Shown piece after piece: positions 1-64,000 of a stretch of DNA of 64,000 bases. This stretch comes from Bacteroidota bacterium (GTDB taxonomy: Bacteria; Bacteroidota; Bacteroidia; Chitinophagales; Chitinophagaceae): the NCBI GenBank assembly GCA_029558715.1, contig JAKQEA010000072.1:1-64000 (forward strand), given 5' to 3'. The notes under the pieces were generated by a model. That model was not told the origin of the DNA, searched no databases, and was given only the letters and a program-made list of their open reading frames with translations. A program made the position numbers and the translations under genes. Within the stretch, counting starts at the first letter, position 1. Each line of letters begins with the position of its first letter.

Positions 1-183
1 ATGAATATGGTTAGGCATGATAACATAACCGGAAATAAAATGTCCTTTCCCTTTCAGATGGTCAAACCAATTGTACACTGCGTCGTAACTATTGGTTATT
101 TGTATTAATGGCCTCCACTGATGGCAGGTGAAAGTGATAAAGTAAATTCCATCAGGTTCGGTTATCTGTCGCTTTACAGGCAT
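1..183 (-). CDS. REP-associated Y1 tyrosine transposase, N-terminal part (cut by window edge)
   Basis: The reverse strand is open from an ATG at 183 to the window edge with no stop, giving the first 61 residues. The protein reads MPVKRQITEPDGIYFITFTC, then a tryptophan-rich stretch, and ends in GYVIMPNHIH exactly at position 1. An early ITFTC strand followed by a VIMPNHIH strand is the signature of the Y1/HUH transposase fold, where the two histidines bind the metal. The catalytic tyrosine would lie beyond the window. In REP-associated (RAYT) members the protein recognises hairpin repeats near its own gene, and such hairpins lie directly upstream at 221-430. The family call is good. Whether the gene is intact cannot be seen. 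Confidence 0.8.
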   Translation of the reverse strand, partial: MPVKRQITEPDGIYFITFTCHQWRPLIQITNSYDAVYNWFDHLKGKGHFISGYVIMPNHIH

Positions 184-446
184 ACAACAATTTACAACTT
201 ATTTGTTTCTTCTCCGTAGTACGGCGAGTGCCACAGCCCCAACACACAAAGCCATCTGACACATCGCCTGCGAAATGTTGTGGACACTCGGCAAGGAAGA
301 AAGGTTAGTTGTCGCTTTATAGACATACGACAATTTACAACTTATTTCTTTTTCATAATACGGCGAGTGCACAAAACCCACTCCCAAAGGTATCTGACGC
401 ATCGCCTAGAAAGGGTGGCGGACACTCGGCAAGGAAGAAGGCTAAC
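167..446. repeat. Two tandem diverged copies of a bulged-hairpin (REP-like) repeat
   Basis: Two copies of a roughly 140-bp unit lie head to tail. Both open with tgtcgcttta (167 and 310), continue with acaatttacaactta, contain a ctgacRcatcgcc core (about 256 and 394) and end with gacactcggcaaggaaga (283 and 421). Within each copy the arm CGAGTG (225-230; 364-369) pairs with CACTCG (285-290; 423-428). In copy 1 the stem continues CCACA (231-235) with TGTGG (279-283) across a single bulged A at 284. The copies sit immediately upstream of the Y1 transposase start, the expected place for its REP-type targets. The 184-495 interval holds no other gene I can support. Confidence 0.65.
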
Positions 447-495
447 CGTGTTGTCTTTTTTATTTATGCAACCATGCTACGGAGAACGGGGCATT

Positions 496-1205
496 TTACA
501 AATCCTTATTTCGTTTATGATAAAAAACAGAATAAACCTTACTGATACAATATTTATTATTGGGTTTTTCTATATTAAAGTAAACACTAAATTCATCTAA
601 ATCTTTTTTATGTATTTCATTATTATATTTTTGTTTTATTTCGCCAGCTAAGATTGTAATATCCTTAGGCTCTGCATGCAAATTAATAGCAACCCTCATT
701 CCCTTTTCTTTTTCTTTGGCTGAGATTTTTGTATATGGTCTCGCCTCAACAATTTTATATATAGTGTTAGTATCTACCGGCATGTTTAAAGAATTATTAT
801 TAATGGAAGAATTTCTATCTAACATATACGTGGCCTCCATTTTACCTGTTGCGGTATCAAAATCTCTAACATAAAGCTTCTAATATTTGATATTAGCATT
901 TGCTGTGTCATTAAAAAAAATCTTACTTATTGTTTGTACAAAAGAATCTGCACTAACAATATCCGAAATATTATCACCATAGATGTGCATACGAATAGTA
1001 TCGCAATTTGTAGGAATAGTGTCGGGGTTCTTGTAATAGTTGTTGAAGTACGCATTTTCCAACTTTAGTGTACTTTTTATAGAGTCAATTACTTTTTGTG
1101 AACCATATTTCCCTTCGCAAGGGGCATAATAAGTATCTTGACCAATACAACCACCCAAAAGAAAAATTGTTCCAAATAAAAAACTTAAGGACTTTTTTTA
1201 AACAT
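496..1205 (-). pseudogene. Broken lipoprotein gene (frameshift in an A run plus internal TAG)
   Basis: Two open stretches on the minus strand (1158-880 and 840-496) are in the same frame. They are separated only by a TAG at 880-882 and 13 sense codons, so they read as one protein with an internal nonsense codon. At the 5' end, the frame starting at ATG 1205 meets a run of seven A (1192-1198 region) and then shifts out of frame. With one more A it would read MFKKKSLSFLFGTIFLLGGC, a textbook lipoprotein signal peptide with lipobox LLGGC, joined in frame to the rest. The restored product would be about 236 residues. No conserved domain is recognised. The gene is AT-rich and sits between hairpin repeats next to a transposase gene. 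Sequencing error in the A run is possible for the first lesion but not for the TAG. Confidence 0.7.
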
Positions 1206-1243
1206 TTCTTATTGCTGTTTGTACTTAAATAATTTTATACGTA

Positions 1244-1393
1244 TTAAAATGCTTTTTTAATACCCTTATTTGACCCAAAAATAATTTTAGGCCGGCTTAA
1301 AACATTATCCCCCACAGGTGTTAGTATAATATTTCCTGCACTGTTTTTTTTCCCTCCCGAGTCTTCTAAATTTACAACTTCCCAGCCGATGTC
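1244..1393 (-). pseudogene. Possible decayed C-terminal coding fragment
   Basis: A short minus-strand frame of 49 codons follows a TGA at 1394-1396 and ends at TAA 1244-1246. It reads like the end of a real protein (begins DIGWEVVNLEDSGG, ends SNKGIKKAF) rather than random sequence. No start codon precedes it in frame, and the adjoining sequence up to 1537 contains further short stop-interrupted frames. I interpret the 1209-1537 interval as remnants of a degraded gene plus the hairpin described separately. No family is recognised. This is a weak call based only on amino-acid composition. Confidence 0.25.
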
Positions 1394-1428
1394 TCACCGC
1401 CCGGCCTGGTGTACAGGGTGGACTCGGC
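1385..1428. repeat. GC-rich hairpin with two bulged T bases (third REP-like element)
   Basis: The arm GCCGA-T-GTC-T-CACC (1385-1398) pairs perfectly with GGTGGACTCGGC (1417-1428) over 12 base pairs if the T bases at 1390 and 1394 bulge out. The hairpin is preceded by aaatttacaactt at about 1368-1380, and its right arm shares the GTGGAC...CTCGGC theme, both seen also in the 167-446 copies. The three elements therefore flank the broken lipoprotein gene on both sides. An unrelated terminator is possible but no T run directly follows the stem on the minus strand. Confidence 0.45.
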
Positions 1429-1537
1429 GTTCTTTTTTAACGATACTGCTGAATTCATATCAGCCTTCTACCCCTGTTATTTTTCCGCCCGGAGTCTCCT
1501 CCAGGCTCAACTCTGTGACAGGGACTCAGAATCTGAT

Positions 1538-3127
1538 TTACTTATTCCATTCTTCAGGTACCGGAATACCTGTATTAACAGTAAGTGTATCACTGAACCA
1601 TTTCCTTACCTTCTCCCCTGTTTCATCTTTAAAGGATTTATGATGATACTCATTTGTATCCGGTTCATACTGGTATTCATTTTTCCAGTCATTATAATGC
1701 AACGCCACCTGTTCAATAGCATAAAGGATATAATGAATTTCCTCATCCGTCATGACCGGGTGAATGGACATCCGTACCCAGCCTGGCTTGCAGGAAAGAT
1801 CGCCTTTGTGTATTTCCTCCAGTATTTCATAAGAATGCAGCTGATCTACATGCAGCAGCATATGGCCGTAGGTTCCCGCACAGGCACAGCCTCCTCTTGT
1901 CTGCACCCCGAATCTGTCATTCAGTAATTTGACGACAAGATTGAAATGGGCGCCTTTCAGTAAAAAAGAAATAACACCGAGGCGGTGCCTCGTTTCTCCC
2001 TCGAGTATTTCAATACCGGGTATACCGGGTAATTTGTCAAAAATTATTTTCAATAACTCTTCTTCCCGTTTCAGCATTTTCTCCACTCCCATTTCTTCTT
2101 TCAGCTTTACAGCCAATGCTGCTTTAATCCCCTGAAGGAAAGGTGGTGTACCGCCATCTTCCCGGTGCTCAATGTCATTAATGTATTCATGTTGTTTCCA
2201 TGGATTGGTATAGGTAACCGTACCCCCGCCAGGTTGATCGGGAATGATGTTCTTGTATAATTTTTTATGAAACACCAGCACTCCCGGTGTTCCCTGCCCG
2301 CCTAAGAATTTATGCGGAGAAAAAAAGACAGCATCCAGGTGCGCACCCTCTTCTTCCGGGTGCATATTTATAGATACATAAGGAGCTGAACAGGCAAAAT
2401 CAACAAAACAAAGTCCGTTGTGAATATGCACTAACTGAGCTACTTTATGGTAAGGGGTCTGGATGCCAGTTACATTGGAACAACCGGTAATAGCCGCAAT
2501 CTTATGTTGCCTGTCTTTATATTCAATCAGCAATTTCTCTAATGAAGACAAACATATGTTACCCGATTCGTCGTTTGGAATGATCTCTACATCAGCAATG
2601 GTCTCCAACCAGGAGGTCTGGTTAGAATGATGTTCCATATGTGACACAAAGACCACTGGCTTCAGATTTACATCCACATCAAGATAATTACTGAATAGTT
2701 CGTGGATTTTTAACACACTGTTCGTCAGTTCATGTGAGGCGGGTAATCTTCCCGGTTTTACATAATCCATGATGCGTTCGGGAATACGGAGCCCCAGCAA
2801 CCGTTGTAATTTATTTACGGCACCCGTCATACCACTACCAGCAAATATGAGAACATCATCAGGGCCGGCATTGATATGCTTTTTAATGATCTGTTTGGCC
2901 AGTTCATAGGCTTTGGTCATCGCAGTACCGGTCACTGTTGTTTCCGTATGAGTATTGCCAAGCAACGGCATGATCTCCCTGGCAAGGCGATCTTCGATAG
3001 GCTGATAAGCCCGGCCACTGGCTGTCCAGTCGGCATAAACCATTTTTTGTGAGCCATAAGGCGATTCAAAACTGGTGTCTATTCCAATGATATTCTCCCG
3101 GAAGGATTTAAAATAGTCTTGTAGCAA
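1538..3127 (-). CDS. Aminotransferase class V PLP-dependent enzyme (cysteine desulfurase/selenocysteine lyase-like)
   Basis: This is a 529-residue fold-type I PLP enzyme of the NifS/CsdA superfamily. Visible hallmarks are YADWTASGR near residue 30, the NTHTETT segment near 58, HMEHHSNQTSW (the histidine that stacks on PLP), the Schiff-base lysine in SPHKFLGGQGTPG near residue 270, and a late cysteine-bearing loop RGGCACAGTYG that in desulfurases carries the nucleophile. The substrate is not proven; such stand-alone members are larger than IscS/SufS (about 400 residues). The only start in frame is TTG at 3127, four codons after a stop; the N-terminal sequence fits the family, so TTG is accepted. 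It is a single gene with no partner scaffold gene next to it. Confidence 0.85.
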   Translation of the reverse strand: MLQDYFKSFRENIIGIDTSFESPYGSQKMVYADWTASGRAYQPIEDRLAREIMPLLGNTHTETTVTGTAMTKAYELAKQIIKKHINAGPDDVLIFAGSGMTGAVNKLQRLLGLRIPERIMDYVKPGRLPASHELTNSVLKIHELFSNYLDVDVNLKPVVFVSHMEHHSNQTSWLETIADVEIIPNDESGNICLSSLEKLLIEYKDRQHKIAAITGCSNVTGIQTPYHKVAQLVHIHNGLCFVDFACSAPYVSINMHPEEEGAHLDAVFFSPHKFLGGQGTPGVLVFHKKLYKNIIPDQPGGGTVTYTNPWKQHEYINDIEHREDGGTPPFLQGIKAALAVKLKEEMGVEKMLKREEELLKIIFDKLPGIPGIEILEGETRHRLGVISFLLKGAHFNLVVKLLNDRFGVQTRGGCACAGTYGHMLLHVDQLHSYEILEEIHKGDLSCKPGWVRMSIHPVMTDEEIHYILYAIEQVALHYNDWKNEYQYEPDTNEYHHKSFKDETGEKVRKWFSDTLTVNTGIPVPEEWNK

Positions 3128-3283
3128 GGGGCAAGTTTAATTTAAAAGTAAAATAATTTTCAAACGATAGTTAGTATTTGTGATTAACAGGGTTATTTAC
3201 AACACAAACTGTAACCTTTCTGTGTCATATTCGTCCCATCGTTAACGGCTGTTAAAAAAGGCTAAAAATAGTTGCCATTTTCT

Positions 3284-3310
3284 TGTCTTACGAAATTAGT
3301 CGTATATTCG
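3284..3310 (+). promoter_or_regulatory. Promoter with overlapping dyad operator for the blaI-blaR1 pair
   Basis: A TTG at 3284-3286 and TATATTCG at 3303-3310 resemble the Bacteroidota TTG...TAnnTTTG promoter with suitable spacing. Between and overlapping them lies the dyad TACGA (3289-3293)...TCGTA (3300-3304). BlaI/MecI-family repressors bind short dyads with TAC/GTA arms at their own promoter, so autorepression is a reasonable inference. A second weaker dyad TATTC (3305-3309)...GAATA (3323-3327) runs up to the start codon. Confidence 0.45.
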
Positions 3311-3329
3311 GGTCATAAATCGGAATACT

Positions 3330-3719
3330 ATGTCAGCGCCAAAATTGATAAAACCAACGGAAAGTGAGCTGGAAATTCTCCAGATCCTCTGGAACAAAGG
3401 AACAGCTACTGTAAGAGATGTACATGAAGAACTGGCCCAGACGAAGGATGTTGGCTATACCACTACCCTGAAACTGATGCAGATCATGAATGAAAAGGGA
3501 ATTGTGAAAAGAGATGATTCCATGCGTACCCATGTGTACCAGGCAGCGGTGAACAAGGAAAAAACACAAAAACATTTATTAGGAAAAATGATAGATAGTC
3601 TTTTTGGCGGCTCCCCAACACAACTGGTTATACAGGCATTGGGTGATGAGAGCCATAAGGCGAGTCCCGAGGAATTGGAAAAGATCCAGGCATTGCTGGA
3701 TAGTCTTAAAAAACAATAA
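3330..3719 (+). CDS. BlaI/MecI/CopY-family transcriptional repressor
   Basis: The 129-residue product has the family's usual length and layout: a winged helix in the first about 75 residues, starting KPTESELEILQILWNKG and containing the recognition-helix region DVGYTTTLKLMQIMNEKG, then a C-terminal helical dimerisation part. In characterised members a membrane-bound BlaR1-type protease senses a signal and causes cleavage of the repressor. Here the gene is followed after 2 bases by a BlaR1-like M56 protein, giving the standard two-gene operon. No beta-lactamase is adjacent, so the regulated genes are probably elsewhere; the signal is unknown. Confidence 0.9.
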   Translation: MSAPKLIKPTESELEILQILWNKGTATVRDVHEELAQTKDVGYTTTLKLMQIMNEKGIVKRDDSMRTHVYQAAVNKEKTQKHLLGKMIDSLFGGSPTQLVIQALGDESHKASPEELEKIQALLDSLKKQ

Positions 3720-3721
3720 CC

Positions 3722-5434
3722 ATGACCGGCATCCAGCTTCACTTACTGCAAGCCCTTGGTTGGGCAGTACTCAACAGTCTCTGGCAAATGGCGCTGCTCT
3801 GGGTTATTTACCAGGTGGTAACTGCTTTTCTGAAAAATACAAAGGCATCATACAAAAGTGTGCTGGCAACCTCCCTGCTTTTTGCAGGTTCTTTCTGGTT
3901 TATTTATACGTTCCTTATTGTTTATTCCGGTATTTCTGAAGGAGGTACGGCAGGTACTTTAATTTCATCGGGCCATGAAGTCCATAACTGGTTGCTGCAA
4001 AGCCTTCCTTTTATTTCCGGGGCTTACCTGTTATTACTGGTGCTTCCTGTTTTGCGTTTTATCCGCAACTATCGTTATGTGCAGGTGATAAGAAAATACG
4101 GACTCAGCAAGATCAATGTGAACTGGAGAATATTTGTCAGGAATGTGGCGGCCAGAATGGGTATTAAAAAAACAGTTCAGATATGGGTATCCGAGTTTGT
4201 GACCTCACCGGTTACCATAGGGTTTTTTAAACCAGTCATATTAGTTCCCCTGGCAGCAATCAATCACTTAACCCCACCACAACTGGAAGCCGTTCTGCTG
4301 CATGAACTGGCTCATATCAGGAGATATGATTACCTGATAAACCTGCTGATAAATTTTATTCAGACCATTCTTTATTTTAATCCTTTTGTAAAAGCCTTTG
4401 TGAAGATCGTAGAAAGAGAAAGAGAAAAAAGCTGTGATGAAATGGTACTGCAGTTCCAGTATGATTCACATGAATATGCTTCGGCCCTGCTTACCCTGGA
4501 AAAGACGAAGCACCTGCAAAAAATATTGATCGTTGCTGCCACGGGTAATAAAAATGATATAACGCATCGTATTGAAACTATCCTGGGTGTACAAAAAAAA
4601 CCGGCAATATCAGCCAATAAAATTGCAGGACTGGTTTCTGCTTTTATCTGCATCATTGCATTAAACCTTTTATTGCTATTGCCAGGAACACGGACTGATA
4701 AAAATAATACGGTAGCCTATACAGATTTCCCTTCTCCTTTTAACGTGGTCTATGATGAAGCTAAGGATAATGGTAAGGAAAGTGGCAATGAGATCAATCA
4801 ACCTCCTGTTAATAACATAGCAGCTAACAGTAGTGAAATATCTACAGCTTCTGCTGTATCTGCGGCGGCCGTGGCTAAAGAGAGGGCTGCTTTAATAAAT
4901 GAACAGGATATCCAGGACATTTCATCATACGCCTATAAACTGGCAGGCTTTGAAGAAAAAGATATACCTGAGCTAAAAAGATACCAGGAGCAACAGGTTA
5001 AAGAAGCACTGGAAGCATCCAGAAAAGTATTAGAAAGCACACAATGGAAAGTTGTAGAAAAAAGTATAGCAGATGCTTTTTCCGAGAAAGAAAAGCAGGA
5101 GTTGAAAAAAGTGTATGAAAAAGAGCTGAATAAGTTTGACTGGAACAAATGGGAAGTCAAACTAAAACAAGCCTATGAGAATATTGATTGGGAAAAGGTA
5201 AATAACCAGCTTTCTTATGCTATCAACCAGATCCGTATTGACAGTTTACAAAGAGTATATAATGATGTAGCCATAAAGCTAAATGAAATACAGAAAGAAC
5301 TAAATGCTAACCAGGTTACCAGTATCCCCGATACAGATATTACATTGAAAGCTGTGGAAGACAGGAAAAGGAAAGTTCAGCAAACCCTGAATACCCTGAA
5401 AGCGGTTCGCAATAAGAAGATCGTTCACCTCTGA
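3722..5434 (+). CDS. M56-family membrane metallopeptidase (BlaR1-like sensor)
   Basis: This 570-residue protein has hydrophobic segments near residues 8-30, 45-65 and 92-112. A zinc-protease motif HELAH lies at 194-198, with a downstream EREREKSCDE segment near 235 supplying the third ligand, and a final membrane span lies near 300-320. In BlaR1 the protease domain faces the cytoplasm and inactivates the partner repressor. The extracellular C-terminal part (about 322-570) is not a penicillin-binding domain. It is a long charged helical region with repeated tryptophan-centred units such as TQWKVVEK, FDWNKWEVKLKQAYENIDW. The sensing input is therefore probably not a beta-lactam. Translationally linked to the blaI-like gene. 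Confidence 0.88.
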   Translation: MTGIQLHLLQALGWAVLNSLWQMALLWVIYQVVTAFLKNTKASYKSVLATSLLFAGSFWFIYTFLIVYSGISEGGTAGTLISSGHEVHNWLLQSLPFISGAYLLLLVLPVLRFIRNYRYVQVIRKYGLSKINVNWRIFVRNVAARMGIKKTVQIWVSEFVTSPVTIGFFKPVILVPLAAINHLTPPQLEAVLLHELAHIRRYDYLINLLINFIQTILYFNPFVKAFVKIVEREREKSCDEMVLQFQYDSHEYASALLTLEKTKHLQKILIVAATGNKNDITHRIETILGVQKKPAISANKIAGLVSAFICIIALNLLLLLPGTRTDKNNTVAYTDFPSPFNVVYDEAKDNGKESGNEINQPPVNNIAANSSEISTASAVSAAAVAKERAALINEQDIQDISSYAYKLAGFEEKDIPELKRYQEQQVKEALEASRKVLESTQWKVVEKSIADAFSEKEKQELKKVYEKELNKFDWNKWEVKLKQAYENIDWEKVNNQLSYAINQIRIDSLQRVYNDVAIKLNEIQKELNANQVTSIPDTDITLKAVEDRKRKVQQTLNTLKAVRNKKIVHL

Positions 5435-5445
5435 TCCGTAGAAAT

Positions 5446-6495
5446 TTAATAGCACCTCGGGCAGGCCTCGCTGTATTTATTACCAAGCAGGAATCCAAAT
5501 ACCACTTCATGTGTTCCGCTGTTGAAGTCCCGGAGAATATTATTATTGCTTGACTTATCGTAAGCATAGCTGACATTGAATGTATTACTGACATTCAATC
5601 CAAGCATACCAGCAAAACCATCCTGGTGACGGTAACTACCCCCCAGCCACAATTGATCACGGTATTGCAGTTTCAGGTTTACCTCCGGCTGAAATTCTTT
5701 AAATGAACTTCCTTTGATATACTTCACCATTACAGAAGGAATTGCATTTACATCATCAGATAACAAAAAGCGGTATCCTGCTGTCAGGAATAAATGCGGT
5801 ACAAATCTTCCTTTGGTTAAAATAGAAGCATTATCATCTACAAAATTCAGTGTTTGCTGAAGTACGTTTTGTGCAGCAAAACCAATAAAATAATCCCGGG
5901 AGTACAGCCATAAACCAGCCGCCATCTGTGGCCTTATTTTAGTAAGCTGGCTGCTGAAAGCGGAACCAGTAGCCGGGTCACTCGGATCACCCGTACCTGA
6001 AAAATCATGTTTGCTTCCATCAATAGTAACTTTCGTAATACCGGCAGATAACCCTCCGGAGAGATTAGTGGTAGGGCTCAATCCGAGGTGATAGGCATAG
6101 GTGGCACTTGCTGTAAAAAAATTAAAACTTCCTGTTTTATCATTGATGATACTTAACCCTATTCCATGATGCGGCTCTGCGGCGGTGTAGCTCTCCCAAT
6201 AGGCTTTTCCTCTTGGGTTCTCGCCGGGAACTTTAAACGATGTGGAAGATGTTCTGTAATCATTCTTACCCAATGGACCATGAATGCTTAAATAAGTAGT
6301 TTTCGGTGCACCATTAATACCCACCCATTGGTCTCTCACAGCCATTTTGAGATCAGTATAGTTATCAATACCCGCAATAGCCGGGTTGATGATGAAAGGA
6401 TTCACCACATATTGTGTGTAATGAGGTCTCTGCTGGCTGATGGCCATCAGTCCGGTACACAATACAATCGCCGCTGTTATAAATATTCGTTTCAT
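5446..6495 (-). CDS. PorP/SprF-family type IX secretion outer membrane protein
   Basis: The 349-residue product starts with a signal peptide (MKRIFITAAIVLCTGLMAIS) and then RPHYTQYVVNPFIINPAIAG, the typical opening of the PorP/SprF family, with beta-barrel-like glycine/aromatic strands to the end. SprF-like members are needed for surface delivery of particular giant partner proteins bearing the gliding-motility C-terminal domain. The gene starts 4 bases after the stop of exactly such a protein (6500-11698), so the two form an operon and are very likely client and helper. Confidence 0.92.
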   Translation of the reverse strand: MKRIFITAAIVLCTGLMAISQQRPHYTQYVVNPFIINPAIAGIDNYTDLKMAVRDQWVGINGAPKTTYLSIHGPLGKNDYRTSSTSFKVPGENPRGKAYWESYTAAEPHHGIGLSIINDKTGSFNFFTASATYAYHLGLSPTTNLSGGLSAGITKVTIDGSKHDFSGTGDPSDPATGSAFSSQLTKIRPQMAAGLWLYSRDYFIGFAAQNVLQQTLNFVDDNASILTKGRFVPHLFLTAGYRFLLSDDVNAIPSVMVKYIKGSSFKEFQPEVNLKLQYRDQLWLGGSYRHQDGFAGMLGLNVSNTFNVSYAYDKSSNNNILRDFNSGTHEVVFGFLLGNKYSEACPRCY

Positions 6496-6499
6496 AGTA

Positions 6500-9400
6500 C
6501 TACCTGATTATATCTACATAACCGGTAACTTTCGACCGGCCATTCTTCGGATCAATCACATAATAATAAGTTCCCACAGGAACATCCTTACCATTTACCT
6601 TACCATCCCATGCCGTAGTATAACCTACAGAACGGAACACTAATTGTCCATACCGGTTGACAACATCTATAGTACAACCCGGATAGCTTTCCAGGTATGG
6701 TATCACCCATCTGTCATGCACTCCATCTCCATTCGGACTGAAAATATTCGGAATGATCGGGGCTTTCAGCACTTTTACAAACACATTATCACTGGCCGTA
6801 CAGCCTTGCGGTGTTGTAACGGTTAGTGTATAAGTTATATCATCGGTTGGAGAAGCAACCGGGAAAGAACTGGTTGGATCGTTCAGTCCTGTTGGCGGTG
6901 TCCATAAATATATCAGTGGAACACCTACATTCAATGCAGGGGTAAGAGTAACCTGGCCGCCTTCGAGTACAAACTTATCCGGGCCCGCATTTATTGCCGG
7001 TGCCGTAAAAATATCAAGGGTCTGTTCTTTATAGTTTGTACAGCCATTCGTTCCGGTATATGTATACCTGATATTGTATTGCCCCGCACCGATTGACGGG
7101 CTGAACAGACCCGTTGATGTTACACCAGTACCACTAAATACTCCTGCACCGGGAAGGCCATTTAGTAATTGTGCCTGTGTAATCTGGAATGTTGGCTTGT
7201 CTGTACAGGCAAAAGGTATCGGGTTGAATACAAGTGTCGGTGTGGCCAGCACTGTTATTGTCTGTATACTGGTGTTTACGCAGTTGATGCCGGAATAAGC
7301 CACATACCTTACCTGGAAGGTCCTTGTAAAGGGTGACCCGAATTCAGGATAAGTATGTGTATATGTTTCTCCGGGTAGTGGTGTATCATCCGTTGTTTTG
7401 ATGGTAGGATTATTCAGGTAATCCCAGAATATTTCCACTTTAACCACACTACCAAAATCAACTGTTGAAGCATCAGTAATAGTTACCGGCTGATTGCTGC
7501 ACAAAGAAGCGGGGTTTTGTACAGTAAACCCGGCAACAGGAATTGAACCATTAACAGTAAAGGTTTGCTGTACGGTGTCTTTACATCCATTATTGCTTGT
7601 AACGATCAATTGTGCCGTATAAGGTCCTACTACAGTATACCTGTGTGTTGGATTTTGTAATGTGGATGTGTTCGGGTTTCCTGCATTTGCATTCGGATCT
7701 CCGAAATTCCATTCCCATGCTACTATTGTTCCGCCTGCTACGGTACTGGTGTCGGTAAATGGTGCCATTGGGTCAGTTAAACAAACCTCAGGTGAAATGA
7801 AACCTGCTTTGGGTCTTGCATTGATAGTAACCTGGCTGGTATGAACAGCACTAATACAACCTTTATCTGTTGTAACCGTAAGAGTAACCGTATACGTTCC
7901 GGCAGCAGCAAATGTATGTGCCGGGTTCTGCAAAGTTGATGTGTTGGCAGCGCCACTACCTGGATCTCCAAAATTCCATTGCCAGTTAGTAAGAGCACCG
8001 GCATTGGCTACAGAGGCATCGGTAAAGCTGATTGTTCTTGTCTCACAACTTGGAACAGTGAAACTAAAGTCACTTGTTGGTAATGGATTTACTATCACAG
8101 TAGCTGAACCAGTCTGTACCTGGCTACAGGCTGTTCCGCTTCCTTCCAGTACACTCACCAGTGAATAGGTGAAAGTGCCGGCAGTTGTAGTAGGTACAGG
8201 CAAGGTAACAGAATTACCCGTCGTAGTTGTTATTGTTTGGTTCGGTCCGCCATTGATAGTGTAGGTAAATGTATATGGTGCAGTACCTGTATTTCCGGTA
8301 AATGTAATATTGGGAGAAGCAGTATTTAAGCAAACTTCTGCATCACCACTAATGGTGGCTGTTGGCAATGCATTCACTGTAACAACTACCGAACCTGTTT
8401 GTGCCTGGCTGCAAAGATTGGTACTTCCTTCCTGCACACTAAGAAGATTATAAGTGAACGTACCAGCAGTTGCAGTCGAAACGGGTACAGTTACAGAGTT
8501 ACCAACAGTAGTGGTAACAACCTGGTTAGGTCCGCCATTGATATTATATGTAAATGTATAAGGAGCTGTGCCTGTTGATCCGGTAAAAGTTATGTTGGGA
8601 GATGCTGAATTCAAACATACGGTAGTATTACCCGCAATAGTAGCTACGGGTAGTGCATTCACCGTCACTGCTACTGATCCGGTTTGTGATTGAATACAAC
8701 CAGTCGGGCTTCCTTCTTTTACATTTACCAGGCTATAGGTAAACGTACCTGTTACATTGGTTGGAACCGGTACTGTTACAGAATTACCAGCAGTAGTTGT
8801 AACAACCTGAGCAGGTCCGCCATTGATTGTATAAGTAAATGTATAAGGAGCCGTGCCATTTGAGCCGGTAAATGTAATATCAGGTGCTGCTGCATTCAAA
8901 CATACAGTCGCATTACCAGTGATAGTAGCTGTTGGTAATGGCTTTACCACTACTGTACGGGTAGCAAAATTATTTACCGTTTGGCATCCGGCAGCCGATG
9001 TCACATTAAGTGTAACTGTGTAAGTACCGGCAGCTGTATAAATATGTGTTGGGTTCTGCGTAGTTACAACAGGAGAACCATCTCCAAAGTTCCAGCTCCA
9101 TCCGGTAACTGTGCTGCCCGGAGCAGTGCTTACATCAGAAAATCCAATAAGACTTCCTACACAAACCTCCGGTAATGAGTTGAACGCAGCCTGCGGCTCT
9201 GCATATACAGTATTCAGGACCTGGTTTTTTGTATCAATACAACCATTATTGGAGATAACTGTCAGGCTTACATTAAACGGACCCGGAGCTGCATAGTTAT
9301 GCAGCGGATTTTGTACTGCTGAAGTTCCTGCATCACCAAAATCCCATGCCCAGCCTGTGATAGTATTACCACCACCAACTGTTGACAGGTCATTAAACTG

Positions 9401-11698
9401 CGCCGCCCCTGATGGCAAGCAGGCAACTGGTAAGTTAAAATCTGCCACCGGGTTGGGATGAATCGTTACGGGGAAACTGAACAAAATACTTTGGCAACCT
9501 GAGGAAGTAACAACACTCAAGGTTGCATTATATGTCCCCGCAGCAGTATATACGTGAGTTTCATTTGTGCTGCTATTTCTGATAACTACGGGTGAACCAT
9601 CACCAAAATCCCATGTCCATTGGGTAATTGCTCCTCCGCCTGTTACAGAAGATTGATCAGTAAATGTGATAACCTTTCCAACACAGAAAGGAGCAGCCGC
9701 AGTAAATAATGCTACAGGTGGATCGTTAATATTAACTACATGAGTAGTAGTATCTGCAATACAACCAATATCAGTTATCAATGAATACTTAACATTATAA
9801 GCACCCGGTGCAGCGTAGCTATGTGTGGGGTTATTAGCTGCGGAAGTATTGGCATCGCCAAAATTCCAGTGACGGCTTATGACAGCTCTTCCATCTGTAT
9901 TTGAGTTATCAGTAAAATTTACCGGGCTGTTTATACAGCCGTTCGTTGTAAAATTAAAGTCAGCTATTGGAGGATTGAATACCTGTACATCAAAATCAAT
10001 CTCCTGTGTACCACCACATCCATCTGGAGTTGGGTTTGTTGCCACTACCCGTATCGGATAGGTTCCTGTTGCTGTTATAACATAAGGAGTTGGTAATTGA
10101 TAAATATATAAAGTTTTACCATTGACAATCGTTGTGGATGTAGGGATCGGTGCAGGAATAGTGACATCAACAATTCCCATGGCATTTAAAGCAGGCCCGA
10201 ATATCCATTGTATGGAAGTGGGTTGATAAGGGAAAGTCATCGACAAATTAAACGGTGTGCCGCGACAGGTGGCTGGAAAATTAACAGTAGCCTGCTGATT
10301 TTGTACTGATATGTACTGGTAAATATCTTTAATATTTGTACCCGCATTATACCCATATGATTCTGCATTACCATACCCATAAGCGATTGCATTAAAGCCC
10401 GAGTCTGACTGAATAGTATGCTGACCTGCAGAAACAGATTGCACTAAATAGGAGAATCCCGGTTCCTGTGGATGTGGAATAAACAAACCCGGAGCAACGG
10501 GAGCACCATCTAATCTAAAAGAACTTATTGCTGTGCCGGTATTGGGAATTATAATATTAAAGTAATGCTGTAGAATATTAAAGTTGCCTGTTGCATTCCA
10601 TAACACCTTACTAATGTTTTGCTCAACAGGGCTAAGATAAATGACCTCAGGGTCACCGGGCTGGCCACCATTTCCGCAAGCACCCTGGGAAGTCAGGTAT
10701 TGAGCTACCATAATTGGTTTATCTGCTTCAATTCGTTTTGGCGTAGTTGACGCAGGTAGTTCATAATAAAAGCCTCCCTGGAGCGGTACACCTACCGGTC
10801 CTCCATTGAGTGTAACGACAGTTGCCGGATCGGAAACGCATATCCTGTAAATATTATTAGACTGATTGCCTCCCGTAGATACTGTAAGAAATTTCTTCCC
10901 CCACGCTGATTTCGGGAAGGCTTGTACCATATAGTTATCTGAAGAAGAAGAATTTCCATTACAGGTAATGCTTATCCTGCCACTTCCGGAAAACACTCCT
11001 ATCCTTTTACAACCCGCCCCGGTATTAATACTTTGAATCTTTGAACCAGTCAGATCTACACCCGAATTTCCGGAATATTGTCCCAATATATTATATATCT
11101 CTCCCTGCTGAAGATTTACCAAAAATGGAACACCAGCAGGATGGTTAATTGTTGCAGCGCTTGGGGTAATTTCTACGGTTGTAGTTCCTGTATCTGCAGC
11201 CACAACATAAAACCAGCAATTAGAATTAGCAGTATTAGAAATATTCGTGTAATTGACAGAATAATACTCCTTCCCCAAGGTCGTTGTCGGGAATAGAATT
11301 GAAGCGCCTGATACACTTGCGTTATAAATATGAGCATAAGCTACTATCGGCTTATCACTTGTAATATGTATTCCTTTTTTCTCTGGTGCTGTTGATTCAA
11401 CTCTAAGCCTTGCATCCTGAACACCTGTTTTTGGAATAGGTGCCGAGGTCAGGACTGTATTAGCAGCTACAAAATAGTTTTGAGTATACCCCAGACCGGG
11501 AATCGACACCGTGACATTTGAGTTCTGATCTGCAGCAAAGTATAAAACCATTTCCTGGGCGTTGTTACCATTCATGATCTGGTGATAACCATAACCCACC
11601 CAGAAATCCTTGCCTTTATTAGAAAAGTCTTGCGTATAGGAAATCCCGCCAGTAAAAATGGCAAGTAAAAGGGTACTTAGAAAGTGTAGTTTTCTCAT
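6500..11698 (-). CDS. Giant secreted PKD-repeat protein with IgGFc-binding-like N-terminus and gliding-motility C-terminal domain
   Basis: The protein has 1732 residues: a signal peptide (about 1-22), an IgGFc-binding-type region (about 25-470, opening FSNKGKDFWVGYG), then at least four PKD domains (W-x-FGD cores such as WNFGD, WDFGDGSP, WAWDFGDAG). Next come three near-identical 95-residue modules (about 920-1204), further PKD domains, and a C-terminal domain (about 1648-1732) starting IIPNIFSPNGDGVHDRW. That last domain is the CHU_C/gliding motility-associated signal used by the type IX secretion system (type B), so the product is exported and surface-attached or released. PKD arrays usually serve adhesion. 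Co-transcribed with its PorP/SprF helper downstream. Confidence 0.93.
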   Translation of the reverse strand: MRKLHFLSTLLLAIFTGGISYTQDFSNKGKDFWVGYGYHQIMNGNNAQEMVLYFAADQNSNVTVSIPGLGYTQNYFVAANTVLTSAPIPKTGVQDARLRVESTAPEKKGIHITSDKPIVAYAHIYNASVSGASILFPTTTLGKEYYSVNYTNISNTANSNCWFYVVAADTGTTTVEITPSAATINHPAGVPFLVNLQQGEIYNILGQYSGNSGVDLTGSKIQSINTGAGCKRIGVFSGSGRISITCNGNSSSSDNYMVQAFPKSAWGKKFLTVSTGGNQSNNIYRICVSDPATVVTLNGGPVGVPLQGGFYYELPASTTPKRIEADKPIMVAQYLTSQGACGNGGQPGDPEVIYLSPVEQNISKVLWNATGNFNILQHYFNIIIPNTGTAISSFRLDGAPVAPGLFIPHPQEPGFSYLVQSVSAGQHTIQSDSGFNAIAYGYGNAESYGYNAGTNIKDIYQYISVQNQQATVNFPATCRGTPFNLSMTFPYQPTSIQWIFGPALNAMGIVDVTIPAPIPTSTTIVNGKTLYIYQLPTPYVITATGTYPIRVVATNPTPDGCGGTQEIDFDVQVFNPPIADFNFTTNGCINSPVNFTDNSNTDGRAVISRHWNFGDANTSAANNPTHSYAAPGAYNVKYSLITDIGCIADTTTHVVNINDPPVALFTAAAPFCVGKVITFTDQSSVTGGGAITQWTWDFGDGSPVVIRNSSTNETHVYTAAGTYNATLSVVTSSGCQSILFSFPVTIHPNPVADFNLPVACLPSGAAQFNDLSTVGGGNTITGWAWDFGDAGTSAVQNPLHNYAAPGPFNVSLTVISNNGCIDTKNQVLNTVYAEPQAAFNSLPEVCVGSLIGFSDVSTAPGSTVTGWSWNFGDGSPVVTTQNPTHIYTAAGTYTVTLNVTSAAGCQTVNNFATRTVVVKPLPTATITGNATVCLNAAAPDITFTGSNGTAPYTFTYTINGGPAQVVTTTAGNSVTVPVPTNVTGTFTYSLVNVKEGSPTGCIQSQTGSVAVTVNALPVATIAGNTTVCLNSASPNITFTGSTGTAPYTFTYNINGGPNQVVTTTVGNSVTVPVSTATAGTFTYNLLSVQEGSTNLCSQAQTGSVVVTVNALPTATISGDAEVCLNTASPNITFTGNTGTAPYTFTYTINGGPNQTITTTTGNSVTLPVPTTTAGTFTYSLVSVLEGSGTACSQVQTGSATVIVNPLPTSDFSFTVPSCETRTISFTDASVANAGALTNWQWNFGDPGSGAANTSTLQNPAHTFAAAGTYTVTLTVTTDKGCISAVHTSQVTINARPKAGFISPEVCLTDPMAPFTDTSTVAGGTIVAWEWNFGDPNANAGNPNTSTLQNPTHRYTVVGPYTAQLIVTSNNGCKDTVQQTFTVNGSIPVAGFTVQNPASLCSNQPVTITDASTVDFGSVVKVEIFWDYLNNPTIKTTDDTPLPGETYTHTYPEFGSPFTRTFQVRYVAYSGINCVNTSIQTITVLATPTLVFNPIPFACTDKPTFQITQAQLLNGLPGAGVFSGTGVTSTGLFSPSIGAGQYNIRYTYTGTNGCTNYKEQTLDIFTAPAINAGPDKFVLEGGQVTLTPALNVGVPLIYLWTPPTGLNDPTSSFPVASPTDDITYTLTVTTPQGCTASDNVFVKVLKAPIIPNIFSPNGDGVHDRWVIPYLESYPGCTIDVVNRYGQLVFRSVGYTTAWDGKVNGKDVPVGTYYYVIDPKNGRSKVTGYVDIIR
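8086..8940 (-). repeat. Three exact-length 285-bp tandem coding repeats inside the PKD protein
   Basis: Equivalent landmarks recur at 8086, 8371, 8656 and the boundary 8941, giving a period of exactly 285 bp (95 codons) three times. Each module contains TVCLN or EVCLN, an F-TG-GTAPYTFTYxINGGP core, NSVTVPV or NSVTLPV, and an EGS...GSV/GSA end. The modules differ by scattered substitutions but no length changes. They are unlike the neighbouring PKD domains and resemble the short secreted-adhesin repeats of other type IX clients. Confidence 0.9.
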
Positions 11699-12421
11699 TT
11701 AGTCCAAAGTCCGAGGTGAAGAAAGCGACGCTAATTTAATACAAAGAATTCTTAAAAAGAAGCATTTCAGGCAGATAGGAAAAATAAAAACAGTAAATCC
11801 CGAAACTCGTAGTTGTACGATTATGAATGACTTATGAGAATTTTTTTGCACCTGTTTTGTAATACAACCTCCCTTAGTTGGCTATCAAAAGCATCTCAAT
11901 TTTGCTTAAATTTTTAATCTCGGTGTGATCATATTCATAAAATAATATATTAATCAATTTTATATAAAACAAATACAGAAATAATTGCCATAAATAATTT
12001 ATTATCTGAAATTTAGGATGTAAATATTAAGGTTACTAATATTTAAAAAATATATCGATTCCAACCTATAATTATGATATTTTAATACACTATTAAATTT
12101 TATTTATTTATATTTATAAATTGATTATTAATATTTTATCATTTTTTAATAAGCTAACCTGTTTAGCTAAAAAATAACCTGCCTATTTTTGGTAAATACT
12201 AATTAAAATAGCTTAAAACAAAATTCTTAATAGGATGCCTATTTCTTAACCCAGCGTCTGAATACTTATAAAGCACAGTCCCCTGTCCTGCCGGCAAATA
12301 TTGAAAGGGAATAAAGCCACAGACACCCCAAAGAAAGCAGTAGAATTTTATCCCCACCAGGTGAACTCTTTAACCCTACCTAAACAAGCTTTCTGCTATT
12401 TTGCAGTTTCATATTTCTAAA
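11699..12421. other. Very AT-rich intergenic region upstream of the PKD operon
   Basis: No gene is supported in these 723 bases. The centre (about 11,880-12,240) is extremely AT-rich with many short A/T runs and frequent stops in all frames. It separates the divergently transcribed PKD/PorP operon (minus) from a lipoprotein gene (plus), so both promoters must lie here. No clear TAnnTTTG match is found for the minus operon. A TATTTTG close to 12398-12404 could serve the plus gene. Confidence 0.5.
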
Positions 12422-12886
12422 ATGAGAGCCTTCATCAATCAGTCAGTTCTTTTTGCAGTAATCGGCATCAGCCTTCTTGCCTGTAAGCAGATCAGGGAAC
12501 CAGATTTTAAGGGGATTGACAATCTGCGTACAACCCGCCTTGGTAGTTCCCAAACCACCCTCATGCTGGATATGCATTACTTTAATCCCAATTCAACAAA
12601 ACTGAATCTGAAGAAAGCCAATGGTTACGCCTGGCTTGATGGAAACCTGCTGGGAAAATTTACAGTGGATACTATGATCCGGATACCGGCCAATGCAGAT
12701 TTCCGGTTGCCTGTAACCCTGGAACTGGAAATGAAAAATGTGCTTAAAAATTCCATGTCAGCATTGCTGAAAAAAGAAGTAATACTGAAAATCGAGGGGA
12801 AGGCAAGATTGGGCAAGTCAGGTTTCTATATCAACTACCCTGTCAACTATGAGGGAAAGCAAAATATCAGCGAACTGCTGAAATAA
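12422..12886 (+). CDS. LEA type 2-like lipoprotein
   Basis: From ATG 12422 the 154-residue product starts MRAFINQSVLFAVIGISLLAC, a lipoprotein signal with cysteine at about 21. An upstream in-frame ATG at 12401 would add seven residues ahead of the signal and is less likely. The mature part has LGSSQTTLMLDMHYFNPN and DTMIRIPANADFRLPVTLELEM, the pattern of the LEA-2/water-stress fold (asparagine-proline turn and alternating strands). These bacterial proteins are of unknown cellular role. The family call is moderate. Confidence 0.7.
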   Translation: MRAFINQSVLFAVIGISLLACKQIREPDFKGIDNLRTTRLGSSQTTLMLDMHYFNPNSTKLNLKKANGYAWLDGNLLGKFTVDTMIRIPANADFRLPVTLELEMKNVLKNSMSALLKKEVILKIEGKARLGKSGFYINYPVNYEGKQNISELLK

Positions 12887-12909
12887 AAAACCCTCCGTTT
12901 ACCGGAGGG
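12885..12909 (-). terminator. Intrinsic terminator of the HMA-protein gene
   Basis: CCCTCCG (12891-12897) pairs with CGGAGGG (12903-12909) around a 5-base loop. Read on the minus strand the stem is followed by six T (complement of 12885-12890), so it terminates the gene ending at 12918. It overlaps the end of the convergent lipoprotein gene. Confidence 0.85.
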
Positions 12910-12917
12910 CAGAGTCT

Positions 12918-13310
12918 TTATTGCTGGGGCGGAACAGGCGGTGACGTTTTGGGTTTTGGATGTCCTCCTCCGTCCGAATTCTTTTTACATGATTTAGGCA
13001 ACCGGTTGTAGGCATCTTCAGCAGCAGGTACATCATCCGCATCATACCCGCAATTAGCGATTGCCGTCTTTATTTGCTCAATATCTGTCCTGTCAGTTAC
13101 ATATTTCACCCGGGTCTCTCCCTTTCTGTAGTTTACATTTATATCCAGTATACCATCATACCGCTTCAGGTAAGTCTCTATTCTTGTTTTACAGCTTTCG
13201 CAAAGTGCATTGGGTGTTTTAATGGTGGCTGTAAGCACTGGCTTGGTTTGCGCCTGGCTTGCAACAGCGAGTCCCAGCATTGCAAAAAAGGTAAACAGCA
13301 ATTTTTTCAT
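12918..13310 (-). CDS. Secreted heavy-metal-associated (HMA) domain protein
   Basis: The 130-residue product has a signal peptide (MKKLLFTFFAMLGLAVASQA) and a ferredoxin-like HMA domain (about 24-95) with the metal-binding CxxC as CESC near residue 39. The strand DINVNYRKGETRVKY and the helix IEQIKTAIANCGYDADDVPA follow. The tail is glycine/proline/lysine rich with one more cysteine (LPKSCKK). HMA domains carry copper or similar soft metals; a periplasmic carrier is the likely role. No metal ATPase is adjacent. It stands alone with its own terminator. Confidence 0.82.
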   Translation of the reverse strand: MKKLLFTFFAMLGLAVASQAQTKPVLTATIKTPNALCESCKTRIETYLKRYDGILDINVNYRKGETRVKYVTDRTDIEQIKTAIANCGYDADDVPAAEDAYNRLPKSCKKNSDGGGHPKPKTSPPVPPQQ

Positions 13311-13453
13311 GTGTTAGTTTTATTTTAAAAATTTATCACATGTTATTCGCCATAAAAATTAACATCGCCTGTTGGTATAAGTTGCTCGTTAATTTTTCAT
13401 GGCTCATTTCATACGAATATCTTTATATGGCTGACTATTTCAGACAATTAAAT

Positions 13454-14089
13454 TTACAACGTCCTTTTCCATCCTGACGGATCATCCCTCCATTTTAACA
13501 AAACTTGCTGTTGAGCCTCTGATACGATACCTTTTTGCACGGCCAGGTCAAGTAATGTTGGATAATCAGTAAGTGAATAGTATACCAATGATGCTTGTGA
13601 AAAGGCTTCCGTTGCAACAGGGAAACCATAAGTAAAGATGGACACCATACCAATTACGTTTAGTCCCTGTTCCTTCAGTACATCGACCACCTGCAGGCTG
13701 CTTTTTCCGGTGGATACAAGGTCTTCAATCACCACTACTTTCTGTCCTTTTTCGTAAAACCCTTCAATCTGGTTTCCCAGCCCATGCTCTTTGGGCTTTG
13801 GCCTGACATAGATGTAAGGCAATTTCAGCTGATCAGCTGCCATAGCCCCCCATGCAATGCCGGCTGTGGCCACCCCGGCCAGCAGTTCCGCTTCCGGAAA
13901 TTTCTCAAAAACTACATTGCACATTTCAGATTTAATATAGTCCCTGGTGAAGGGGAATGATAACACTTTCCTGTTATCACAATATATCGGGCTCTTCCAG
14001 CCACTGGCCCAGGTAAATGGTTGTTCGGGATTTAGCCTAACTGCATTAACTTGAAGCAGTTTTTCAGCCACTACTTTTGCATCAGTCAT
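13454..14089 (-). CDS. pyrE: Orotate phosphoribosyltransferase
   Basis: The enzyme converts orotate and PRPP to OMP in pyrimidine synthesis. The 211-residue product contains the PRPP loop VVVIEDLVSTGKSS near residue 120, the early FTWASGWKSPIYCDNR segment, and GVATAGIAWGAMAAD and YVRPKPKEHGLGN typical of PyrE. The start at 14089 (MTDAKVVAEKLLQ) matches family N-termini; an ATG nine codons upstream would overlap the divergent promoter. It is divergent from a Nudix gene with only 35 bases between starts. Two more pyrimidine genes (pyrB, pyrR) lie nearby on the same strand. Confidence 0.95.
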   Translation of the reverse strand: MTDAKVVAEKLLQVNAVRLNPEQPFTWASGWKSPIYCDNRKVLSFPFTRDYIKSEMCNVVFEKFPEAELLAGVATAGIAWGAMAADQLKLPYIYVRPKPKEHGLGNQIEGFYEKGQKVVVIEDLVSTGKSSLQVVDVLKEQGLNVIGMVSIFTYGFPVATEAFSQASLVYYSLTDYPTLLDLAVQKGIVSEAQQQVLLKWRDDPSGWKRTL

Positions 14090-14124
14090 GCCGTAAAGGT
14101 ACAAGCTGCAAGGCACAAGGCACT

Positions 14125-14748
14125 ATGTATATAAAAATTTACTTCGGCAATAAACCTCTTTTTCTTTGTGATGAAGTGGATGAAACTATTCAGCCATATA
14201 TTCATCATGATGATGTTATGTTCATTGATGAGCTGAATACACATACCATAAAAACGATGATACATGAAATGCAACTGGAAAAAGTACATGCCGGGGTCTT
14301 TTTCCACCCGGACCTCGAAGAATTAAAAAAGGCCTTCTATAAAAAGTTTACCCTTATTACGGCTGCAGGCGGAGTAGTTGAAAATGAAAAGAAAGAGGTA
14401 CTGCTGATTTTCCGCAGGGGTAAATGGGATTTACCAAAAGGAAAACTGGATAAAGGTGAAAAGCTGGAAGACTGTGCGGTAAGAGAAGTAGAAGAAGAAA
14501 CCGGTTTACAAAAAGTAAAACTGCATGCTCCGCTATCTGTAACATATCACACCTATCATGAAGGAACAAAATTCATTTTAAAAGAATCTCACTGGTATAC
14601 CATGAAGGTTGCTGGTGACCAGCAATTGATTCCGCAGGTGGAAGAAGATATTCATGAGATCAGGTGGGTGAAACCGAAAGACCTGGTAAAATATATTCCT
14701 GACTGTTTCCCGTCTGTAGCTGATGTGCTGGAAAAATTTACCGGTTAA
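14125..14748 (+). CDS. Nudix hydrolase with extra N-terminal domain
   Basis: The 207-residue product begins MYIKIYFGNKPLFLC. The first about 75 residues form a separate domain of unknown role, followed by a Nudix domain whose box reads G-KLDKG-E, seven residues, then REVEEETGL (about 112-134), matching Gx5Ex7REUxEExGU fully. Such enzymes hydrolyse nucleoside diphosphates linked to other moieties; the substrate cannot be told from sequence. The start is placed after the pyrE start, since the longer frame would overlap pyrE's N-terminus. It converges tightly on the next gene (3 bases between stops). Confidence 0.88.
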   Translation: MYIKIYFGNKPLFLCDEVDETIQPYIHHDDVMFIDELNTHTIKTMIHEMQLEKVHAGVFFHPDLEELKKAFYKKFTLITAAGGVVENEKKEVLLIFRRGKWDLPKGKLDKGEKLEDCAVREVEEETGLQKVKLHAPLSVTYHTYHEGTKFILKESHWYTMKVAGDQQLIPQVEEDIHEIRWVKPKDLVKYIPDCFPSVADVLEKFTG

Positions 14749-14751
14749 CTA

Positions 14752-15183
14752 TCAATCTTTCCTTGCTATTACGGCAACAGTAAGGCGGCTCACACAAACT
14801 AATTTTTCCTTTTCATCATAGATTTTAATATCCCAGACATGTGTGCTGGCACCGATATGCAGGGGATAAGCAATACCTGTGACGAATCCTTCCCGGGCAC
14901 TACGAATATGATTGGCATTTATTTCCAATCCTACACAGTAGAATTTACCATGATCAACGACCATAGCCGAGGCCACACTTCCTATAGTTTCTGCCAATGC
15001 ACAGGATGCGCCACCATGCAGCAAACCGTAAGGCTGTCTTGTACGGTGATCAACAGGCATTCTGGCCTTCAGAAAGTTATCTCCCAGTTCAGTCCATTCA
15101 ATTCCCAGGTATTCACCCATTGTTTCTTTACCAAGCTGGCCAAAATGCGCAAGGCTAAGATCTTTATGAAACCAGATACTCAT
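14752..15183 (-). CDS. Hotdog-fold thioesterase (YdiI/PaaI-like)
   Basis: The 143-residue product has the family's length and the central helix motif YGLLHGGASCALAETIGSVAS near residues 52-72, where the glutamate is the catalytic base. The pattern VGLEINANHIRSAREGFVTG then follows as in the acyl-CoA/DHNA-CoA thioesterases. It is expected to hydrolyse an aromatic or short acyl-CoA in the cytoplasm. It follows coaD by three bases, so the two are probably co-transcribed; an indirect link through CoA metabolism is conceivable but not shown. Confidence 0.88.
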   Translation of the reverse strand: MSIWFHKDLSLAHFGQLGKETMGEYLGIEWTELGDNFLKARMPVDHRTRQPYGLLHGGASCALAETIGSVASAMVVDHGKFYCVGLEINANHIRSAREGFVTGIAYPLHIGASTHVWDIKIYDEKEKLVCVSRLTVAVIARKD

Positions 15184-15186
15184 AAT

Positions 15187-15657
15187 TTATTTTGATAAGG
15201 AGTTAGAAACCACTTCCGGTAAAAAAGGTGCTGCATTACCACCGTTGCGGATAATATCACGAACAATGGTGGAAGCCACTGAGGTATACTTAGGCTCTCC
15301 GGTAAGAAATATGGTCTCTATTGTTTTATCCAGCGTGCGGTTAGCATCTGCAATCGTTTTTTCATATTCAAAATCACTTACGTATCGTATGCCGCGGAGA
15401 ATGAAATTAGCTCCTATCTTTTGACAATAATTGATGGTCAGTCCTTCATACACTGCTCCTTCCACTCGTTCTTCGTCCTTGTATATCTCCCTGATCCATT
15501 CAAGCCGTTGCTCAGGAGTGAACATCGGCGCCTTGGCTGCATTTAAACCAATACCTACGATGATCTTATCAAACAAAGGCAATGCCCGGTTAATGATATC
15601 AACATGCCCGAGAGTAAGAGGATCAAACGTACCGGGGAAAAGACATATTCTGGACAT
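15187..15657 (-). CDS. coaD: Phosphopantetheine adenylyltransferase
   Basis: The enzyme adenylates 4'-phosphopantetheine to dephospho-CoA. The 156-residue product has the nucleotidyltransferase signature FPGTFDPLTLGHVDII at the N-terminus (T/HxGH type). Further on it has RGIRYVSDFEYEKTIADANR near residue 90 and the ATP-binding TSVASTIVRDI near residue 127, as in bacterial CoaD. It has typical length and no missing residues, and is followed closely by the thioesterase gene. Confidence 0.96.
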   Translation of the reverse strand: MSRICLFPGTFDPLTLGHVDIINRALPLFDKIIVGIGLNAAKAPMFTPEQRLEWIREIYKDEERVEGAVYEGLTINYCQKIGANFILRGIRYVSDFEYEKTIADANRTLDKTIETIFLTGEPKYTSVASTIVRDIIRNGGNAAPFLPEVVSNSLSK

Positions 15658-15732
15658 AAAATAATGTTAGATGTTCAATGTACGATCAAAATATTGCAGA
15701 CCGGTGCACATCATACACCCGACATCGTACAT

Positions 15733-16659
15733 TTAATTATTTCGATTTGCTAATAAATATAAAACTGCCATTCTCACCGCCACACCGTTCTCCACCTGCT
15801 GTAAGATAATGGATTGTTTGCTGTCTGCCACATCACTATCCAGTTCCACTCCCCTGTTAATAGGGCCAGGATGCATGATCACAATTTCTTTATGCAGGCT
15901 ATCAAGTAATTGCCGGTTGATGCCATAGGCAAGACTATATTCTCTTAATGAAGAAAACAGTACCTGGTTCTGTCTTTCCAATTGAATTCTTAATACGTTT
16001 GCGACATCACACCATTCCAGTGCTTCTTTCAGGTTGTAATTTACCGTTACACCTAATGCTTCGCTGATATATTTCGGTATTAGTGTGGGAGGGCCGCAAA
16101 CAGTTACTTTTGCCCCCATTTTATTCAACAGGTAAATATTACTCTGTGCCACACGGCTGTGCATGATATCGCCGATAATAGCAACTTTTCTTCCTTCCAG
16201 CGACCCCGTTTTCTCTTTTATGGAAAATGCATCCAGTAAAGCCTGGGTCGGATGCTCATTAATCCCGTCTCCGGCATTAATAATAGCAGCCGGAATATGT
16301 TGAGACAAAAAATGAGGTGCTCCGCTGGCACTATGCCTCATCACCACCATATCAACCTTCATAGATAAAATATTATTAACCGTATCCAGCAGTGTTTCTC
16401 CTTTCGCTGCAGAGGATGAAGAAGCTGCAAAATTGATGGTGTCAGCACTAAGTCTTTTTTCAGCCAACTCAAAGGAAAACCTTGTGCGGGTGGAATTTTC
16501 ATAAAACAAATTCACAATTGTCACATCCCGAAGTGAAGGCACTTTTTTTACTGGTCTTTGTAATACTTCTTTGAATTGTTCTGCTGTTGACAGAATGAGG
16601 GATATATCTTCCTGAGTCAGGTTTTTAATGCCCAGCAGATGACGAGTGGATAGTTGCAT
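15733..16659 (-). CDS. pyrB: Aspartate carbamoyltransferase catalytic subunit
   Basis: The enzyme makes carbamoyl-aspartate, the committed pyrimidine step. The 308-residue product has the carbamoyl-phosphate motif NSTRTRFSFELA near residue 55. It also carries GDGINEHPTQALLDAFSIKE near residue 130, the aspartate loop KIAIIGD-like VAIIGDIMHSRVAQSN and the HPGPINRGVE motif near residue 265. No pyrI regulatory chain is adjacent. It lies 45 bases downstream of pyrR on the same strand, a common pyr operon arrangement. Confidence 0.96.
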   Translation of the reverse strand: MQLSTRHLLGIKNLTQEDISLILSTAEQFKEVLQRPVKKVPSLRDVTIVNLFYENSTRTRFSFELAEKRLSADTINFAASSSSAAKGETLLDTVNNILSMKVDMVVMRHSASGAPHFLSQHIPAAIINAGDGINEHPTQALLDAFSIKEKTGSLEGRKVAIIGDIMHSRVAQSNIYLLNKMGAKVTVCGPPTLIPKYISEALGVTVNYNLKEALEWCDVANVLRIQLERQNQVLFSSLREYSLAYGINRQLLDSLHKEIVIMHPGPINRGVELDSDVADSKQSIILQQVENGVAVRMAVLYLLANRNN

Positions 16660-16704
16660 TAAAAGGCGAAATTAGGGTAATTTGTTCATTTTAGACCAAC
16701 AAGC

Positions 16705-17214
16705 TTAGTTGTCTATCAGTACCACCTCATTATTTATGAGTTTCACTTTATCAGTTTTCCTGGTCTCAACAGTGGCCCCAACATAATCTGCCTGGATCGG
16801 GAACTGGCGGTGCTCCTTTCTGTCTATCAATACACAGAGTTCTACTTTGGCTGGCCGGCCATAATCAAGCAACACATCCAGAGCTGCTTTGATAGTGCGA
16901 CCAGTGAAAAGTACATCATCTATCAGCACCACCGTTTTATTTTCGATGGCAAAAGGTATGTTCATCGTATCCGGGGCAAGAATCTCTTTACGGATGTCAT
17001 CCCGGTAAAAGGTAATATCTAACTGGCCATACTGAATTTTCTGAGCAGTACTAATTTGCCGGATGTTGGAAACAATATCATTACCCACCACCACACCGCC
17101 TTGCTGTATCCCAACAAACACTACATCGTTCAAATCGGTATGGCTTTTAATTAACTGATCAGCCAGCTGTCGTACAGTATCAGAAAGTTGTTGTGATGTA
17201 AGAAGAACCTGCAT
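16705..17214 (-). CDS. pyrR: PyrR: bifunctional pyr regulator / uracil phosphoribosyltransferase-type protein
   Basis: The 169-residue product has the PRTase loop VVLIDDVLFTGRTIKAALD near residue 92, the N-terminal FVGIQQGGVVVGNDI segment, and LDITFYRDDIR characteristic of PyrR. In Gram-positives PyrR also binds pyr mRNA to control attenuation. In Bacteroidota that role is less certain and I see no obvious attenuator hairpin in the 45 bases before pyrB. Directly upstream of pyrB. Confidence 0.92.
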   Translation of the reverse strand: MQVLLTSQQLSDTVRQLADQLIKSHTDLNDVVFVGIQQGGVVVGNDIVSNIRQISTAQKIQYGQLDITFYRDDIRKEILAPDTMNIPFAIENKTVVLIDDVLFTGRTIKAALDVLLDYGRPAKVELCVLIDRKEHRQFPIQADYVGATVETRKTDKVKLINNEVVLIDN

Positions 17215-17256
17215 TAGAATAATTTGTTCCGAAGTTACGGCTACAATGGATAAAAA

Positions 17257-17895
17257 CTATTTCTTGGGGCTTACATAGTCTTCCCGGGGAATAATCATGG
17301 TGCCTTTTGGCATAGTAACCCCGAAAGCTCCCCTTTCTACCTTGCCTGCCAATATATGCCAGCCTCTTACCTGGTCAAATACTTCTAATACAAGACCGGG
17401 AAAACCAAAATAATCTAATGGCCCGGCGGGTTTAGGTATCGAGTCCGTAAACCATATCAGGGTTGAGTCATTTTTTTCATTCACATGCAATACTGACCGG
17501 CAACGATATCCCAGGATTTCTTTTGCATCATTTAAAAAAAGCCAGTTCTGGTTCTTAACTGAATCCCGGATGAGGAATTCTTTTCCTTTTGGCCACGCAA
17601 CTTCATGATAATAAAAATTTGTATTGAAATTGTATAAGATGGCATGATGAATAAGCTTATTACCAAAATTCTTGTTCTTTCTCCATGGATCATTCTCCTG
17701 GGGGATACGATACCATAGAGATAAAGAGTCATTGAACACTAATCGGTCGCTAAGCCCCGGCAAGGTACGTCTTCCCACATTTATTGTTATGGTAGACAAC
17801 CTTTCATCATACTTATAAATCACAGAATAACCATCCTGGGCAAAACAAGTTGCAGTTAATAAAAATTGTAGCAGAAAAATAGTCAGACGTATCAA
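17257..17895 (-). CDS. GLPGLI-family secreted protein
   Basis: The 212-residue product begins with a signal peptide (MIRLTIFLLQFLLTATCFAQ). It contains LGYRCRSVLHVN and GPLDYFGFPGLVLEV, the conserved block that names the GLPGLI family, here with FGFPGL in place of GLPGL. The family is restricted to Bacteroidota and has no established function. It starts 6 bases after the stop of pruA, but the intergenic spacing suggests only read-through rather than a shared pathway. Confidence 0.88.
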   Translation of the reverse strand: MIRLTIFLLQFLLTATCFAQDGYSVIYKYDERLSTITINVGRRTLPGLSDRLVFNDSLSLWYRIPQENDPWRKNKNFGNKLIHHAILYNFNTNFYYHEVAWPKGKEFLIRDSVKNQNWLFLNDAKEILGYRCRSVLHVNEKNDSTLIWFTDSIPKPAGPLDYFGFPGLVLEVFDQVRGWHILAGKVERGAFGVTMPKGTMIIPREDYVSPKK

Positions 17896-17901
17896 GACTA
17901 T

Positions 17902-19533
17902 CTATTTTTCCTGCATAAAAGGATATTTGTAATCCACCGGCGGATTAAAGGTTTCCTTGATCGTTCTTGCACTCAACCAACGATACAGATTCAAAATACT
18001 TCCTGCCTTATCATTTGTTCCGCTACCCCTGGCTCCCCCGAAAGGTTGCTGTCCTACTACGGCACCAGTTGGTTTATCATTGATATAAAAATTACCAGCG
18101 GCATTCCGTAGTTTGTTTGTCGCCAGTTCAACAGCATCCCTGTCTCGTGAAATTATTGAACCGGTAAGAGCATAGGGAGAAGTATTATCAACCAGTTCCA
18201 ACGTCTTTTCAAAACTATTTGCCGGGTATATATAAATAGTCAGCACAGGTCCGAAAATCTCTTCACACATAGTAACATACTTCGGGTCTTTTGCCTGTAT
18301 TATAGTTGGCTGAATGAACCAACCATCTTTACTGTCGCATTTTCCGCCTACCCATATTTCTGCTTTAGTATCTTTCTTTGCATTATCAATATACCGTTTG
18401 ATGCTGTTAAAACTCTTTTCATCAATTACGGCATTGATAAAATTGGTAAAATCTTCCACAGTTCCCATTTTAAAACTCTTCACACCTGCTATCAATTTCT
18501 TTTTTACTTCCTCTGCTATATTAGACGGAATATAAGCTCTTGAAGCCGCAGAACATTTTTGTCCCTGGAATTCAAAAGCGCCACGCAGTAATGCAGTAAC
18601 CACTACATCCGGATCAGCACTTTTGTGTGCCAGCACAAAATCCTTCCCTCCTGTTTCACCTACAATCCTTGGATAAGATTTATAATTGGCCATGTTTTTA
18701 CCAATCGTCTCCCACATATTATTGAAAACACCGGTAGACCCGGTAAAGTGGACTCCGGCAAAGTCCCTGTGATTGAAACACACCCTGCCAATGGTGGGCC
18801 CATCTACATAGATCAGGTTGATAACACCATCCGGCAGACCAGCCTCTTTCAGTATTCTCATCGTCATTTGTGCTGAATATACCTGTGTATTAGCCGGCTT
18901 CCATACCACCACGTTACCACACATAGCAGCAGAGGTTGGCAGGTTACCCCCAATAGCTGTAAAATTGAACGGTGTTACCGCCAACACAAATCCTTCCAGC
19001 GGGCGATACTCCATACGATTGTGCATACCAGCACCACTGATGGGTTGTTGCTTATAGATCTCAGATAAAAAGTGAACATTAAACCTGAGAAAATCAATTA
19101 ACTCACATGCTGCGTCTATTTCTGCCTGAAAAGCATTTTTACTCTGCCCCAGCATCGTTGTACCATTCATATATGGACGATACTTTGTTGCCATCAGGTC
19201 AGCTGCTTTCAGAAAAATGCCTGCACGGTTTTCCCAGCTCATATTAGCCCAGCTCTCCTTAGCAGCCAGGGCAGCTTCGATTGCCTGGTGTACATGCTTC
19301 TCTTCTCCTGCATGAAAATAACCCAGTGTATGTTTCTTTTCATGCGGCGGGTGCATGGCTACCTTTTTTCCTGTTCTTACTTCCTTACTGCCGATATACA
19401 TTGGTACATCGATCTCCTGCTTTTTAAGTTCAGTCAATACCTCTTTTAGTCTTTTCTTCTCCGGGGAACCGGGTGCATAAGTTAAAACCGGTTCATTAAC
19501 AGGCATGGGATATGAAAATGTTCCAAAACTCAT
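17902..19533 (-). CDS. pruA: L-glutamate gamma-semialdehyde dehydrogenase (delta-1-pyrroline-5-carboxylate dehydrogenase)
   Basis: The enzyme oxidises glutamate semialdehyde to glutamate with NAD in proline breakdown. The 543-residue product has the aldehyde-dehydrogenase glutamate motif VGETGGKDFVLAH near residue 293, the catalytic cysteine in FQGQKCSAASRAYIP near 330, and the NFYINDKPTGAVVGQQPFGG segment typical of the P5C dehydrogenase group. No fused proline dehydrogenase domain is present, as usual for the 1-pyrroline-5-carboxylate type found in Bacteroidota and eukaryotes. Confidence 0.95.
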   Translation of the reverse strand: MSFGTFSYPMPVNEPVLTYAPGSPEKKRLKEVLTELKKQEIDVPMYIGSKEVRTGKKVAMHPPHEKKHTLGYFHAGEEKHVHQAIEAALAAKESWANMSWENRAGIFLKAADLMATKYRPYMNGTTMLGQSKNAFQAEIDAACELIDFLRFNVHFLSEIYKQQPISGAGMHNRMEYRPLEGFVLAVTPFNFTAIGGNLPTSAAMCGNVVVWKPANTQVYSAQMTMRILKEAGLPDGVINLIYVDGPTIGRVCFNHRDFAGVHFTGSTGVFNNMWETIGKNMANYKSYPRIVGETGGKDFVLAHKSADPDVVVTALLRGAFEFQGQKCSAASRAYIPSNIAEEVKKKLIAGVKSFKMGTVEDFTNFINAVIDEKSFNSIKRYIDNAKKDTKAEIWVGGKCDSKDGWFIQPTIIQAKDPKYVTMCEEIFGPVLTIYIYPANSFEKTLELVDNTSPYALTGSIISRDRDAVELATNKLRNAAGNFYINDKPTGAVVGQQPFGGARGSGTNDKAGSILNLYRWLSARTIKETFNPPVDYKYPFMQEK

Positions 19534-19540
19534 AAATAAT

Positions 19541-20086
19541 AATTTGAAGATTTGATAATTTGCCGATTGGCTAATGTGTCTTGTTTTTAGAAGAGGCTAT
19601 TATTTTTGACAATACCCTGATTATTAATGAGCAATCATCCAGCAGTTCCTTACAATCCGGATAATCATCTGACTTATCACAAAGCAACAACCAATATTCA
19701 GTTTCGTCTGCCTCTTTAGCTGCAATTTTCATTTTATGAATAAAATCAGGTTTACTTTCCGCATTTTGCGCCTCCCGAACATTAGCTCCTACACTTGTAC
19801 CAGATTTTAATAGTTGTGTTGCCAGAACGAATTTTTTCCCTTTTTCAAGTAATTCTGTGTACTTAATAATCTTCAAGGCAAAATCAAAAGTAAGTTCAAC
19901 AATCAAATTCTTTTCCTTATTTCCTTGCATGGGAAATGATTTGCAGATTTGATGATTTGGTTATTAATGAAAATCAAAATTAATATTTTTTACACTCTAA
20001 ATTATTTTCAAGATTTTACTTTCAAACTAACCATTACAATTACCATTATCACATTTCCAAATCGTTAAATCGTCAAATCAGCTTTT
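19541..20086. repeat. Inverted and direct gatttga-type repeats bounding the four-helix-bundle gene
   Basis: The left flank (19541-19578) is built of aatttgaagatttgataatttg and ends gattggctaatgtg. The right outer flank (20049-20086), read on the opposite strand, gives gctgatttgacgatttaacg followed by gatttggaaatgtg, an imperfect inverted copy. A direct copy (gatttgcagatttgatgatttgg...taatg) lies just outside the gene's start at 19938-19969. The right-hand copy begins exactly at the prfB stop codon. Confidence 0.6.
19571..19930 (-). CDS. Four-helix-bundle protein (S23/23S rRNA intervening-sequence protein family)
   Basis: The 119-residue product has the family layout: ELTFDFALKIIKYTELLE, then LATQLLKSGTSVGANVREAQNAES, then FIHKMKIAAKEADETEYWL, and a terminal helix with RVLSKIIASSK. 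The family was first found encoded within 23S rRNA intervening sequences and forms a pentameric four-helix bundle related to the diversity-generating-element protein Avd; its function is unknown. Full length here. The gene is wrapped in AT-rich repeats (19541-19578, 19936-19969, 20049-20086) and lies between pruA and prfB, suggesting a small mobile or cassette-like insertion. Confidence 0.88.
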   Translation of the reverse strand: MQGNKEKNLIVELTFDFALKIIKYTELLEKGKKFVLATQLLKSGTSVGANVREAQNAESKPDFIHKMKIAAKEADETEYWLLLCDKSDDYPDCKELLDDCSLIIRVLSKIIASSKNKTH

Positions 20087-21170
20087 AGTTTCTTTTTCAC
20101 TCATCAGGTAAGCTTTGATAAATCCATCCAGTTCACCATCCATCACCGGCTGCACATTTCCCACTTCATAATCGGTACGGTGATCCTTTATCATTTTGTA
20201 TGGATGGAAAACATAGCTTCTTATCTGGCTGCCCCACTCAATCTTTTTCTTGGTGCTATTCACTGCATCTTTCAGTTCATTTCTTTTTCTCAGCTCTTCC
20301 TCATATAACCGGCTCTTCAGCATGGTCATTGCTTTTTCCCGGTTGCCCAATTGTGACCGCTCGGTTTGGCAAACTACCACAATACCTGTCGGGATATGTG
20401 TAAGCATCACTTTTGTTTCTACTTTATTTACATTCTGTCCGCCGGCGCCGCCGCTTCTCGCTGTTTCCATTTTCACATCTGCATCTTTTACCTCAATATT
20501 AATCGTATCGTCTACCAGCGGATATACAAACACGGAACAAAAAGAAGTATGTCTTCTCGCATTACTGTCAAAAGGTGAAATTCGAACCAATCGATGTACA
20601 CCACTTTCTGCTTTCAGAAAACCATAGGCAAATTCTCCGTCAAACTGAAGTGTGCATGTTTTTATGCCGGCCCCATCCCCCCATACCCAATCCAGCTCTG
20701 TTACCTTCCAGCCCTGCTTTTCACCGTACATTCTGTACATACGGGCCAGCATTTCTGCCCAGTCCTGGCTTTCTGTACCACCAGCGCCGGAATTTATCTG
20801 CAATACTGCAGGTAATTCATCTTCTGGTTCATTTAATGTGGCTTTAAACTCTGCATCATCTAACAGATCAAGTGCCTTTTGGTAAGCTTCTTTTGTCTCC
20901 TCTTCGGTAGCATCCCCAGCTTTCCAAAACTCAAACAGCACGGCAAAATCCTCTACTCCTGTCTCAGCAGTTTCATAAAGCTTTACCCAATACTCATTCA
21001 GCTTGATATTTTTAAGAATTTCCGTCGCCCTTTTATTATCATCCCAAAAACCGGGGCTTAGAGAAAGTTGCTTGTCTTCGGCTATCTTTTGTTGTCGGTT
21101 ACCGACGTCAAAGAAACCTCCTTATCCCGGCAATGCGGGACCGCATATCCTGTAATTTTTCCTGTGTCAT
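20078..21170 (-). CDS. prfB: Peptide chain release factor 2, expressed by programmed +1 frameshifting
   Basis: RF2 reads UGA and UAA stop codons. The main frame holds the GGQ peptidyl-hydrolysis motif in [17 protein letters not shown] and the SPF-type anticodon tripeptide in [16 protein letters not shown]. The first 20 codons, from ATG 21170 ([20 protein letters not shown]), lie in another frame and end at TGA 21108-21110 within CTTTGAC. A +1 shift there joins [14 protein letters not shown] and the rest, giving about 363 residues, normal for RF2. Low RF2 lets the ribosome pause at the TGA and shift, so the protein controls its own level. This is not a pseudogene. Confidence 0.96.
21107..21122 (-). 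promoter_or_regulatory. prfB programmed +1 frameshift site
   Basis: On the minus strand the order is AGGAGG (complement of 21117-21122), TTT, CTT (21111-21113), TGA (21108-21110), C. This matches the canonical RF2 recoding signal: an internal Shine-Dalgarno three bases before the CTT slippery codon and a poorly terminating TGAC. The presence of a perfect AGGAGG is notable because Bacteroidota generally do not use strong Shine-Dalgarno sequences for initiation. Confidence 0.95.
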
Positions 21171-21307
21171 GGCTGCAAAGGTAAGGGAAAGCAAACAGTT
21201 GGGATGTACAGGCAACTGAATGAATGCTCAGCTGAGTTTTCCTTTTCCATCAAAGAACTTTTCCTGAACTTTAATGTTCTAACTTTCGAAACAAAATCCC
21301 AGATATA

Positions 21308-22144
21308 ATGAAAAAGTATTTTTTTATTCTTACAACAGCGTTTACATTATTACTTACTTCCTGTAACGAGGAAGGCAAAAAAAAGGAGGCTGAAATGAAA
21401 GAACCAAAAATGAGAGAAGAAAATGTTACCTACTCCCCTTCTGATATCAGGGATAGTCTCGTAATGGACGGCTTTGTAGCCTGGGATGAAAATATCGAAG
21501 GGAAACGACCGGCCGTACTGGTGGTACATGAATGGTGGGGAATGAATGACTATGTAAAAATGAGGGTAAGAGAATTGGCTAAACTTGGTTATATAGCTAT
21601 GGCAATTGATATGTATGGAAACGGTAAAAGAGCTGATAATCCAACTGATGCTGGCAACCTGGCAATGCCCTTTTACCAAAACCCACAAATGGCAAAACAG
21701 CGGTTTGATGCTGCTGTAGAAACTCTTAAAGCATACAAACAGGCAGATGCCTCTAAAATGGCAGCCATTGGGTATTGTTTTGGCGGCACGCAGGTTTTAA
21801 ATATGGCTAATATGGGAGAAGATCTTGTGGCTGTGGTAAGTTTTCATGGCGGATTAAAAGTAGTAACACCGGATAAAAGCAAACTCAAAGCACAGGTATT
21901 GGTTTGTCATGGAGGAGCCGATCCATTTGTCCCCCAGGCAGAAGTTGATATGTTTAAAAAACAAATGGATTCAATTGGTGCCAGGTACACCTTTAAAACC
22001 TACGAAGGTGCCACCCACGCCTTCAGCAACCCGGACGCCACTGCAAATGGTCAAAAATTCAATATTCCTATTGCATATAACGCAGCAGCTGATACCGCAT
22101 CATGGAAAGATATGAGGGATTTTTTTGGAACAGTTTTTAAATAG
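21308..22144 (+). CDS. Dienelactone hydrolase-family lipoprotein
   Basis: The 278-residue product begins MKKYFFILTTAFTLLLTSC, a lipoprotein signal. The alpha/beta-hydrolase part carries the dienelactone-hydrolase triad: cysteine nucleophile in IGYCFGGTQVL near residue 157, aspartate in HGGADPFVP near 204, histidine in EGATHAFSNP near 238, plus VLVVHEWWGMNDYV near 75. The family cleaves cyclic esters or related small substrates; membrane anchoring in the envelope and the true substrate are open. A terminator follows. Confidence 0.9.
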   Translation: MKKYFFILTTAFTLLLTSCNEEGKKKEAEMKEPKMREENVTYSPSDIRDSLVMDGFVAWDENIEGKRPAVLVVHEWWGMNDYVKMRVRELAKLGYIAMAIDMYGNGKRADNPTDAGNLAMPFYQNPQMAKQRFDAAVETLKAYKQADASKMAAIGYCFGGTQVLNMANMGEDLVAVVSFHGGLKVVTPDKSKLKAQVLVCHGGADPFVPQAEVDMFKKQMDSIGARYTFKTYEGATHAFSNPDATANGQKFNIPIAYNAAADTASWKDMRDFFGTVFK

Positions 22145-22166
22145 TAGTTTTCCTATTCAAAAGACA

Positions 22167-22192
22167 AGCCCGGCATGTACCGGGCTTTTTTT
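22167..22192 (+). terminator. Intrinsic terminator after the dienelactone hydrolase gene
   Basis: AGCCCGG (22167-22173) pairs with CCGGGCT (22180-22186) around a 6-base loop and is followed by a run of T to 22192. Confidence 0.92.
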
Positions 22193-22337
22193 ATTCACGA
22201 AGTATATATAAAACGCTTACAATCATCGCTCATGCACAAAATACGATGCAGGATTCACGAAAAAATACTTAGTAAAGCTATGAATTACAAAAAGTAGTTT
22301 TTATTTTGTCGTCCCTTTGGACGTAAAACGAATCCCT

Positions 22338-23048
22338 TTGAAAAAAGTAATATTATCACTCTTTGCTGGTAGTCTCTTCCTGTCATCTTGCAAAAAAGAA
22401 AGCTTCGTTACCCCGGAAACGGAAGAACCTTGCTTACTTCAAACTTTTAATCCAGCCGGCCGATCCTATTCATCCGATTCGCTTGTTTCATTTGAGTGTA
22501 CTTCAAAATTTTGCGGCCTGATGCCTATGAGTACAAGAAACTTCTGGATCTATGAAGATTCCGTCTTTACTGATGGTGTTTTTTCTCATATACAATATGA
22601 CACACTTCGATTTAGCAAAACATGGAAAACATTGAGCGATGAACTGGTATGGTGGGAAAGTAATATCTCAGTTGGTCTTCCTGAAAAATTGTATGCTAAT
22701 GATTCCGCTCTCTTCAAAATGGAAGATCGTTTATTTACTCCGGGTGTAACGGATGCCAAAAAAGAATACAGCCTTTTCCCGGGTGATTCACTTCGCTACC
22801 TGGCCAGTTTTGAAGATGCCGCAGCAATGGGCAGGTCATTGAAAATACAAGAAAAAATTACCACCCCGGCCGGGTCATTTGCAGATTATATTTATTTCGA
22901 GAAAAATGCCCGTAATTACCGTAAAGACCAGGTTTATTTCAAACCCGGCATTGGGGTGATCAGGTATATACAGGAAAAAGCTCCGATGGGTTTTCCGCAA
23001 ATAAAACTGCAGCAGGTCTCCACGCTAATTGCCTATCACATTGAGTGA
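22338..23048 (+). CDS. Lipoprotein of unknown function
   Basis: Starting at TTG 22338 the product (about 236 residues) reads MKKVILSLFAGSLFLSSCKKE, a clear lipoprotein signal; the in-frame TTG seven codons earlier would put charged residues ahead of it. There is no ATG in the vicinity. The mature protein contains aromatic-rich beta segments (RNFWIYEDSVFTDG, YSLFPGDSLRYLASF) and ends with GIGVIRYIQEKAPMGFPQ. No family is recognised with confidence. It is a single gene after a terminator. Confidence 0.75.
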   Translation: MKKVILSLFAGSLFLSSCKKESFVTPETEEPCLLQTFNPAGRSYSSDSLVSFECTSKFCGLMPMSTRNFWIYEDSVFTDGVFSHIQYDTLRFSKTWKTLSDELVWWESNISVGLPEKLYANDSALFKMEDRLFTPGVTDAKKEYSLFPGDSLRYLASFEDAAAMGRSLKIQEKITTPAGSFADYIYFEKNARNYRKDQVYFKPGIGVIRYIQEKAPMGFPQIKLQQVSTLIAYHIE

Positions 23049-23115
23049 TCCGGATTGATCTTATCAATCTGGCATTTCTCTCTATTGCTTTACCTGGGAC
23101 GATAAGGGTAAATAA

Positions 23116-23937
23116 TCAATCAGCGATTTTCCTGGCCAGTTCCTTCAACATCAGGGCATATTCAGCACTATAACTCTTCAATTCTTTTGGAGTATCAAAT
23201 TTGGCACGGTTAAAAGCGCCTTTCAAAAAATAATAAGCCATCTCTGCCTGTTCGGGAGAATAGAAAAGTGAAGTGAATTTGCTCTCCGTATCAAATTTTT
23301 TCAACCCTATCCCATGCTGGTAAAAATTAACCGGTAATATTACTCTCCCGGGAATAAAATAAGAAGACTCATCAGCTATCAATTGAAAGTAAATTGAATA
23401 ATATTCAAGTACCTGTACCAATCTCTTCTTAAGTTCATCGTCTGACTCAGACTTTAGTGGTTTCCTTCTCCACTCATTCATTGCAGGAGTGAATAGCTGA
23501 GTTGCATATCCATCTTCGATTTTTTTCAGATGCCAGATAAGTTTTATTTTCTCTCCGCCTGAATTAACGATTTCAGTCAACTGGAGGATATCATCTTTCA
23601 ACCCGGTAAAAGTAGATTTAAAATTATCAAACCCCCTTCCTCCATCATAAACAAGTACATTTTCGTTCTCTTTTGTTCCCCATCGACCTTTAATGTCTAT
23701 ACTGTCCAGCTGGCTAAACTCACCATTAGGAGAAAAGCTGACCAGTTTCAAACACTTAAGCCCGGTTAAAGAATCCTGTATTGCAGCATATACTTTTTCC
23801 TGCTCATCACTTACCAGTACATCTTCAGGATATAAAACAAACCAATTGCCCGTTAGCGCCTTCTGTACATCAGTATGCTCATCGGCCTGGTTACAGGCAA
23901 TTGCAAGGGTTAAGAAAAATAGAATGACATATCGCAT
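23116..23937 (-). CDS. Lipoprotein of unknown function
   Basis: From ATG 23937 the 273-residue product starts MRYVILFFLTLAIACNQ, a lipoprotein signal; a start nine codons upstream would bury the signal. The first half (LTGNWFVLYPEDVLVSDEQ, GEFSQLDSIDIKGRW, VLVYDGGRGFDNF, ILQLTEI) resembles a lipocalin-like/calycin strand pattern of the kind that opens G-NW. The second half is helical (SPEQAEMAYYFLKGAFNRAK) and ends in a lysine-rich helix. The fold suggestion is weak and no function is assigned. Confidence 0.72.
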   Translation of the reverse strand: MRYVILFFLTLAIACNQADEHTDVQKALTGNWFVLYPEDVLVSDEQEKVYAAIQDSLTGLKCLKLVSFSPNGEFSQLDSIDIKGRWGTKENENVLVYDGGRGFDNFKSTFTGLKDDILQLTEIVNSGGEKIKLIWHLKKIEDGYATQLFTPAMNEWRRKPLKSESDDELKKRLVQVLEYYSIYFQLIADESSYFIPGRVILPVNFYQHGIGLKKFDTESKFTSLFYSPEQAEMAYYFLKGAFNRAKFDTPKELKSYSAEYALMLKELARKIAD

Positions 23938-23949
23938 ACTGCAAATATA

Positions 23950-23978
23950 AAAGTCCCCCTGCAATGCAGGAGGACTTT
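23950..23978 (-). terminator. Intrinsic terminator of the 23998-24909 lipoprotein gene
   Basis: AAAGTCCCCCTGC (23950-23962) pairs with GCAGGAGGACTTT (23966-23978), one mismatch, three-base loop. It lies between two minus-strand genes; on that strand the stem runs into TTTTATATTT. Confidence 0.75.
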
Positions 23979-23997
23979 GAGTACCAGTTCATAGAGA

Positions 23998-24909
23998 TTA
24001 AGGTAAGGTTATCAGTCTTTGGTTGTTTCCATTATTCCATGTAAGCATTGCTTTGTTATCGCAATTACCATTATTCGGTGCACCATAATCAAGGAATAAA
24101 ACTCTGCTGTTTATTTTAATTTTCAGTACACCATTGCTGATCCAGGGACAAATTACTTTCTTGATCAAAGGAGATTCAGTATTCAGGTTAATCGTCAATC
24201 CACCATTAAATTCTGTTTTTGATCTTCCTTCAATGCTGTATACATCATCCCGTATCGGGCGGGTAGCGCCTCCTTCAACCTGCTTTACATATTTAATACC
24301 ATCATATTTATACCCTCTTCCGTTAGGGAAAGTAACTTTACCTCCCACCACTTGTACAGTAAATTTAATATTACTATTCTGGCTCAGGTTACTCACTACT
24401 TTCGTTCCTTCAATATGGGCACGGTTCAGGTAAAAATCAACAAAGGTGATAGTCATTACAGCACCCGGCCTGCGGATAGGTGCAGTCAGGTGAATAACAA
24501 TAGCACCCCTGCGGTATTTTCCATCTGCACAAAGGCAACCGTTAGGTCCAAAATCGATGGTAATTGTTTTTGGATAAGTGCTGTCGTTGGGTGACACTGT
24601 AATTTCAGCGCAGGGGCCAAGACGTAAACGTAATTCAGCAAACGGAACAAGGCGGCCGCTTTCTGTTCCTGAGCGACCATACATGCTCACATCTCCTTCT
24701 TCTTCTGCAGCTACCATACTCACATCCTCTACGTCATCAAAGCTGGCTTCCGCCTGGCTGCTTTCATCAGATAAATTTGTAGCTTCTTCTTCAGTTAATG
24801 TATCAGTTGTGCTTGAAAGGCTGCTTTCTTTCTGACAGGAAATCAGGAAAGCAGATAATAACACTGCAAAGGCAGCGATTGTGATCCGGTTAAGTGATAA
24901 AGTTTTCAT
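23998..24909 (-). CDS. Bacteroidota lipoprotein with acidic linker, unknown function
   Basis: The 303-residue product begins MKTLSLNRITIAAFAVLLSA and has cysteine in FLISCQKES. A long acidic, low-complexity linker follows (about residues 35-80; TLTEEEATNLSDESSQAEAS), then a beta-rich domain with PCAEITVSPND, TITIDFGPNGCLCADGKYRRG and several cysteines. Proteins of this make-up are frequent in Chitinophagaceae without an assigned role. The NGC-x-C pattern may form disulfides in the periplasm or on the surface. Own terminator downstream. Confidence 0.78.
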   Translation of the reverse strand: MKTLSLNRITIAAFAVLLSAFLISCQKESSLSSTTDTLTEEEATNLSDESSQAEASFDDVEDVSMVAAEEEGDVSMYGRSGTESGRLVPFAELRLRLGPCAEITVSPNDSTYPKTITIDFGPNGCLCADGKYRRGAIVIHLTAPIRRPGAVMTITFVDFYLNRAHIEGTKVVSNLSQNSNIKFTVQVVGGKVTFPNGRGYKYDGIKYVKQVEGGATRPIRDDVYSIEGRSKTEFNGGLTINLNTESPLIKKVICPWISNGVLKIKINSRVLFLDYGAPNNGNCDNKAMLTWNNGNNQRLITLP

Positions 24910-25004
24910 GGCTATACTTTTTGTTTATAAATTATTAACGCAACTTTGGAACTGAGTGGCGCAAGAAAGTTTAAAGACCATAATAAATTTTATTTTCCTC
25001 CCCG

Positions 25005-25925
25005 TTGAAACCTATCATACAATATTTAAGGCGGTATGTCTACGAAACAGATAAACAGGTTTTTATCCTTATCTCTTTATTTACAGCCATCCTCATTATT
25101 CTGAATTATCATTTTGATATTAATGGCTATATCCAAAAAAAAAGTTCGTTCTCTTTTAAACTTATCCTATGGTATATAGTCTTTTTGAGTGCCTTTATAA
25201 TTCCTCATTGGCTACTATATCTTCAAAGGGAGAAAAAAAAGGATACAACAACACCCCGGCTTTTTTGGTTGTTTATCCTCTTTGCACCAGCGATCTTTTC
25301 CTTAAAAGTCAGTCTTGACACAGCATTAATCAATCTTCCGGATCAGAACCTGGAAAGCTACTGGAACTATATTCTTTACTGGCCTGTACTCTTATTAATA
25401 ATTGCTGCCATTCTCATCCTGGTATGGATAAAATTTGATTATGAACAACCGTTTTATGGTTGTACTCTTCAAGGCTTACATACCATCCCATACTTTATAA
25501 TGATACTATTCATGCTACCTCTTATTGGAATAGCATCCACTCAACCAAATTTCCTGGATATATATCCTAAGCTGAAAATAATTGGCGCTATATCATCAGA
25601 GACAGATTTCAGCTGGTGGCATAAGTTACTTTTCGAATTATCCTATGGAAGTGATTTTATCACCACGGAGTTATTTTTTCGTGGCTTCTTAATACTTGCT
25701 TTCATAAAATGGACGGGAAAAGATGCAATACTGCCAATGGCCGTCTTCTATTGTACTATTCATTTTGGCAAGCCATTGGGCGAATGTATAAGCTCTTACT
25801 TTGGTGGGTTGTTGCTTGGTATAATTGTATATAATACCCGGTCAATAGTCGGCGGATTACTTGTCCATTTGGGTATAGCATGGATGATGGAGCTCGGCGG
25901 TTACATCGGAAATTTGTATAAGTGA
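25005..25925 (+). CDS. CPBP-like intramembrane endopeptidase family protein
   Basis: This 306-residue membrane protein has about seven to eight hydrophobic segments. The C-terminal third shows the CPBP/Abi pattern: ITTELFFRGFLILAF near residue 225 (usual EExxxR-G, here TExxxR-G), then FYCTIHFGKPLGE near 250 and LLVHLGIAWMMEL near 290 (FxxxH and HxxxA-like motifs). The family contains Rce1-type proteases, but many bacterial members are uncharacterised. The first glutamate of the usual pair is threonine, so activity is uncertain. The start codon is TTG. It converges on the following gene with 3 bases between stops. Confidence 0.75.
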   Translation: MKPIIQYLRRYVYETDKQVFILISLFTAILIILNYHFDINGYIQKKSSFSFKLILWYIVFLSAFIIPHWLLYLQREKKKDTTTPRLFWLFILFAPAIFSLKVSLDTALINLPDQNLESYWNYILYWPVLLLIIAAILILVWIKFDYEQPFYGCTLQGLHTIPYFIMILFMLPLIGIASTQPNFLDIYPKLKIIGAISSETDFSWWHKLLFELSYGSDFITTELFFRGFLILAFIKWTGKDAILPMAVFYCTIHFGKPLGECISSYFGGLLLGIIVYNTRSIVGGLLVHLGIAWMMELGGYIGNLYK

Positions 25926-25928
25926 AAA

Positions 25929-26564
25929 CTATATCGTCCACTCATCATGCACAATACCTATTAAGAAATACTTGTTATCAATTTTCTTAAATACCAGCCG
26001 CAGGCTCCTCCAGTCCATCCCATCGTACTTTTCTTCAAACCCGGAAAAATGACTATCAATAAAATCACATCCCGGATACATTGCCAGGATATTATTCTGT
26101 GAGTTGCCGGCGCCAAGAAATTCGTTGATGCTCATTTTCTCCGGGTTCAGAAAATCCACATCATACACAAAGCGCTGCATGTACTCATTTAAAGTCATCT
26201 TTATCGGATCACCGGTACCATCATACTCACCCCAGCGTATTATGTCCTGCTTTTTCTTCCCCATTTCTGCTATCAGTTTCAAATCCGTCAATACCACATC
26301 ATTCAAAGTATCAACATATCCGTAAGGAGAAAAACGAAGACATTCAGCAGGATGAATAAAAAATGAAAGGGAGTCGTATCTTTTATTCTTTAGCACAGAC
26401 ATTATAGTACGGTTAAGAGAGGTAAGCTCCGACACCTTATCCGATTGTATGACCCGTATAGTATCCGATGGAACAGTTTCCGCCTGTTTTTCCTTAGAGG
26501 TTGATTTATTCCTGCAACTGTAAAATGAAATAAGCAGGAAAAAAGCAAAAAGAACTATTCTCAT
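25929..26564 (-). CDS. Lipoprotein of unknown function
   Basis: The 211-residue product begins MRIVLFAFFLLISFYSCRNK, a lipoprotein signal. The mature part has ALNRTIM-type helix (LTSLNRTIMSVLKNKRYDSL), a region IHPAECLRFSPYGYVDT and a final strand pair LRLVFKKIDNKYFLIGIVHDEWTI. The arrangement resembles periplasmic NTF2-like/ketosteroid-isomerase-fold proteins, which often end with such a strand and 'GIxHDxWT', but this is only a suggestion. It lies just upstream (in genome coordinates) of rnpB. Confidence 0.72.
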   Translation of the reverse strand: MRIVLFAFFLLISFYSCRNKSTSKEKQAETVPSDTIRVIQSDKVSELTSLNRTIMSVLKNKRYDSLSFFIHPAECLRFSPYGYVDTLNDVVLTDLKLIAEMGKKKQDIIRWGEYDGTGDPIKMTLNEYMQRFVYDVDFLNPEKMSINEFLGAGNSQNNILAMYPGCDFIDSHFSGFEEKYDGMDWRSLRLVFKKIDNKYFLIGIVHDEWTI

Positions 26565-26586
26565 AACTAAGGTTTTAATTAAAAAA

Positions 26587-26958
26587 GCTACAAGCCTGTA
26601 AGCCGGATTCTGTTCCCGATATTATCGGGAGGCTATCATTTATCTGTCCCGGCAGTTACCTGCCGGGATCAATCTGCCTACCCTGTACCCTGTCTGCCGT
26701 AAGGCAGGCTTGGACGAGCCGTCCTCAAACGGTACTATATGTGGCATTTCAGCATGCAAGGTTTACCCGCTATTGATGTTACCATCAACAGCCGTAGGCT
26801 CTTACCCTACGTTTTCACCCTTACCCGGAGGCAGTTATTTTCTGTGGCACTGTCTGTTCTCGCCTGAGGCGAGACCCGGCTCTTCACCGGTGCATTGCTC
26901 TGTGCTGTCCGGACTTTCCTACCCAATGAAAAATTGGATCGATAGCCTGGCTTGTAGC
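26587..26958 (-). ncRNA. rnpB: RNase P RNA (bacterial class A)
   Basis: The catalytic RNA that matures tRNA 5' ends. The two ends are perfectly complementary over 10 bases (gctacaagcc at 26587 and ggcttgtagc at 26949-26958), forming helix P1. Conserved blocks are present on the minus strand: GGAAAGTCCGGACAGCACAGAG after the 5' strand, GGGTGAAAACGTAGGGTAAGAG-type central core, and ACAGAATCCGGCTTACAGGC at the 3' end. Length about 372 nt. A T-rich tail follows at the 3' end (complement of 26580-26586). Confidence 0.97.
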
Positions 26959-26981
26959 AAATACAAAGGTAGAAATGTAAA

Positions 26982-28001
26982 TCAGTATTGAAAGAATATT
27001 TCTGTAGCCCCGTATCCAAACCTCGGGTCATACTGGTTCACAAAAGATTTTACTTCTTTCTTCAGGCGGAGTATATCGTGTATTTCATCCCGCAGCTTTC
27101 CTTCCCCGATTCCATGTATCACAATCAATGAAGGCTGATGATGCAAGACCGCCAGGTGATAAAACTTTTCAAATGTTTTTAACTGCAAGCTTACGATCTC
27201 ATAATTACTCATATGTTTCCAGTCATCAGTAAGCTTTTCAATATGAAGATCAACAACACTGCGGGCAGGCTCCAGGTGCTGCCTGGCTTTTGAAGCCTCA
27301 TAGATTTTAAATCCTTTTGCTGCCAATTTTCCCATTTCCACCACCTCTTCATGTTTTTTATCAGGGTATTCTTCAAAAAGTAATTGAGAAAAAGTGGCCA
27401 GGTTCTTTTGCTTCAATTCTTCAATTTTAGCAAAAAGTTGTTTGGGCTTTAGCCTCACCGAAGCTTCAAAATGATTTTCTTTTCTTTTATCAGGAGTCAC
27501 CAAAGTAAACTCAAAATCAAAAGTTGGACTGTCATTCAATTCTGAAAACTGAATATCATGAAGGTAAAAGTCCTCAAATGGGTGAATAATATTCCTCAAT
27601 TGAAAGTCTGGTTTACCAAAAAAATGAAGTTTGTAAACAAAATTGTAAGCCGTTTCTGTATGATTCACCAAATGCAATTTCAGTTCCTCCACCACTGTAT
27701 CACCAAACTCATCTGTGTCCATTAGTGGTAAAAAAGTCAGCCATACTCCGTCAGCTATTCTTTTTGTTTCAGTATACTTTTCTTTTCGTACATCATCGAT
27801 GTATTTCTTTTCTTTTTTGGCAGGAATTTTCTTCTTTTCAGTAAACCGTTTGAAATATGGGAAATCAACCTGGTCTTTATAAACAGGAAATGTAACCCCT
27901 TGAACATCCACCATCAGCATTTTGTCATTGATTATATCCACCACCTTCCCTTCTTCATTGGAATGCAGGATCAGCACAATATCACCAATCTGGTACTTCA
28001 T
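26982..28001 (-). CDS. DUF2027/Smr-domain protein (MutS2-like C-terminal domain)
   Basis: From ATG 28001 (MKYQIGDIVLILHSNEEGKV) the product has 339 residues. The N-terminal part has a small beta-barrel like that of MutS2/DUF2027. A middle immunoglobulin-like portion (residues about 80-190) follows, and then a C-terminal Smr domain: VVDLHIEKL near 250, VIHGIGEGKLRDEIHDIL near 295, GYGATEIFFQY at the end. Smr domains are nicking or RNA-cleaving nucleases linked to DNA mismatch/ribosome rescue. No MutS ATPase is fused. A 15-residue longer start is possible but less like homologues. Adjacent to rnpB. Confidence 0.88.
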   Translation of the reverse strand: MKYQIGDIVLILHSNEEGKVVDIINDKMLMVDVQGVTFPVYKDQVDFPYFKRFTEKKKIPAKKEKKYIDDVRKEKYTETKRIADGVWLTFLPLMDTDEFGDTVVEELKLHLVNHTETAYNFVYKLHFFGKPDFQLRNIIHPFEDFYLHDIQFSELNDSPTFDFEFTLVTPDKRKENHFEASVRLKPKQLFAKIEELKQKNLATFSQLLFEEYPDKKHEEVVEMGKLAAKGFKIYEASKARQHLEPARSVVDLHIEKLTDDWKHMSNYEIVSLQLKTFEKFYHLAVLHHQPSLIVIHGIGEGKLRDEIHDILRLKKEVKSFVNQYDPRFGYGATEIFFQY

Positions 28002-28061
28002 AATCTTTTTTCTGCTGTTGAAACAGGTCACAAATTTACAAAACACTGTTTCATAACAGGC

Positions 28062-28096
28062 AAAAAAAGAGCTGCACTATCTAGTGCAGCTCTTTT
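28062..28096 (-). terminator. Strong bidirectional terminator
   Basis: AAAAGAGCTGCACTA (28065-28079) pairs perfectly with TAGTGCAGCTCTTTT (28082-28096) with a two-base gap. On the minus strand it ends in seven T, terminating the APC permease gene that stops at 28113. Confidence 0.9.
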
Positions 28097-28112
28097 AAGT
28101 ATTATTTTCGAA

Positions 28113-29873
28113 TTAAGCTACCGGAGGAGAAGCCAGCTTACTTTTCTTATATCCGTACAGGAAATAAAAAAGTACTCCAAGTAATAACCAGCTAATAAAC
28201 CATACCCAGTTACTTTTTGTCATACCCGTAAGCAGGTAAAGACATGTAACCACTCCCATAAGCGGTATAAGTGAGTATTTTTTGATAATAGTAAGAACAG
28301 AAAGCAGGATACAAACGATCCAGAAAATAATCAGCGATATTTTAGGAGTAGCCAGGTCCATGAAACTGGATTTCCCATTTATATAGTCTTCGTTAGCCGA
28401 AAAATCAAAATTGAACATATCTGAGAGGTATCCCTTCCCAAGCGTTGTAAACAAAATGAAAACTCCTGCAATAATTATTGGAAAGATGAATTGCCCGTTA
28501 ATATAAGGAAGTGAAAAACGACCAGCTACTTTCTCTTTCCTTGGAATAAGTAAGACTCCTCCGCAAACCAATACAAAGGCAAATAAAGTAGCTATACTGG
28601 TAAAATCAAGAACAAAGGTTTTGTCAGTAAATAAAATGGGGATTCCTACTACTAAGCCTGTAATAATAGTAGCAAAAGAAGGTGTTTTGAATTTGGTATG
28701 AATTTTCTGAAATACCGGGGGCATTAATCCGTCCCGGCTCATACTCATCCAGATGCGGGGCTGCCCCATCTGAAAAACAAGGAGTACACTTGTCATAGCA
28801 ACCACTGCACAAATGGAAACCAGTAATTGCATCCAGCCAATATTCAGGTTCTGCGCTTCAAAAATAAAAGCTAACGGATCTCCAACGCCATCAAAATTTT
28901 TATAATGAACAGCACCTGTTAAGACCAGCGTCAATAGTATATAAACAATAGTACAAATAACAAGTGACAGGATCATTCCTCTCGGTAAATCCCTTTGTGG
29001 GTTCTTACTTTCCTCTGCCAATACACTCACAGCATCAAATCCGATATAAGCAAAAAATACACCACTAACTGCCATCATTACCCCGCTAAACCCATTCGGC
29101 ATAAATGATTTTATTCCTTCATCATTGGCCGGTGTCCAGTTAAATGTAAGGCCGTTTGAAAAAACAAGGTATCCCCCTACCAACACTACTAATCCTACAA
29201 TAGCCAATTTTAATACTACCATAGCATTGCTGAAGTTGCGGCTTTCTTTGATTCCACGATAAACCAGGTAGGTTATCAGTAAGTTGATAATTAATGCGGG
29301 TAAATCAAATATTATTCTTAAGCTCCCCAACATGGGTGCATTATTCCAGGCACTTATCAACTCCTGGTTAACACTTCCTTCTGCAACAGCTTTTTTCGCT
29401 TCTATATAACTACAAGTGAGGTAGTCGGGTACATGAATATTGACTTTATGCAAAAAAGAAGTGAAATAATCACTCCAGCTGAATGCTACATAAATATTCC
29501 CGATGGAATACTCCATTATCAATGCCCACCCAATGATCCATGCAAAAAGTTCGCCGAAACTTGCATACGCATACGTATAGGCACTACCGGCAACCGGTAT
29601 ACGGCTGGCAAATTCGGAATAACAGAAAGCAGTAAAGGCACAGGCAATACCAGTAATAACGAATAAAACTACAACGCCGGGGCCGCCATTAAATACTGCA
29701 CCACCCAAACTACTAAAACTTCCGGCACCAATAATAGCAGCTATACCAAAAAAAGTAAGGTCCTTGACAGTTAACACCCTTTTTAATCCATGGCTATGAA
29801 TGTCATCAGCAGGAAGATCGACATCTTTTACAATCTTGTCTATAGATTTCCGGCGGAACAATGAGTTTGACAT
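28113..29873 (-). CDS. APC-family amino acid permease
   Basis: This 586-residue inner membrane protein has about 12-14 transmembrane segments. The start SNSLFRRKSIDK and GAIIGAGSF-type first helix (IAAIIGAGSFSSLGGAVFNGGPGVVVLF) are typical of the cationic amino acid transporter branch of the APC superfamily. Further hallmarks are YAYASFGELFAWIIGWALIMEY near 105 and AYIGFDAVSVLAEESKNPQRDLPRGM near 280. It is expected to import amino acids by proton symport; the specific substrate is unclear. Own terminator. Confidence 0.93.
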   Translation of the reverse strand: MSNSLFRRKSIDKIVKDVDLPADDIHSHGLKRVLTVKDLTFFGIAAIIGAGSFSSLGGAVFNGGPGVVVLFVITGIACAFTAFCYSEFASRIPVAGSAYTYAYASFGELFAWIIGWALIMEYSIGNIYVAFSWSDYFTSFLHKVNIHVPDYLTCSYIEAKKAVAEGSVNQELISAWNNAPMLGSLRIIFDLPALIINLLITYLVYRGIKESRNFSNAMVVLKLAIVGLVVLVGGYLVFSNGLTFNWTPANDEGIKSFMPNGFSGVMMAVSGVFFAYIGFDAVSVLAEESKNPQRDLPRGMILSLVICTIVYILLTLVLTGAVHYKNFDGVGDPLAFIFEAQNLNIGWMQLLVSICAVVAMTSVLLVFQMGQPRIWMSMSRDGLMPPVFQKIHTKFKTPSFATIITGLVVGIPILFTDKTFVLDFTSIATLFAFVLVCGGVLLIPRKEKVAGRFSLPYINGQFIFPIIIAGVFILFTTLGKGYLSDMFNFDFSANEDYINGKSSFMDLATPKISLIIFWIVCILLSVLTIIKKYSLIPLMGVVTCLYLLTGMTKSNWVWFISWLLLGVLFYFLYGYKKSKLASPPVA

Positions 29874-29939
29874 CAGTCAGTTGGTTTTAGTTATCAAAAT
29901 AGGAAAAAAAATGATAGCCCGGCGGTTAGTTACCACAAA

Positions 29940-30905
29940 TTAATGCTCCCGCTGCACAAGAAACTGGGCCAGTTCCTTTAATGGTTGCTTTCTCTTTGAG
30001 AGAACAGCAATATCTTCCAGGTGAGCAAACGCTTCGTCCAGGAATTTATTCTTCAATTGCAGGGCCCACTCATCCACCTTACAATCCCTGAATATCTTCA
30101 ATACATTTTCTATTTTCCCAGCCTCATTACCTGCAAGAAGTTTATTTAATTCTTTTTGCTGGCCAGCTGAAGCGGATTCCATTGCATGAATAAGCAGGAA
30201 TGTTTTTTTATTGGCCAAAATATCACCTCCTACTTGTTTGCCAAATTTCTGGGGGTCACCAAAAGCATCCAGGTAGTCATCCTGTACCTGGAAAGCAATT
30301 CCGAGCTTTCTGCCGAACTCATACAGCAGGTTTTGGTTTCTTTCCCCCGCACCACCTAATATGGCACCCATCTTCAGGCTGGCAGCCAGCAATACAGAGG
30401 TCTTTAATTCAATCATACGCAGGTACTCATCCAACTGTACCATTTCTCTTTTTTCAAAATCCATATCCCATTGCTGGCCTTCACATACTTCCCTGGCTGT
30501 TTGATTGAACAATTGAATAACAGCATGAAGGTAACTATTATCGATCCTGCTGATATATTCGTAAGCTTTTACCAGCATTACATCACCGGCAAGTAATGCT
30601 GTATTTTCTCCATACCTGGTATGTACTGTTTCCATTCCCCTTCGCAAGGGAGCTTTATCCATTATATCATCATGAATGAGAGTAAAGTTGTGAAAGAGTT
30701 CTATGGCAGCAGCTACATCCCATGCATCTTCCCTGATATCATCAAACAATTCATTACCCATCAGGCAAAGAACCGGCCGGACTCTCTTGCCTCCTAATTT
30801 CAGGAAATATTCATTGGGCTGATATAAAGAAGCCGGCTCGGCAGGAAAATGTGGCTTCTCGAAATGAAGAGCGAACTTCTGTGACAATAACTCAAAACTT
30901 TGCAT
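29940..30905 (-). CDS. Polyprenyl (trans-isoprenyl) diphosphate synthase
   Basis: The enzyme elongates isoprenyl diphosphates with IPP for quinone or lipid-carrier precursors. The 321-residue product has the first aspartate-rich motif in LIHDDIMDKAPLRRG near residue 85 and the second in FQVQDDYLDAFGD near residue 210, with GGKRVRPVLCL near residue 38. Chain length (C15-C40) cannot be read off reliably. It lies 15 bases downstream of rnr on the same strand. Confidence 0.93.
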   Translation of the reverse strand: MQSFELLSQKFALHFEKPHFPAEPASLYQPNEYFLKLGGKRVRPVLCLMGNELFDDIREDAWDVAAAIELFHNFTLIHDDIMDKAPLRRGMETVHTRYGENTALLAGDVMLVKAYEYISRIDNSYLHAVIQLFNQTAREVCEGQQWDMDFEKREMVQLDEYLRMIELKTSVLLAASLKMGAILGGAGERNQNLLYEFGRKLGIAFQVQDDYLDAFGDPQKFGKQVGGDILANKKTFLLIHAMESASAGQQKELNKLLAGNEAGKIENVLKIFRDCKVDEWALQLKNKFLDEAFAHLEDIAVLSKRKQPLKELAQFLVQREH

Positions 30906-30920
30906 AGGCCAAAATAAGTA

Positions 30921-32939
30921 TCATTTCCGTTTTTTACCTTTTTGTTTCACATTTTTTTCTGCGGCCATTTCTCCGGCCACTACCCATTCATAGTCCAGTT
31001 GTCTTTTGGTAAGGTTGGCTGATACTACTTTTATCCATACCTTATCTCCCATCCGGAATTTTTTGCCACTTCGATGACCGACCAGGCAATAGTCTGTTTC
31101 TACATGCCTGAACTCATCATATTCGAGCAGACTGTTTACGCTGACCAGCCCTTCGCATTTATGTTCTACTGTCTCCACCCAGAACCCAAATGAGGCAACG
31201 CCACTAATCACTCCTTCAAATTCTTCACCGAGATAATTGCGCATATACTGCACCTGCTTATACTTATTAGCAGCCCGTTCTGCCTCCATAGCAGCTCTCT
31301 CCCTTTCACTGGTATGCTTACACTTTTCTTCCAGCTTTTTATCAGGATTTACTTTGTTATTCAATACATCAAATAATATTCTGTGAACCTGCACATCAGG
31401 ATAACGGCGAATAGGAGAAGTAAAATGGCAATAGTGCTCAAAGCCCAGCCCGTAATGGCCCACATTCTCTGTAGTATATTTAGCCTTGGCCATTGTACGG
31501 ATACCTAACTGTTCGAGTACATGCTGTTCCGGCTTCCCATGTACATCTTTCAGCAACTGGTTAAATGATGTTGCAATTGCTTCCGGCGAAGAAGTATCAA
31601 ACTTGTGCCCGAATTTTTTTGCAAAAGCGGCAAAAGGCACCAGCTTTGCTTCATCCGGGTCATCGTGTGTGCGGTAAGGAAATGGCAACGGCTTATTATT
31701 AAATTTAAGTTTTGAAATATTTTCTGCTACAGTTCGATTAGCCAGGAGCATATACTCTTCAATCAACTGGTGAGCTTCTTTACTCTCTTTTACCATAATA
31801 CCAATGGGATCTCCTTTTTCATCCAGCTTAAACCGCACTTCCTGAGAAGAAAAGTTGATTGCACCATTATTAAATCTTTTCTTCCTGAATCGCTGAGCGA
31901 TATCATTCAAGATCAAAATTTCTTCTGCATTCAAACCAGCTTTTTCTTCAATTATCGCCTGAACTTCTTCGTATGTAAACCGGTGATCTGAATGAATAGC
32001 TGTTTTACCGAGCCAGTATTGCTTTATTTCCGCTTTTGCAGTTATCTGGAAGATAGCAGAGAAAGTGAGTTTGTCTTCATGGGGTCGCAAAGAGCATAGT
32101 ACATTAGAAATATGTTCGGGGAGCATTGGATTCACCCTGTCAGGCAGATAAACAGAAGTAGCCCGCAAGTAAGCTTCCTTATCCAGGTCATTATCTGTTT
32201 CTACATAATGGCTTACATCTGCAATATGAATGCCTATCTCATAATTACCATTTTTCAGTTTCCGAAATGAAATAGCATCATCAAAGTCTTTCGCATCCAC
32301 CGGATCAATAGTAATGGTAAAAACATCCCTGATATCCTTCCTTCTCTTTATTTCATCAGCAGGAATGGCATCAGGTATCCTGGCTGCCACTTCTAATGCT
32401 TCGTCAGAAAATTGCAAGGGGAATCCTGCATCAAGTAATATCTCTTTCATCGCCGCATCATTGGAGTTCACTGAATCCAGTACAGTTACAACTTCCCCTA
32501 CGGGTCTCTTATTTCCATCTTTTTCCCACTCCAGCAGTTTTACCACCACCCTGTCCCCATCTTTTGCCTTATTAATGTTAGATAGTGGGATAAAAATATC
32601 AGGCATGGGCTTATCTGCTTCAGCAATAAAAAAGGCAAAGCCTTTATTCATTTGCAGTGCCCCGATAAACTCGGTTCTTTTTCTTTGCAATACATCCTTC
32701 ACCACCCCCTGCATTCTCCGGCCGCTACTACGTACCTCTTTGATGGCTACACGAACAGTATCACCGTGAAGGGCCGTATTAAAATCAGCCGGACGGATCA
32801 TTACATCCACATCCATTCCTTCAACGATCACAAAACCCATCCCGGAACGGGTTATATCCAGCACTCCCTTTAGCAGTTTTGATGAAGGCTGACGTTGCTT
32901 TTCTTTTATACTTCGCTTTTTTGAATTTTTTCTTCCCAT
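30921..32939 (-). CDS. rnr: Ribonuclease R (RNB-family 3'-5' exoribonuclease)
   Basis: It degrades structured RNA and takes part in RNA quality control. The 672-residue product has a lysine-rich N-terminus (GRKNSKKRSIKEKQRQ), cold-shock-type OB domains, and the RNB catalytic domain with the metal-binding IDPVDAKDFDDAIS near residue 213. HFTSPIRRYPDVQVHR lies near 500, and the C-terminal S1 domain (FEGVISGVASFGFWVE) ends in a basic tail. All expected catalytic aspartates are present. It lies 8 bases from lpxK on the same strand. Confidence 0.95.
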   Translation of the reverse strand: MGRKNSKKRSIKEKQRQPSSKLLKGVLDITRSGMGFVIVEGMDVDVMIRPADFNTALHGDTVRVAIKEVRSSGRRMQGVVKDVLQRKRTEFIGALQMNKGFAFFIAEADKPMPDIFIPLSNINKAKDGDRVVVKLLEWEKDGNKRPVGEVVTVLDSVNSNDAAMKEILLDAGFPLQFSDEALEVAARIPDAIPADEIKRRKDIRDVFTITIDPVDAKDFDDAISFRKLKNGNYEIGIHIADVSHYVETDNDLDKEAYLRATSVYLPDRVNPMLPEHISNVLCSLRPHEDKLTFSAIFQITAKAEIKQYWLGKTAIHSDHRFTYEEVQAIIEEKAGLNAEEILILNDIAQRFRKKRFNNGAINFSSQEVRFKLDEKGDPIGIMVKESKEAHQLIEEYMLLANRTVAENISKLKFNNKPLPFPYRTHDDPDEAKLVPFAAFAKKFGHKFDTSSPEAIATSFNQLLKDVHGKPEQHVLEQLGIRTMAKAKYTTENVGHYGLGFEHYCHFTSPIRRYPDVQVHRILFDVLNNKVNPDKKLEEKCKHTSERERAAMEAERAANKYKQVQYMRNYLGEEFEGVISGVASFGFWVETVEHKCEGLVSVNSLLEYDEFRHVETDYCLVGHRSGKKFRMGDKVWIKVVSANLTKRQLDYEWVVAGEMAAEKNVKQKGKKRK

Positions 32940-32947
32940 AATAGGTA

Positions 32948-34021
32948 TTAATCTTCTTTCTTAAAATTTCTGATAAAATCAATTATTAACTGATCAAACT
33001 CAGCTCCCTGGTTAAACAGGAACTGATGCTTAACGGGCACTACATAAAAAGGCATATCTCTTATTTCTTCACAGAACTTCAAAAGCCGCACTGCATCTTT
33101 TTCTGTCGTAAGTATTACTTTTTCTTTTGCATTTATCTTATCAAAAGACTCTTTGATGTCTTTCAGGTCGTCAATAGTAAATATATGATGATCCGCATAC
33201 TGCAGCATCTGGTAGGTATTGCTGTATTCCTCCAATAATTTCTTCAAAGGCCTTGGATTGGCAATACCGGTCACCAACAGTATCTCCACTTTTCCACTCA
33301 ACCCCTTTTCCTCTTTTGTAATAATATGATATGGCCGGCTGTAATCAATAGCAGTAAAAAAAACATGCTGACCGGGCAAAGGATTAATTTCTTTTATCAG
33401 TTTTTGTTTTTCAGTCTCACTCAGCTCCTTTTTACATTTAGTAACTATAATAATCTCTGCTCTCTTATAACTACTTTTCAAATCCCGAAGATCTCCCGTA
33501 GGTAAATAGAAATCCCTTGTAAAAAGATTATTATAATCCGTAAGCAGTATATTCAGACCCGCTTTGATGGCCCTATGCTGAAATGCATCATCAAGAATAA
33601 TAACCTGTATCTCAGGTTTATCATGCAACAATTGAGGAATCGCCACAATTCTCTCTTCCCCTACAGCTACCGGCACATCGGGGAATTTCAAATGAAACTG
33701 CATGGGTTCGTCCCCAATTTCAAGAGCTGTCGTTTTCTCATCTGCCAAAGCATACCCTTTGGTTTTTCTTTTATACCCACGGCTTAGAGTTGCTACTTTG
33801 TAATCTGTTTTTAAATTTGAAACCAGGTATTCTACCATCGGAGATTTGCCGGTACCGCCCACAGAAAGATTTCCAACGCAAATCAGCGGCAGACCAAATG
33901 ATGTTGACTCTATGATATTTTTATTATATAGCCAGTTACGAATGGCTATACCCAACCAGTACAGTAACGCAAATGGAAGTAAAAGAATGCGGAACGATTT
34001 GAGAAAAAAGTTAGAAAACAT
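32948..34021 (-). CDS. lpxK: Tetraacyldisaccharide 4'-kinase
   Basis: It phosphorylates the lipid A precursor disaccharide at the inner membrane. The 357-residue product begins with a membrane-associated helix (SFRILLLPFALLYWLGIAIRN), followed by the P-loop variant CVGNLSVGGTGKSPMVEYLV near residue 48, TLSRGYKRKTKG near 80 and ILDDAFQHRAIK near 142, all LpxK hallmarks. Its 5' end overlaps the end of the formyl-THF cyclo-ligase gene by 11 bases, consistent with one transcript. Confidence 0.96.
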   Translation of the reverse strand: MFSNFFLKSFRILLLPFALLYWLGIAIRNWLYNKNIIESTSFGLPLICVGNLSVGGTGKSPMVEYLVSNLKTDYKVATLSRGYKRKTKGYALADEKTTALEIGDEPMQFHLKFPDVPVAVGEERIVAIPQLLHDKPEIQVIILDDAFQHRAIKAGLNILLTDYNNLFTRDFYLPTGDLRDLKSSYKRAEIIIVTKCKKELSETEKQKLIKEINPLPGQHVFFTAIDYSRPYHIITKEEKGLSGKVEILLVTGIANPRPLKKLLEEYSNTYQMLQYADHHIFTIDDLKDIKESFDKINAKEKVILTTEKDAVRLLKFCEEIRDMPFYVVPVKHQFLFNQGAEFDQLIIDFIRNFKKED

Positions 34022-34580
34022 ACACAGATTGAGGCGTAATACAAAGATTTAAAGGTACGTCAAATTCATGCTTATCAGAGATTTGCTCAACCGGCTCGAA
34101 ATAGGAAAAACCGACTTTCAGGCAATCCTCACAGCAATCAGCCAGGAATCTATCATAGAATCCCTTACCATAACCGACCCTGTATCCATTCATATCGATT
34201 GCAAGCAGGGGGACAAATACCATATCGAATGCATCCGGTCTTATTGTCTCAGTGTTTTCCGGTTCATAGGTCCCGAAACTATTCTTTCTGAAAGCCGTCT
34301 CCTTATCAATCAGTATGGCGACCATTTTATCACCTGTAAGTTCGATTCTTGGGTATGCGATTTTAAGTTCAGGGTTTCTGAACTCAATGTAGTCAGTAAA
34401 AAGGTGCGTATTCGGCTCACTATGATACTCCATTGGCCAATAAGTAAGCAAAGAATAAATAAACGGCAGATCAACCGTTTGAAATTGTATAAGCATCAGG
34501 TCATCAAGCTTTGCTCTTTCAGCCGCGGAAAGTGATTTCCTTTTTTCCTTAAATACCTTTCGGAGTTCCCTTTTAGACAT
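34011..34580 (-). CDS. 5-formyltetrahydrofolate cyclo-ligase
   Basis: It converts 5-formyl-THF to 5,10-methenyl-THF with ATP. The 189-residue product has the N-terminal basic helix (KRELRKVFKEKRKSLS), YWPMEYHSEPNTH near 48, and the family signature VPLLAIDMNGYRVGYGKGFYDRFL near 127-150. Complete. It sits 3 bases after rsmD in a run of four minus-strand genes that share short gaps or overlaps. Confidence 0.93.
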   Translation of the reverse strand: MSKRELRKVFKEKRKSLSAAERAKLDDLMLIQFQTVDLPFIYSLLTYWPMEYHSEPNTHLFTDYIEFRNPELKIAYPRIELTGDKMVAILIDKETAFRKNSFGTYEPENTETIRPDAFDMVFVPLLAIDMNGYRVGYGKGFYDRFLADCCEDCLKVGFSYFEPVEQISDKHEFDVPLNLCITPQSVYVF

Positions 34581-34583
34581 GTT

Positions 34584-35129
34584 TCAATCCCTGTTCTCCA
34601 CAAAAGTAGAGAATACAGTAGTACCATAATTGCGTTCAGATTTAAAGAAGGGGAATGATTTATAATCGTTTCTTGGAGTGTGCTCTAATACAAACCAACC
34701 GCCCTGGTTCAATAATTGCTTTTCAAATATCTGCTTTGGCAAATCGTCAATGTTTGTGAGGGCATATGGCGGTCCTGCAAAAATGAAATCAAATTTATCA
34801 GTACAACCCTGGATAAATTTGAACACATCCATTTTTATTACCTTAAAATTATCCAGTCTTAATGCCGCCGACGTCTTTTTAATAAACTCGTACATGTTGG
34901 TATCCTTCTCCACAATGGTCAGGTCATTTACACCCCTTGAGGCAAGTTCATAACTGATACTACCGGTCCCTCCGAATAAATCCAGCGTTTTTAATTCCTC
35001 AAAATCCAGGTTGTGCTGCAGTACATTAAACAAGCCTTCCTTGGCAATATCGGTAGTAGGCCTTGTGTAAGGCATGTTTGAAGGCGGATTAAATTTTCTT
35101 CCGCCATGTTCACCACCTATGATACGCAT
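34584..35129 (-). CDS. rsmD: 16S rRNA (guanine966-N2)-methyltransferase RsmD-like
   Basis: The 181-residue product starts MRIIGGEHGGRKFNPPSN, the RsmD N-terminus, with the SAM motif LDLFGGTGSISYELASRG near residue 50 and the target-binding loop FIFAGPPYAL near residue 115. In most family members this loop reads DPPY; here the aspartate is glycine (codon GGA). Its first bases overlap the end of the DUF3822 gene by 13. I am confident of the family; activity with GPPY needs a comparison with close relatives. Confidence 0.92.
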   Translation of the reverse strand: MRIIGGEHGGRKFNPPSNMPYTRPTTDIAKEGLFNVLQHNLDFEELKTLDLFGGTGSISYELASRGVNDLTIVEKDTNMYEFIKKTSAALRLDNFKVIKMDVFKFIQGCTDKFDFIFAGPPYALTNIDDLPKQIFEKQLLNQGGWFVLEHTPRNDYKSFPFFKSERNYGTTVFSTFVENRD

Positions 35130-35986
35130 CGGGCCAGGTCGTTAAGTGAGGTAAAAAAATGATTGGGATATTCATCACCCTGAACATTCCAGGTAGCTTC
35201 CCTGAAGTCCACATGAATGAAGTATTGATATATCTCTTTATATAAAGCCGATTGTTTATCGATTAACCCTGACAAATGAAATTCCGCTTCCTGCTGTGAT
35301 AAACCAAACTGGCTGCATATTTTCAACAGATAATAAACCACATCCTCAGGGGTTGAGTAAACATAAGTCTGAGCCAGAAGTAATTTACTACTCCTCATTG
35401 CAGTCACTGAAAAATCATCAGTTCTGAAGTCAACATACAGACTTCCTCCATTACCTCTTCCATCCATTTGCTTAAAGGCGAATGAAAACTGATGCCTGAA
35501 AAGGGCTGAAGCAAAATGCTGCTGTAGCCACTGTCTAAGTTCTGCCGGTGCTGAATACACATTGTATAGCTGCCATTCCGGAATAGCTTCTGTTATAACT
35601 ACCGATTCAGTATTAACTCCATAAAGAGCTTTCAGCATAGTTCCTGATTCTTCCTGCCTGAAATCTGTCAAGGAGACCAATGTACTTTGTTCAAAATCAT
35701 AACAAACCTGTATACGATAAAACTGGTTCTTTAACTCAGGAAAAAAAGAGAGCAATTCGTGCAGGTTTCCTGAATTCCATTCTTCGGTCTTGCAATAAGC
35801 CAGTTTATACAATTCATCACCGGCCTTATTGGTAATAACAAAACTAAAATGTCCGTTACCGAATTTCAACGACAAAACCTGCTGAACATTATCATTATGG
35901 CTATTTTCTATAGTAAATAACTGCTTCAAAATTCTTTTCAGTTCGTGCAATAATAGACAAAAATTTAAATATCGTAGGTTTGCCAT
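35117..35986 (-). CDS. DUF3822-family protein
   Basis: The 289-residue product matches the Bacteroidota-restricted DUF3822 family by its opening VLSLKFGNGHFSFVITN, the central VVITEAIPEWQLYNVYSAP and a length near 270-290. The fold resembles actin-like/ASKHA domains in some descriptions, but the function is unknown. Almost always next to rsmD, as here. The longest frame begins at ATG 35986, which overlaps the divergent MATE promoter. A TTG at 35929 (giving MKQLFTIEN) matches typical family N-termini and may be the real start. Confidence 0.88.
   Translation of the reverse strand: MANLRYLNFCLLLHELKRILKQLFTIENSHNDNVQQVLSLKFGNGHFSFVITNKAGDELYKLAYCKTEEWNSGNLHELLSFFPELKNQFYRIQVCYDFEQSTLVSLTDFRQEESGTMLKALYGVNTESVVITEAIPEWQLYNVYSAPAELRQWLQQHFASALFRHQFSFAFKQMDGRGNGGSLYVDFRTDDFSVTAMRSSKLLLAQTYVYSTPEDVVYYLLKICSQFGLSQQEAEFHLSGLIDKQSALYKEIYQYFIHVDFREATWNVQGDEYPNHFFTSLNDLARCVS
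35975..35982 (+). promoter_or_regulatory. Promoter -7 element for the MATE gene
   Basis: TAGGTTTG is an exact TAnnTTTG match, the Bacteroidota -7 consensus, 14 bases before the ATG at 35997. No convincing -33 TTG is seen at normal spacing. Implies a very short 5' leader. Confidence 0.45.
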
Positions 35987-35996
35987 CTTTTTACTT

Positions 35997-37358
35997 ATGG
36001 CAAGGGCAACACAAACTGACTTACAGGTAGAAGTAACTAACCGGCAGATACTGAAAATTGCACTGCCAATAAGCCTTGCTATTTTTATACCCCAGCTAAA
36101 CTTTATTACAAATAATATTTTTCTGGGTCACTACAGTAATGATTCTTATGCATTGGCAGTAGCAGGCATTACGGGTGTATATTACCTGATTTTTGCCGCC
36201 ATCGGCTACGGGCTCAATAATGGCTTACAGGCACTCATAGCCCGCAGGGCCGGCGAGAACAGGCCGGAAGAAATCGGGAAGTTGTTCACACAAGGGGTTT
36301 TAATAGGGTTGCTCGTGGCTGTTGCAGGAATCATAATAACCTATACTATTACCCCCTTTTTATTTGGATTGATAATACAGGATACTGAAGTGCATAAAAA
36401 GGCTGTTGGGTTTCTTCAGATCAGGATATGGGGACTACCCTTTTTGTATATATACCAGCTTCGTAATGCATTGTTGGTAGGTACTAACCAAAGCCGGTAC
36501 CTGGTTGCAGGTACTCTTGCAGAAACAATTACAAATGTACTGCTCGATTATATTTTAATTTTTGGCATGCTTGGTTTCCCTGAACTGGGCTTTAACGGTG
36601 CCGCTATTGCTTCCGTTATTGCAGAATTTACCGGCATGTTTGTAATATTTCTTGTGATCCGGTGGAAAGGTATCAGCAAAAGATTTGGCCTCTTTCAAAA
36701 TTTAAAATGGAGTAAAGAAAACAGTTCTCTTATTTTTTCAATGTCTGCGCCGTTGATGTTCCAGCATGCTATCAGTATTATCAGCTGGCAGTTTTTCTTT
36801 TTGCTGACTGAACATCATGGTGATATGGCACTGAAGGTCTCGAATGTAATGCGCAATATTTTTGGTGTTTTTGGATGTGTAACCTGGGCTTTTGCCGCCA
36901 CCACCAATGCCATGGTGAGTAATGTGATAGGCCAAAACAAGAAAGAGCAGGTTTGGAGCTTACTAAAAAAAATCATCCGGTTAAGCACTGGAGTGGCCAT
37001 AGTTGTTTGCATAGTACTAAATCTGTTCCCTGAAGCTTTCCTGTCTGTTTTCGGGCAGGGAGATGATTTTATAGCCGCTGCTTTACCAGTACTGAGAGTA
37101 GTTACAGCAGCCATGCTGCTGATGTCATTTTCAATTGTCATGTTGAGTGCTGTAACCGGTAGCGGAAATACTAGGATCACTTTCTATATCGAACTTTTTG
37201 CAATTATTATGTACTGTATCTATGTTTATCTGGTATCAGAATATTATTTCTTGCCCATTAAGTTTGGCTGGATGAGTGAATGGTTATACTGGCTTTGCCT
37301 TTTTGTACCTTCCCTGTTTTATATGCGTAGCGGACGATGGAAGAAAAAAGTGATTTAA
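35997..37358 (+). CDS. MATE-family efflux transporter
   Basis: The 453-residue product has about 12 transmembrane helices in two related halves. It begins with QILKIALPISLAIFIPQLNFITNNIFLGHYS (the MATE opening with a helix-1 proline), then GYGLNNGLQALIARRAGENRPEEIG near residue 75 and ATTNAMVSNVIGQNKKEQ near 300, the second-half equivalent. It is an Na+/H+ antiporter of drugs or metabolites; the substrate is unknown. A terminator follows. Confidence 0.93.
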   Translation: MARATQTDLQVEVTNRQILKIALPISLAIFIPQLNFITNNIFLGHYSNDSYALAVAGITGVYYLIFAAIGYGLNNGLQALIARRAGENRPEEIGKLFTQGVLIGLLVAVAGIIITYTITPFLFGLIIQDTEVHKKAVGFLQIRIWGLPFLYIYQLRNALLVGTNQSRYLVAGTLAETITNVLLDYILIFGMLGFPELGFNGAAIASVIAEFTGMFVIFLVIRWKGISKRFGLFQNLKWSKENSSLIFSMSAPLMFQHAISIISWQFFFLLTEHHGDMALKVSNVMRNIFGVFGCVTWAFAATTNAMVSNVIGQNKKEQVWSLLKKIIRLSTGVAIVVCIVLNLFPEAFLSVFGQGDDFIAAALPVLRVVTAAMLLMSFSIVMLSAVTGSGNTRITFYIELFAIIMYCIYVYLVSEYYFLPIKFGWMSEWLYWLCLFVPSLFYMRSGRWKKKVI

Positions 37359-37392
37359 CAACGTCTTACTGGCATCTACATTGATAAAAAAT

Positions 37393-37414
37393 AAGGCCTC
37401 CCTAAGGAGGCCTT
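37393..37414. terminator. Bidirectional terminator between MATE and TonB receptor genes
   Basis: AAGGCCTCC (37393-37401) pairs with GGAGGCCTT (37406-37414) around a CTAA loop. A and T tracts on the two sides allow it to work for both converging genes. Confidence 0.85.
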
Positions 37415-37444
37415 TATACTTAAAACCCAATTTCAATTTTATGA

Positions 37445-40375
37445 TCAGAACAGGTTGTAACCATAGCTGATGTAATACAGGCCGCCAACTGAAGGGCTGC
37501 CGAAACCAGTTCTCTGGTATTGATTACCCAGGTTAGTACCGCCTACACGGAAAGTACTCTTGGTAGTTGGAGGACGGTAAGTAACCTGTGCATCCCACCA
37601 GCCAAAGTAAGGCAATGTACCGCTAACAAAAGTACCCTCATAGTAGTTATTGTCCTGCCATTTAAATACCACATTAAATCCAATATTATGGCAAACATTC
37701 TCATTGCGCAAACCAATATTGAAGCGGTATTTAGGCGCATTGAAGAAAGTAACGACTGAAGGATCTACATCCCGGAGTTGATCAGAGAAAACGTTACCGT
37801 AAACAACATATCTCTTCATAAGCTGGTATTCCAGGCCAATACCCCATCCGATAGATTTTACATTATCAGTTGAATTCTGTACATATGATACGTTAGTACT
37901 GCTATATGCAGAGTATAGTTCGAAATTAGGACCAGTTCTTGACTGAACCACTGCTTCACTTACAAGAAAATCCTGGTATTGGCTGTAATACACATATCCG
38001 TCAAACAATAATTTTTTCCCGATTATTCCTTTATAACCCAACTCATAGGATTTCACTGTTTCGGGTTTCACCTCCCTGTATTGAGCTCTTACCAACCTGT
38101 TTGAATCGGCAAGTGAACCTGCACGGTATGCCAATACACTTGCAGCAGTGTAACCAGGTAACGTAGAGTTCAACTTATAATAGTCCTGGAATTCTGGCAA
38201 GCAACCCATGAGCACTCCTGACCCTGTAACCAGGCTGATATATTGGTTCTGGTTAGTGGGGAAGCGGTATGCCGTCTGATAAGATAAACGTAAAAAGTTT
38301 TCCCTTGCAACCCTGATCACAGCAGATATCCTTGGTGTGAATTTTCCTTCAAAATTAGTTTGCTTATCATAGCGACCTGAAGCAGTAAGCGTAAGCGCAT
38401 CATTGATCAATTTCTTCTTTAATTGGATATATCCGCCATATTCATTTACCCTGAGCGATTGTGCAGTATCTGCAAAAATGGTTCCCTGGGAATTCATGAT
38501 CCACTGCTTCCATCCGGTTCCCGCAATAACTTCAAGCTTATCTGAAAAACCTATCATGTCAGAAATATTAAACTGCCCTTCTGATGCATATAAATCAGAT
38601 TTATCAAGAAATAAAGCCCCCCCCTTACGTATGGGGGTATTTTTCAGCAAGCTAACGGTAGTATTAAAGCCAGCTGTTCCAGGTACCAATCTGCCCACAT
38701 CTGCTGCGGCACGGGCGGCAGTATGTAGTGCAAAATCACTAGCCGCACCGCCATTTAATCTCCTTCCCTCAGAAAAAGTACCAATGTACAGTGGGAACCA
38801 GGCAGAACTGGGACGGTAACTTTCATTTAAGAAGGCACCTAAGGCTGTAGCATTATAAGAATCTCCTGCATTTTCCTGGGTGGTGTATCCACGAACAAAC
38901 CAGTTCTTATGCTTTAATTCAAACTTATGCTGTGCCATTTTCAGGTTACGCAGAGAATAACGGTCTGCACCTGTATAAACGGTAGTGCCTGTTCCAAAAT
39001 AAGTATTGAAAGAAACCTCTAGCTTGTCATTAATTTTATAATGTAACCCGCCTGTGAATTTTACGTTAATAGTATTGTAATCTACCAATGATTGTTCTTC
39101 ATAACCGGTTCTTGAAACACTGGCTTTATTAAAATAACCGTTTCTTAAACCTATATAGAATGGCATCATTTGCTGAACAGCTGTCTGACCGGCTGTACCT
39201 AAAAAACCAAGACCACCAATAAAAGTAGATATTTGGGTGTTTGTTGGGTAGGCAGGATTTCCGATAGCAGTAAAGTAAGCATTTGCTGCACTCACAACAT
39301 CAAAAGCTCCTCCTGTGGCAGCCAATATACTTCTTCTTGTCTGATCTTGTACAAAATAAGAGAACCCATTCATATCTGCACTGGTCTCATCGCCATACAT
39401 GTTAATACCATTATAGTTTGGATCATTTTGGCGATTTCCACCGACTACCTTACTCAGTATACCGATCTGTTGTTTATTGCGGTAATCCTCAGCTTCCCAG
39501 TCAGCACCTTTTACCAATTGAACTGCGAGTTTAATACCAAGCTTGTTTTTATATGCTTTTGCCCAACGGAATGACCAATCGTAGTAAGGTGCCGCATTTC
39601 GTTGCTTGCCATCCACATGCATGATACCCTGTTTGATATTATAGCTAAGACCCTGATATTTAAAAGGGTTCTTTGTTGAAATAAGAACAGTACCATTCAT
39701 ACCACCTGAGCCATATAAGGCAGAAGAAGCTCCAGAAAGAATCTCGACATTATCAACATCAAGATCAGAAGGGCCAAGAACACTACCAACAGAAAAGTTC
39801 AAACCGGGAGCCTGGTTATCCATTCCGTCAATCAACTGGTTCAAACGGGTATTACCACTGCTTACAAAACCACGGGTGGTTACTGTGCGGAAGGTAAGGC
39901 TGGCCGTATGAACATCCACCCCTTTCAGGTTAGCAATAGCCTCATAATAGTTAGGCGCCGCTACGTTTCTCAACGTATTGCTGCTCATTCTTTCCACAGT
40001 CACCGGAGATTCGAGTAAGCGGGTTGGGGCACGGGTAGCAGCTACTACTACTTCCTGGCCTAATGCGTTATTTACTTTTAAATCAATACTGACCGGTTTG
40101 GAAGCATCAGATACAGTTATCTCCTGCTCCTCATAACCAACTGAGCTAAAAACGAGTACAACCGGTAGTTTCGAGACTTTCAGACTGAACTCACCGTCTG
40201 AATTTGTGTAGGTACCCTGAGTGGTTCCTTTAACTGCAACTGACACAGCCGGCACACTTTCTTTTGATGAACTGTTTTTTACAGTACCAGAGATGGTAAC
40301 TGTTTGAGCATAAGCAGCAATCGTAAACAAAACAGCCAACAGCGAGGAAGCTAAATAGCAGTAGCTTTTTCTCAT
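37445..40375 (-). CDS. TonB-dependent receptor with N-terminal carboxypeptidase-like domain
   Basis: This 976-residue outer membrane transporter has a signal peptide (MRKSYCYLASSLLAVLFTIAAYA) and a CarboxypepD_reg-like domain (about 27-105; VTISGTVKNSSSKESVPAVSV). The plug domain (about 112-230; SPVTVERMSSNTLRNV...GVDVHTASLTFRTVTTRGF) and a 22-strand barrel ending in YYISYGYNLF follow. No SusD partner is adjacent, so it is not a classical glycan-uptake pair. The ligand is unknown; siderophore, vitamin or peptide uptake are all possible. Confidence 0.94.
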   Translation of the reverse strand: MRKSYCYLASSLLAVLFTIAAYAQTVTISGTVKNSSSKESVPAVSVAVKGTTQGTYTNSDGEFSLKVSKLPVVLVFSSVGYEEQEITVSDASKPVSIDLKVNNALGQEVVVAATRAPTRLLESPVTVERMSSNTLRNVAAPNYYEAIANLKGVDVHTASLTFRTVTTRGFVSSGNTRLNQLIDGMDNQAPGLNFSVGSVLGPSDLDVDNVEILSGASSALYGSGGMNGTVLISTKNPFKYQGLSYNIKQGIMHVDGKQRNAAPYYDWSFRWAKAYKNKLGIKLAVQLVKGADWEAEDYRNKQQIGILSKVVGGNRQNDPNYNGINMYGDETSADMNGFSYFVQDQTRRSILAATGGAFDVVSAANAYFTAIGNPAYPTNTQISTFIGGLGFLGTAGQTAVQQMMPFYIGLRNGYFNKASVSRTGYEEQSLVDYNTINVKFTGGLHYKINDKLEVSFNTYFGTGTTVYTGADRYSLRNLKMAQHKFELKHKNWFVRGYTTQENAGDSYNATALGAFLNESYRPSSAWFPLYIGTFSEGRRLNGGAASDFALHTAARAAADVGRLVPGTAGFNTTVSLLKNTPIRKGGALFLDKSDLYASEGQFNISDMIGFSDKLEVIAGTGWKQWIMNSQGTIFADTAQSLRVNEYGGYIQLKKKLINDALTLTASGRYDKQTNFEGKFTPRISAVIRVARENFLRLSYQTAYRFPTNQNQYISLVTGSGVLMGCLPEFQDYYKLNSTLPGYTAASVLAYRAGSLADSNRLVRAQYREVKPETVKSYELGYKGIIGKKLLFDGYVYYSQYQDFLVSEAVVQSRTGPNFELYSAYSSTNVSYVQNSTDNVKSIGWGIGLEYQLMKRYVVYGNVFSDQLRDVDPSVVTFFNAPKYRFNIGLRNENVCHNIGFNVVFKWQDNNYYEGTFVSGTLPYFGWWDAQVTYRPPTTKSTFRVGGTNLGNQYQRTGFGSPSVGGLYYISYGYNLF

Positions 40376-40489
40376 AATAGGGAATTTTGGTTTTGGAATT
40401 TGACGGAAAAATAAGCATTGTAAAGTTTATCTAAAAATTTAATTTTTAAGGGAAAAGGATAATTTGTTGAAATCTTGAGAGAGCCCGGA

Positions 40490-40520
40490 TTGGTAGGTTT
40501 TTACCAGCTTCATACTTTCG
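40490..40520 (+). promoter_or_regulatory. Probable purC promoter
   Basis: TTG at 40490-40492 and TACTTTCG at 40513-40520 approximate the Bacteroidota TTG...TAnnTTTG arrangement, ending 4 bases before the purC ATG. The fit at the -7 box has one mismatch, and the leader would be very short. A GTAGG...TTTTTACC-like dyad (about 40494-40505) lies between the boxes. Confidence 0.35.
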
Positions 40521-40524
40521 AAAT

Positions 40525-41454
40525 ATGGCCCATTTTTCGTTTCCAAACCAAACAGCCTTTTATAGTGGTAAAGTACGGGATGTTTACACTATCGCAGATC
40601 AATGGTTGATAATGGTGGCATCAAACCGGATATCCGCATTTGATGTCATTTTACCCCGTCCCATACCCTATAAAGGACAAGTACTGAATCAGATTGCAGC
40701 CTATATGCTGGATGCTACCAGGGATATATGTCCTAACTGGCTGCTGGAGGTACCGGCACCCAATGTTTCGATAGGTAAAAAATGTACCCCATTCAAAATT
40801 GAAATGGTTGTCAGGGGAAATTTAACCGGCCATGCCTGGAGAACCTACTCATCCGGCAAAAGATCACTCTGTGGAGTAAAATTGCCAGAAGGAATGAGGG
40901 AAAATGATTTTTTTCCTGATCCGATCATCACCCCCAGCACTAAAGCTGCTGAAGGGCATGATGAGGATATCAGCAAAGCTGAGATTATCTCACAGGAGTT
41001 AGCAACTGCTGAGGAATGGTCAATTTTAGAAGACTATACTTTCAAACTTTTTCAGCGGGGTAAGGAAATAGCAGCCAAAAGGGGGTTGATTTTAGTGGAT
41101 ACCAAATACGAGTTTGGAAAAATTGGAGATGCTATTTACCTCATGGATGAAATTCACACACCAGACAGTTCAAGATACTTTTATGCCGATGGATTTGAAG
41201 AAAGACAGATGAAGGGCGAACGGCAAAAACAGTTAAGTAAAGAGTTTGTCCGTGAATGGCTTATTGCCAACAACTTCATGGGAAAGGAAGGACAGACTGT
41301 TCCGGAAATGCCTGATGAATGGGTTGATACTATTTCGAAAAGATATATTGAACTATATGAAAAAGTGATTGGCGAAAAGTTTATAGCGGAAAAAATTGAT
41401 GATGATGAGACGTACAACAGGATCATCACTTCATTGAATAAAGTAGTAATCTAA
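40525..41454 (+). CDS. purC: Phosphoribosylaminoimidazole-succinocarboxamide synthase
   Basis: It joins CAIR and aspartate to SAICAR in purine synthesis. The 309-residue product is of the longer, eukaryote/fungal-like PurC type. It has [11 protein letters not shown] near residue 14, [19 protein letters not shown] near 35, [16 protein letters not shown] near 92 and LVDTKYEFG near 192, followed by [12 protein letters not shown] with the SSRY signature. Strong terminator directly after. Single-gene unit. Confidence 0.96.
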
Positions 41455-41485
41455 AAAGAAGCAGGAGGTTTTCCTGCTTCTTTTT
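41453..41485 (+). terminator. Intrinsic terminator of purC
   Basis: GAAGCAGGA (41458-41466) pairs with TCCTGCTTC (41472-41480), extended by five A-T pairs on both sides, and ends in TTTTT (41481-41485). Usable in both directions. Confidence 0.92.
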
Positions 41486-41506
41486 GTTTGGAGCTTGCCG
41501 GAAGTT

Positions 41507-41929
41507 TTATTTCTTTTTAATTACTGTTGATTTCCTAAATTCTCTTGTCTGACCTTTCCCGTAAAGAGGGCAGTAATAATCCAGCGCATATTGCGCCTCT
41601 GTATAGCTCAACCAATAATCAGTAACGGTACCTGTAAAAACAATACCAGATGACCGGTTGTACATATCCCTTGTTCCATTACTGCTAAAGTTTCCGTACA
41701 CTATACTTCCTTCATAGGGTTTGTACCCGCCATAAGAACGGATAATAGTGTACCCATAGAACGTTTCCACAACGAAATAGTTACAATAAGAATCGCTATA
41801 TACTACTTCTCCCATTTCTTTAGAGAGCCAGTAGTTTTCATTGTTGTTTGGAATAGATTCCCTTACACAACTGGTTAATAAAATAGCTGTGAACAGGAAG
41901 GTAGCTGAAAGTGTAAAAATTCTTTTCAT
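41507..41929 (-). CDS. Small lipoprotein of unknown function
   Basis: The 140-residue product begins MKRIFTLSATFLFTAILLTSC, a lipoprotein signal. The mature part is rich in tyrosine, serine and glycine (YSDSYCNYFVVETFYGYTIIRSYGGYKPYEGSIVYG) with three further cysteines and a basic tail. The pattern of short beta strands suggests a small compact envelope domain. No family is recognised. Confidence 0.75.
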   Translation of the reverse strand: MKRIFTLSATFLFTAILLTSCVRESIPNNNENYWLSKEMGEVVYSDSYCNYFVVETFYGYTIIRSYGGYKPYEGSIVYGNFSSNGTRDMYNRSSGIVFTGTVTDYWLSYTEAQYALDYYCPLYGKGQTREFRKSTVIKKK

Positions 41930-42064
41930 GGCTTTCGATTTAGAGTTTAAAAATTTATTGCTGGTTAGTATAATAGGAAGACTGTGCCAGAATTAAAAAG
42001 GATAATTAAGCGTTTGTTAAAATGAAATGAAAGCCGGAAATTCACCACTTTAATAAATCTTAAA

Positions 42065-43186
42065 ATGAGACAACTCTGCTTTTCACTTACAGTTATTCTT
42101 TTTCACCTTGTATCGCCGGGTCAGGAACACTATCTGCTTGTTGGCACCTATGATTCTCCGAAAAGCGAGGGTATCTATGTATACAAATTCAACAGCATTG
42201 ATGGCTCTGTAAAAGAAGCTGGCCATATTAAAACATCAAACCCCTCCTATATCACTATTTCACCCGACCAGCAATTCGTATATGCAGTGCATGAAAATGG
42301 CAAAGATGGAAAAGGTGGTGAAGTAGCCGCTTTTTCATTTAACAAACAAACTGGCCAACTTACGCTGATCAATCAACAATCAACTGGCGGCGATCATCCC
42401 TGTTATGTGGAAGTAGACAAGACAGGCAAATGGGTATTTGCGGGAAATTACAGCAGTGGCAGCCTCTGTGTTTTCCCGGTTGGGCCAAATGGAGGCCTGG
42501 CCCCCGCCAGTTCTATAATTCAGCATGAAGGAGCGGGTCAAAACTTACAACGGCAAAAAAGCCCTCATGTTCATTGCACTGTAATGTCATCAGATAACAA
42601 ATGGCTTTATGTACCTGATCTGGGAACAGATAAATTAATGATCTATCAGTTTGACGCCAGCACGGGTAAGCTAATCCCCGGCAAACAACCCTATTCAATA
42701 TCTGAGCCAGGCGCAGGACCAAGGCATTTTACTTTTGACACCGTTAATAAATATGGATACCTGATCGAAGAATTAAGTGGTACTGTAGTTGTATATAAAA
42801 AATATAAAAATGGAAAGTTAAAGAAGGTACAGCGAATCAGCACCATGCCTGCAGGGGATACAAGTTTTGCCGGCAGTGCCGACATTCATGTTTCCCCCGA
42901 TGGCAAATTTCTCTATGCTTCAAATCGAAGTAATTCGAATACTATTGCTATCTATTCTGTAAATCAAAAAGGGAAACTTACATTAATAAGCCATCAATCT
43001 ACTTTAGGAAGAACGCCAAGGAATTTCAATTTCGACCCATCAGGAAAGTTTTTGCTGGTGGGTAATCAGCACAGCGATGAGATCGTCATTTTTAAAAGAG
43101 ACCCTGTATCAGGTTTATTATCCGATAGTGAAAAAAGGATCGTTGTGGGGAAGCCAGTTTGCATCAAATGGATAACTGCCCAATAA
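42065..43186 (+). CDS. Lactonase-family seven-bladed beta-propeller (6-phosphogluconolactonase type)
   Basis: The 373-residue product has a secretion signal (MRQLCFSLTVILFHLVSPGQ) and propeller repeats: YLLVGTYDSPKSEGIYVY, NPSYITISPDQQFVYAVHENG, HPCYVEVDKTGKWVFAGNYSSGS, SPHVHCTVMSSDNKWLYVPDLG, GAGPRHFTFD, PRNFNFDPSGKFLLVGNQ. This is the Pgl/lactonase (YbhE-like) family. A secreted form makes a role in the pentose phosphate pathway unlikely; the natural lactone is unknown. It converges on trhO with 2 bases between stops. Confidence 0.9.
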   Translation: MRQLCFSLTVILFHLVSPGQEHYLLVGTYDSPKSEGIYVYKFNSIDGSVKEAGHIKTSNPSYITISPDQQFVYAVHENGKDGKGGEVAAFSFNKQTGQLTLINQQSTGGDHPCYVEVDKTGKWVFAGNYSSGSLCVFPVGPNGGLAPASSIIQHEGAGQNLQRQKSPHVHCTVMSSDNKWLYVPDLGTDKLMIYQFDASTGKLIPGKQPYSISEPGAGPRHFTFDTVNKYGYLIEELSGTVVVYKKYKNGKLKKVQRISTMPAGDTSFAGSADIHVSPDGKFLYASNRSNSNTIAIYSVNQKGKLTLISHQSTLGRTPRNFNFDPSGKFLLVGNQHSDEIVIFKRDPVSGLLSDSEKRIVVGKPVCIKWITAQ

Positions 43187-43188
43187 AA

Positions 43189-44226
43189 TTATTTGTCTTT
43201 CAAAGATGGACGCAAACGTTGTTTCGATTTATTGAAAATATGTTGTCCTTTATCTATTCCCTTTCTTAGTTCTTTTCTCCTCTCATCCGGAAGATGAATA
43301 GTATCCTGGCAATCCTTACTGCAGCATCCCTCAAATGTTCTGGCACATTCTTCACATTGAATGAACAGCAAATGACAACCATCGTTCTTACAATTGGTAT
43401 GTGTGTCCGCCGCCTTACCACACTGGTGACAATGTGCTATGATATCTTCTGTGATCCTCTCCCCCAGCCTGTCGTCAAATACAAAATTCTTTCCAATGAA
43501 TTTAGTTGGAAGACCTTTATCCTTTACCTGCTTTGCATAATTAATTATCCCTCCCTCAAGGTGAAATACGTTTTTAAATCCCTGGTGCAACATATAAGCA
43601 GAAGCCTTTTCACAACGGATTCCACCGGTGCAGTACATGATGATATTAGTATCTTTTTTATCCTTTAACATATCCACTGCCATCGGCAACTGATCCCTGA
43701 AAGTATCGGAAGGGATTTCAATGGCATTTTGGAAATGTCCTACCTCATACTCGTAATAATTTCGCATATCAACTACCACCGTGTCCGGGTCTTCAGTGAG
43801 CTGGTTAAATTGCTCTGCATTCACATACTTTCCTTTATTTGCCATATCGAATGCGGGATCATCAATCCCATCAGCGACAATTTTCTTTCTAACTTTTACA
43901 TCTAATACAAAAAATGATTTACCATCATCATCCACTGCAATATTTAAACGTAAATTATTTAACGGCTCAATAGAATACAGATAAGTTCTGAAAAGTTCAA
44001 TATTATGGGTGGGTACGCTTATTTGTGCATTGATGCCTTCATTAGCGACATAAATGCGGCCAAGCACTCCCATACTTTTCAGCTCCTTGTATAAAGTGTT
44101 TCTGAATACTGCGGGGTCTTCAACTTTAAAATAACAGTAAAATGAAATGGTAGTCCGGGCTGTTGGGTCATTCAGAACAGCCTCCTTCAACTCCTTTCGG
44201 GAGATACGGTTGTGTAATTGCGCCAT
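43189..44226 (-). CDS. trhO: tRNA uridine-34 hydroxylase TrhO (rhodanese family)
   Basis: It makes 5-hydroxyuridine at tRNA position 34 using oxygen. The 345-residue product has an N-terminal acylphosphatase-like domain ([16 protein letters not shown]...[15 protein letters not shown]-like). A rhodanese domain (about 125-225) follows with the active-site loop [16 protein letters not shown]. The cysteine-rich C-terminal segment ([20 protein letters not shown]...[16 protein letters not shown]) is likely zinc-binding. Family call is firm. Confidence 0.93.
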
Positions 44227-44344
44227 GATGTTTGAATTTTAGTCCGCTAAGAACCCCAATTGCAGGTTGGGCAAAATTCTTAAAGCGATGCAAAGATAAT
44301 ACATGAACCTGTAAAAGGAATAACCGGAGGCTATGTGAGTCATA

Positions 44345-46825
44345 TCAGGGCCAGTCATCGCCTCGTTGCCCGCCAAATCTTGTTAGTCCGATACGAAACC
44401 CGTTTTGCCATGACTTGCCATTTTGCCAGGATTGTACAAAATCCACCCGGATCTGTTTAAAGATATTATCAAAGCCAATAAACCACTCATAATAGTTTTT
44501 ATCTCCGTTGATGTAAAAACCATTAGCACCTGTTACCAAATAAAAATTGAGCTTCCTGAAAACAGGTATTTTATTTGTCAGAAATCCTTTCAGGTTGTAT
44601 TCCAGGTGTGCCAACGAATAAAACTTATCCGTATTACTATATTGATAAATTGGCAGTAACTGGAAACTATTAAGATATTCTGTTGCCAATGTAGAAATAT
44701 TACCGTTAAAGTGAGTATAGTCCGGCAATTGCACCTTGTCATTATCAATAAAACCTCCCATTCCAACCCGGTAACGAAAAACACCCCGGAGTTTCAGGTT
44801 GATATTATCGGAAACCGCAAACCTCCACTTGCTAAAGTCTGCATCACTACCGAGAAACCCATTAAAACTTCGGATATACTGAAATGAAAACACCGGGTAC
44901 TTTGAACCAATATTAATTTTCCGGTCAGGCAATTCCACATACCTGGCACCAGGTTGCCAGTTTATACCCACCAGTGCATAAAACACTTTGTGTCTTTTTA
45001 TATTTTCTGATACAATTTCGTTAGGATAGTTAGGGGTATAAGTAACATTCTTTCTATCTCTCCAGGTATAATCCGTCCTGTTATCCAATGGTTTCCTGTC
45101 CTGGTATTGAAACCCGGCCACTACTGTAAATCCCTCCCCGATACCTCTTCTTATACTGCCCCTGAGATAAACAGCTTCATAACTCTTGATCCTGTTTTCT
45201 TCACTAAGCAACGAGGATAAAGTATTGCCTCTTTCGCCTATAGGGCTATTATTATTAAACTGGAAAACTCTCTTACCGCCTGAAAGAGCAATGGAAGAAG
45301 CATACTTCTTTCCATAAGTATATCTTACGGTCAGGTGCCCGTTCAAATGTTTATTTACAAATCCATATCGTACATATGGGGTTATTGAAATATTTTTCCT
45401 TGAAAAAGCGGAGCTATCCAGCCTTTTTGACCAGGTAACCGCTGGTGCAATGACCAATCCTTCCGCAGCATTAAAATTTACCTGTTCCAGCAGTGAATTG
45501 AACCGGATCGCTGTTCTTTTTCTTTCTGATTGAAAGGACTGCCCCAATAAAAGTACATTCATAACCGTCACTTTATTGCGGGTTTTACTGAGAGAATCGA
45601 GATAATGGGGATCTTTCTTCGCAATTTCCAGGCTGTCCTTCTTTTTATAATCCTGCACCTCCTCCTCCATTAGCGGAACAGGTCTTGTTTTGTCCCAATA
45701 ATCTGCAGTTTTTTTATTAGCGCTGTCAGTATACTTCAGAATAGTGTTGTTAAAAGTTTTCTTATCAAATTCGGGATCAGTATTAATACCAGAATAAATA
45801 TTCACAAAACTTCCATGAGCATCAAAGCCAAGTATTTTTATCGAAGGATAAATAACCTGGCTGGTAATAAACCAACGATCATTACTGACAGGACGAAACA
45901 ATTGGATTATCCGGAGAGTATCAAGTTGCTCCATCTGGGATTGCCGGGTGAGCAACAGATCGGCAGAATGAATCACCCAGGCATCTTCTACAATACTTAT
46001 ATACCCGCTAAATAGTGGTTCATATTTTCGTTTAGGTATGATTTTAATACGGCTGATTTCCTTTCCATCTTCGTAAAATGTACCTTCCAGCTTATACCGG
46101 TAATAATTCAATGCATTGTCAGAAACAGGAGAAATAAAACCTCTTGGATTCAGATTACTGCCCACCTGAATATTATTATCATACAAAGAAAAAAATCGTG
46201 GGGCTGCCAGTCCAAAACCATCACTCTGCCCGCTTACTTTGGAAGAAATCACTTCTATTTTTTCTTTATCCGGCTTGTCAACATAATAATTGGAAATTGT
46301 TTCAGAGAGATAAATCAACTTCCTTTTACTTGTATCACCATCCTCAAAATCCACTTTTTGCCCCAGTAGTTTCTTTGGATAATCTCTTAACCTCATTTGT
46401 CCTTTTGTATAAACTTCACATTGAAACCTGTCAAGCTGCTGCTGGTGAACCTTTCTTTTTTTAATTGCTTGTCTTATGATCTCATAGGCAGGATCTTCTC
46501 CAGGCCCCAGTACCACCTCACTTAAAGTCATTTCCTGCAATGCCAGTTTGAAATCAAGTTGTATGTCTTCATTCCCAACAGTTATCTTTTTCTCTTCTTT
46601 GGCATAGCCGACATACTGACAAACGATGGTATATTTTCCGGGGGGGAGATCAATCAAATATTTACCCTCGCTATTTGCATTTGTTCCTTTATTTGTTCCC
46701 TTTATATAAATAGAAGCAAAAGGCAATACTTTTCCCTGGGCATCAGTTACTATGCCGGTTATTTTGCCTGCATATGCATGGGAAAGAAACGAGAAAAGGA
46801 TAAAGCCGGGAAGAATGTATCTCAT
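44345..46825 (-). CDS. DUF5686 outer membrane protein with carboxypeptidase-like N-terminal domain
   Basis: The 826-residue product has a signal peptide and a CarboxypepD_reg-like domain (about 20-105; KITGIVTDAQGKVLPFASIYIKG). The DUF5686 region follows, beginning PAYEIIRQAIKKRKVHQQQLDRFQCEVYTKGQ, then a C-terminal beta-barrel ending FIGFDNIFKQIRVDFVQSWQNG...IGLTRFG. The family is confined to Bacteroidota; function unproven (often grouped with surface-assembly proteins). Single gene. Confidence 0.9.
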   Translation of the reverse strand: MRYILPGFILFSFLSHAYAGKITGIVTDAQGKVLPFASIYIKGTNKGTNANSEGKYLIDLPPGKYTIVCQYVGYAKEEKKITVGNEDIQLDFKLALQEMTLSEVVLGPGEDPAYEIIRQAIKKRKVHQQQLDRFQCEVYTKGQMRLRDYPKKLLGQKVDFEDGDTSKRKLIYLSETISNYYVDKPDKEKIEVISSKVSGQSDGFGLAAPRFFSLYDNNIQVGSNLNPRGFISPVSDNALNYYRYKLEGTFYEDGKEISRIKIIPKRKYEPLFSGYISIVEDAWVIHSADLLLTRQSQMEQLDTLRIIQLFRPVSNDRWFITSQVIYPSIKILGFDAHGSFVNIYSGINTDPEFDKKTFNNTILKYTDSANKKTADYWDKTRPVPLMEEEVQDYKKKDSLEIAKKDPHYLDSLSKTRNKVTVMNVLLLGQSFQSERKRTAIRFNSLLEQVNFNAAEGLVIAPAVTWSKRLDSSAFSRKNISITPYVRYGFVNKHLNGHLTVRYTYGKKYASSIALSGGKRVFQFNNNSPIGERGNTLSSLLSEENRIKSYEAVYLRGSIRRGIGEGFTVVAGFQYQDRKPLDNRTDYTWRDRKNVTYTPNYPNEIVSENIKRHKVFYALVGINWQPGARYVELPDRKINIGSKYPVFSFQYIRSFNGFLGSDADFSKWRFAVSDNINLKLRGVFRYRVGMGGFIDNDKVQLPDYTHFNGNISTLATEYLNSFQLLPIYQYSNTDKFYSLAHLEYNLKGFLTNKIPVFRKLNFYLVTGANGFYINGDKNYYEWFIGFDNIFKQIRVDFVQSWQNGKSWQNGFRIGLTRFGGQRGDDWP

Positions 46826-46901
46826 AGTAGTATCAACTACAAGATAGTTTCTCCGGGGTATTTTACCAACCTTTATTTATTTGGTTAGAAAAGTTTTAAC
46901 A

Positions 46902-47258
46902 TCAGTCTTTGGAAGAAGACCGCAAGTAACTGCCGCTCATAGCAGCAAAGCCAGCTACCAGCCCGCCAACGACTCCTGTAACAAGAATCAACAACATATT
47001 ATTTCCACCAAGAGGCAACACTGAAGCAATACGGGCAGACAGGACACCACTATTTTGCATGTCGATCCACCAGGCCAACCCGCCCCATAGTAATAGTAAT
47101 CCAAGAAATCCTGATAAAAAAGCCTTCCCTGCTTTTTGATGAACAAGCAGAGCCACTAATAATGAAGTAATGGCAAATCCCCACCAAAGAGAAAAAGATA
47201 GCAATCCTGATATGAATGCCAATAAAGCTGTGAGTATAATTGCTGTGATGAATTTCAT
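46902..47258 (-). CDS. Small membrane protein of unknown function
   Basis: The 118-residue product has four predicted transmembrane segments (ITAIILTALLAFISGLLSF, FAITSLLVALLV, AFLSGFLGLLLLWGGLAWW, LILVTGVVGGLVAGFAAMSG) and a short polar tail. It follows the penicillin acylase gene by 10 bases and is probably translated from the same message. Resembles small uncharacterised membrane proteins in other Bacteroidota. Confidence 0.75.
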   Translation of the reverse strand: MKFITAIILTALLAFISGLLSFSLWWGFAITSLLVALLVHQKAGKAFLSGFLGLLLLWGGLAWWIDMQNSGVLSARIASVLPLGGNNMLLILVTGVVGGLVAGFAAMSGSYLRSSSKD

Positions 47259-47268
47259 GACGGTATAA

Positions 47269-49713
47269 TTAGTTTCCTTTATTGAATTTCATGATCCATT
47301 TTACATTCTTGTCTGTCTTATCTCCTTCCCGCATAAACCATAATTTGTGATACTGCCCTTCCACCCACTTATCTACATAGTCATCATAAAAACGACTGCC
47401 CGGATTACCACTCTGCCCCCCGGGATACACACCATATGCTTCTGTCTGATTTGTCAGGTGAACGATCATTCTCCAACTGGGGCCATGACTATGTGTAACC
47501 GCATTTATGATATTTCCGTTTCCACCCACATTCAATCCTTTGCGGGCAAAGGCCGGTAAAGCGTCTTTTAATAAATGATAAACTGTTGGGTTCTTAAATT
47601 TAGCCCATTCTAATTTTCCTTCTGCTTCTTTTTTAGCCAGGTCTGCAGTTGCTTTTTGTAAAGCAGTTGTCACCACATCAAATAATGTTTCTTTTTCTGC
47701 AGTATTGATATTATCGATGAATGAAAGAGCAGAATCCTTCTTCAGCAGTTCCATCGTAGTTTGTTCTTCCGGCCATGGAGCCTGCGGTTCCACTTTGGTC
47801 AATTCATCTTTCCATATCCCCATTTCAAGGCTATCCCACCAGCATTGATAGATGGTTTGGCCTTTTGAATCCGGAGAAGCCATCAGGTTCCAATTCCTTA
47901 CAATATCCAAATAACCTTTTGCTTTCGCATCCAGTTTCTCAACCTGCACATACTTCAACAATAATGGCAGAGCATCTTCTGCCAACGTATTAAAGTAATT
48001 ACCATGTAATGTCATCATATCCTTTGGTGTGATACCTGTCATGCCAGACAAATATTTCTCAACGGCAATCCCTCTTGGTGTAATATAGCTACCGGGAATA
48101 AAGTAAGGATAGGTAGAATCAGCCGGCCGCTGATTGGTGCTTTCTAAAAATCCTCTTTCCGGATTTTTTGCATGTGGGTTCTCTGGTTGGGGAATAAACC
48201 CCTGCCACATATAGCTGCTGTCTTCACCCGGCATAACATACAAACCCTGCCTGTCCCAGCGGGCGGGAAATTTGCCCTGCTGCCAGATAGCAATATCTCC
48301 TCCTTTTGAGGCGAAAACAAAATTCTGCCCCGGACACTGAAATGTCTGGATAGCCGAGGCATAATCATCATAGTTTTTAGCCCTGTTAAGTTTATAAAAG
48401 GTCATCCCTTCATTGCTTGGATCATGTGCCACCCACCGAACGGCAAGGTTTCTTTTATTAGATAAATTATTTGAAAAGCTCTCATCAAACATAACAGGTC
48501 CGAATATGGTGTAGGCTACTGTATCTTTTACATCAGCACCACCCTTTACTTTAATAACTTCTTCCTTCAGGATTGTTTTTTCCCAGTACCCGTTGAACCA
48601 ATACTCCTGTTTTGTTTTGTCTTTGAATTTTATCTCATAATAATCCTTTACATCCCGTTGCGCATTGGTTACACCCCAGGCAATACTATCATTAAACCCA
48701 ATGATAATGAATGGAGCTCCGGGTAATGAGACCCCATAAGTATTACTCGTCGGCGTTTGTAATTGCATTTCATACCAAATGGAAGGTAACGACAGTTCAA
48801 GATGCGGATCGTTACAGAGTATCGGCGCACCGCTTTGTGTTTTGCTACCGGCCACCACCCAGTTATTACTACCGTTATTGATATCCGGTTTTGAAATTTC
48901 TTTTGCTGTGACCGTGTCTCTCTTCCCGAAGTATAATGAATCAGCTGAAAGTGGCTGAATCGGAACAATACCGGGTTTTTCAAAAACAGTTCCCCGCGGG
49001 ACGATCGGCACCAGCGAATCATGAACCTGCGGATATAGTTTCTTTAATTCATCCGGCAAAAAAATTGCCTTAGCATTTGTATTGGCAAGGTCATTTTCCG
49101 TTCCTGATGACAGCATTTTCGCCATCATCTTTAACAATAATGCCGTCCTGAGGTTGCTCCATTTTTCAGGTTTGAAATTGAGCAGCTTGTATTCAACAGG
49201 TAATTCCGACTCTTTTAAATTGCCGATGTATGCATTGATACCATTAGTATAAGCGTCAAAAAGTTTTTTTGATGCCTGGTCTTTTTCAATTTCCTTCATT
49301 GCATTTTCTGCTGCAAATACCATCCCCAATCTTCGCTGCTCCTTGTCGTAATCAACTGCCTTTGGCCCTGCTATCTCGCTGGCACGGCCCGCAGCAGCCT
49401 TGGTTTGCAGGTCTATCTGGAAAAGACGGAATTTTGCATGCAGGTATCCCTGGATAAAATATAGGTCTTCTTCATTTTCTGCAAAGACATGCGGTACCAG
49501 TCTTTCATCAAAATATACTTCTGCCTTTCCTTTCAAATCAGGGAAACTGAGTTGCGCATCAAAATCCTGGTTGGAAGGCTCGGCATTTTGCCAGAACCCA
49601 TGCTGCGGGCTTAAAAACTTTCCCATGGGCGGGATAGCTCCCCATTGTTTGTTCAAAGCAAAAATTAACCCGGCAGAAACGACTGCTGAAACAGCAAAAG
49701 GTACAATACGCAT
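47269..49713 (-). CDS. Penicillin acylase-family N-terminal nucleophile hydrolase
   Basis: From ATG 49713 (MRIVPFAVSAVVSAGLIF) the product has about 814 residues; a longer frame to 49821 lacks a signal peptide at its start. The N-terminal signal is followed by the alpha region with VPHVFAENEEDLYFIQGYLHAKFRLFQIDL. The autocatalytic cleavage and nucleophile serine lie in NNGSNNWVVAGSKTQSGAPI, followed by CNDPHLELSLPSIWYEM. The family cleaves amide bonds of beta-lactams or acyl-homoserine lactones after self-processing in the periplasm. Substrate unknown. Confidence 0.93.
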   Translation of the reverse strand: MRIVPFAVSAVVSAGLIFALNKQWGAIPPMGKFLSPQHGFWQNAEPSNQDFDAQLSFPDLKGKAEVYFDERLVPHVFAENEEDLYFIQGYLHAKFRLFQIDLQTKAAAGRASEIAGPKAVDYDKEQRRLGMVFAAENAMKEIEKDQASKKLFDAYTNGINAYIGNLKESELPVEYKLLNFKPEKWSNLRTALLLKMMAKMLSSGTENDLANTNAKAIFLPDELKKLYPQVHDSLVPIVPRGTVFEKPGIVPIQPLSADSLYFGKRDTVTAKEISKPDINNGSNNWVVAGSKTQSGAPILCNDPHLELSLPSIWYEMQLQTPTSNTYGVSLPGAPFIIIGFNDSIAWGVTNAQRDVKDYYEIKFKDKTKQEYWFNGYWEKTILKEEVIKVKGGADVKDTVAYTIFGPVMFDESFSNNLSNKRNLAVRWVAHDPSNEGMTFYKLNRAKNYDDYASAIQTFQCPGQNFVFASKGGDIAIWQQGKFPARWDRQGLYVMPGEDSSYMWQGFIPQPENPHAKNPERGFLESTNQRPADSTYPYFIPGSYITPRGIAVEKYLSGMTGITPKDMMTLHGNYFNTLAEDALPLLLKYVQVEKLDAKAKGYLDIVRNWNLMASPDSKGQTIYQCWWDSLEMGIWKDELTKVEPQAPWPEEQTTMELLKKDSALSFIDNINTAEKETLFDVVTTALQKATADLAKKEAEGKLEWAKFKNPTVYHLLKDALPAFARKGLNVGGNGNIINAVTHSHGPSWRMIVHLTNQTEAYGVYPGGQSGNPGSRFYDDYVDKWVEGQYHKLWFMREGDKTDKNVKWIMKFNKGN

Positions 49714-49823
49714 AGGCAAGAAAATGAATTCGAAAGATAAGGATAAATGTAACAGTTTTTTTTTCAAATCATTAACTGTCATTTTCTTTTTCCCTAATTT
49801 CAACTTCTCTAAAAAGTACAACT

Positions 49824-50384
49824 ATGGCAGTATTAATTGTAGTCGGTATTCTTGTCCTGCTTGTTATCTGGATTATCGGCCTTTATAACGGGCTGGTCAG
49901 GCTTCGTAACCGTCGTCAGAATGCTTTTGCAGATATTGATGTGCAGCTCCGTCAGCGACATGACCTGGTTCCTCAATTAGTCGAAACAGTAAAAGGATAT
50001 GCCACTCATGAAAGAGAGTTGCTTACTAAAATAACTGAAGCAAGGTCAGCTGCTATGAGCGCCACCACTATTGATGGAAAGATTGTGGCTGAACAGCAAC
50101 TCAGCAATGCACTAGCCGGATTGAAAGTGCAGGTGGAAGCTTACCCGGATCTGAAAGCGAATCAAAACTTTTTGCAATTACAGGAAGAACTAAGTGATAT
50201 AGAAAATAAACTGGCTGCCAGTCGGCGCTTCTTCAATGGTGCCACTACTGAATACAACAACGCAGTAGAATCATTCCCCAGCAACCTGATCGCAAAAAAC
50301 TTTGGCTTCAACCGGGAGATCATGTTCGACCTGGGTACTGATAACCGTAAACAAATGGAAGAACCTCCGAAAATTCAATTCTGA
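49824..50384 (+). CDS. LemA-family membrane protein
   Basis: The 186-residue product has one N-terminal membrane helix (MAVLIVVGILVLLVIWIIGLYNGLV) then the LemA coiled domain with RRQNAFADIDVQLRQRHDLVPQLVETVKGYATHE and FFNGATTEYNNAVESFPSN. Role unclear, but in Bacteroidota and others it is commonly paired with an M48/HtpX peptidase, as in this two-gene unit (27 bases apart). Confidence 0.95.
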   Translation: MAVLIVVGILVLLVIWIIGLYNGLVRLRNRRQNAFADIDVQLRQRHDLVPQLVETVKGYATHERELLTKITEARSAAMSATTIDGKIVAEQQLSNALAGLKVQVEAYPDLKANQNFLQLQEELSDIENKLAASRRFFNGATTEYNNAVESFPSNLIAKNFGFNREIMFDLGTDNRKQMEEPPKIQF

Positions 50385-50411
50385 TCTCAATCATGTAAGA
50401 GAACTTAACCG

Positions 50412-51347
50412 ATGCAGTACGTTGGATTAGACAGGCAGATTCGTAAAAATAATTTCAATTCAACCTTGTTATTGATCGCATTCCCGGCACTATTGCTGGG
50501 AATGCTTTATGCTATACTTTTTTTTACCAGCGATGAGCATGGCGAAGACCCCAATGTTCTTTTCCTGCAAACCATGCCCATAGTGGCTGCCGCAACCGGC
50601 ATCTGGTTTCTTATTGCATGGGCCGGGCATGCAGCTTTTATCAGAATGGCGACAGGCAGCAAACCATTGGAAAGGACACAAAACAAAAGGGTGTACAACC
50701 TTGTAGAGAATCTCTGCATATCGCAGGGAATGCAAACACCAAAAATTTATGTGATAGAGGATGATTCGCTCAATGCATTTGCCAGCGGCATCGACAAAAA
50801 AAGTTATGCTGTTTCCTTATCAAGAGGCATCATTAATAAACTGGATGATGAGGAACTGGAAGGAGTAATTGCCCATGAACTGACGCATATTAAAAACCGT
50901 GATGTAAGAGTGCTTATTATCTCCATCATATTTGTTGGCATTTTTGCTTTCCTTGCTGAACTGGCCTTTCGCAGCCTTCGTTTTGCAGGTTCAGGCAAAA
51001 AAAGCAAAGACAGCAAGGGAAGCGGGGCCATCATCCTGATCGCCATTGTTGTAACAGCTGTTGCCTATTTTATTTCCATCCTGCTGCGGTTTGGCATCAG
51101 TCGCAAAAGAGAGTATTTAGCTGATGCCGGAGCTGCTGATATGACGAAAAAGCCTTACGCTTTGGCCAATGCACTTCGCAAAGTTTCAAACGATCCTGCT
51201 ATTGAAGCGGTGGAAAGCCGTGATGTGGCCCAGTTATTTTTTGACAATCCCAAACCTTCTACTCACAAGTCAGCTTCATGGGATAATATATTTGCTACCC
51301 ATCCACCGGTTGAAAAGAGAATTGAATTGCTGGAGCAGTTTGTGTGA
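50412..51347 (+). CDS. M48-family membrane metallopeptidase (HtpX-like)
   Basis: The 311-residue product has two N-terminal transmembrane helices (near residues 15-40 and 50-75), a zinc site HELTH near residue 155 (GVIAHELTHIKNRDVRV), two further spans, and REYLADAGAADM carrying the third ligand. HtpX proteins degrade damaged membrane proteins under stress. The pairing with LemA suggests joint membrane quality control. The stop is immediately followed by agtc/tag-type repeats of the next island. Confidence 0.94.
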   Translation: MQYVGLDRQIRKNNFNSTLLLIAFPALLLGMLYAILFFTSDEHGEDPNVLFLQTMPIVAAATGIWFLIAWAGHAAFIRMATGSKPLERTQNKRVYNLVENLCISQGMQTPKIYVIEDDSLNAFASGIDKKSYAVSLSRGIINKLDDEELEGVIAHELTHIKNRDVRVLIISIIFVGIFAFLAELAFRSLRFAGSGKKSKDSKGSGAIILIAIVVTAVAYFISILLRFGISRKREYLADAGAADMTKKPYALANALRKVSNDPAIEAVESRDVAQLFFDNPKPSTHKSASWDNIFATHPPVEKRIELLEQFV

Positions 51348-51351
51348 GGAC

Positions 51352-51815
51352 AAGTCTCTAGTCTTTAGTAATTAGTCTATAGTCGTTAGTCAGCGGAACT
51401 TGTCTGGATTGTTTATCATGTAAAGTATAAGCTTTGCTATTTCGTCATTTTTAGCAGTTAGTTCGAGATGTTTTTCTGAATCAATATACCCACGGCTAAT
51501 GAGAAATCGAGCCAAACCTGTGTTTCTGCGTTTTCGGTTTCAGCATCGTTTAGTTTGTAAATAAAATAATCTTTGTAACGCCTGCGCTTATAAGCCTCTA
51601 CAAAATTGGCACAGACAGATCTTGAGGATCTTCTGACCTGGTCGGTAAGGCTATATTTTTCTTCAGAAGGAAATTTCTTTGTCAATTTATAGACCTCCAT
51701 TGCAAGATCAAAAGCTTTTTGATAAGCAATCAGCTTCCTGTAATCTCCCATAATTTTTTCGCTGAATATAAAATAATACTTTGAAAACTGGCTAACGAAT
51801 AAAGACTATCGACTC
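51352..51815. repeat. Inverted short-unit repeats bounding the second four-helix-bundle gene
   Basis: On the left (51352-51395) the unit is repeated as agtctctagt, ctttagtaattagtctatagtc, gttagtcag. On the right (about 51790-51825), read on the other strand, comes gtcgggagtcgatagtcttta then ttcgttagccag. The closest match is tatagtcgttagtcag against tattcgttagccag. Each copy starts right after the stop codon of the neighbouring gene (the M48 peptidase and pcm), mirroring the arrangement at 19541-20086. Confidence 0.5.
51390..51751 (-). pseudogene. Four-helix-bundle (S23/IVP) protein gene with one-base deletion
   Basis: The open frame 51751-51458 gives 97 residues (MGDYRKLIAYQKAFDLAMEV...QVWLDFSLAVG) and then stops early. 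Family members continue with a CGYI motif and a final helix. Inserting one T after the GCC of FSLA restores LACGYIDSEKHLEL, and the frame then runs on through AKNDEIAKLILYMINNPDKF to a TGA at 51390-51392, a normal-length protein of about 120 residues. The gene is therefore a frameshifted copy, or the T is missing in the assembly. It shares the family, but not close sequence, with the gene at 19571-19930. Confidence 0.8.
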
Positions 51816-51827
51816 CCGACTTTTCCC

Positions 51828-52484
51828 TCAACTCTCCTTCCCTCCCAGCATTGGCACAAAAGAAAAACGATCAAACACTTCTTCTTTCAATACGCCATTT
51901 TCCAGTTTAGTGATGCGTTTCATTTGCTGTACATCACCGGCTCCTACGGGTATCACCATCATTCCGCCAATTTTTAACTGATCAATCGGCTTTTGCGGAA
52001 TATCTGGTGCGGCTGCGGTGATGATCACTTTATCAAAAGGAGCATAGGTGGGCAGGCCCTCATAGCCATCACCATAAAAGAATTTTATGGTTGGATATTT
52101 TTTAAGCAACTCAAACTTTTTATTTGCTTCAAATAAATTTTTCTGTCTCTCGATAGTATATACCTGTACGCCCATTTCTGCCAGCACCACTGCCTGGTAA
52201 GCACTTCCGGTGCCAATCTCCAGTACTTTCTCAAACCTTTTTATCTCCAGCAACTGGCTTTGGTAGGCTACTGTATATGGCTGGGAAATGGTTTGCCCTT
52301 CTCCGATTGGGAATGCCCTGTCCTCGTAAGCCACTTCATCAAAAGCAGAATCCAAAAAAAAATGACGGGGAACTTCCAGGATGGCATCCAGTACCCGTTC
52401 ATCTGTTATTCCTTTTGCCTGAATGCCCTGCACTAATTTCTTGCGAAGGCCTTTATGCCGGTAAGTATCTTCTGTTGGTCTCAT
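51828..52484 (-). CDS. pcm: Protein-L-isoaspartate O-methyltransferase
   Basis: It repairs isoaspartyl damage in proteins using SAM. The 218-residue product has RHFFLDSAFDEVAYEDRAFPIGEGQTISQPY, the PCMT opening, and the SAM motif VLEIGTGSAYQAVVLAEMG near residue 82 (commonly GTGSGYQ, here A). Then come YTIERQKNLF, KVIITAAAPDIP and IPVGAG at the usual places. Length is normal. Confidence 0.94.
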   Translation of the reverse strand: MRPTEDTYRHKGLRKKLVQGIQAKGITDERVLDAILEVPRHFFLDSAFDEVAYEDRAFPIGEGQTISQPYTVAYQSQLLEIKRFEKVLEIGTGSAYQAVVLAEMGVQVYTIERQKNLFEANKKFELLKKYPTIKFFYGDGYEGLPTYAPFDKVIITAAAPDIPQKPIDQLKIGGMMVIPVGAGDVQQMKRITKLENGVLKEEVFDRFSFVPMLGGKES

Positions 52485-52500
52485 AAGCTTAACAAAAATA

Positions 52501-52528
52501 AAAAAGCAGCATCGTAAAAATGCCGCTT
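52501..52528 (-). terminator. Terminator of the phospho-sugar mutase gene
   Basis: AAGCAGCAT (52504-52512) pairs with ATGCCGCTT (52520-52528) with one mismatch and a 7-base loop; on the minus strand the stem ends in a T run. It lies 22 bases beyond the stop at 52550. Confidence 0.72.
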
Positions 52529-52549
52529 GAATTCATATTCCCAAAGTAA

Positions 52550-54271
52550 TTACAACTTCATATCCGCAATCACTGCCTTTATCTTTTCATCCATCTCTTT
52601 ATTTACTTTGTCAAAATCTTCAGCTTTACTCAATTTAGTATTGACGCTAAAGTAAAATTTAATTTTAGGTTCTGTCCCACTGGGTCTTGCCGAAATACTG
52701 CTGCCATCTGCTAAAATGAATTGCAACACATTTGATTTTGGCAATTCAATCTTCCATTCCTCCCCTGTCTGCGGATTTGTTCCTTTCTGCAGTTCATAAT
52801 CCAGTAACTGTACGACAGCTGATCCATTGATGGTTTTCGGGGGATTATTACGGTAACTTTCCATCATGGCAGCTATCTGTTGCTGGCCATCCATTCCTTT
52901 TTTGGTAATAGAGATCAGGTGTTCTTTATACAAACCGTACTGTACATACAGGTCAATCATTTTTTCATACAGGCTGCGGCCTTTTTCTTTTTCGTAGGCC
53001 GCCATTTCGCAAAGCAGGGCTACAGCGCTGACTCCATCCTTATCTCTTATCTTATCACCGATCATAAGGCCAAAGCTTTCTTCCCCGCCAATCACATAAT
53101 TTTCCTTTCCTTCTTTTTCACGGATCATGGCAGCTATCCATTTAAAACCTGTTAGTACACGGTAACAAGCCACCCCATTTCCTTTTGCCAGTGCATCGAT
53201 CATAGGAGTGGTAACGATAGTTGTTATTACCATATCGTTCGGTTTTGCCACACCCTTTGCCTTCCTTGCTTCCATTAAATAATTAAAAGCGAGTACAGCA
53301 GTCTGGTTACCGTTCATGAGTACCCATTTGCCTTTACTATCTTTTACTCCTATAGCCAAGCGGTCTGCATCCGGGTCGGTACCACAAAGAATATCTGCAT
53401 CCAGTTGCTCTGCCAGCTTTAATCCATAACTCATGGCTTCACTTTCTTCGGGGTTAGGGTAAGCAACAGTTGGAAAATTTCCGTCGGGTTCGCTCTGCTC
53501 TTTTACGATATGTACATTATCAAATCCGAATTTTTTCAATACCTGTGGCAGTAAGGTGATTCCCGTTCCATGTATTGGTGTGTAAACGATCTTCAGATCC
53601 TTATGCTTCGCAATGACTTCGGGATACACACTCAACTCCTTCACCATCTCCATATATTGCTCATCCATTTCCTTACCGATGATAGTTATGCTACTTTCCC
53701 CGCCAGACCATTTTACATCATCCACAGAAACGATCTTATCTACTTCTTTGATCACATTCTTATCATGCGGAGGCACCAATTGTGAGCCATCATCCCAGTA
53801 AGCTTTGTAGCCATTATATTCCTTTGGGTTATGTGATGCCGTACATACCACACCGCCCTGGCATTTCAATGTGCGGATAGCATAAGATAATTCCGGGGTA
53901 GGCCGCAATGCTTCAAACAAATAAACTTTGATGCCATTCGCTGCAAATACATTCGCTGTAGTTTCAGCAAAAAAACGACTGTTGTTACGACTATCATGTG
54001 CAATAGCCACACTAACCCCCGCAGGAAAACATTGTTTCAGGTAATTGGCATAGCCCTGGGTAGCCATACCTACTGTATATTTATTCATCCGGTTGGTGCC
54101 TACTCCCATCAGTCCGCGGAGACCACCAGTACCAAACTCCAGGTTCCGGTAGAAAGCATCGGCTAACTCGGATGGGTTTTCTTTTTGCAATTTTTTGATC
54201 TCGTCTTTAGTTGCTGCATCAAAATTTCCATTCAGCCAGGTATCAATCTTTGCTTGTATTGCGGCATCCAT
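52550..54271 (-). CDS. Phospho-sugar mutase (phosphoglucomutase/phosphomannomutase family)
   Basis: It interconverts hexose 1- and 6-phosphates. The 573-residue product has the phosphoserine loop VVCTASHNPKEYNGYKAYW near residue 142, the metal-binding GTDPDADRLAIGVKD near 305, the sugar-binding GGEESFGLMIGDKIRDKDG near 405 and the phosphate-binding RPSGTEPKIKFYF near 525. The N-terminal segment FGTGGLRGLMGVGTNRMN is typical of the PGM2-like branch. Its own terminator. Confidence 0.95.
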   Translation of the reverse strand: MDAAIQAKIDTWLNGNFDAATKDEIKKLQKENPSELADAFYRNLEFGTGGLRGLMGVGTNRMNKYTVGMATQGYANYLKQCFPAGVSVAIAHDSRNNSRFFAETTANVFAANGIKVYLFEALRPTPELSYAIRTLKCQGGVVCTASHNPKEYNGYKAYWDDGSQLVPPHDKNVIKEVDKIVSVDDVKWSGGESSITIIGKEMDEQYMEMVKELSVYPEVIAKHKDLKIVYTPIHGTGITLLPQVLKKFGFDNVHIVKEQSEPDGNFPTVAYPNPEESEAMSYGLKLAEQLDADILCGTDPDADRLAIGVKDSKGKWVLMNGNQTAVLAFNYLMEARKAKGVAKPNDMVITTIVTTPMIDALAKGNGVACYRVLTGFKWIAAMIREKEGKENYVIGGEESFGLMIGDKIRDKDGVSAVALLCEMAAYEKEKGRSLYEKMIDLYVQYGLYKEHLISITKKGMDGQQQIAAMMESYRNNPPKTINGSAVVQLLDYELQKGTNPQTGEEWKIELPKSNVLQFILADGSSISARPSGTEPKIKFYFSVNTKLSKAEDFDKVNKEMDEKIKAVIADMKL

Positions 54272-54411
54272 AATCGTTATAAGGTTTTTGATTTTTAAAG
54301 CTGAAAGTTATTGAATTTTAGGTTTTAAAACCGAAAAGAAACCAGAATCGTAAATTTGATTTTTGTAATACAATCCTGGTCATACTCTTTGTAAAACCCT
54401 ATATCCTATTT

Positions 54412-55446
54412 GTGTTTAAAAAAGTAGTCATAATCATTCTCCTCCTCCTATCGATTGGCAATTTATTTGCCCAGGATTCTGCTGTTGTAAAGAATAAACA
54501 AACAGCGTACGATACTATCATTTCAATAAAAATAGTTCCGGATTCAGTATTACAAAAAGATCTGTCAGCAGGCGGCTATTATAAACCTCTGCCCGGTACA
54601 CCAGATAAAAAAAGAATCTGGATTGTGACAGGCGTCAATATAGTTGGCTATGGTGGCGTAATGGCTGCCCTTGCTGCTGCCTGGTATGATAATTATACCA
54701 AAACGAAACTTCATTCCTTCAATGATAGCAGGGAATGGTTGCAGGCAGACAAAGTGGGACATTTTTATGGCACCTGGATAGAAAGCCGTGCCAATAATGA
54801 GCTATGGAAATGGACCGGGATGGAAAGGAAAAAAAGAATATGGATCAGTGGCCTGACCTCCTTTGCTTTTCAAACAACGATTGAATACCTGGATGGCAAA
54901 AGTGCCGAATGGGGCTGGAGCTGGGCTGACTTTGGCGCTAATATATTGGGTAGCGGTAGTTTTATTGCCCAGGAACTGGCATGGGATGATCAGCGTATTA
55001 AACTTAAATGGTCATTTCATAAAAAAACTTACAGTGATGCTTTGCTGAATAAAAGAAGCGATGAATTATTTGGTAAAAGTTTACCTGAACGTTTTTTAAA
55101 GGATTATAACGGCCAGACCTATTGGGCAAGTGTCAACCTAAAGTCTTTTTTCCCGAAAACAAAGTTACCTGGCTGGCTTAGCGTATCTGTGGGATATGGA
55201 GCAGAAGGCATGTTTGGCGGCGAAGAGAATATTGCAACAGATGAAAACGGAACTATACTATTCGACAGAAGAGATATAAAACGGTACCGTCAGTGGTACC
55301 TGGCTCCGGATATCGATCTTAGCAAAATTAAAACGAATAAAAAAGGAATAAAATTCATACTCACCGTGCTGAGTGCATTTAAGTTTCCAGCTCCTTCACT
55401 TGAATTTTCTAATGGTAAAATAAGGGGTAACTTATTGCATTTCTGA
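54412..55446 (+). CDS. DUF2279-family lipid-associated membrane protein
   Basis: The 344-residue product starts at GTG 54412 with a signal-like MFKKVVIIILLLLSIGNLFA. The DUF2279 core includes WIVTGVNIVGYGGVMAALAAAWY, REWLQADKVGHFYGTWIE and FGANILGSGSFIAQELAWDDQRI, a family of Bacteroidota envelope proteins without assigned role. A TAAATTTG at 54351-54358 matches the -7 promoter consensus, so a leader of about 50 bases is likely. Confidence 0.85.
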   Translation: MFKKVVIIILLLLSIGNLFAQDSAVVKNKQTAYDTIISIKIVPDSVLQKDLSAGGYYKPLPGTPDKKRIWIVTGVNIVGYGGVMAALAAAWYDNYTKTKLHSFNDSREWLQADKVGHFYGTWIESRANNELWKWTGMERKKRIWISGLTSFAFQTTIEYLDGKSAEWGWSWADFGANILGSGSFIAQELAWDDQRIKLKWSFHKKTYSDALLNKRSDELFGKSLPERFLKDYNGQTYWASVNLKSFFPKTKLPGWLSVSVGYGAEGMFGGEENIATDENGTILFDRRDIKRYRQWYLAPDIDLSKIKTNKKGIKFILTVLSAFKFPAPSLEFSNGKIRGNLLHF

Positions 55447-55512
55447 ATGACAACTCTCTTGTTAAATTATAAACCTTTATTTTGTATTTAGTATTTTTAT
55501 AAAAAACAGTAC

Positions 55513-55908
55513 ATGAAAAAGGTATTTTGGATAATATTAACCGGAATAATGGCCTCTTGTTCCAAAGATAATAACAACAGCAACCAGCCAGACAATATAA
55601 CTGTAATTACAATCAATACTCCGGTTTCCGGATTTACCTATCTGAATGGTGGCATTATGCGAATTGAAGGAGAAATAAATGACCCCGATAAAGTGGCCAC
55701 AGCAAGGGTACAGGTTAAAAACAAAACCACAAATACCGTTTATTTTGATCAGACATCACAGGCAGGAAATATTACACATTTTTTTTTCCTGTGGGATTGG
55801 AATATCAGCGGAATTTCTTCACCAGTGGTTGCGTCGGTAATTATCACTGCAAAAGATGTAAGAGGGTTTGAAATTTCAAGGTCCACAGACGTAAACATCA
55901 CTCTATAA
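55513..55908 (+). CDS. Small lipoprotein, Ig-like (DUF4625-type) fold likely
   Basis: The 131-residue product begins MKKVFWIILTGIMASCSKD, a lipoprotein signal, followed by an asparagine-rich linker and a beta-sandwich-like domain (VITINTPVSGFTYLNGGIMRIEGEINDPDKVATARVQV...ASVIITAKDVRGFEIS). The pattern of INTP, EGEINDPD and AxDVRG is close to DUF4625/cadherin-like repeats. Not assigned to a process. It follows the DUF2279 gene by 66 bases. Confidence 0.75.
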   Translation: MKKVFWIILTGIMASCSKDNNNSNQPDNITVITINTPVSGFTYLNGGIMRIEGEINDPDKVATARVQVKNKTTNTVYFDQTSQAGNITHFFFLWDWNISGISSPVVASVIITAKDVRGFEISRSTDVNITL

Positions 55909-55950
55909 TTTCAAATTATAATTATAATTTTAATTCTTTAACCCTGACGC

Positions 55951-57276
55951 ATGCACTTCGTACAACAGGTTTTATTTATTGTAATCAGTCTTTCTGCTGT
56001 TTTCCTCTTTTCCAGAAAAGTAAATGAAATAAGCAGGAATATTAAACTGGGAAGGGATGAAAACCTGAGTGACAATTCCTCTGAACGATGGAAAAACCTG
56101 TTATTGCTGGCATTTGGTCAGAAAAAAATGTTTCGCAATCCTCTCGTGGCTGTCATGCACTTTTTTGTATATGCGGGTTTCATCATAATTAATATTGAAG
56201 TATTGGAGATTGTGCTAGATGGCATTACAGGCAAACACCGTTTGTTTGCTGCACCATTAGGCAGTTTTTATAGTTTTCTTATCAATGCATTTGAGGTACT
56301 GGCCTTACTTGTATTAGTGGCCTGTGTTATTTTCCTGGTCAGAAGAAATATCATCAAACTGAAACGATTTATAAGTAAAGACCTCGACGGATGGCCCAGG
56401 AGTGATGCCAATTATATCCTTATTACTGAAATAGTGCTCATGTCACTTTTTCTTTTGCTCAATGCCAGTGATACATTATTACAAACCAGGGGTGTGGAGC
56501 ATTATGCAGCACATCCTACAGGCAACTTTGTTATTTCCCAATACCTTCAGCCGCTTTTGAACGGGATGAGTGACAGTGGGCTTCAATTGGTAGAAAGAGG
56601 AAGCTGGTGGCTGCATATCGTCGGCATCTTTGCCTTTCTCAATTACCTGCCCTATTCCAAGCATCTGCATATTGTGCTGGCATTCCCCAATGCATACTAT
56701 GCCCGGCTAAAGCCGATGGGAGAAATGGATAATATGCCTTCCATTCAAAATGAAGTGTTGTATGCTATGCAGCCAGAACTGGCCCCCACCGGTGAACAAC
56801 CTGCCCCGCAAAAATTCGGCGCCAGGGATGTAATGGATCTGAGCTGGAAAAACCTGATGGATGCATACAGTTGCACAGAATGCGGAAGATGCTCTGCAGC
56901 CTGCCCGGCGAATCAAACAGGCAAATTATTATCTCCCAGGAAAATAATGATGGATACCCGTGACAGGCTGGAAGAAACTGGAAAGAATATTAATACGAAT
57001 AAAGAATTTAAAGACGATGGCAAATCATTATTGCACGACTATATATCAGTAGAAGAGCTACGTGCCTGTACCACTTGTAATGCATGTGTGCAGGAATGCC
57101 CTGTAAGCATCAGCCCCCTGGATATCATTATACAGCTTCGGAGATACTTAGTAATGGAAGAAAGTAATTCACCGCAGGAATGGACGGCCATGTTCAGTAA
57201 TGTAGAAAATAATTTCGCTCCCTGGAAATTCAGCCCGGATGAAAGAGACAAATGGGTGGAGGAAATTAATGGATAG
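55951..57276 (+). CDS. Membrane (Fe-S) protein with two 4Fe-4S clusters (HdrD/GlpC-like first subunit)
   Basis: The 441-residue product has an N-terminal membrane part with about five helices (QVLFIVISLSAVFLFS, AVMHFFVYAGFIIINIEVLEI, FEVLALLVLVACVIFLV, TEIVLMSLFLLLNA, WLHIVGIFAFLNYL). A soluble part follows with CTECGRCSAACPANQTGK near residue 308 and CTTCNACVQECPVSI near 373, each a four-cysteine 4Fe-4S site. Such proteins pass electrons between the quinone pool and soluble partners. The usual partner, the CCG-domain protein, is found 4 kb downstream (61354-62133). Confidence 0.92.
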   Translation: MHFVQQVLFIVISLSAVFLFSRKVNEISRNIKLGRDENLSDNSSERWKNLLLLAFGQKKMFRNPLVAVMHFFVYAGFIIINIEVLEIVLDGITGKHRLFAAPLGSFYSFLINAFEVLALLVLVACVIFLVRRNIIKLKRFISKDLDGWPRSDANYILITEIVLMSLFLLLNASDTLLQTRGVEHYAAHPTGNFVISQYLQPLLNGMSDSGLQLVERGSWWLHIVGIFAFLNYLPYSKHLHIVLAFPNAYYARLKPMGEMDNMPSIQNEVLYAMQPELAPTGEQPAPQKFGARDVMDLSWKNLMDAYSCTECGRCSAACPANQTGKLLSPRKIMMDTRDRLEETGKNINTNKEFKDDGKSLLHDYISVEELRACTTCNACVQECPVSISPLDIIIQLRRYLVMEESNSPQEWTAMFSNVENNFAPWKFSPDERDKWVEEING

Positions 57277-57310
57277 ATAATAGTGAATAGTTAAGAAAGA
57301 ATAACTAATA

Positions 57311-57877
57311 ATGAAATTGTTTTTTGCTTTAGTTTTTTCGTTTGCTTTCAACTCTTGCATGAGTTACAAGAATATCAAAATAACAAAGGAAGCCTCGCAA
57401 ACAATAGCATTACAAAGTTTCTCCTCATCTTGTTGCGGTCAATGTGGTGAAAGAGTTATTGTGGATCAATATGTCAATAAAATACACTCTTTACAGGTTA
57501 ATTGTGATTTCGAAAACCAATATGCACATCTTTGTACCCCATTTCGTTTGGGTACTCAAAAAAAAATCCTTACTTATAAGAAAAATAAAATAATCTCAGA
57601 AACCTATTATAAACCTGTTTATGACACAATATCGTTGTTAAAAAAATACCCAAAGATTAGCCGTGGGGAATATTATGATACATCTATTAAATATTCAAAC
57701 ATAATACCCTTAGATAAAATAGATTCTTTATTGATTAAAAATTATACTCAAATGTCAAAATCTGAGATATGCACAAAAAGTCAAATAGAATTTATCATTG
57801 GATTTGTAAAATCTCATGAAATTTTAGACAAAAAGATGTTAATGGAAAAAAACAGAAAGAAAATCCTTAGAAAATAA
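57311..57877 (+). CDS. AT-rich envelope protein of unknown function
   Basis: The 188-residue product starts MKLFFALVFSFAFNSCMSY, a lipoprotein-like signal with cysteine at 16. The mature part has SSSCCGQCGERVIVD and NKIHSLQVNCDFENQYAHLC, giving a Cys-rich N-terminal half, and a lysine/isoleucine-rich C-terminal half (MLMEKNRKKILRK). AT content is clearly higher than in the adjacent iron-sulfur gene. No family is recognised. It lies within the block that separates the two iron-sulfur genes. Confidence 0.7.
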   Translation: MKLFFALVFSFAFNSCMSYKNIKITKEASQTIALQSFSSSCCGQCGERVIVDQYVNKIHSLQVNCDFENQYAHLCTPFRLGTQKKILTYKKNKIISETYYKPVYDTISLLKKYPKISRGEYYDTSIKYSNIIPLDKIDSLLIKNYTQMSKSEICTKSQIEFIIGFVKSHEILDKKMLMEKNRKKILRK

Positions 57878-57884
57878 TTGCACT

Positions 57885-58214
57885 ATGCAAATATCCTCCC
57901 ACCCTTTTCAGACACTTGACTGGTCAATTATTCCAAAAGAAGAACATAAAGGTGAAACCGGAATGGCTTACTGGCAGGTACAAAAAGTAAATGATATCCG
58001 GGTAAGAATGGTTGAATATTCGCCAGGTTATAAAGCAGATCATTGGTGCAGTAAAGGCCATATCATTCTATGCCTGGAAGGTGAAATGGACTCCGAACTG
58101 GATGATGGTCGTGTATTAAAACTAACCAAAGGCATGTGCTATTTTGTAGGTGATAATGATGAAGCACACCGCAGTACCACCGCAACGGGTTGCAAACTAT
58201 TTATAGTAGATTAA
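57885..58214 (+). CDS. Small cupin-fold protein (DHCW-motif family)
   Basis: The 109-residue product is a single cupin barrel: VRMVEYSPGYKADHWCSKGHIILCLEGEMDSELDDGRVLKLTKGMCYFVGDNDEAHRSTT. The DHWC stretch near residue 53 and the later histidine (EAHR) mark the family of the same name, whose metal and reaction are not established. It follows the previous gene by 7 bases. Confidence 0.82.
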   Translation: MQISSHPFQTLDWSIIPKEEHKGETGMAYWQVQKVNDIRVRMVEYSPGYKADHWCSKGHIILCLEGEMDSELDDGRVLKLTKGMCYFVGDNDEAHRSTTATGCKLFIVD

Positions 58215-58267
58215 ACCCTGGTTCTTCTTATACAAAATATTTCCTGGCATCATACGTTAAACAACCG

Positions 58268-58792
58268 ATGAAGAAATATCTTATCCTCTTACTAATTACA
58301 ACTGTCAGCATAAGTATATGCCGGGCTCAGAAACCTTTTGAACTTGGTGCAGAATACCTCCGATCTATCGGCAAAGGGTATAATAGCAGTAAAGTAGCTG
58401 CCCGGGCTGAATCATTCAGCAATAAAAACAGTTTTAGTGCAGGCATAACATATCAACTGGCTTCTGCCAAAGCATACTCTGTTTCATCAGGTTTTGGTAT
58501 TTATGCTGGTTACCGCTATGCGTTTGGAACCAATACAAATGGCAATAACCTTTTTGCCGGTGCCCGGGTATTATTTTCCCTGGAAGACTTTGAAGGAAAA
58601 ACAAGGCAAAAAAGTTTGCTGATTACACCTATGGCTGAAGCGGGGTATCATTTTATTTTTGCCAAAAGAATTTATGCGGCCCCTTCTGTAGGATTTGGTT
58701 ACACCATAGAATTCAGCAAGGGTTATAATTCGCTGGATGAGGATGTTGGTAAACGTTTTATCCCGTCCATATCTGCAGGCTACCGGTTTTAA
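58268..58792 (+). CDS. Small outer-membrane beta-barrel protein
   Basis: From ATG 58268 (MKKYLILLLITTVSISICRAQ, signal peptide) the 174-residue product has alternating strands with glycine/aromatic turns (NSFSAGITYQLASAKAYSVSSGFGIYAGYRYAF) and ends ISAGYRF with a C-terminal phenylalanine as needed for BAM insertion. An earlier in-frame start lacks a signal peptide. The family is the generic 'outer membrane beta-barrel' group; role unknown. Confidence 0.78.
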   Translation: MKKYLILLLITTVSISICRAQKPFELGAEYLRSIGKGYNSSKVAARAESFSNKNSFSAGITYQLASAKAYSVSSGFGIYAGYRYAFGTNTNGNNLFAGARVLFSLEDFEGKTRQKSLLITPMAEAGYHFIFAKRIYAAPSVGFGYTIEFSKGYNSLDEDVGKRFIPSISAGYRF

Positions 58793-58795
58793 ATT

Positions 58796-59533
58796 TCAAT
58801 CCCTGTCTTTCTTTGTAATTTTTTCAATTTCTTCTTCAAAGCGGTCTATCTGTTCCTCAAACTTATGTGTTACCTCCTCAGGATGCTCCATCTGATGTAC
58901 CGCATCTTTTTTCCGGAGTATTTTCCAAAGCTGTATCAGTGCAGTTATCGCAAATATTCCGCCAATCACCCAGTTGAGCACATGCTGGTTGGTATTGATC
59001 TTTTGCGCTATTAGCAGGCCTCCAAAGATAAAAATACAGTTGCCCATGAATGTCCCAAAACCAATACCAATGATATAAAAATTATAGTGATCTGGTCTTG
59101 GCAGCAACACTTTTTTACTAAACAATACTGTACTCCACCCAAACCAGAATGGAATCTGCACCGGGTTCACTGCACTCATGATAAACCCCAATGCGATCTT
59201 GGGCAACGGACTGTCCAATACCATATTCTTTTCTACACTAGGATGCAAGGCTGCATAAAAACTAAAAGCAGCCAGTACTGCCACAATCAAAAAGGTCACC
59301 CATTCAAGTGCTTTCAGGATTTTCTCCTGTTTCCGAACCCAATCCATGGCCACCAACGAAATGCGGACATAGATTATTTCTGCGATTAATGATCCCAGAG
59401 AAAACAGTAAAGCAGCAGTTACCCCGCTGGAAATGGAGATTTGCATGGCAGCAATATTCAGCGTACCCAAAGGAAGGGAACCCAAAAAACTGACAAGCAT
59501 GCCTGTTAGAAAAATTTTCAGCAGCGGATGCAT
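58796..59533 (-). CDS. LysE-family transporter
   Basis: The 245-residue inner membrane protein has about six transmembrane helices. It begins with LLKIFLTGMLVSFLGSLPLGTLNIAAMQISISSGVTAALLFSLGSLIAEIIYVR, the LysE/RhtB opening with the G-x-N/G turn. A conserved NPVQIPFWFGWSTVLFSKK lies near residue 122, and a long acidic C-terminal tail (HQMEHPEEVTHKFEEQIDRFEEEIEKITKK) follows. Export of an amino acid or similar small metabolite is expected. Converges on the preceding gene. Confidence 0.85.
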   Translation of the reverse strand: MHPLLKIFLTGMLVSFLGSLPLGTLNIAAMQISISSGVTAALLFSLGSLIAEIIYVRISLVAMDWVRKQEKILKALEWVTFLIVAVLAAFSFYAALHPSVEKNMVLDSPLPKIALGFIMSAVNPVQIPFWFGWSTVLFSKKVLLPRPDHYNFYIIGIGFGTFMGNCIFIFGGLLIAQKINTNQHVLNWVIGGIFAITALIQLWKILRKKDAVHQMEHPEEVTHKFEEQIDRFEEEIEKITKKDRD

Positions 59534-59653
59534 AGATCAAAAATACAAAGAAAGCGGACTTAAGTTAGAAGACAGAGGCGGGAAGTTTGAGGAAACGGTC
59601 AAATATTATCCGGTAAAATAATTATGTTTCATATGCCGGGTTGGGGTCTTTAT

Positions 59654-60688
59654 TCAATCATATTTCTCCAGCATTTTAAAATGCTTATTTGACTCTTTTA
59701 AAAAATTCCATCCTTTTCTAAAGGACCAGTATGGGGTTCCATTTTTATGATTATGCCGGCTGATTCTGTAAAGAGCCTTCCAGTGTTCGAGGATAACGGC
59801 ATATGCTTTATGGATAGGCATTCCGCAATCATAAATGTGATTAGGCTCTGCTCCACAACCATTAAATTCAAGAATAAGAAAATTCTTTCCCTGCTTCAGG
59901 TCATCAATAGAAGTTGTCTTAATATCATAGCGGCCATAAAAAAAACTGGTGGCATGACTCAGTTCGTCAAAAACACGGTGCATTGTCTCATTGATCTCTT
60001 TGTGCAGGTTAGTGAACTGTGCCCCCCTGTTGTGATTACCGGCATAAGAAAGATAAAATATCTCCCCGGCAGGAATTAACCTGTCAAAGCGATGACCGTG
60101 ACGGTGTTCCATTTCTTCCATTCTGAATTTAGCACGGGGATGCATCTCCACCAGCTGCCTCAGCGTAGATTGTCCATCTCCCCTGACATGTAATAGTTCC
60201 TTATGGATAAACCCGCTGACAGTTCCTTTTGGTTCAGCGGGGTGACGGTAATAAAATACACTAACTTCAACGGGCAGGTCGACCAGGTCCTGTACAATAT
60301 ATTCAACAGGTACCTTTTCATGATATTTTTTCAACTGCTCCCGGTTATCAATCTTCCTGAATAAAATTCCCTTCATTCCCACATCAGGTTTCACTATGAA
60401 TGGAAATGAAAATTCAGCATCCACAATTTTTTTTTCTACTTCCTCAAAAGGCAGGTCATGCATGATATAAATGGTCTTTGGCACCAGGTCAGAAGGCAAT
60501 TGATCATACATTTCCTTTTTCCCCTCCCCTTCAAATCCACCAAATGTAATGGTTGGATTGGATGAACTAAAATACCAGAACGACCCGCTACGAAGACAGT
60601 ACCAAAGCCATACAGGACTGATCGGCAGGTAAAGCACATAAAAGTTCCACAATTCCCAATTGGTCAGTTTTTGAAAAAATTTCATCAT
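59654..60688 (-). CDS. ATP-grasp domain protein (D-Ala-D-Ala ligase-like fold)
   Basis: The 344-residue product starts with aromatic membrane-interacting residues (ELWNFYVLYLPISPVWLWYCLRSG). An ATP-grasp core follows: FPFIVKPDVGMKGILFRKID near residue 105, EYIVQDLVDLPVEVSVFYYRHP near 140, and FLILEFNGCGAEPNHIYDCG near 285, which carries the metal-binding glutamate and asparagine. It is unlike characterised D-Ala-D-Ala ligases in the substrate lid (a histidine/arginine-rich HRHGHRFDR). The ligand pair joined by this enzyme is unknown. A membrane-associated ligase in cell-wall or capsule metabolism is plausible. Confidence 0.82.
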   Translation of the reverse strand: MMKFFQKLTNWELWNFYVLYLPISPVWLWYCLRSGSFWYFSSSNPTITFGGFEGEGKKEMYDQLPSDLVPKTIYIMHDLPFEEVEKKIVDAEFSFPFIVKPDVGMKGILFRKIDNREQLKKYHEKVPVEYIVQDLVDLPVEVSVFYYRHPAEPKGTVSGFIHKELLHVRGDGQSTLRQLVEMHPRAKFRMEEMEHRHGHRFDRLIPAGEIFYLSYAGNHNRGAQFTNLHKEINETMHRVFDELSHATSFFYGRYDIKTTSIDDLKQGKNFLILEFNGCGAEPNHIYDCGMPIHKAYAVILEHWKALYRISRHNHKNGTPYWSFRKGWNFLKESNKHFKMLEKYD

Positions 60689-60776
60689 CGGTTACTCAAT
60701 AAAACAAAAATAAGTTTCCCTGCAACATTGCCGCATATTTTATTGTCCTATTTTGCATTAACCACAAATAAATGCT

Positions 60777-61307
60777 ATGAGATTGCTTATTGCCGCTATA
60801 ATCAGCTGGTTTTTGTGTGCCAATAGCTACGCCTCCACTACCCCGCCAATTAGCTACAATGAAAACCCGGGAATACAAAGATCGGCAACACCCTCTCTTC
60901 AGCTTACTGGTATCCTGAAATTAAAAGTAAGAGACATAGAAAAATTAACCGGACGAAAATTGAAACTGAAAGAAAAAATTGCCTTTAAATTTTTTCAGTG
61001 GAAGATCAGGAAAGGACTGAGAATAACAAAAGAAGAACCAAAAAAAAATAAAGGAAAGACCGCTCTTATTTTTGGAATTATCGGGCTGGCTGGTTTGATC
61101 ACCCCTATTCCAATAGTAGGGGGACTAATGGCACTTGTCGGTATCATATTAGCGATGGTACTTGGCTACGATGCAAAAAAGCAAAACCCTGATGATAAAA
61201 ATGCAAAGACAGCAATAGTTCTTGGCTGGATTGGTGTTGGATTATTTGTAGTCGCTGTGGCAATTGTTGTAGCAGTATTAGCAACATGGAGCTGGAGCTG
61301 GGGCTGA
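60777..61307 (+). CDS. Membrane protein with DUF4190-like helical hairpin
   Basis: The 176-residue product has a signal peptide (MRLLIAAIISWFLCANSYA), a basic linker with ILKLKVRDIEKLTGRKLKLKEKIAFKFFQWKIRKG, and then a two- to three-helix segment with repeated GKTALIFGIIGLAGLITPIPIVGGL and AKTAIVLGWIGVGLFVVAVAIVV. Many Bacteroidota proteins of this design are of unknown role. It stands alone upstream of the second iron-sulfur gene. Confidence 0.75.
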   Translation: MRLLIAAIISWFLCANSYASTTPPISYNENPGIQRSATPSLQLTGILKLKVRDIEKLTGRKLKLKEKIAFKFFQWKIRKGLRITKEEPKKNKGKTALIFGIIGLAGLITPIPIVGGLMALVGIILAMVLGYDAKKQNPDDKNAKTAIVLGWIGVGLFVVAVAIVVAVLATWSWSWG

Positions 61308-61353
61308 TAAATGATGTGTTTTCAGTAATATTGCTTTCATATAATAAGAAAAT

Positions 61354-62133
61354 ATGCAGGTTCCAACTGTAGCTGAATTATTTGCAAGTGGTAAAAGCCC
61401 CGAAGTGTTATTCTGGGTTGGTTGCGCAGGAAGTTTTGATCAGCGGGCACAAAAAATCACCAAAGCTTTTGTAACTATCCTTGATAAAGTAGGTATTAAT
61501 TATGCGATTCTTGGTAAAGAAGAAATGTGCACCGGCGATCCCGTACGGCGGGCTGGCAACGAGTTCATGTTCCAGATGATGGCTTACCAGAATATTCAGC
61601 TGCTCAATAATTACGGTATCAAAAAAATTGTGACAGCCTGCCCGCATTGTTTCAATACATTGAAAAATGAATACCCTGTACTGGGAGGAAACTACGAGGT
61701 TATCCATCACACTACTTTTCTGCAAAGCCTTATTGATGATGGAAAAATAAAACTCAAAGAAGGGGGCACTTTTAAAGGGAAAAAAATTACCTACCATGAC
61801 AGCTGCTACCTCGGACGTTCGAATAATATTTACGAAGCTCCGAGAAAAGTACTGGAAGCACTGGATGCCGAATTGATAGAAATGAAGCGATGCCGCAGCA
61901 ACGGGTTATGTTGTGGAGCCGGGGGTGCCCAGATGTTTAAAGAAGAAGAAAAGGGAACCAGCCGTATCAATATCGACCGCAGTAACGAAGCTATTGCTAC
62001 CGGGGCATCTGTAATCACTGCTGCATGCCCTTTCTGCAATACAATGATGACTGATGGTGTAAAGCTTGCTGAAAAAGAAGAGTCTGTCCAGGTGTTAGAT
62101 ATAGCCGAACTGGTTGCACAATCAATGATGTAA
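61354..62133 (+). CDS. CCG-domain iron-sulfur protein (heterodisulfide reductase/GlpC-related)
   Basis: The 259-residue product has two cysteine-rich CCG domains. The first runs from FWVGCAGSFDQRAQKITKA near residue 25 to VTACPHCFNTLKNEYP near 90. The second runs from YHDSCYLGRSNNIYEAPRKVLEAL near residue 150 to RSNGLCCGAGGAQMF near 188 and ITAACPFCNTMMTDG near 220. Such subunits bind a noncubane or bridging 4Fe-4S cluster. The partner is the membrane protein at 55951-57276. Confidence 0.93.
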   Translation: MQVPTVAELFASGKSPEVLFWVGCAGSFDQRAQKITKAFVTILDKVGINYAILGKEEMCTGDPVRRAGNEFMFQMMAYQNIQLLNNYGIKKIVTACPHCFNTLKNEYPVLGGNYEVIHHTTFLQSLIDDGKIKLKEGGTFKGKKITYHDSCYLGRSNNIYEAPRKVLEALDAELIEMKRCRSNGLCCGAGGAQMFKEEEKGTSRINIDRSNEAIATGASVITAACPFCNTMMTDGVKLAEKEESVQVLDIAELVAQSMM

Positions 62134-62210
62134 GTATGAGCAAGAAACAGAAAACCTGCTCAAAAAATTCATTGGTGCTAAAATTATTGGTTTTCCCCTG
62201 ACAAGTTGGG

Positions 62211-62600
62211 TTAATCTCCCGCATAAAGCAAGTGAGGAGAAGAATCAAACAAAGACTTTTGCAAAGCAAAAGCTTCCCGTAATTTGCCTTTGGGAACCAG
62301 TATACTTATTTCATTATTTCGAAAAGTTCCCGGCTGTTCCTCAAATAGGATGTTGAGAATATTCAACTCACCGTCGTCCCGAAGTTCAACATTTTTTAAT
62401 TGCCCTGCATTAATGCCAAACTTCCAGAGCTGGCTCCCGACAAGTATTCTTTCGGAATTAATTTTTACTTCTGGCACATTGCTCAAAAACAACAAGGTGA
62501 ATTTTCTCCAGGTCCGAAAGAAAAAATTCCTTTTTGCTGCTACTATACACATAAATGCCCTCCATTCTTTCCGGCTATAAGTCCAGTGGACTTCTGTCAT
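62211..62600 (-). CDS. Small protein of unknown function
   Basis: From ATG 62600 (MTEVHWTYSRKEWRAFMCIVAAKRN) the 129-residue product has no signal peptide and a hydrophobic segment FTLLFLSNVPEVKIN then a beta-rich portion (ERILVGSQLWKFGINAGQLKNVELRDDGELNILNILFEEQ) with the look of a PH-like/YcxB-type domain. It sits on the opposite strand between the CCG iron-sulfur gene and the next conserved gene. Family call is weak. Confidence 0.65.
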   Translation of the reverse strand: MTEVHWTYSRKEWRAFMCIVAAKRNFFFRTWRKFTLLFLSNVPEVKINSERILVGSQLWKFGINAGQLKNVELRDDGELNILNILFEEQPGTFRNNEISILVPKGKLREAFALQKSLFDSSPHLLYAGD

Positions 62601-62643
62601 GTTATATTGTTTACAGGTTATAAATTGGTCGTAATTTAGCAGC

Positions 62644-63159
62644 ATGAATCTTGATTTTAAATACCTGCTGGACGGTAATTTTCATCCTTCCTCAAGGGTC
62701 TGGGTGTATCAAAGTAGCCGGCTTTTTTCTCTTGGTGAAGCACTGGAGATAGAGGAACTGCTTAAATCCTTTACAGATAAATGGCAAAGCCATGGCACCC
62801 CGGTAAAGGGAGCAGCATATCTTTTCTTTGGCCAGTTTATTATTCTGATGGCCGATGAATCAGCAGCTGGTGTTAGCGGATGCAGCACGGATAGCTCTGT
62901 ACGCCTGATAAAAGATATTGAACAACGGTTTGCCGTAAATATGTTTGACCGTACAACACTGGCTTTTGTAATAAAGGAAAAGATTCAGCTACTGCCCCTA
63001 TCCCAATTACAATATGCAGCCGAAAATGGATTCGTAAATGGCGATACTTTATACTTCAATAATCTTGTGCAAACAAAAAAGGAACTGGAAAACAATTGGA
63101 TCATTCCGCTAAAGGACAGCTGGCTGGCTAACAGGATCACATTCTCAAAATCTGTTTAG
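62644..63159 (+). CDS. Conserved Bacteroidota protein usually misannotated as 'ABC transporter ATPase'
   Basis: The 171-residue product contains SSRVWVYQSSRLFSLGEALEIEELLKSFTDKWQSHGTPVKG, then FIILMADESAAGVSGCSTDSSVRLIKDIE and FNNLVQTKKELENNWIIPLKDSW. It has no Walker A, Walker B or signature motif, so the ABC label is not supported. The same family commonly lies just after the two iron-sulfur genes in Bacteroidota. A cofactor, assembly or regulatory role with them is an inference. Confidence 0.8.
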   Translation: MNLDFKYLLDGNFHPSSRVWVYQSSRLFSLGEALEIEELLKSFTDKWQSHGTPVKGAAYLFFGQFIILMADESAAGVSGCSTDSSVRLIKDIEQRFAVNMFDRTTLAFVIKEKIQLLPLSQLQYAAENGFVNGDTLYFNNLVQTKKELENNWIIPLKDSWLANRITFSKSV

Positions 63160-63189
63160 CAAAACAGGTAACTGACACAGGCAATTCTT

Positions 63190-64000
63190 TTATGATACCT
63201 TTTTTGGCGCAGGTTTCTTCTGTTGATTATTAAAATTGTACGCTATTGTCAACCTGTAGTTACGGGTTTGTGTAAGGCTATAACTTTCCAGGTTGAAATT
63301 AGTACCATAAGTATATATGCGGCGCTGCTGGTTAGCAAAAGGGTCAATTGTATTAACTGTTATAATAAGTTTCTTATTTAAAAACTTCCGCTGAATGCCC
63401 AAGTTCATGCTCGTATTCCAGCGGGCATACCCCTGTGGTGAGGCAAACCTGTTCAGGTTAAACCCGCCATTAAAGCTCCACATTTCTGTGGGAGTGAAAT
63501 TGGAAGTAAGATTTGATGTGAAGGAACCTCCATCCCTGAATTTTCTTACTGTTTTATCAAACTCACTATACTTACTATAAGTATAACTGGTGCTGAAATT
63601 TACTTTCAGTTTCTTTGTCAGTGTAATACCATTCCAACTGCTTATTTCATACTCTTTCCGGCCGCTGATGTTTTCCCAGGTAATCTGTGTCTTTCCTTCT
63701 TCCAGCAATGTTCTAACCTGGCTGAAAACGTCTTCCACCACATTATATCCAAATCCAAGATTCAGAAAATACTTAGCCTTCGTTCTTCCAAGTATAAAGT
63801 CGAAATTATGAGCAGTAGAAGCTTCCAGGCCGGCATTACCAAAGCGAACATTATAAGGATCTGAAAAATCTATAGTCGGATTCAATTCTCCGATACCCGG
63901 CCGGCGAATACTTCTGCGATAGGCAAACGTAAGACTCAGTTTTTCCTTCCAGGTCTTATTGATATTGGCAAAAGGCAACCATGTCAGGTAATTATTCTTT
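63190..64000 (-). CDS. Outer-membrane beta-barrel protein, C-terminal part (continues beyond window)
   Basis: The frame is open from stop 63190 up to the window edge at 64000, giving about 269 residues. It reads FSDPYNVRFGNAGLEASTAHNFDFIL, WSFNGGFNLNRFASPQGYARWNTSMNLGIQRKFLNKKLIITVNT and SLTQTRNYRLTIAYNFNNQQKK, the repeated alternating strands of the TonB-receptor-like OMP_b-brl_3 family. The plug and N-terminal domains, and the start, lie outside. Confidence 0.85.
   Translation of the reverse strand, partial: KNNYLTWLPFANINKTWKEKLSLTFAYRRSIRRPGIGELNPTIDFSDPYNVRFGNAGLEASTAHNFDFILGRTKAKYFLNLGFGYNVVEDVFSQVRTLLEEGKTQITWENISGRKEYEISSWNGITLTKKLKVNFSTSYTYSKYSEFDKTVRKFRDGGSFTSNLTSNFTPTEMWSFNGGFNLNRFASPQGYARWNTSMNLGIQRKFLNKKLIITVNTIDPFANQQRRIYTYGTNFNLESYSLTQTRNYRLTIAYNFNNQQKKPAPKKVS

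Follow-up and report, generated by a model that had tools for sequence, protein, structure and literature searches.

The window, i.e., the whole stretch of 64,000 nucleotides considered here, opens on the minus strand with the 5' part of a RAYT gene (positions 1-183), which encodes a REP-type Y1 transposase. Only the first 61 codons are present, running from an ATG at position 183 to position 1, and the terminal residues VIMPNHIH carry the HUH motif PNHIH at the end of the fragment. This minus-strand frame, with its start and its end at the left edge, had been described in an earlier note made from the sequence alone, and all of it is present in the translation. Because base 1 of the window is also base 1 of a contig of 79,663 bp (C169), the frame is broken off by the contig itself. 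The source genome (G000), that of an uncultured Bacteroidota bacterium, is a 4.02-Mb assembly in 235 contigs. Here, a profile search at E 1e-25 matched only the 61-codon piece, and the remainder of the gene is therefore outside the assembly at this threshold; a second copy of the RAYT gene was not found in G000 either.

The gene type was established from the translation and from profile searches. The NCBIfam model REP_Tyr_transpos (NF047646) matched the fragment at E 2e-9 with 37.5 bits; the cut-off of 80 is missed owing to the short length of the fragment (61 residues), for which Pfam gave nothing significant. The two closest full-length relatives, of 208 and 197 residues, are 89% and 80% identical to the window protein over the fragment and carry the motifs PNH[IF]H and KL[ND]YMHDNP. 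They score 74 and 77.8 bits with the NCBIfam model (E 1e-20 to 7e-22), just below the cut-off, and this is by far the best family, in line with the REP-type assignment made in the earlier note. The nearest relative of the window gene (locus L045) belongs to an uncultured Chitinophagaceae genome obtained from a metagenome. The residues H59xH61 and Y143xH145xN147P148 are invariant in all six aligned relatives, and the window fragment displays the HUH part alone; the relatives have WE at W122, a tyrosine motif of the form Y[MLI]H[DNR]NP and the motif NH[LIV]H, except for one with NHFH. In a tree of 20 Y1 proteins, the seven of the window type are grouped with 99/99 support, apart from the 13 others from G000 and related genomes. 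A structure model of modest quality (pLDDT 64.9) ranked TnpA_REP (PDB 4er8) first in the PDB, with TM scores of 0.26/0.32 and other Y1 transposases at ranks 2-19, none of them at E 0.001 or better, and a profile search of the PDB by sequence also placed 4er8 first, at E 0.14; these two results are supportive of a TnpA_REP identity rather than proof of it.

In a classical member of the IS200/IS605 insertion sequences, two hairpins would likewise enclose a small Y1 transposase and the whole would move as a unit; the relatives described below resemble such an element in having hairpins at both ends, a small Y1 enzyme and, in a minority of genomes, multi-copy units. Yet the protein of the window type is nearer to RAYTs: the Pfam model Y1_Tnp gives only 20.2 and 17.9 bits with the two full-length relatives, below its cut-off of 23, and the tyrosine motif is YxHxNP, not the YxxxQ that the available text of PMC6006769 gives for TnpA_IS200, which makes this classification very improbable. 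Beside the genes that were inspected, no tnpB was seen. One classical IS200-like transposase gene is found elsewhere in G000 (contig C168, locus L011, 720-1061). It is the only Y1_Tnp match over the cut-off in that genome, and repeats of the type AAAGCCCAGGGCAAGAC come after it.

Upstream of the gene start lies a tandem repeat in which 142 aligned bases are 79% identical (blastn, E about 1e-28). The earlier note had seen here two tandem copies of a bulged hairpin (221-430); the repetition stands, but the hairpins are weak when taken alone and the repeat register exceeds the hairpin, with units at 160-302 and 303-446. In each unit, a hairpin stretch is combined with the first codons of a transposase gene (MPVKRQIT... 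in unit 1 and MSIKRQLT in unit 2). In unit 1, the 5' REP and leader (184-302, minus strand) have stem arms at 225-235 and 279-290 and, at 295-301, an outer foot that reads TTCTTCC on the minus strand; nhmmer model A includes this copy. The eight codons of unit 2 (303-326, minus strand), recognized from the repeat alignment as a relic of another RAYT gene, stop at the 5' end of unit 1. They belong to a second 5' REP and leader (327-446, minus strand) with weak stem arms at 364-369 and 423-428 and an outer foot at 433-439. End to end, units 1 and 2 are 75% identical, whereas unit 1 is 88% identical to a copy on contig C200, which retains 15 recognizable codons. Because unit 1 is nearer to the C200 copy, unit 2 is an old relative rather than the product of a recent local duplication, and we read it as what remains of an older 5' end, with unit 1 having inserted later, either within it or next to it. 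The earlier reading had missed that the gene starts within the repeat and that unit 2 is the relic of another copy, as well as the seeming mobility of whole units in relatives.

A separate REP, of the 3' type (GCCGAGTC), is located on the plus strand at 1373-1434 with its foot CTTCCCA facing left, and was matched at E 1.3e-12 (nhmmer, about 112 kb searched) by a model built without that copy. Between the REP units lies a lipoprotein-like gene (496-1158, minus strand), which appears to be a single gene split by a stop into the open reading frames 880-1158 and 496-840, and both feet face this gene. Beyond the REP, at 1538-3127, 3330-5434 and 5446-11698, the genes are by eye class V aminotransferase-like, a BlaI/BlaR-like pair, PorP/SprF-like and a large repeat protein, i.e., ordinary for Bacteroidota.

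Further copies of the repeat, for which the earlier note had proposed a search of the genome, are present in G000 on contigs C200, C220 (three copies) and C17, i.e., they are not confined to the window. Contigs C200 and C220 start with identical 141 bases that contain another repeat copy. We infer an assembly-graph fork at the repeat, which means that copy numbers in G000 may be underestimates. Simple patterns were of little use in this genome: a perfect-stem pattern gave no match in G000 vs two in a reversed control, and a flank pattern gave eight, six of them in known copies, vs seven in the reversed control. Contig C220 (L008) also carries, at 605-765 and 2130-2300, a 171-bp repeat with 94% identity between copies. 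In this repeat, truncated 5' REP pieces adjoin a common stretch that contains the palindrome TAGGATTTTCCTA, and 40 bases of it recur on C200 (L009, 161-200). It may constitute a repeat family of its own or else a fused derivative.

Taken singly, the window hairpins are statistically weak. Folding of the window repeats as DNA gave z values of -1.09 and -0.85 on the plus strand and -0.44 and -0.54 on the minus strand, among 60 shuffles the best stem was equalled four times for unit 1 (12/11 nt, bulged) and 45 times for unit 2 (6 bp), and the best stem per locus was not beyond shuffles for most of 24 stretches. Such values are what would be found if the hairpins had another role, e.g., as a terminator or a regulatory RNA, and stood beside the gene by chance. 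This explanation is scarcely credible, given that lineage-specific, covarying arms are common to both flanks of the gene and that Rfam gave no match within positions 1-1500 of the window. It is by comparison with relatives that the hairpins become convincing. With arms chosen by hand, which favours pairing, 54 of 56 cells are paired among seven distinct arm pairs compared between lineages, changes on both sides are found in six of eight pairs (a level reached by 3 of 500 shuffles), and the covariation score is reached by none of 500 shuffles and is lower in every slid register.

The relatives carry a hairpin downstream of the gene as well as the motif KL[ND]YMHDNP. In one of them (L012, 1057-1683 of G014:C166), the RAYT frame runs into the downstream hairpin, from which its last codons and stop are derived. 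In 27 of 43 loci, a word of at least 12 bases is common to the two sides of the gene, compared with 52 of 1806 mismatched pairs; these 43 loci were kept out of 59 located, after removal of 12 in which the first 200 gene bases were already present and four with short flanks. In the lineage closest to the window (L045, L046, L047 and L048) the flanks share only words of 7-8 bases, because the 5' arms (GGCGAGTG) and the 3' arms (GCCGAGTC) differ. Of 40 loci, 27 have an N5-GT[CG] palindrome upstream, 34 have one downstream and 24 have both, vs 22 of 800 when the upstream flanks are shuffled. Three loci of the closest lineage were scored, and two of them are without one of the two palindromes. The outer foot contains TCC in 42 of 61 hairpins and CCC in 29, compared with 3 and 2, respectively, for the inner flank. 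This TCC foot occupies the position of GT[AG]G in canonical REPs, and the canonical foot itself was not found at these hairpins. The arm covariation, the shared flank words and the TCC foot support the proposal of the earlier note that the window repeats are the cognate REPs of the RAYT, and the start of the window would lie inside such a unit, as had been suggested.

In some relatives, the hairpin-gene-hairpin structure seems to be mobile as one unit, with near-identical copies of the gene and its two hairpins at different places in the same genome. Genome G058 harbors two complete 733-bp units and a truncated one on three contigs, with pairwise identities of 96.8-98.6% (about 97-99%) over 656-795 bp. 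Their left flanks differ and the bases preceding the 5' ends vary, and two of the units remain similar beyond their right ends, through a neighbouring REP. Among eight further genomes with at least two matches, similar copies are found in three: in G173 they are 90.7% identical over 731 bp, end at the feet and lie on different contigs, in G411 they are 96.4% identical over 637 bp, both being cut at the two ends of one contig, and in G098 they are 85% identical over 671 bp. The other five (G229, G270, G407, G201 and G150) contain only diverged, short or unalignable matches. A 768-bp unit, extending from TTCCTTCGCAGG to GGGAAGAA, is 98.2% identical between L046 and L047 with no similarity adjoining either end. 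These two loci also share a 2.2-kb block (94.5%) further to the left, so the two insertions are not certainly independent; the units share a genomic neighbourhood, and a single insertion followed by rearrangement may be the origin of both.

Shortened derivatives accompany the complete units. An internally deleted unit with both ends kept adjoins a small gene pair, which we take to be ParD/ParE-like, in G060 (L116, contig C9, 1500-2428). Two further internally deleted copies with both ends were seen by inspection (L028 and L015), and pieces anchored at the 5' end extend over 212 bases in L051 and, twice, over 233 bases in L046. G058 also holds seven distinct REP pairs of 203-205 bp and one 157-bp derivative, and the pattern CCCAGCAACGTCT occurs there 37 times exactly and 46 times with at most one mismatch, vs once in the reversed control. 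Such inverted REP pairs are comparable to REPINs and BIMEs as non-autonomous elements, except that in G058 complete copies of the gene unit are present alongside them. At L046 (4672-5830), a stretch of about 520 bp, composed of a 5' REP, 47 transposase codons and a third piece, is found twice in tandem before a full unit; the third piece presumably resembles a BRO-N type gene.

The above observations must be weighed against the picture of an ordinary, immobile REPtron, i.e., a domesticated RAYT that spreads only REPs, with extra gene copies generated by segmental duplication, REP-REP recombination or horizontal transfer. At E 1e-25, matches were found in 53 of 396 sampled Chitinophagales genomes and 32 of 164 genera (a count that includes G000 itself and G058, and in which those scoring about 91-112 bits probably represent partial or neighbouring types), and 37 of the 53 have a single match, as would be the case for an immobile gene; the five multi-match genomes with only diverged or unalignable copies and the REPs situated at rearranged junctions (G059/G060) point the same way. 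It is also the literature picture of RAYTs, in that the available text of PMC2817692, PMC6006769 and PMC8266576 contains no sign of mobility of a RAYT gene unit. Nevertheless, we consider this explanation rather unlikely, because near-identical units ending at the feet are found on different contigs in G058 and G173, and because internally deleted units keep both ends. The RAYT trait of an immobile, usually single-copy gene, as given in the papers, does not describe G058, G173 and G411. Among plasmids, no match was found for the fragment and five distant relatives (26-33% identity) for the full protein; no relative was found among phages, and among viral contigs 57 pattern matches included no relative.

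A different arrangement would be a cassette system, in which REPs flank small passenger genes that are moved in trans by the enzyme. Small genes with REPs on either side do occur in the window (446-1373), in L012 and on C220, and in G060 the presumed ParD/ParE-like pair stands next to the deleted unit. The sequence found beyond this gene pair in G060 is directly adjoined, in G059, by a 52-base REP piece. A cassette is quite improbable, however. Because both feet in the window face the lipoprotein-like gene, this gene lies between two units rather than inside one, and the G059/G060 locus is rearranged, with no clean presence/absence and no clean empty site for the deleted unit found in G059.

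Two junctions, which belong to a single, partly duplicated array in L046, give information on where such units land. At one of these, a new 5' end follows GTGAGACT, while the orthologous locus in L047 has an uninterrupted REP tail; at the other, a 5' end follows GTGGCGCT within the 3' arm of a 5'-type REP. The pattern suggested by these junctions is a lead, not a rule. According to the available text of PMC8266576, CT is the cleavage site of the TnpA_REP enzymes in groups 2 and 3, and one of these enzymes also cleaves at CA.

The nearest described relatives are found in subclass 2.6 of TnpA_REP (PMC6006769, Quentin 2018), a Bacteroidetes subclass that the same paper equates with RAYT group 5 of Bertels 2017. 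The available text of that paper describes it as having atypical structures without GT[AG]G, while still being classed as TnpA_REP, with the key motifs NH[LIV]H, WQ and YIH[QN]NP and a mean identity of 40.7% between intragenomic copies. The window type is likewise a Bacteroidota RAYT with NH[LIV]H and YxHxNP-like motifs, atypical flanking hairpins without GT[AG]G and copies elsewhere in the genome. It differs in having WE for WQ (W122 being, by our own reading, the W motif of the paper) and Y[MLI]H[DNR]NP for YIH[QN]NP, and is for this reason not filed as 2.6; it also differs in its near-identical multi-copy units. With E. coli TnpA_REP (4er8) it shares a REP-type HUH-Y1 enzyme and REPs both adjoining the gene and elsewhere, but its foot is TCC/CCC, not GTAG, and the whole unit is multi-copy in some genomes. 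The nearest prior hint of mobility is from Chryseobacterium, where, in the available text of PMC11194056, the RayT gene is located at differing distances from abeS. Among titles and abstract openings, no report of RAYT unit mobility was found, and no paper was found that combines repetitive extragenic palindromic sequences with Chitinophaga. The comparison of loci suggests, beyond earlier knowledge, that the gene and its two hairpins form a bounded, multi-copy unit in some relatives.

From the above discussion, the window likely opens within the 5' end of an element with the order foot (TTCC or TTCCC)-hairpin-RAYT gene-hairpin-foot (GGAA). The TnpA_REP and IS200/IS605 enzymes are HUH-Y1 proteins that bind single-stranded hairpins and cleave DNA through a tyrosine-DNA bond, and IS200/IS605 elements move via a single-strand circular intermediate that is inserted 3' of a fixed tetranucleotide. 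By analogy with these enzymes, the window-type protein would recognize its own hairpins in single-stranded form, cleave next to them with formation of a tyrosine-DNA bond and join the strand to another site. The same reaction could mobilize the whole unit, shortened units or REP pairs; movement of the whole unit is possible because, in this lineage, the two hairpins sit just outside the gene with their feet outward. Here, the reaction chemistry, the cut sites and the role of the enzyme as the maker of the copies are what we infer, and the window's own unit would, judging from its relatives, be complete and mobile.

A more tentative proposal is that these elements are living intermediates between IS200/IS605 and domesticated REPtrons. 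In such an intermediate, the RAYT may move its own gene, bounded by TTCCC feet, and also spread REPs and REP pairs, and units may insert behind a CT within the 3' arm of REPs already in place, thereby building tandem 5'-anchored relics like that at 160-446 of the window. In practical terms, the TCC foot together with the GTC core is a simple mark for Bacteroidota REPs that are missed by GT[AG]G searches. Among bacterial transposases, RAYTs are a standard case of domestication, and one ground for this view is that movement of the gene itself has not been observed. Precisely bounded, near-identical copies within this subfamily (53 of 396 sampled genomes of the order, a few probably with neighbouring types) would make the step from a mobile element to a domesticated enzyme testable in living relatives.
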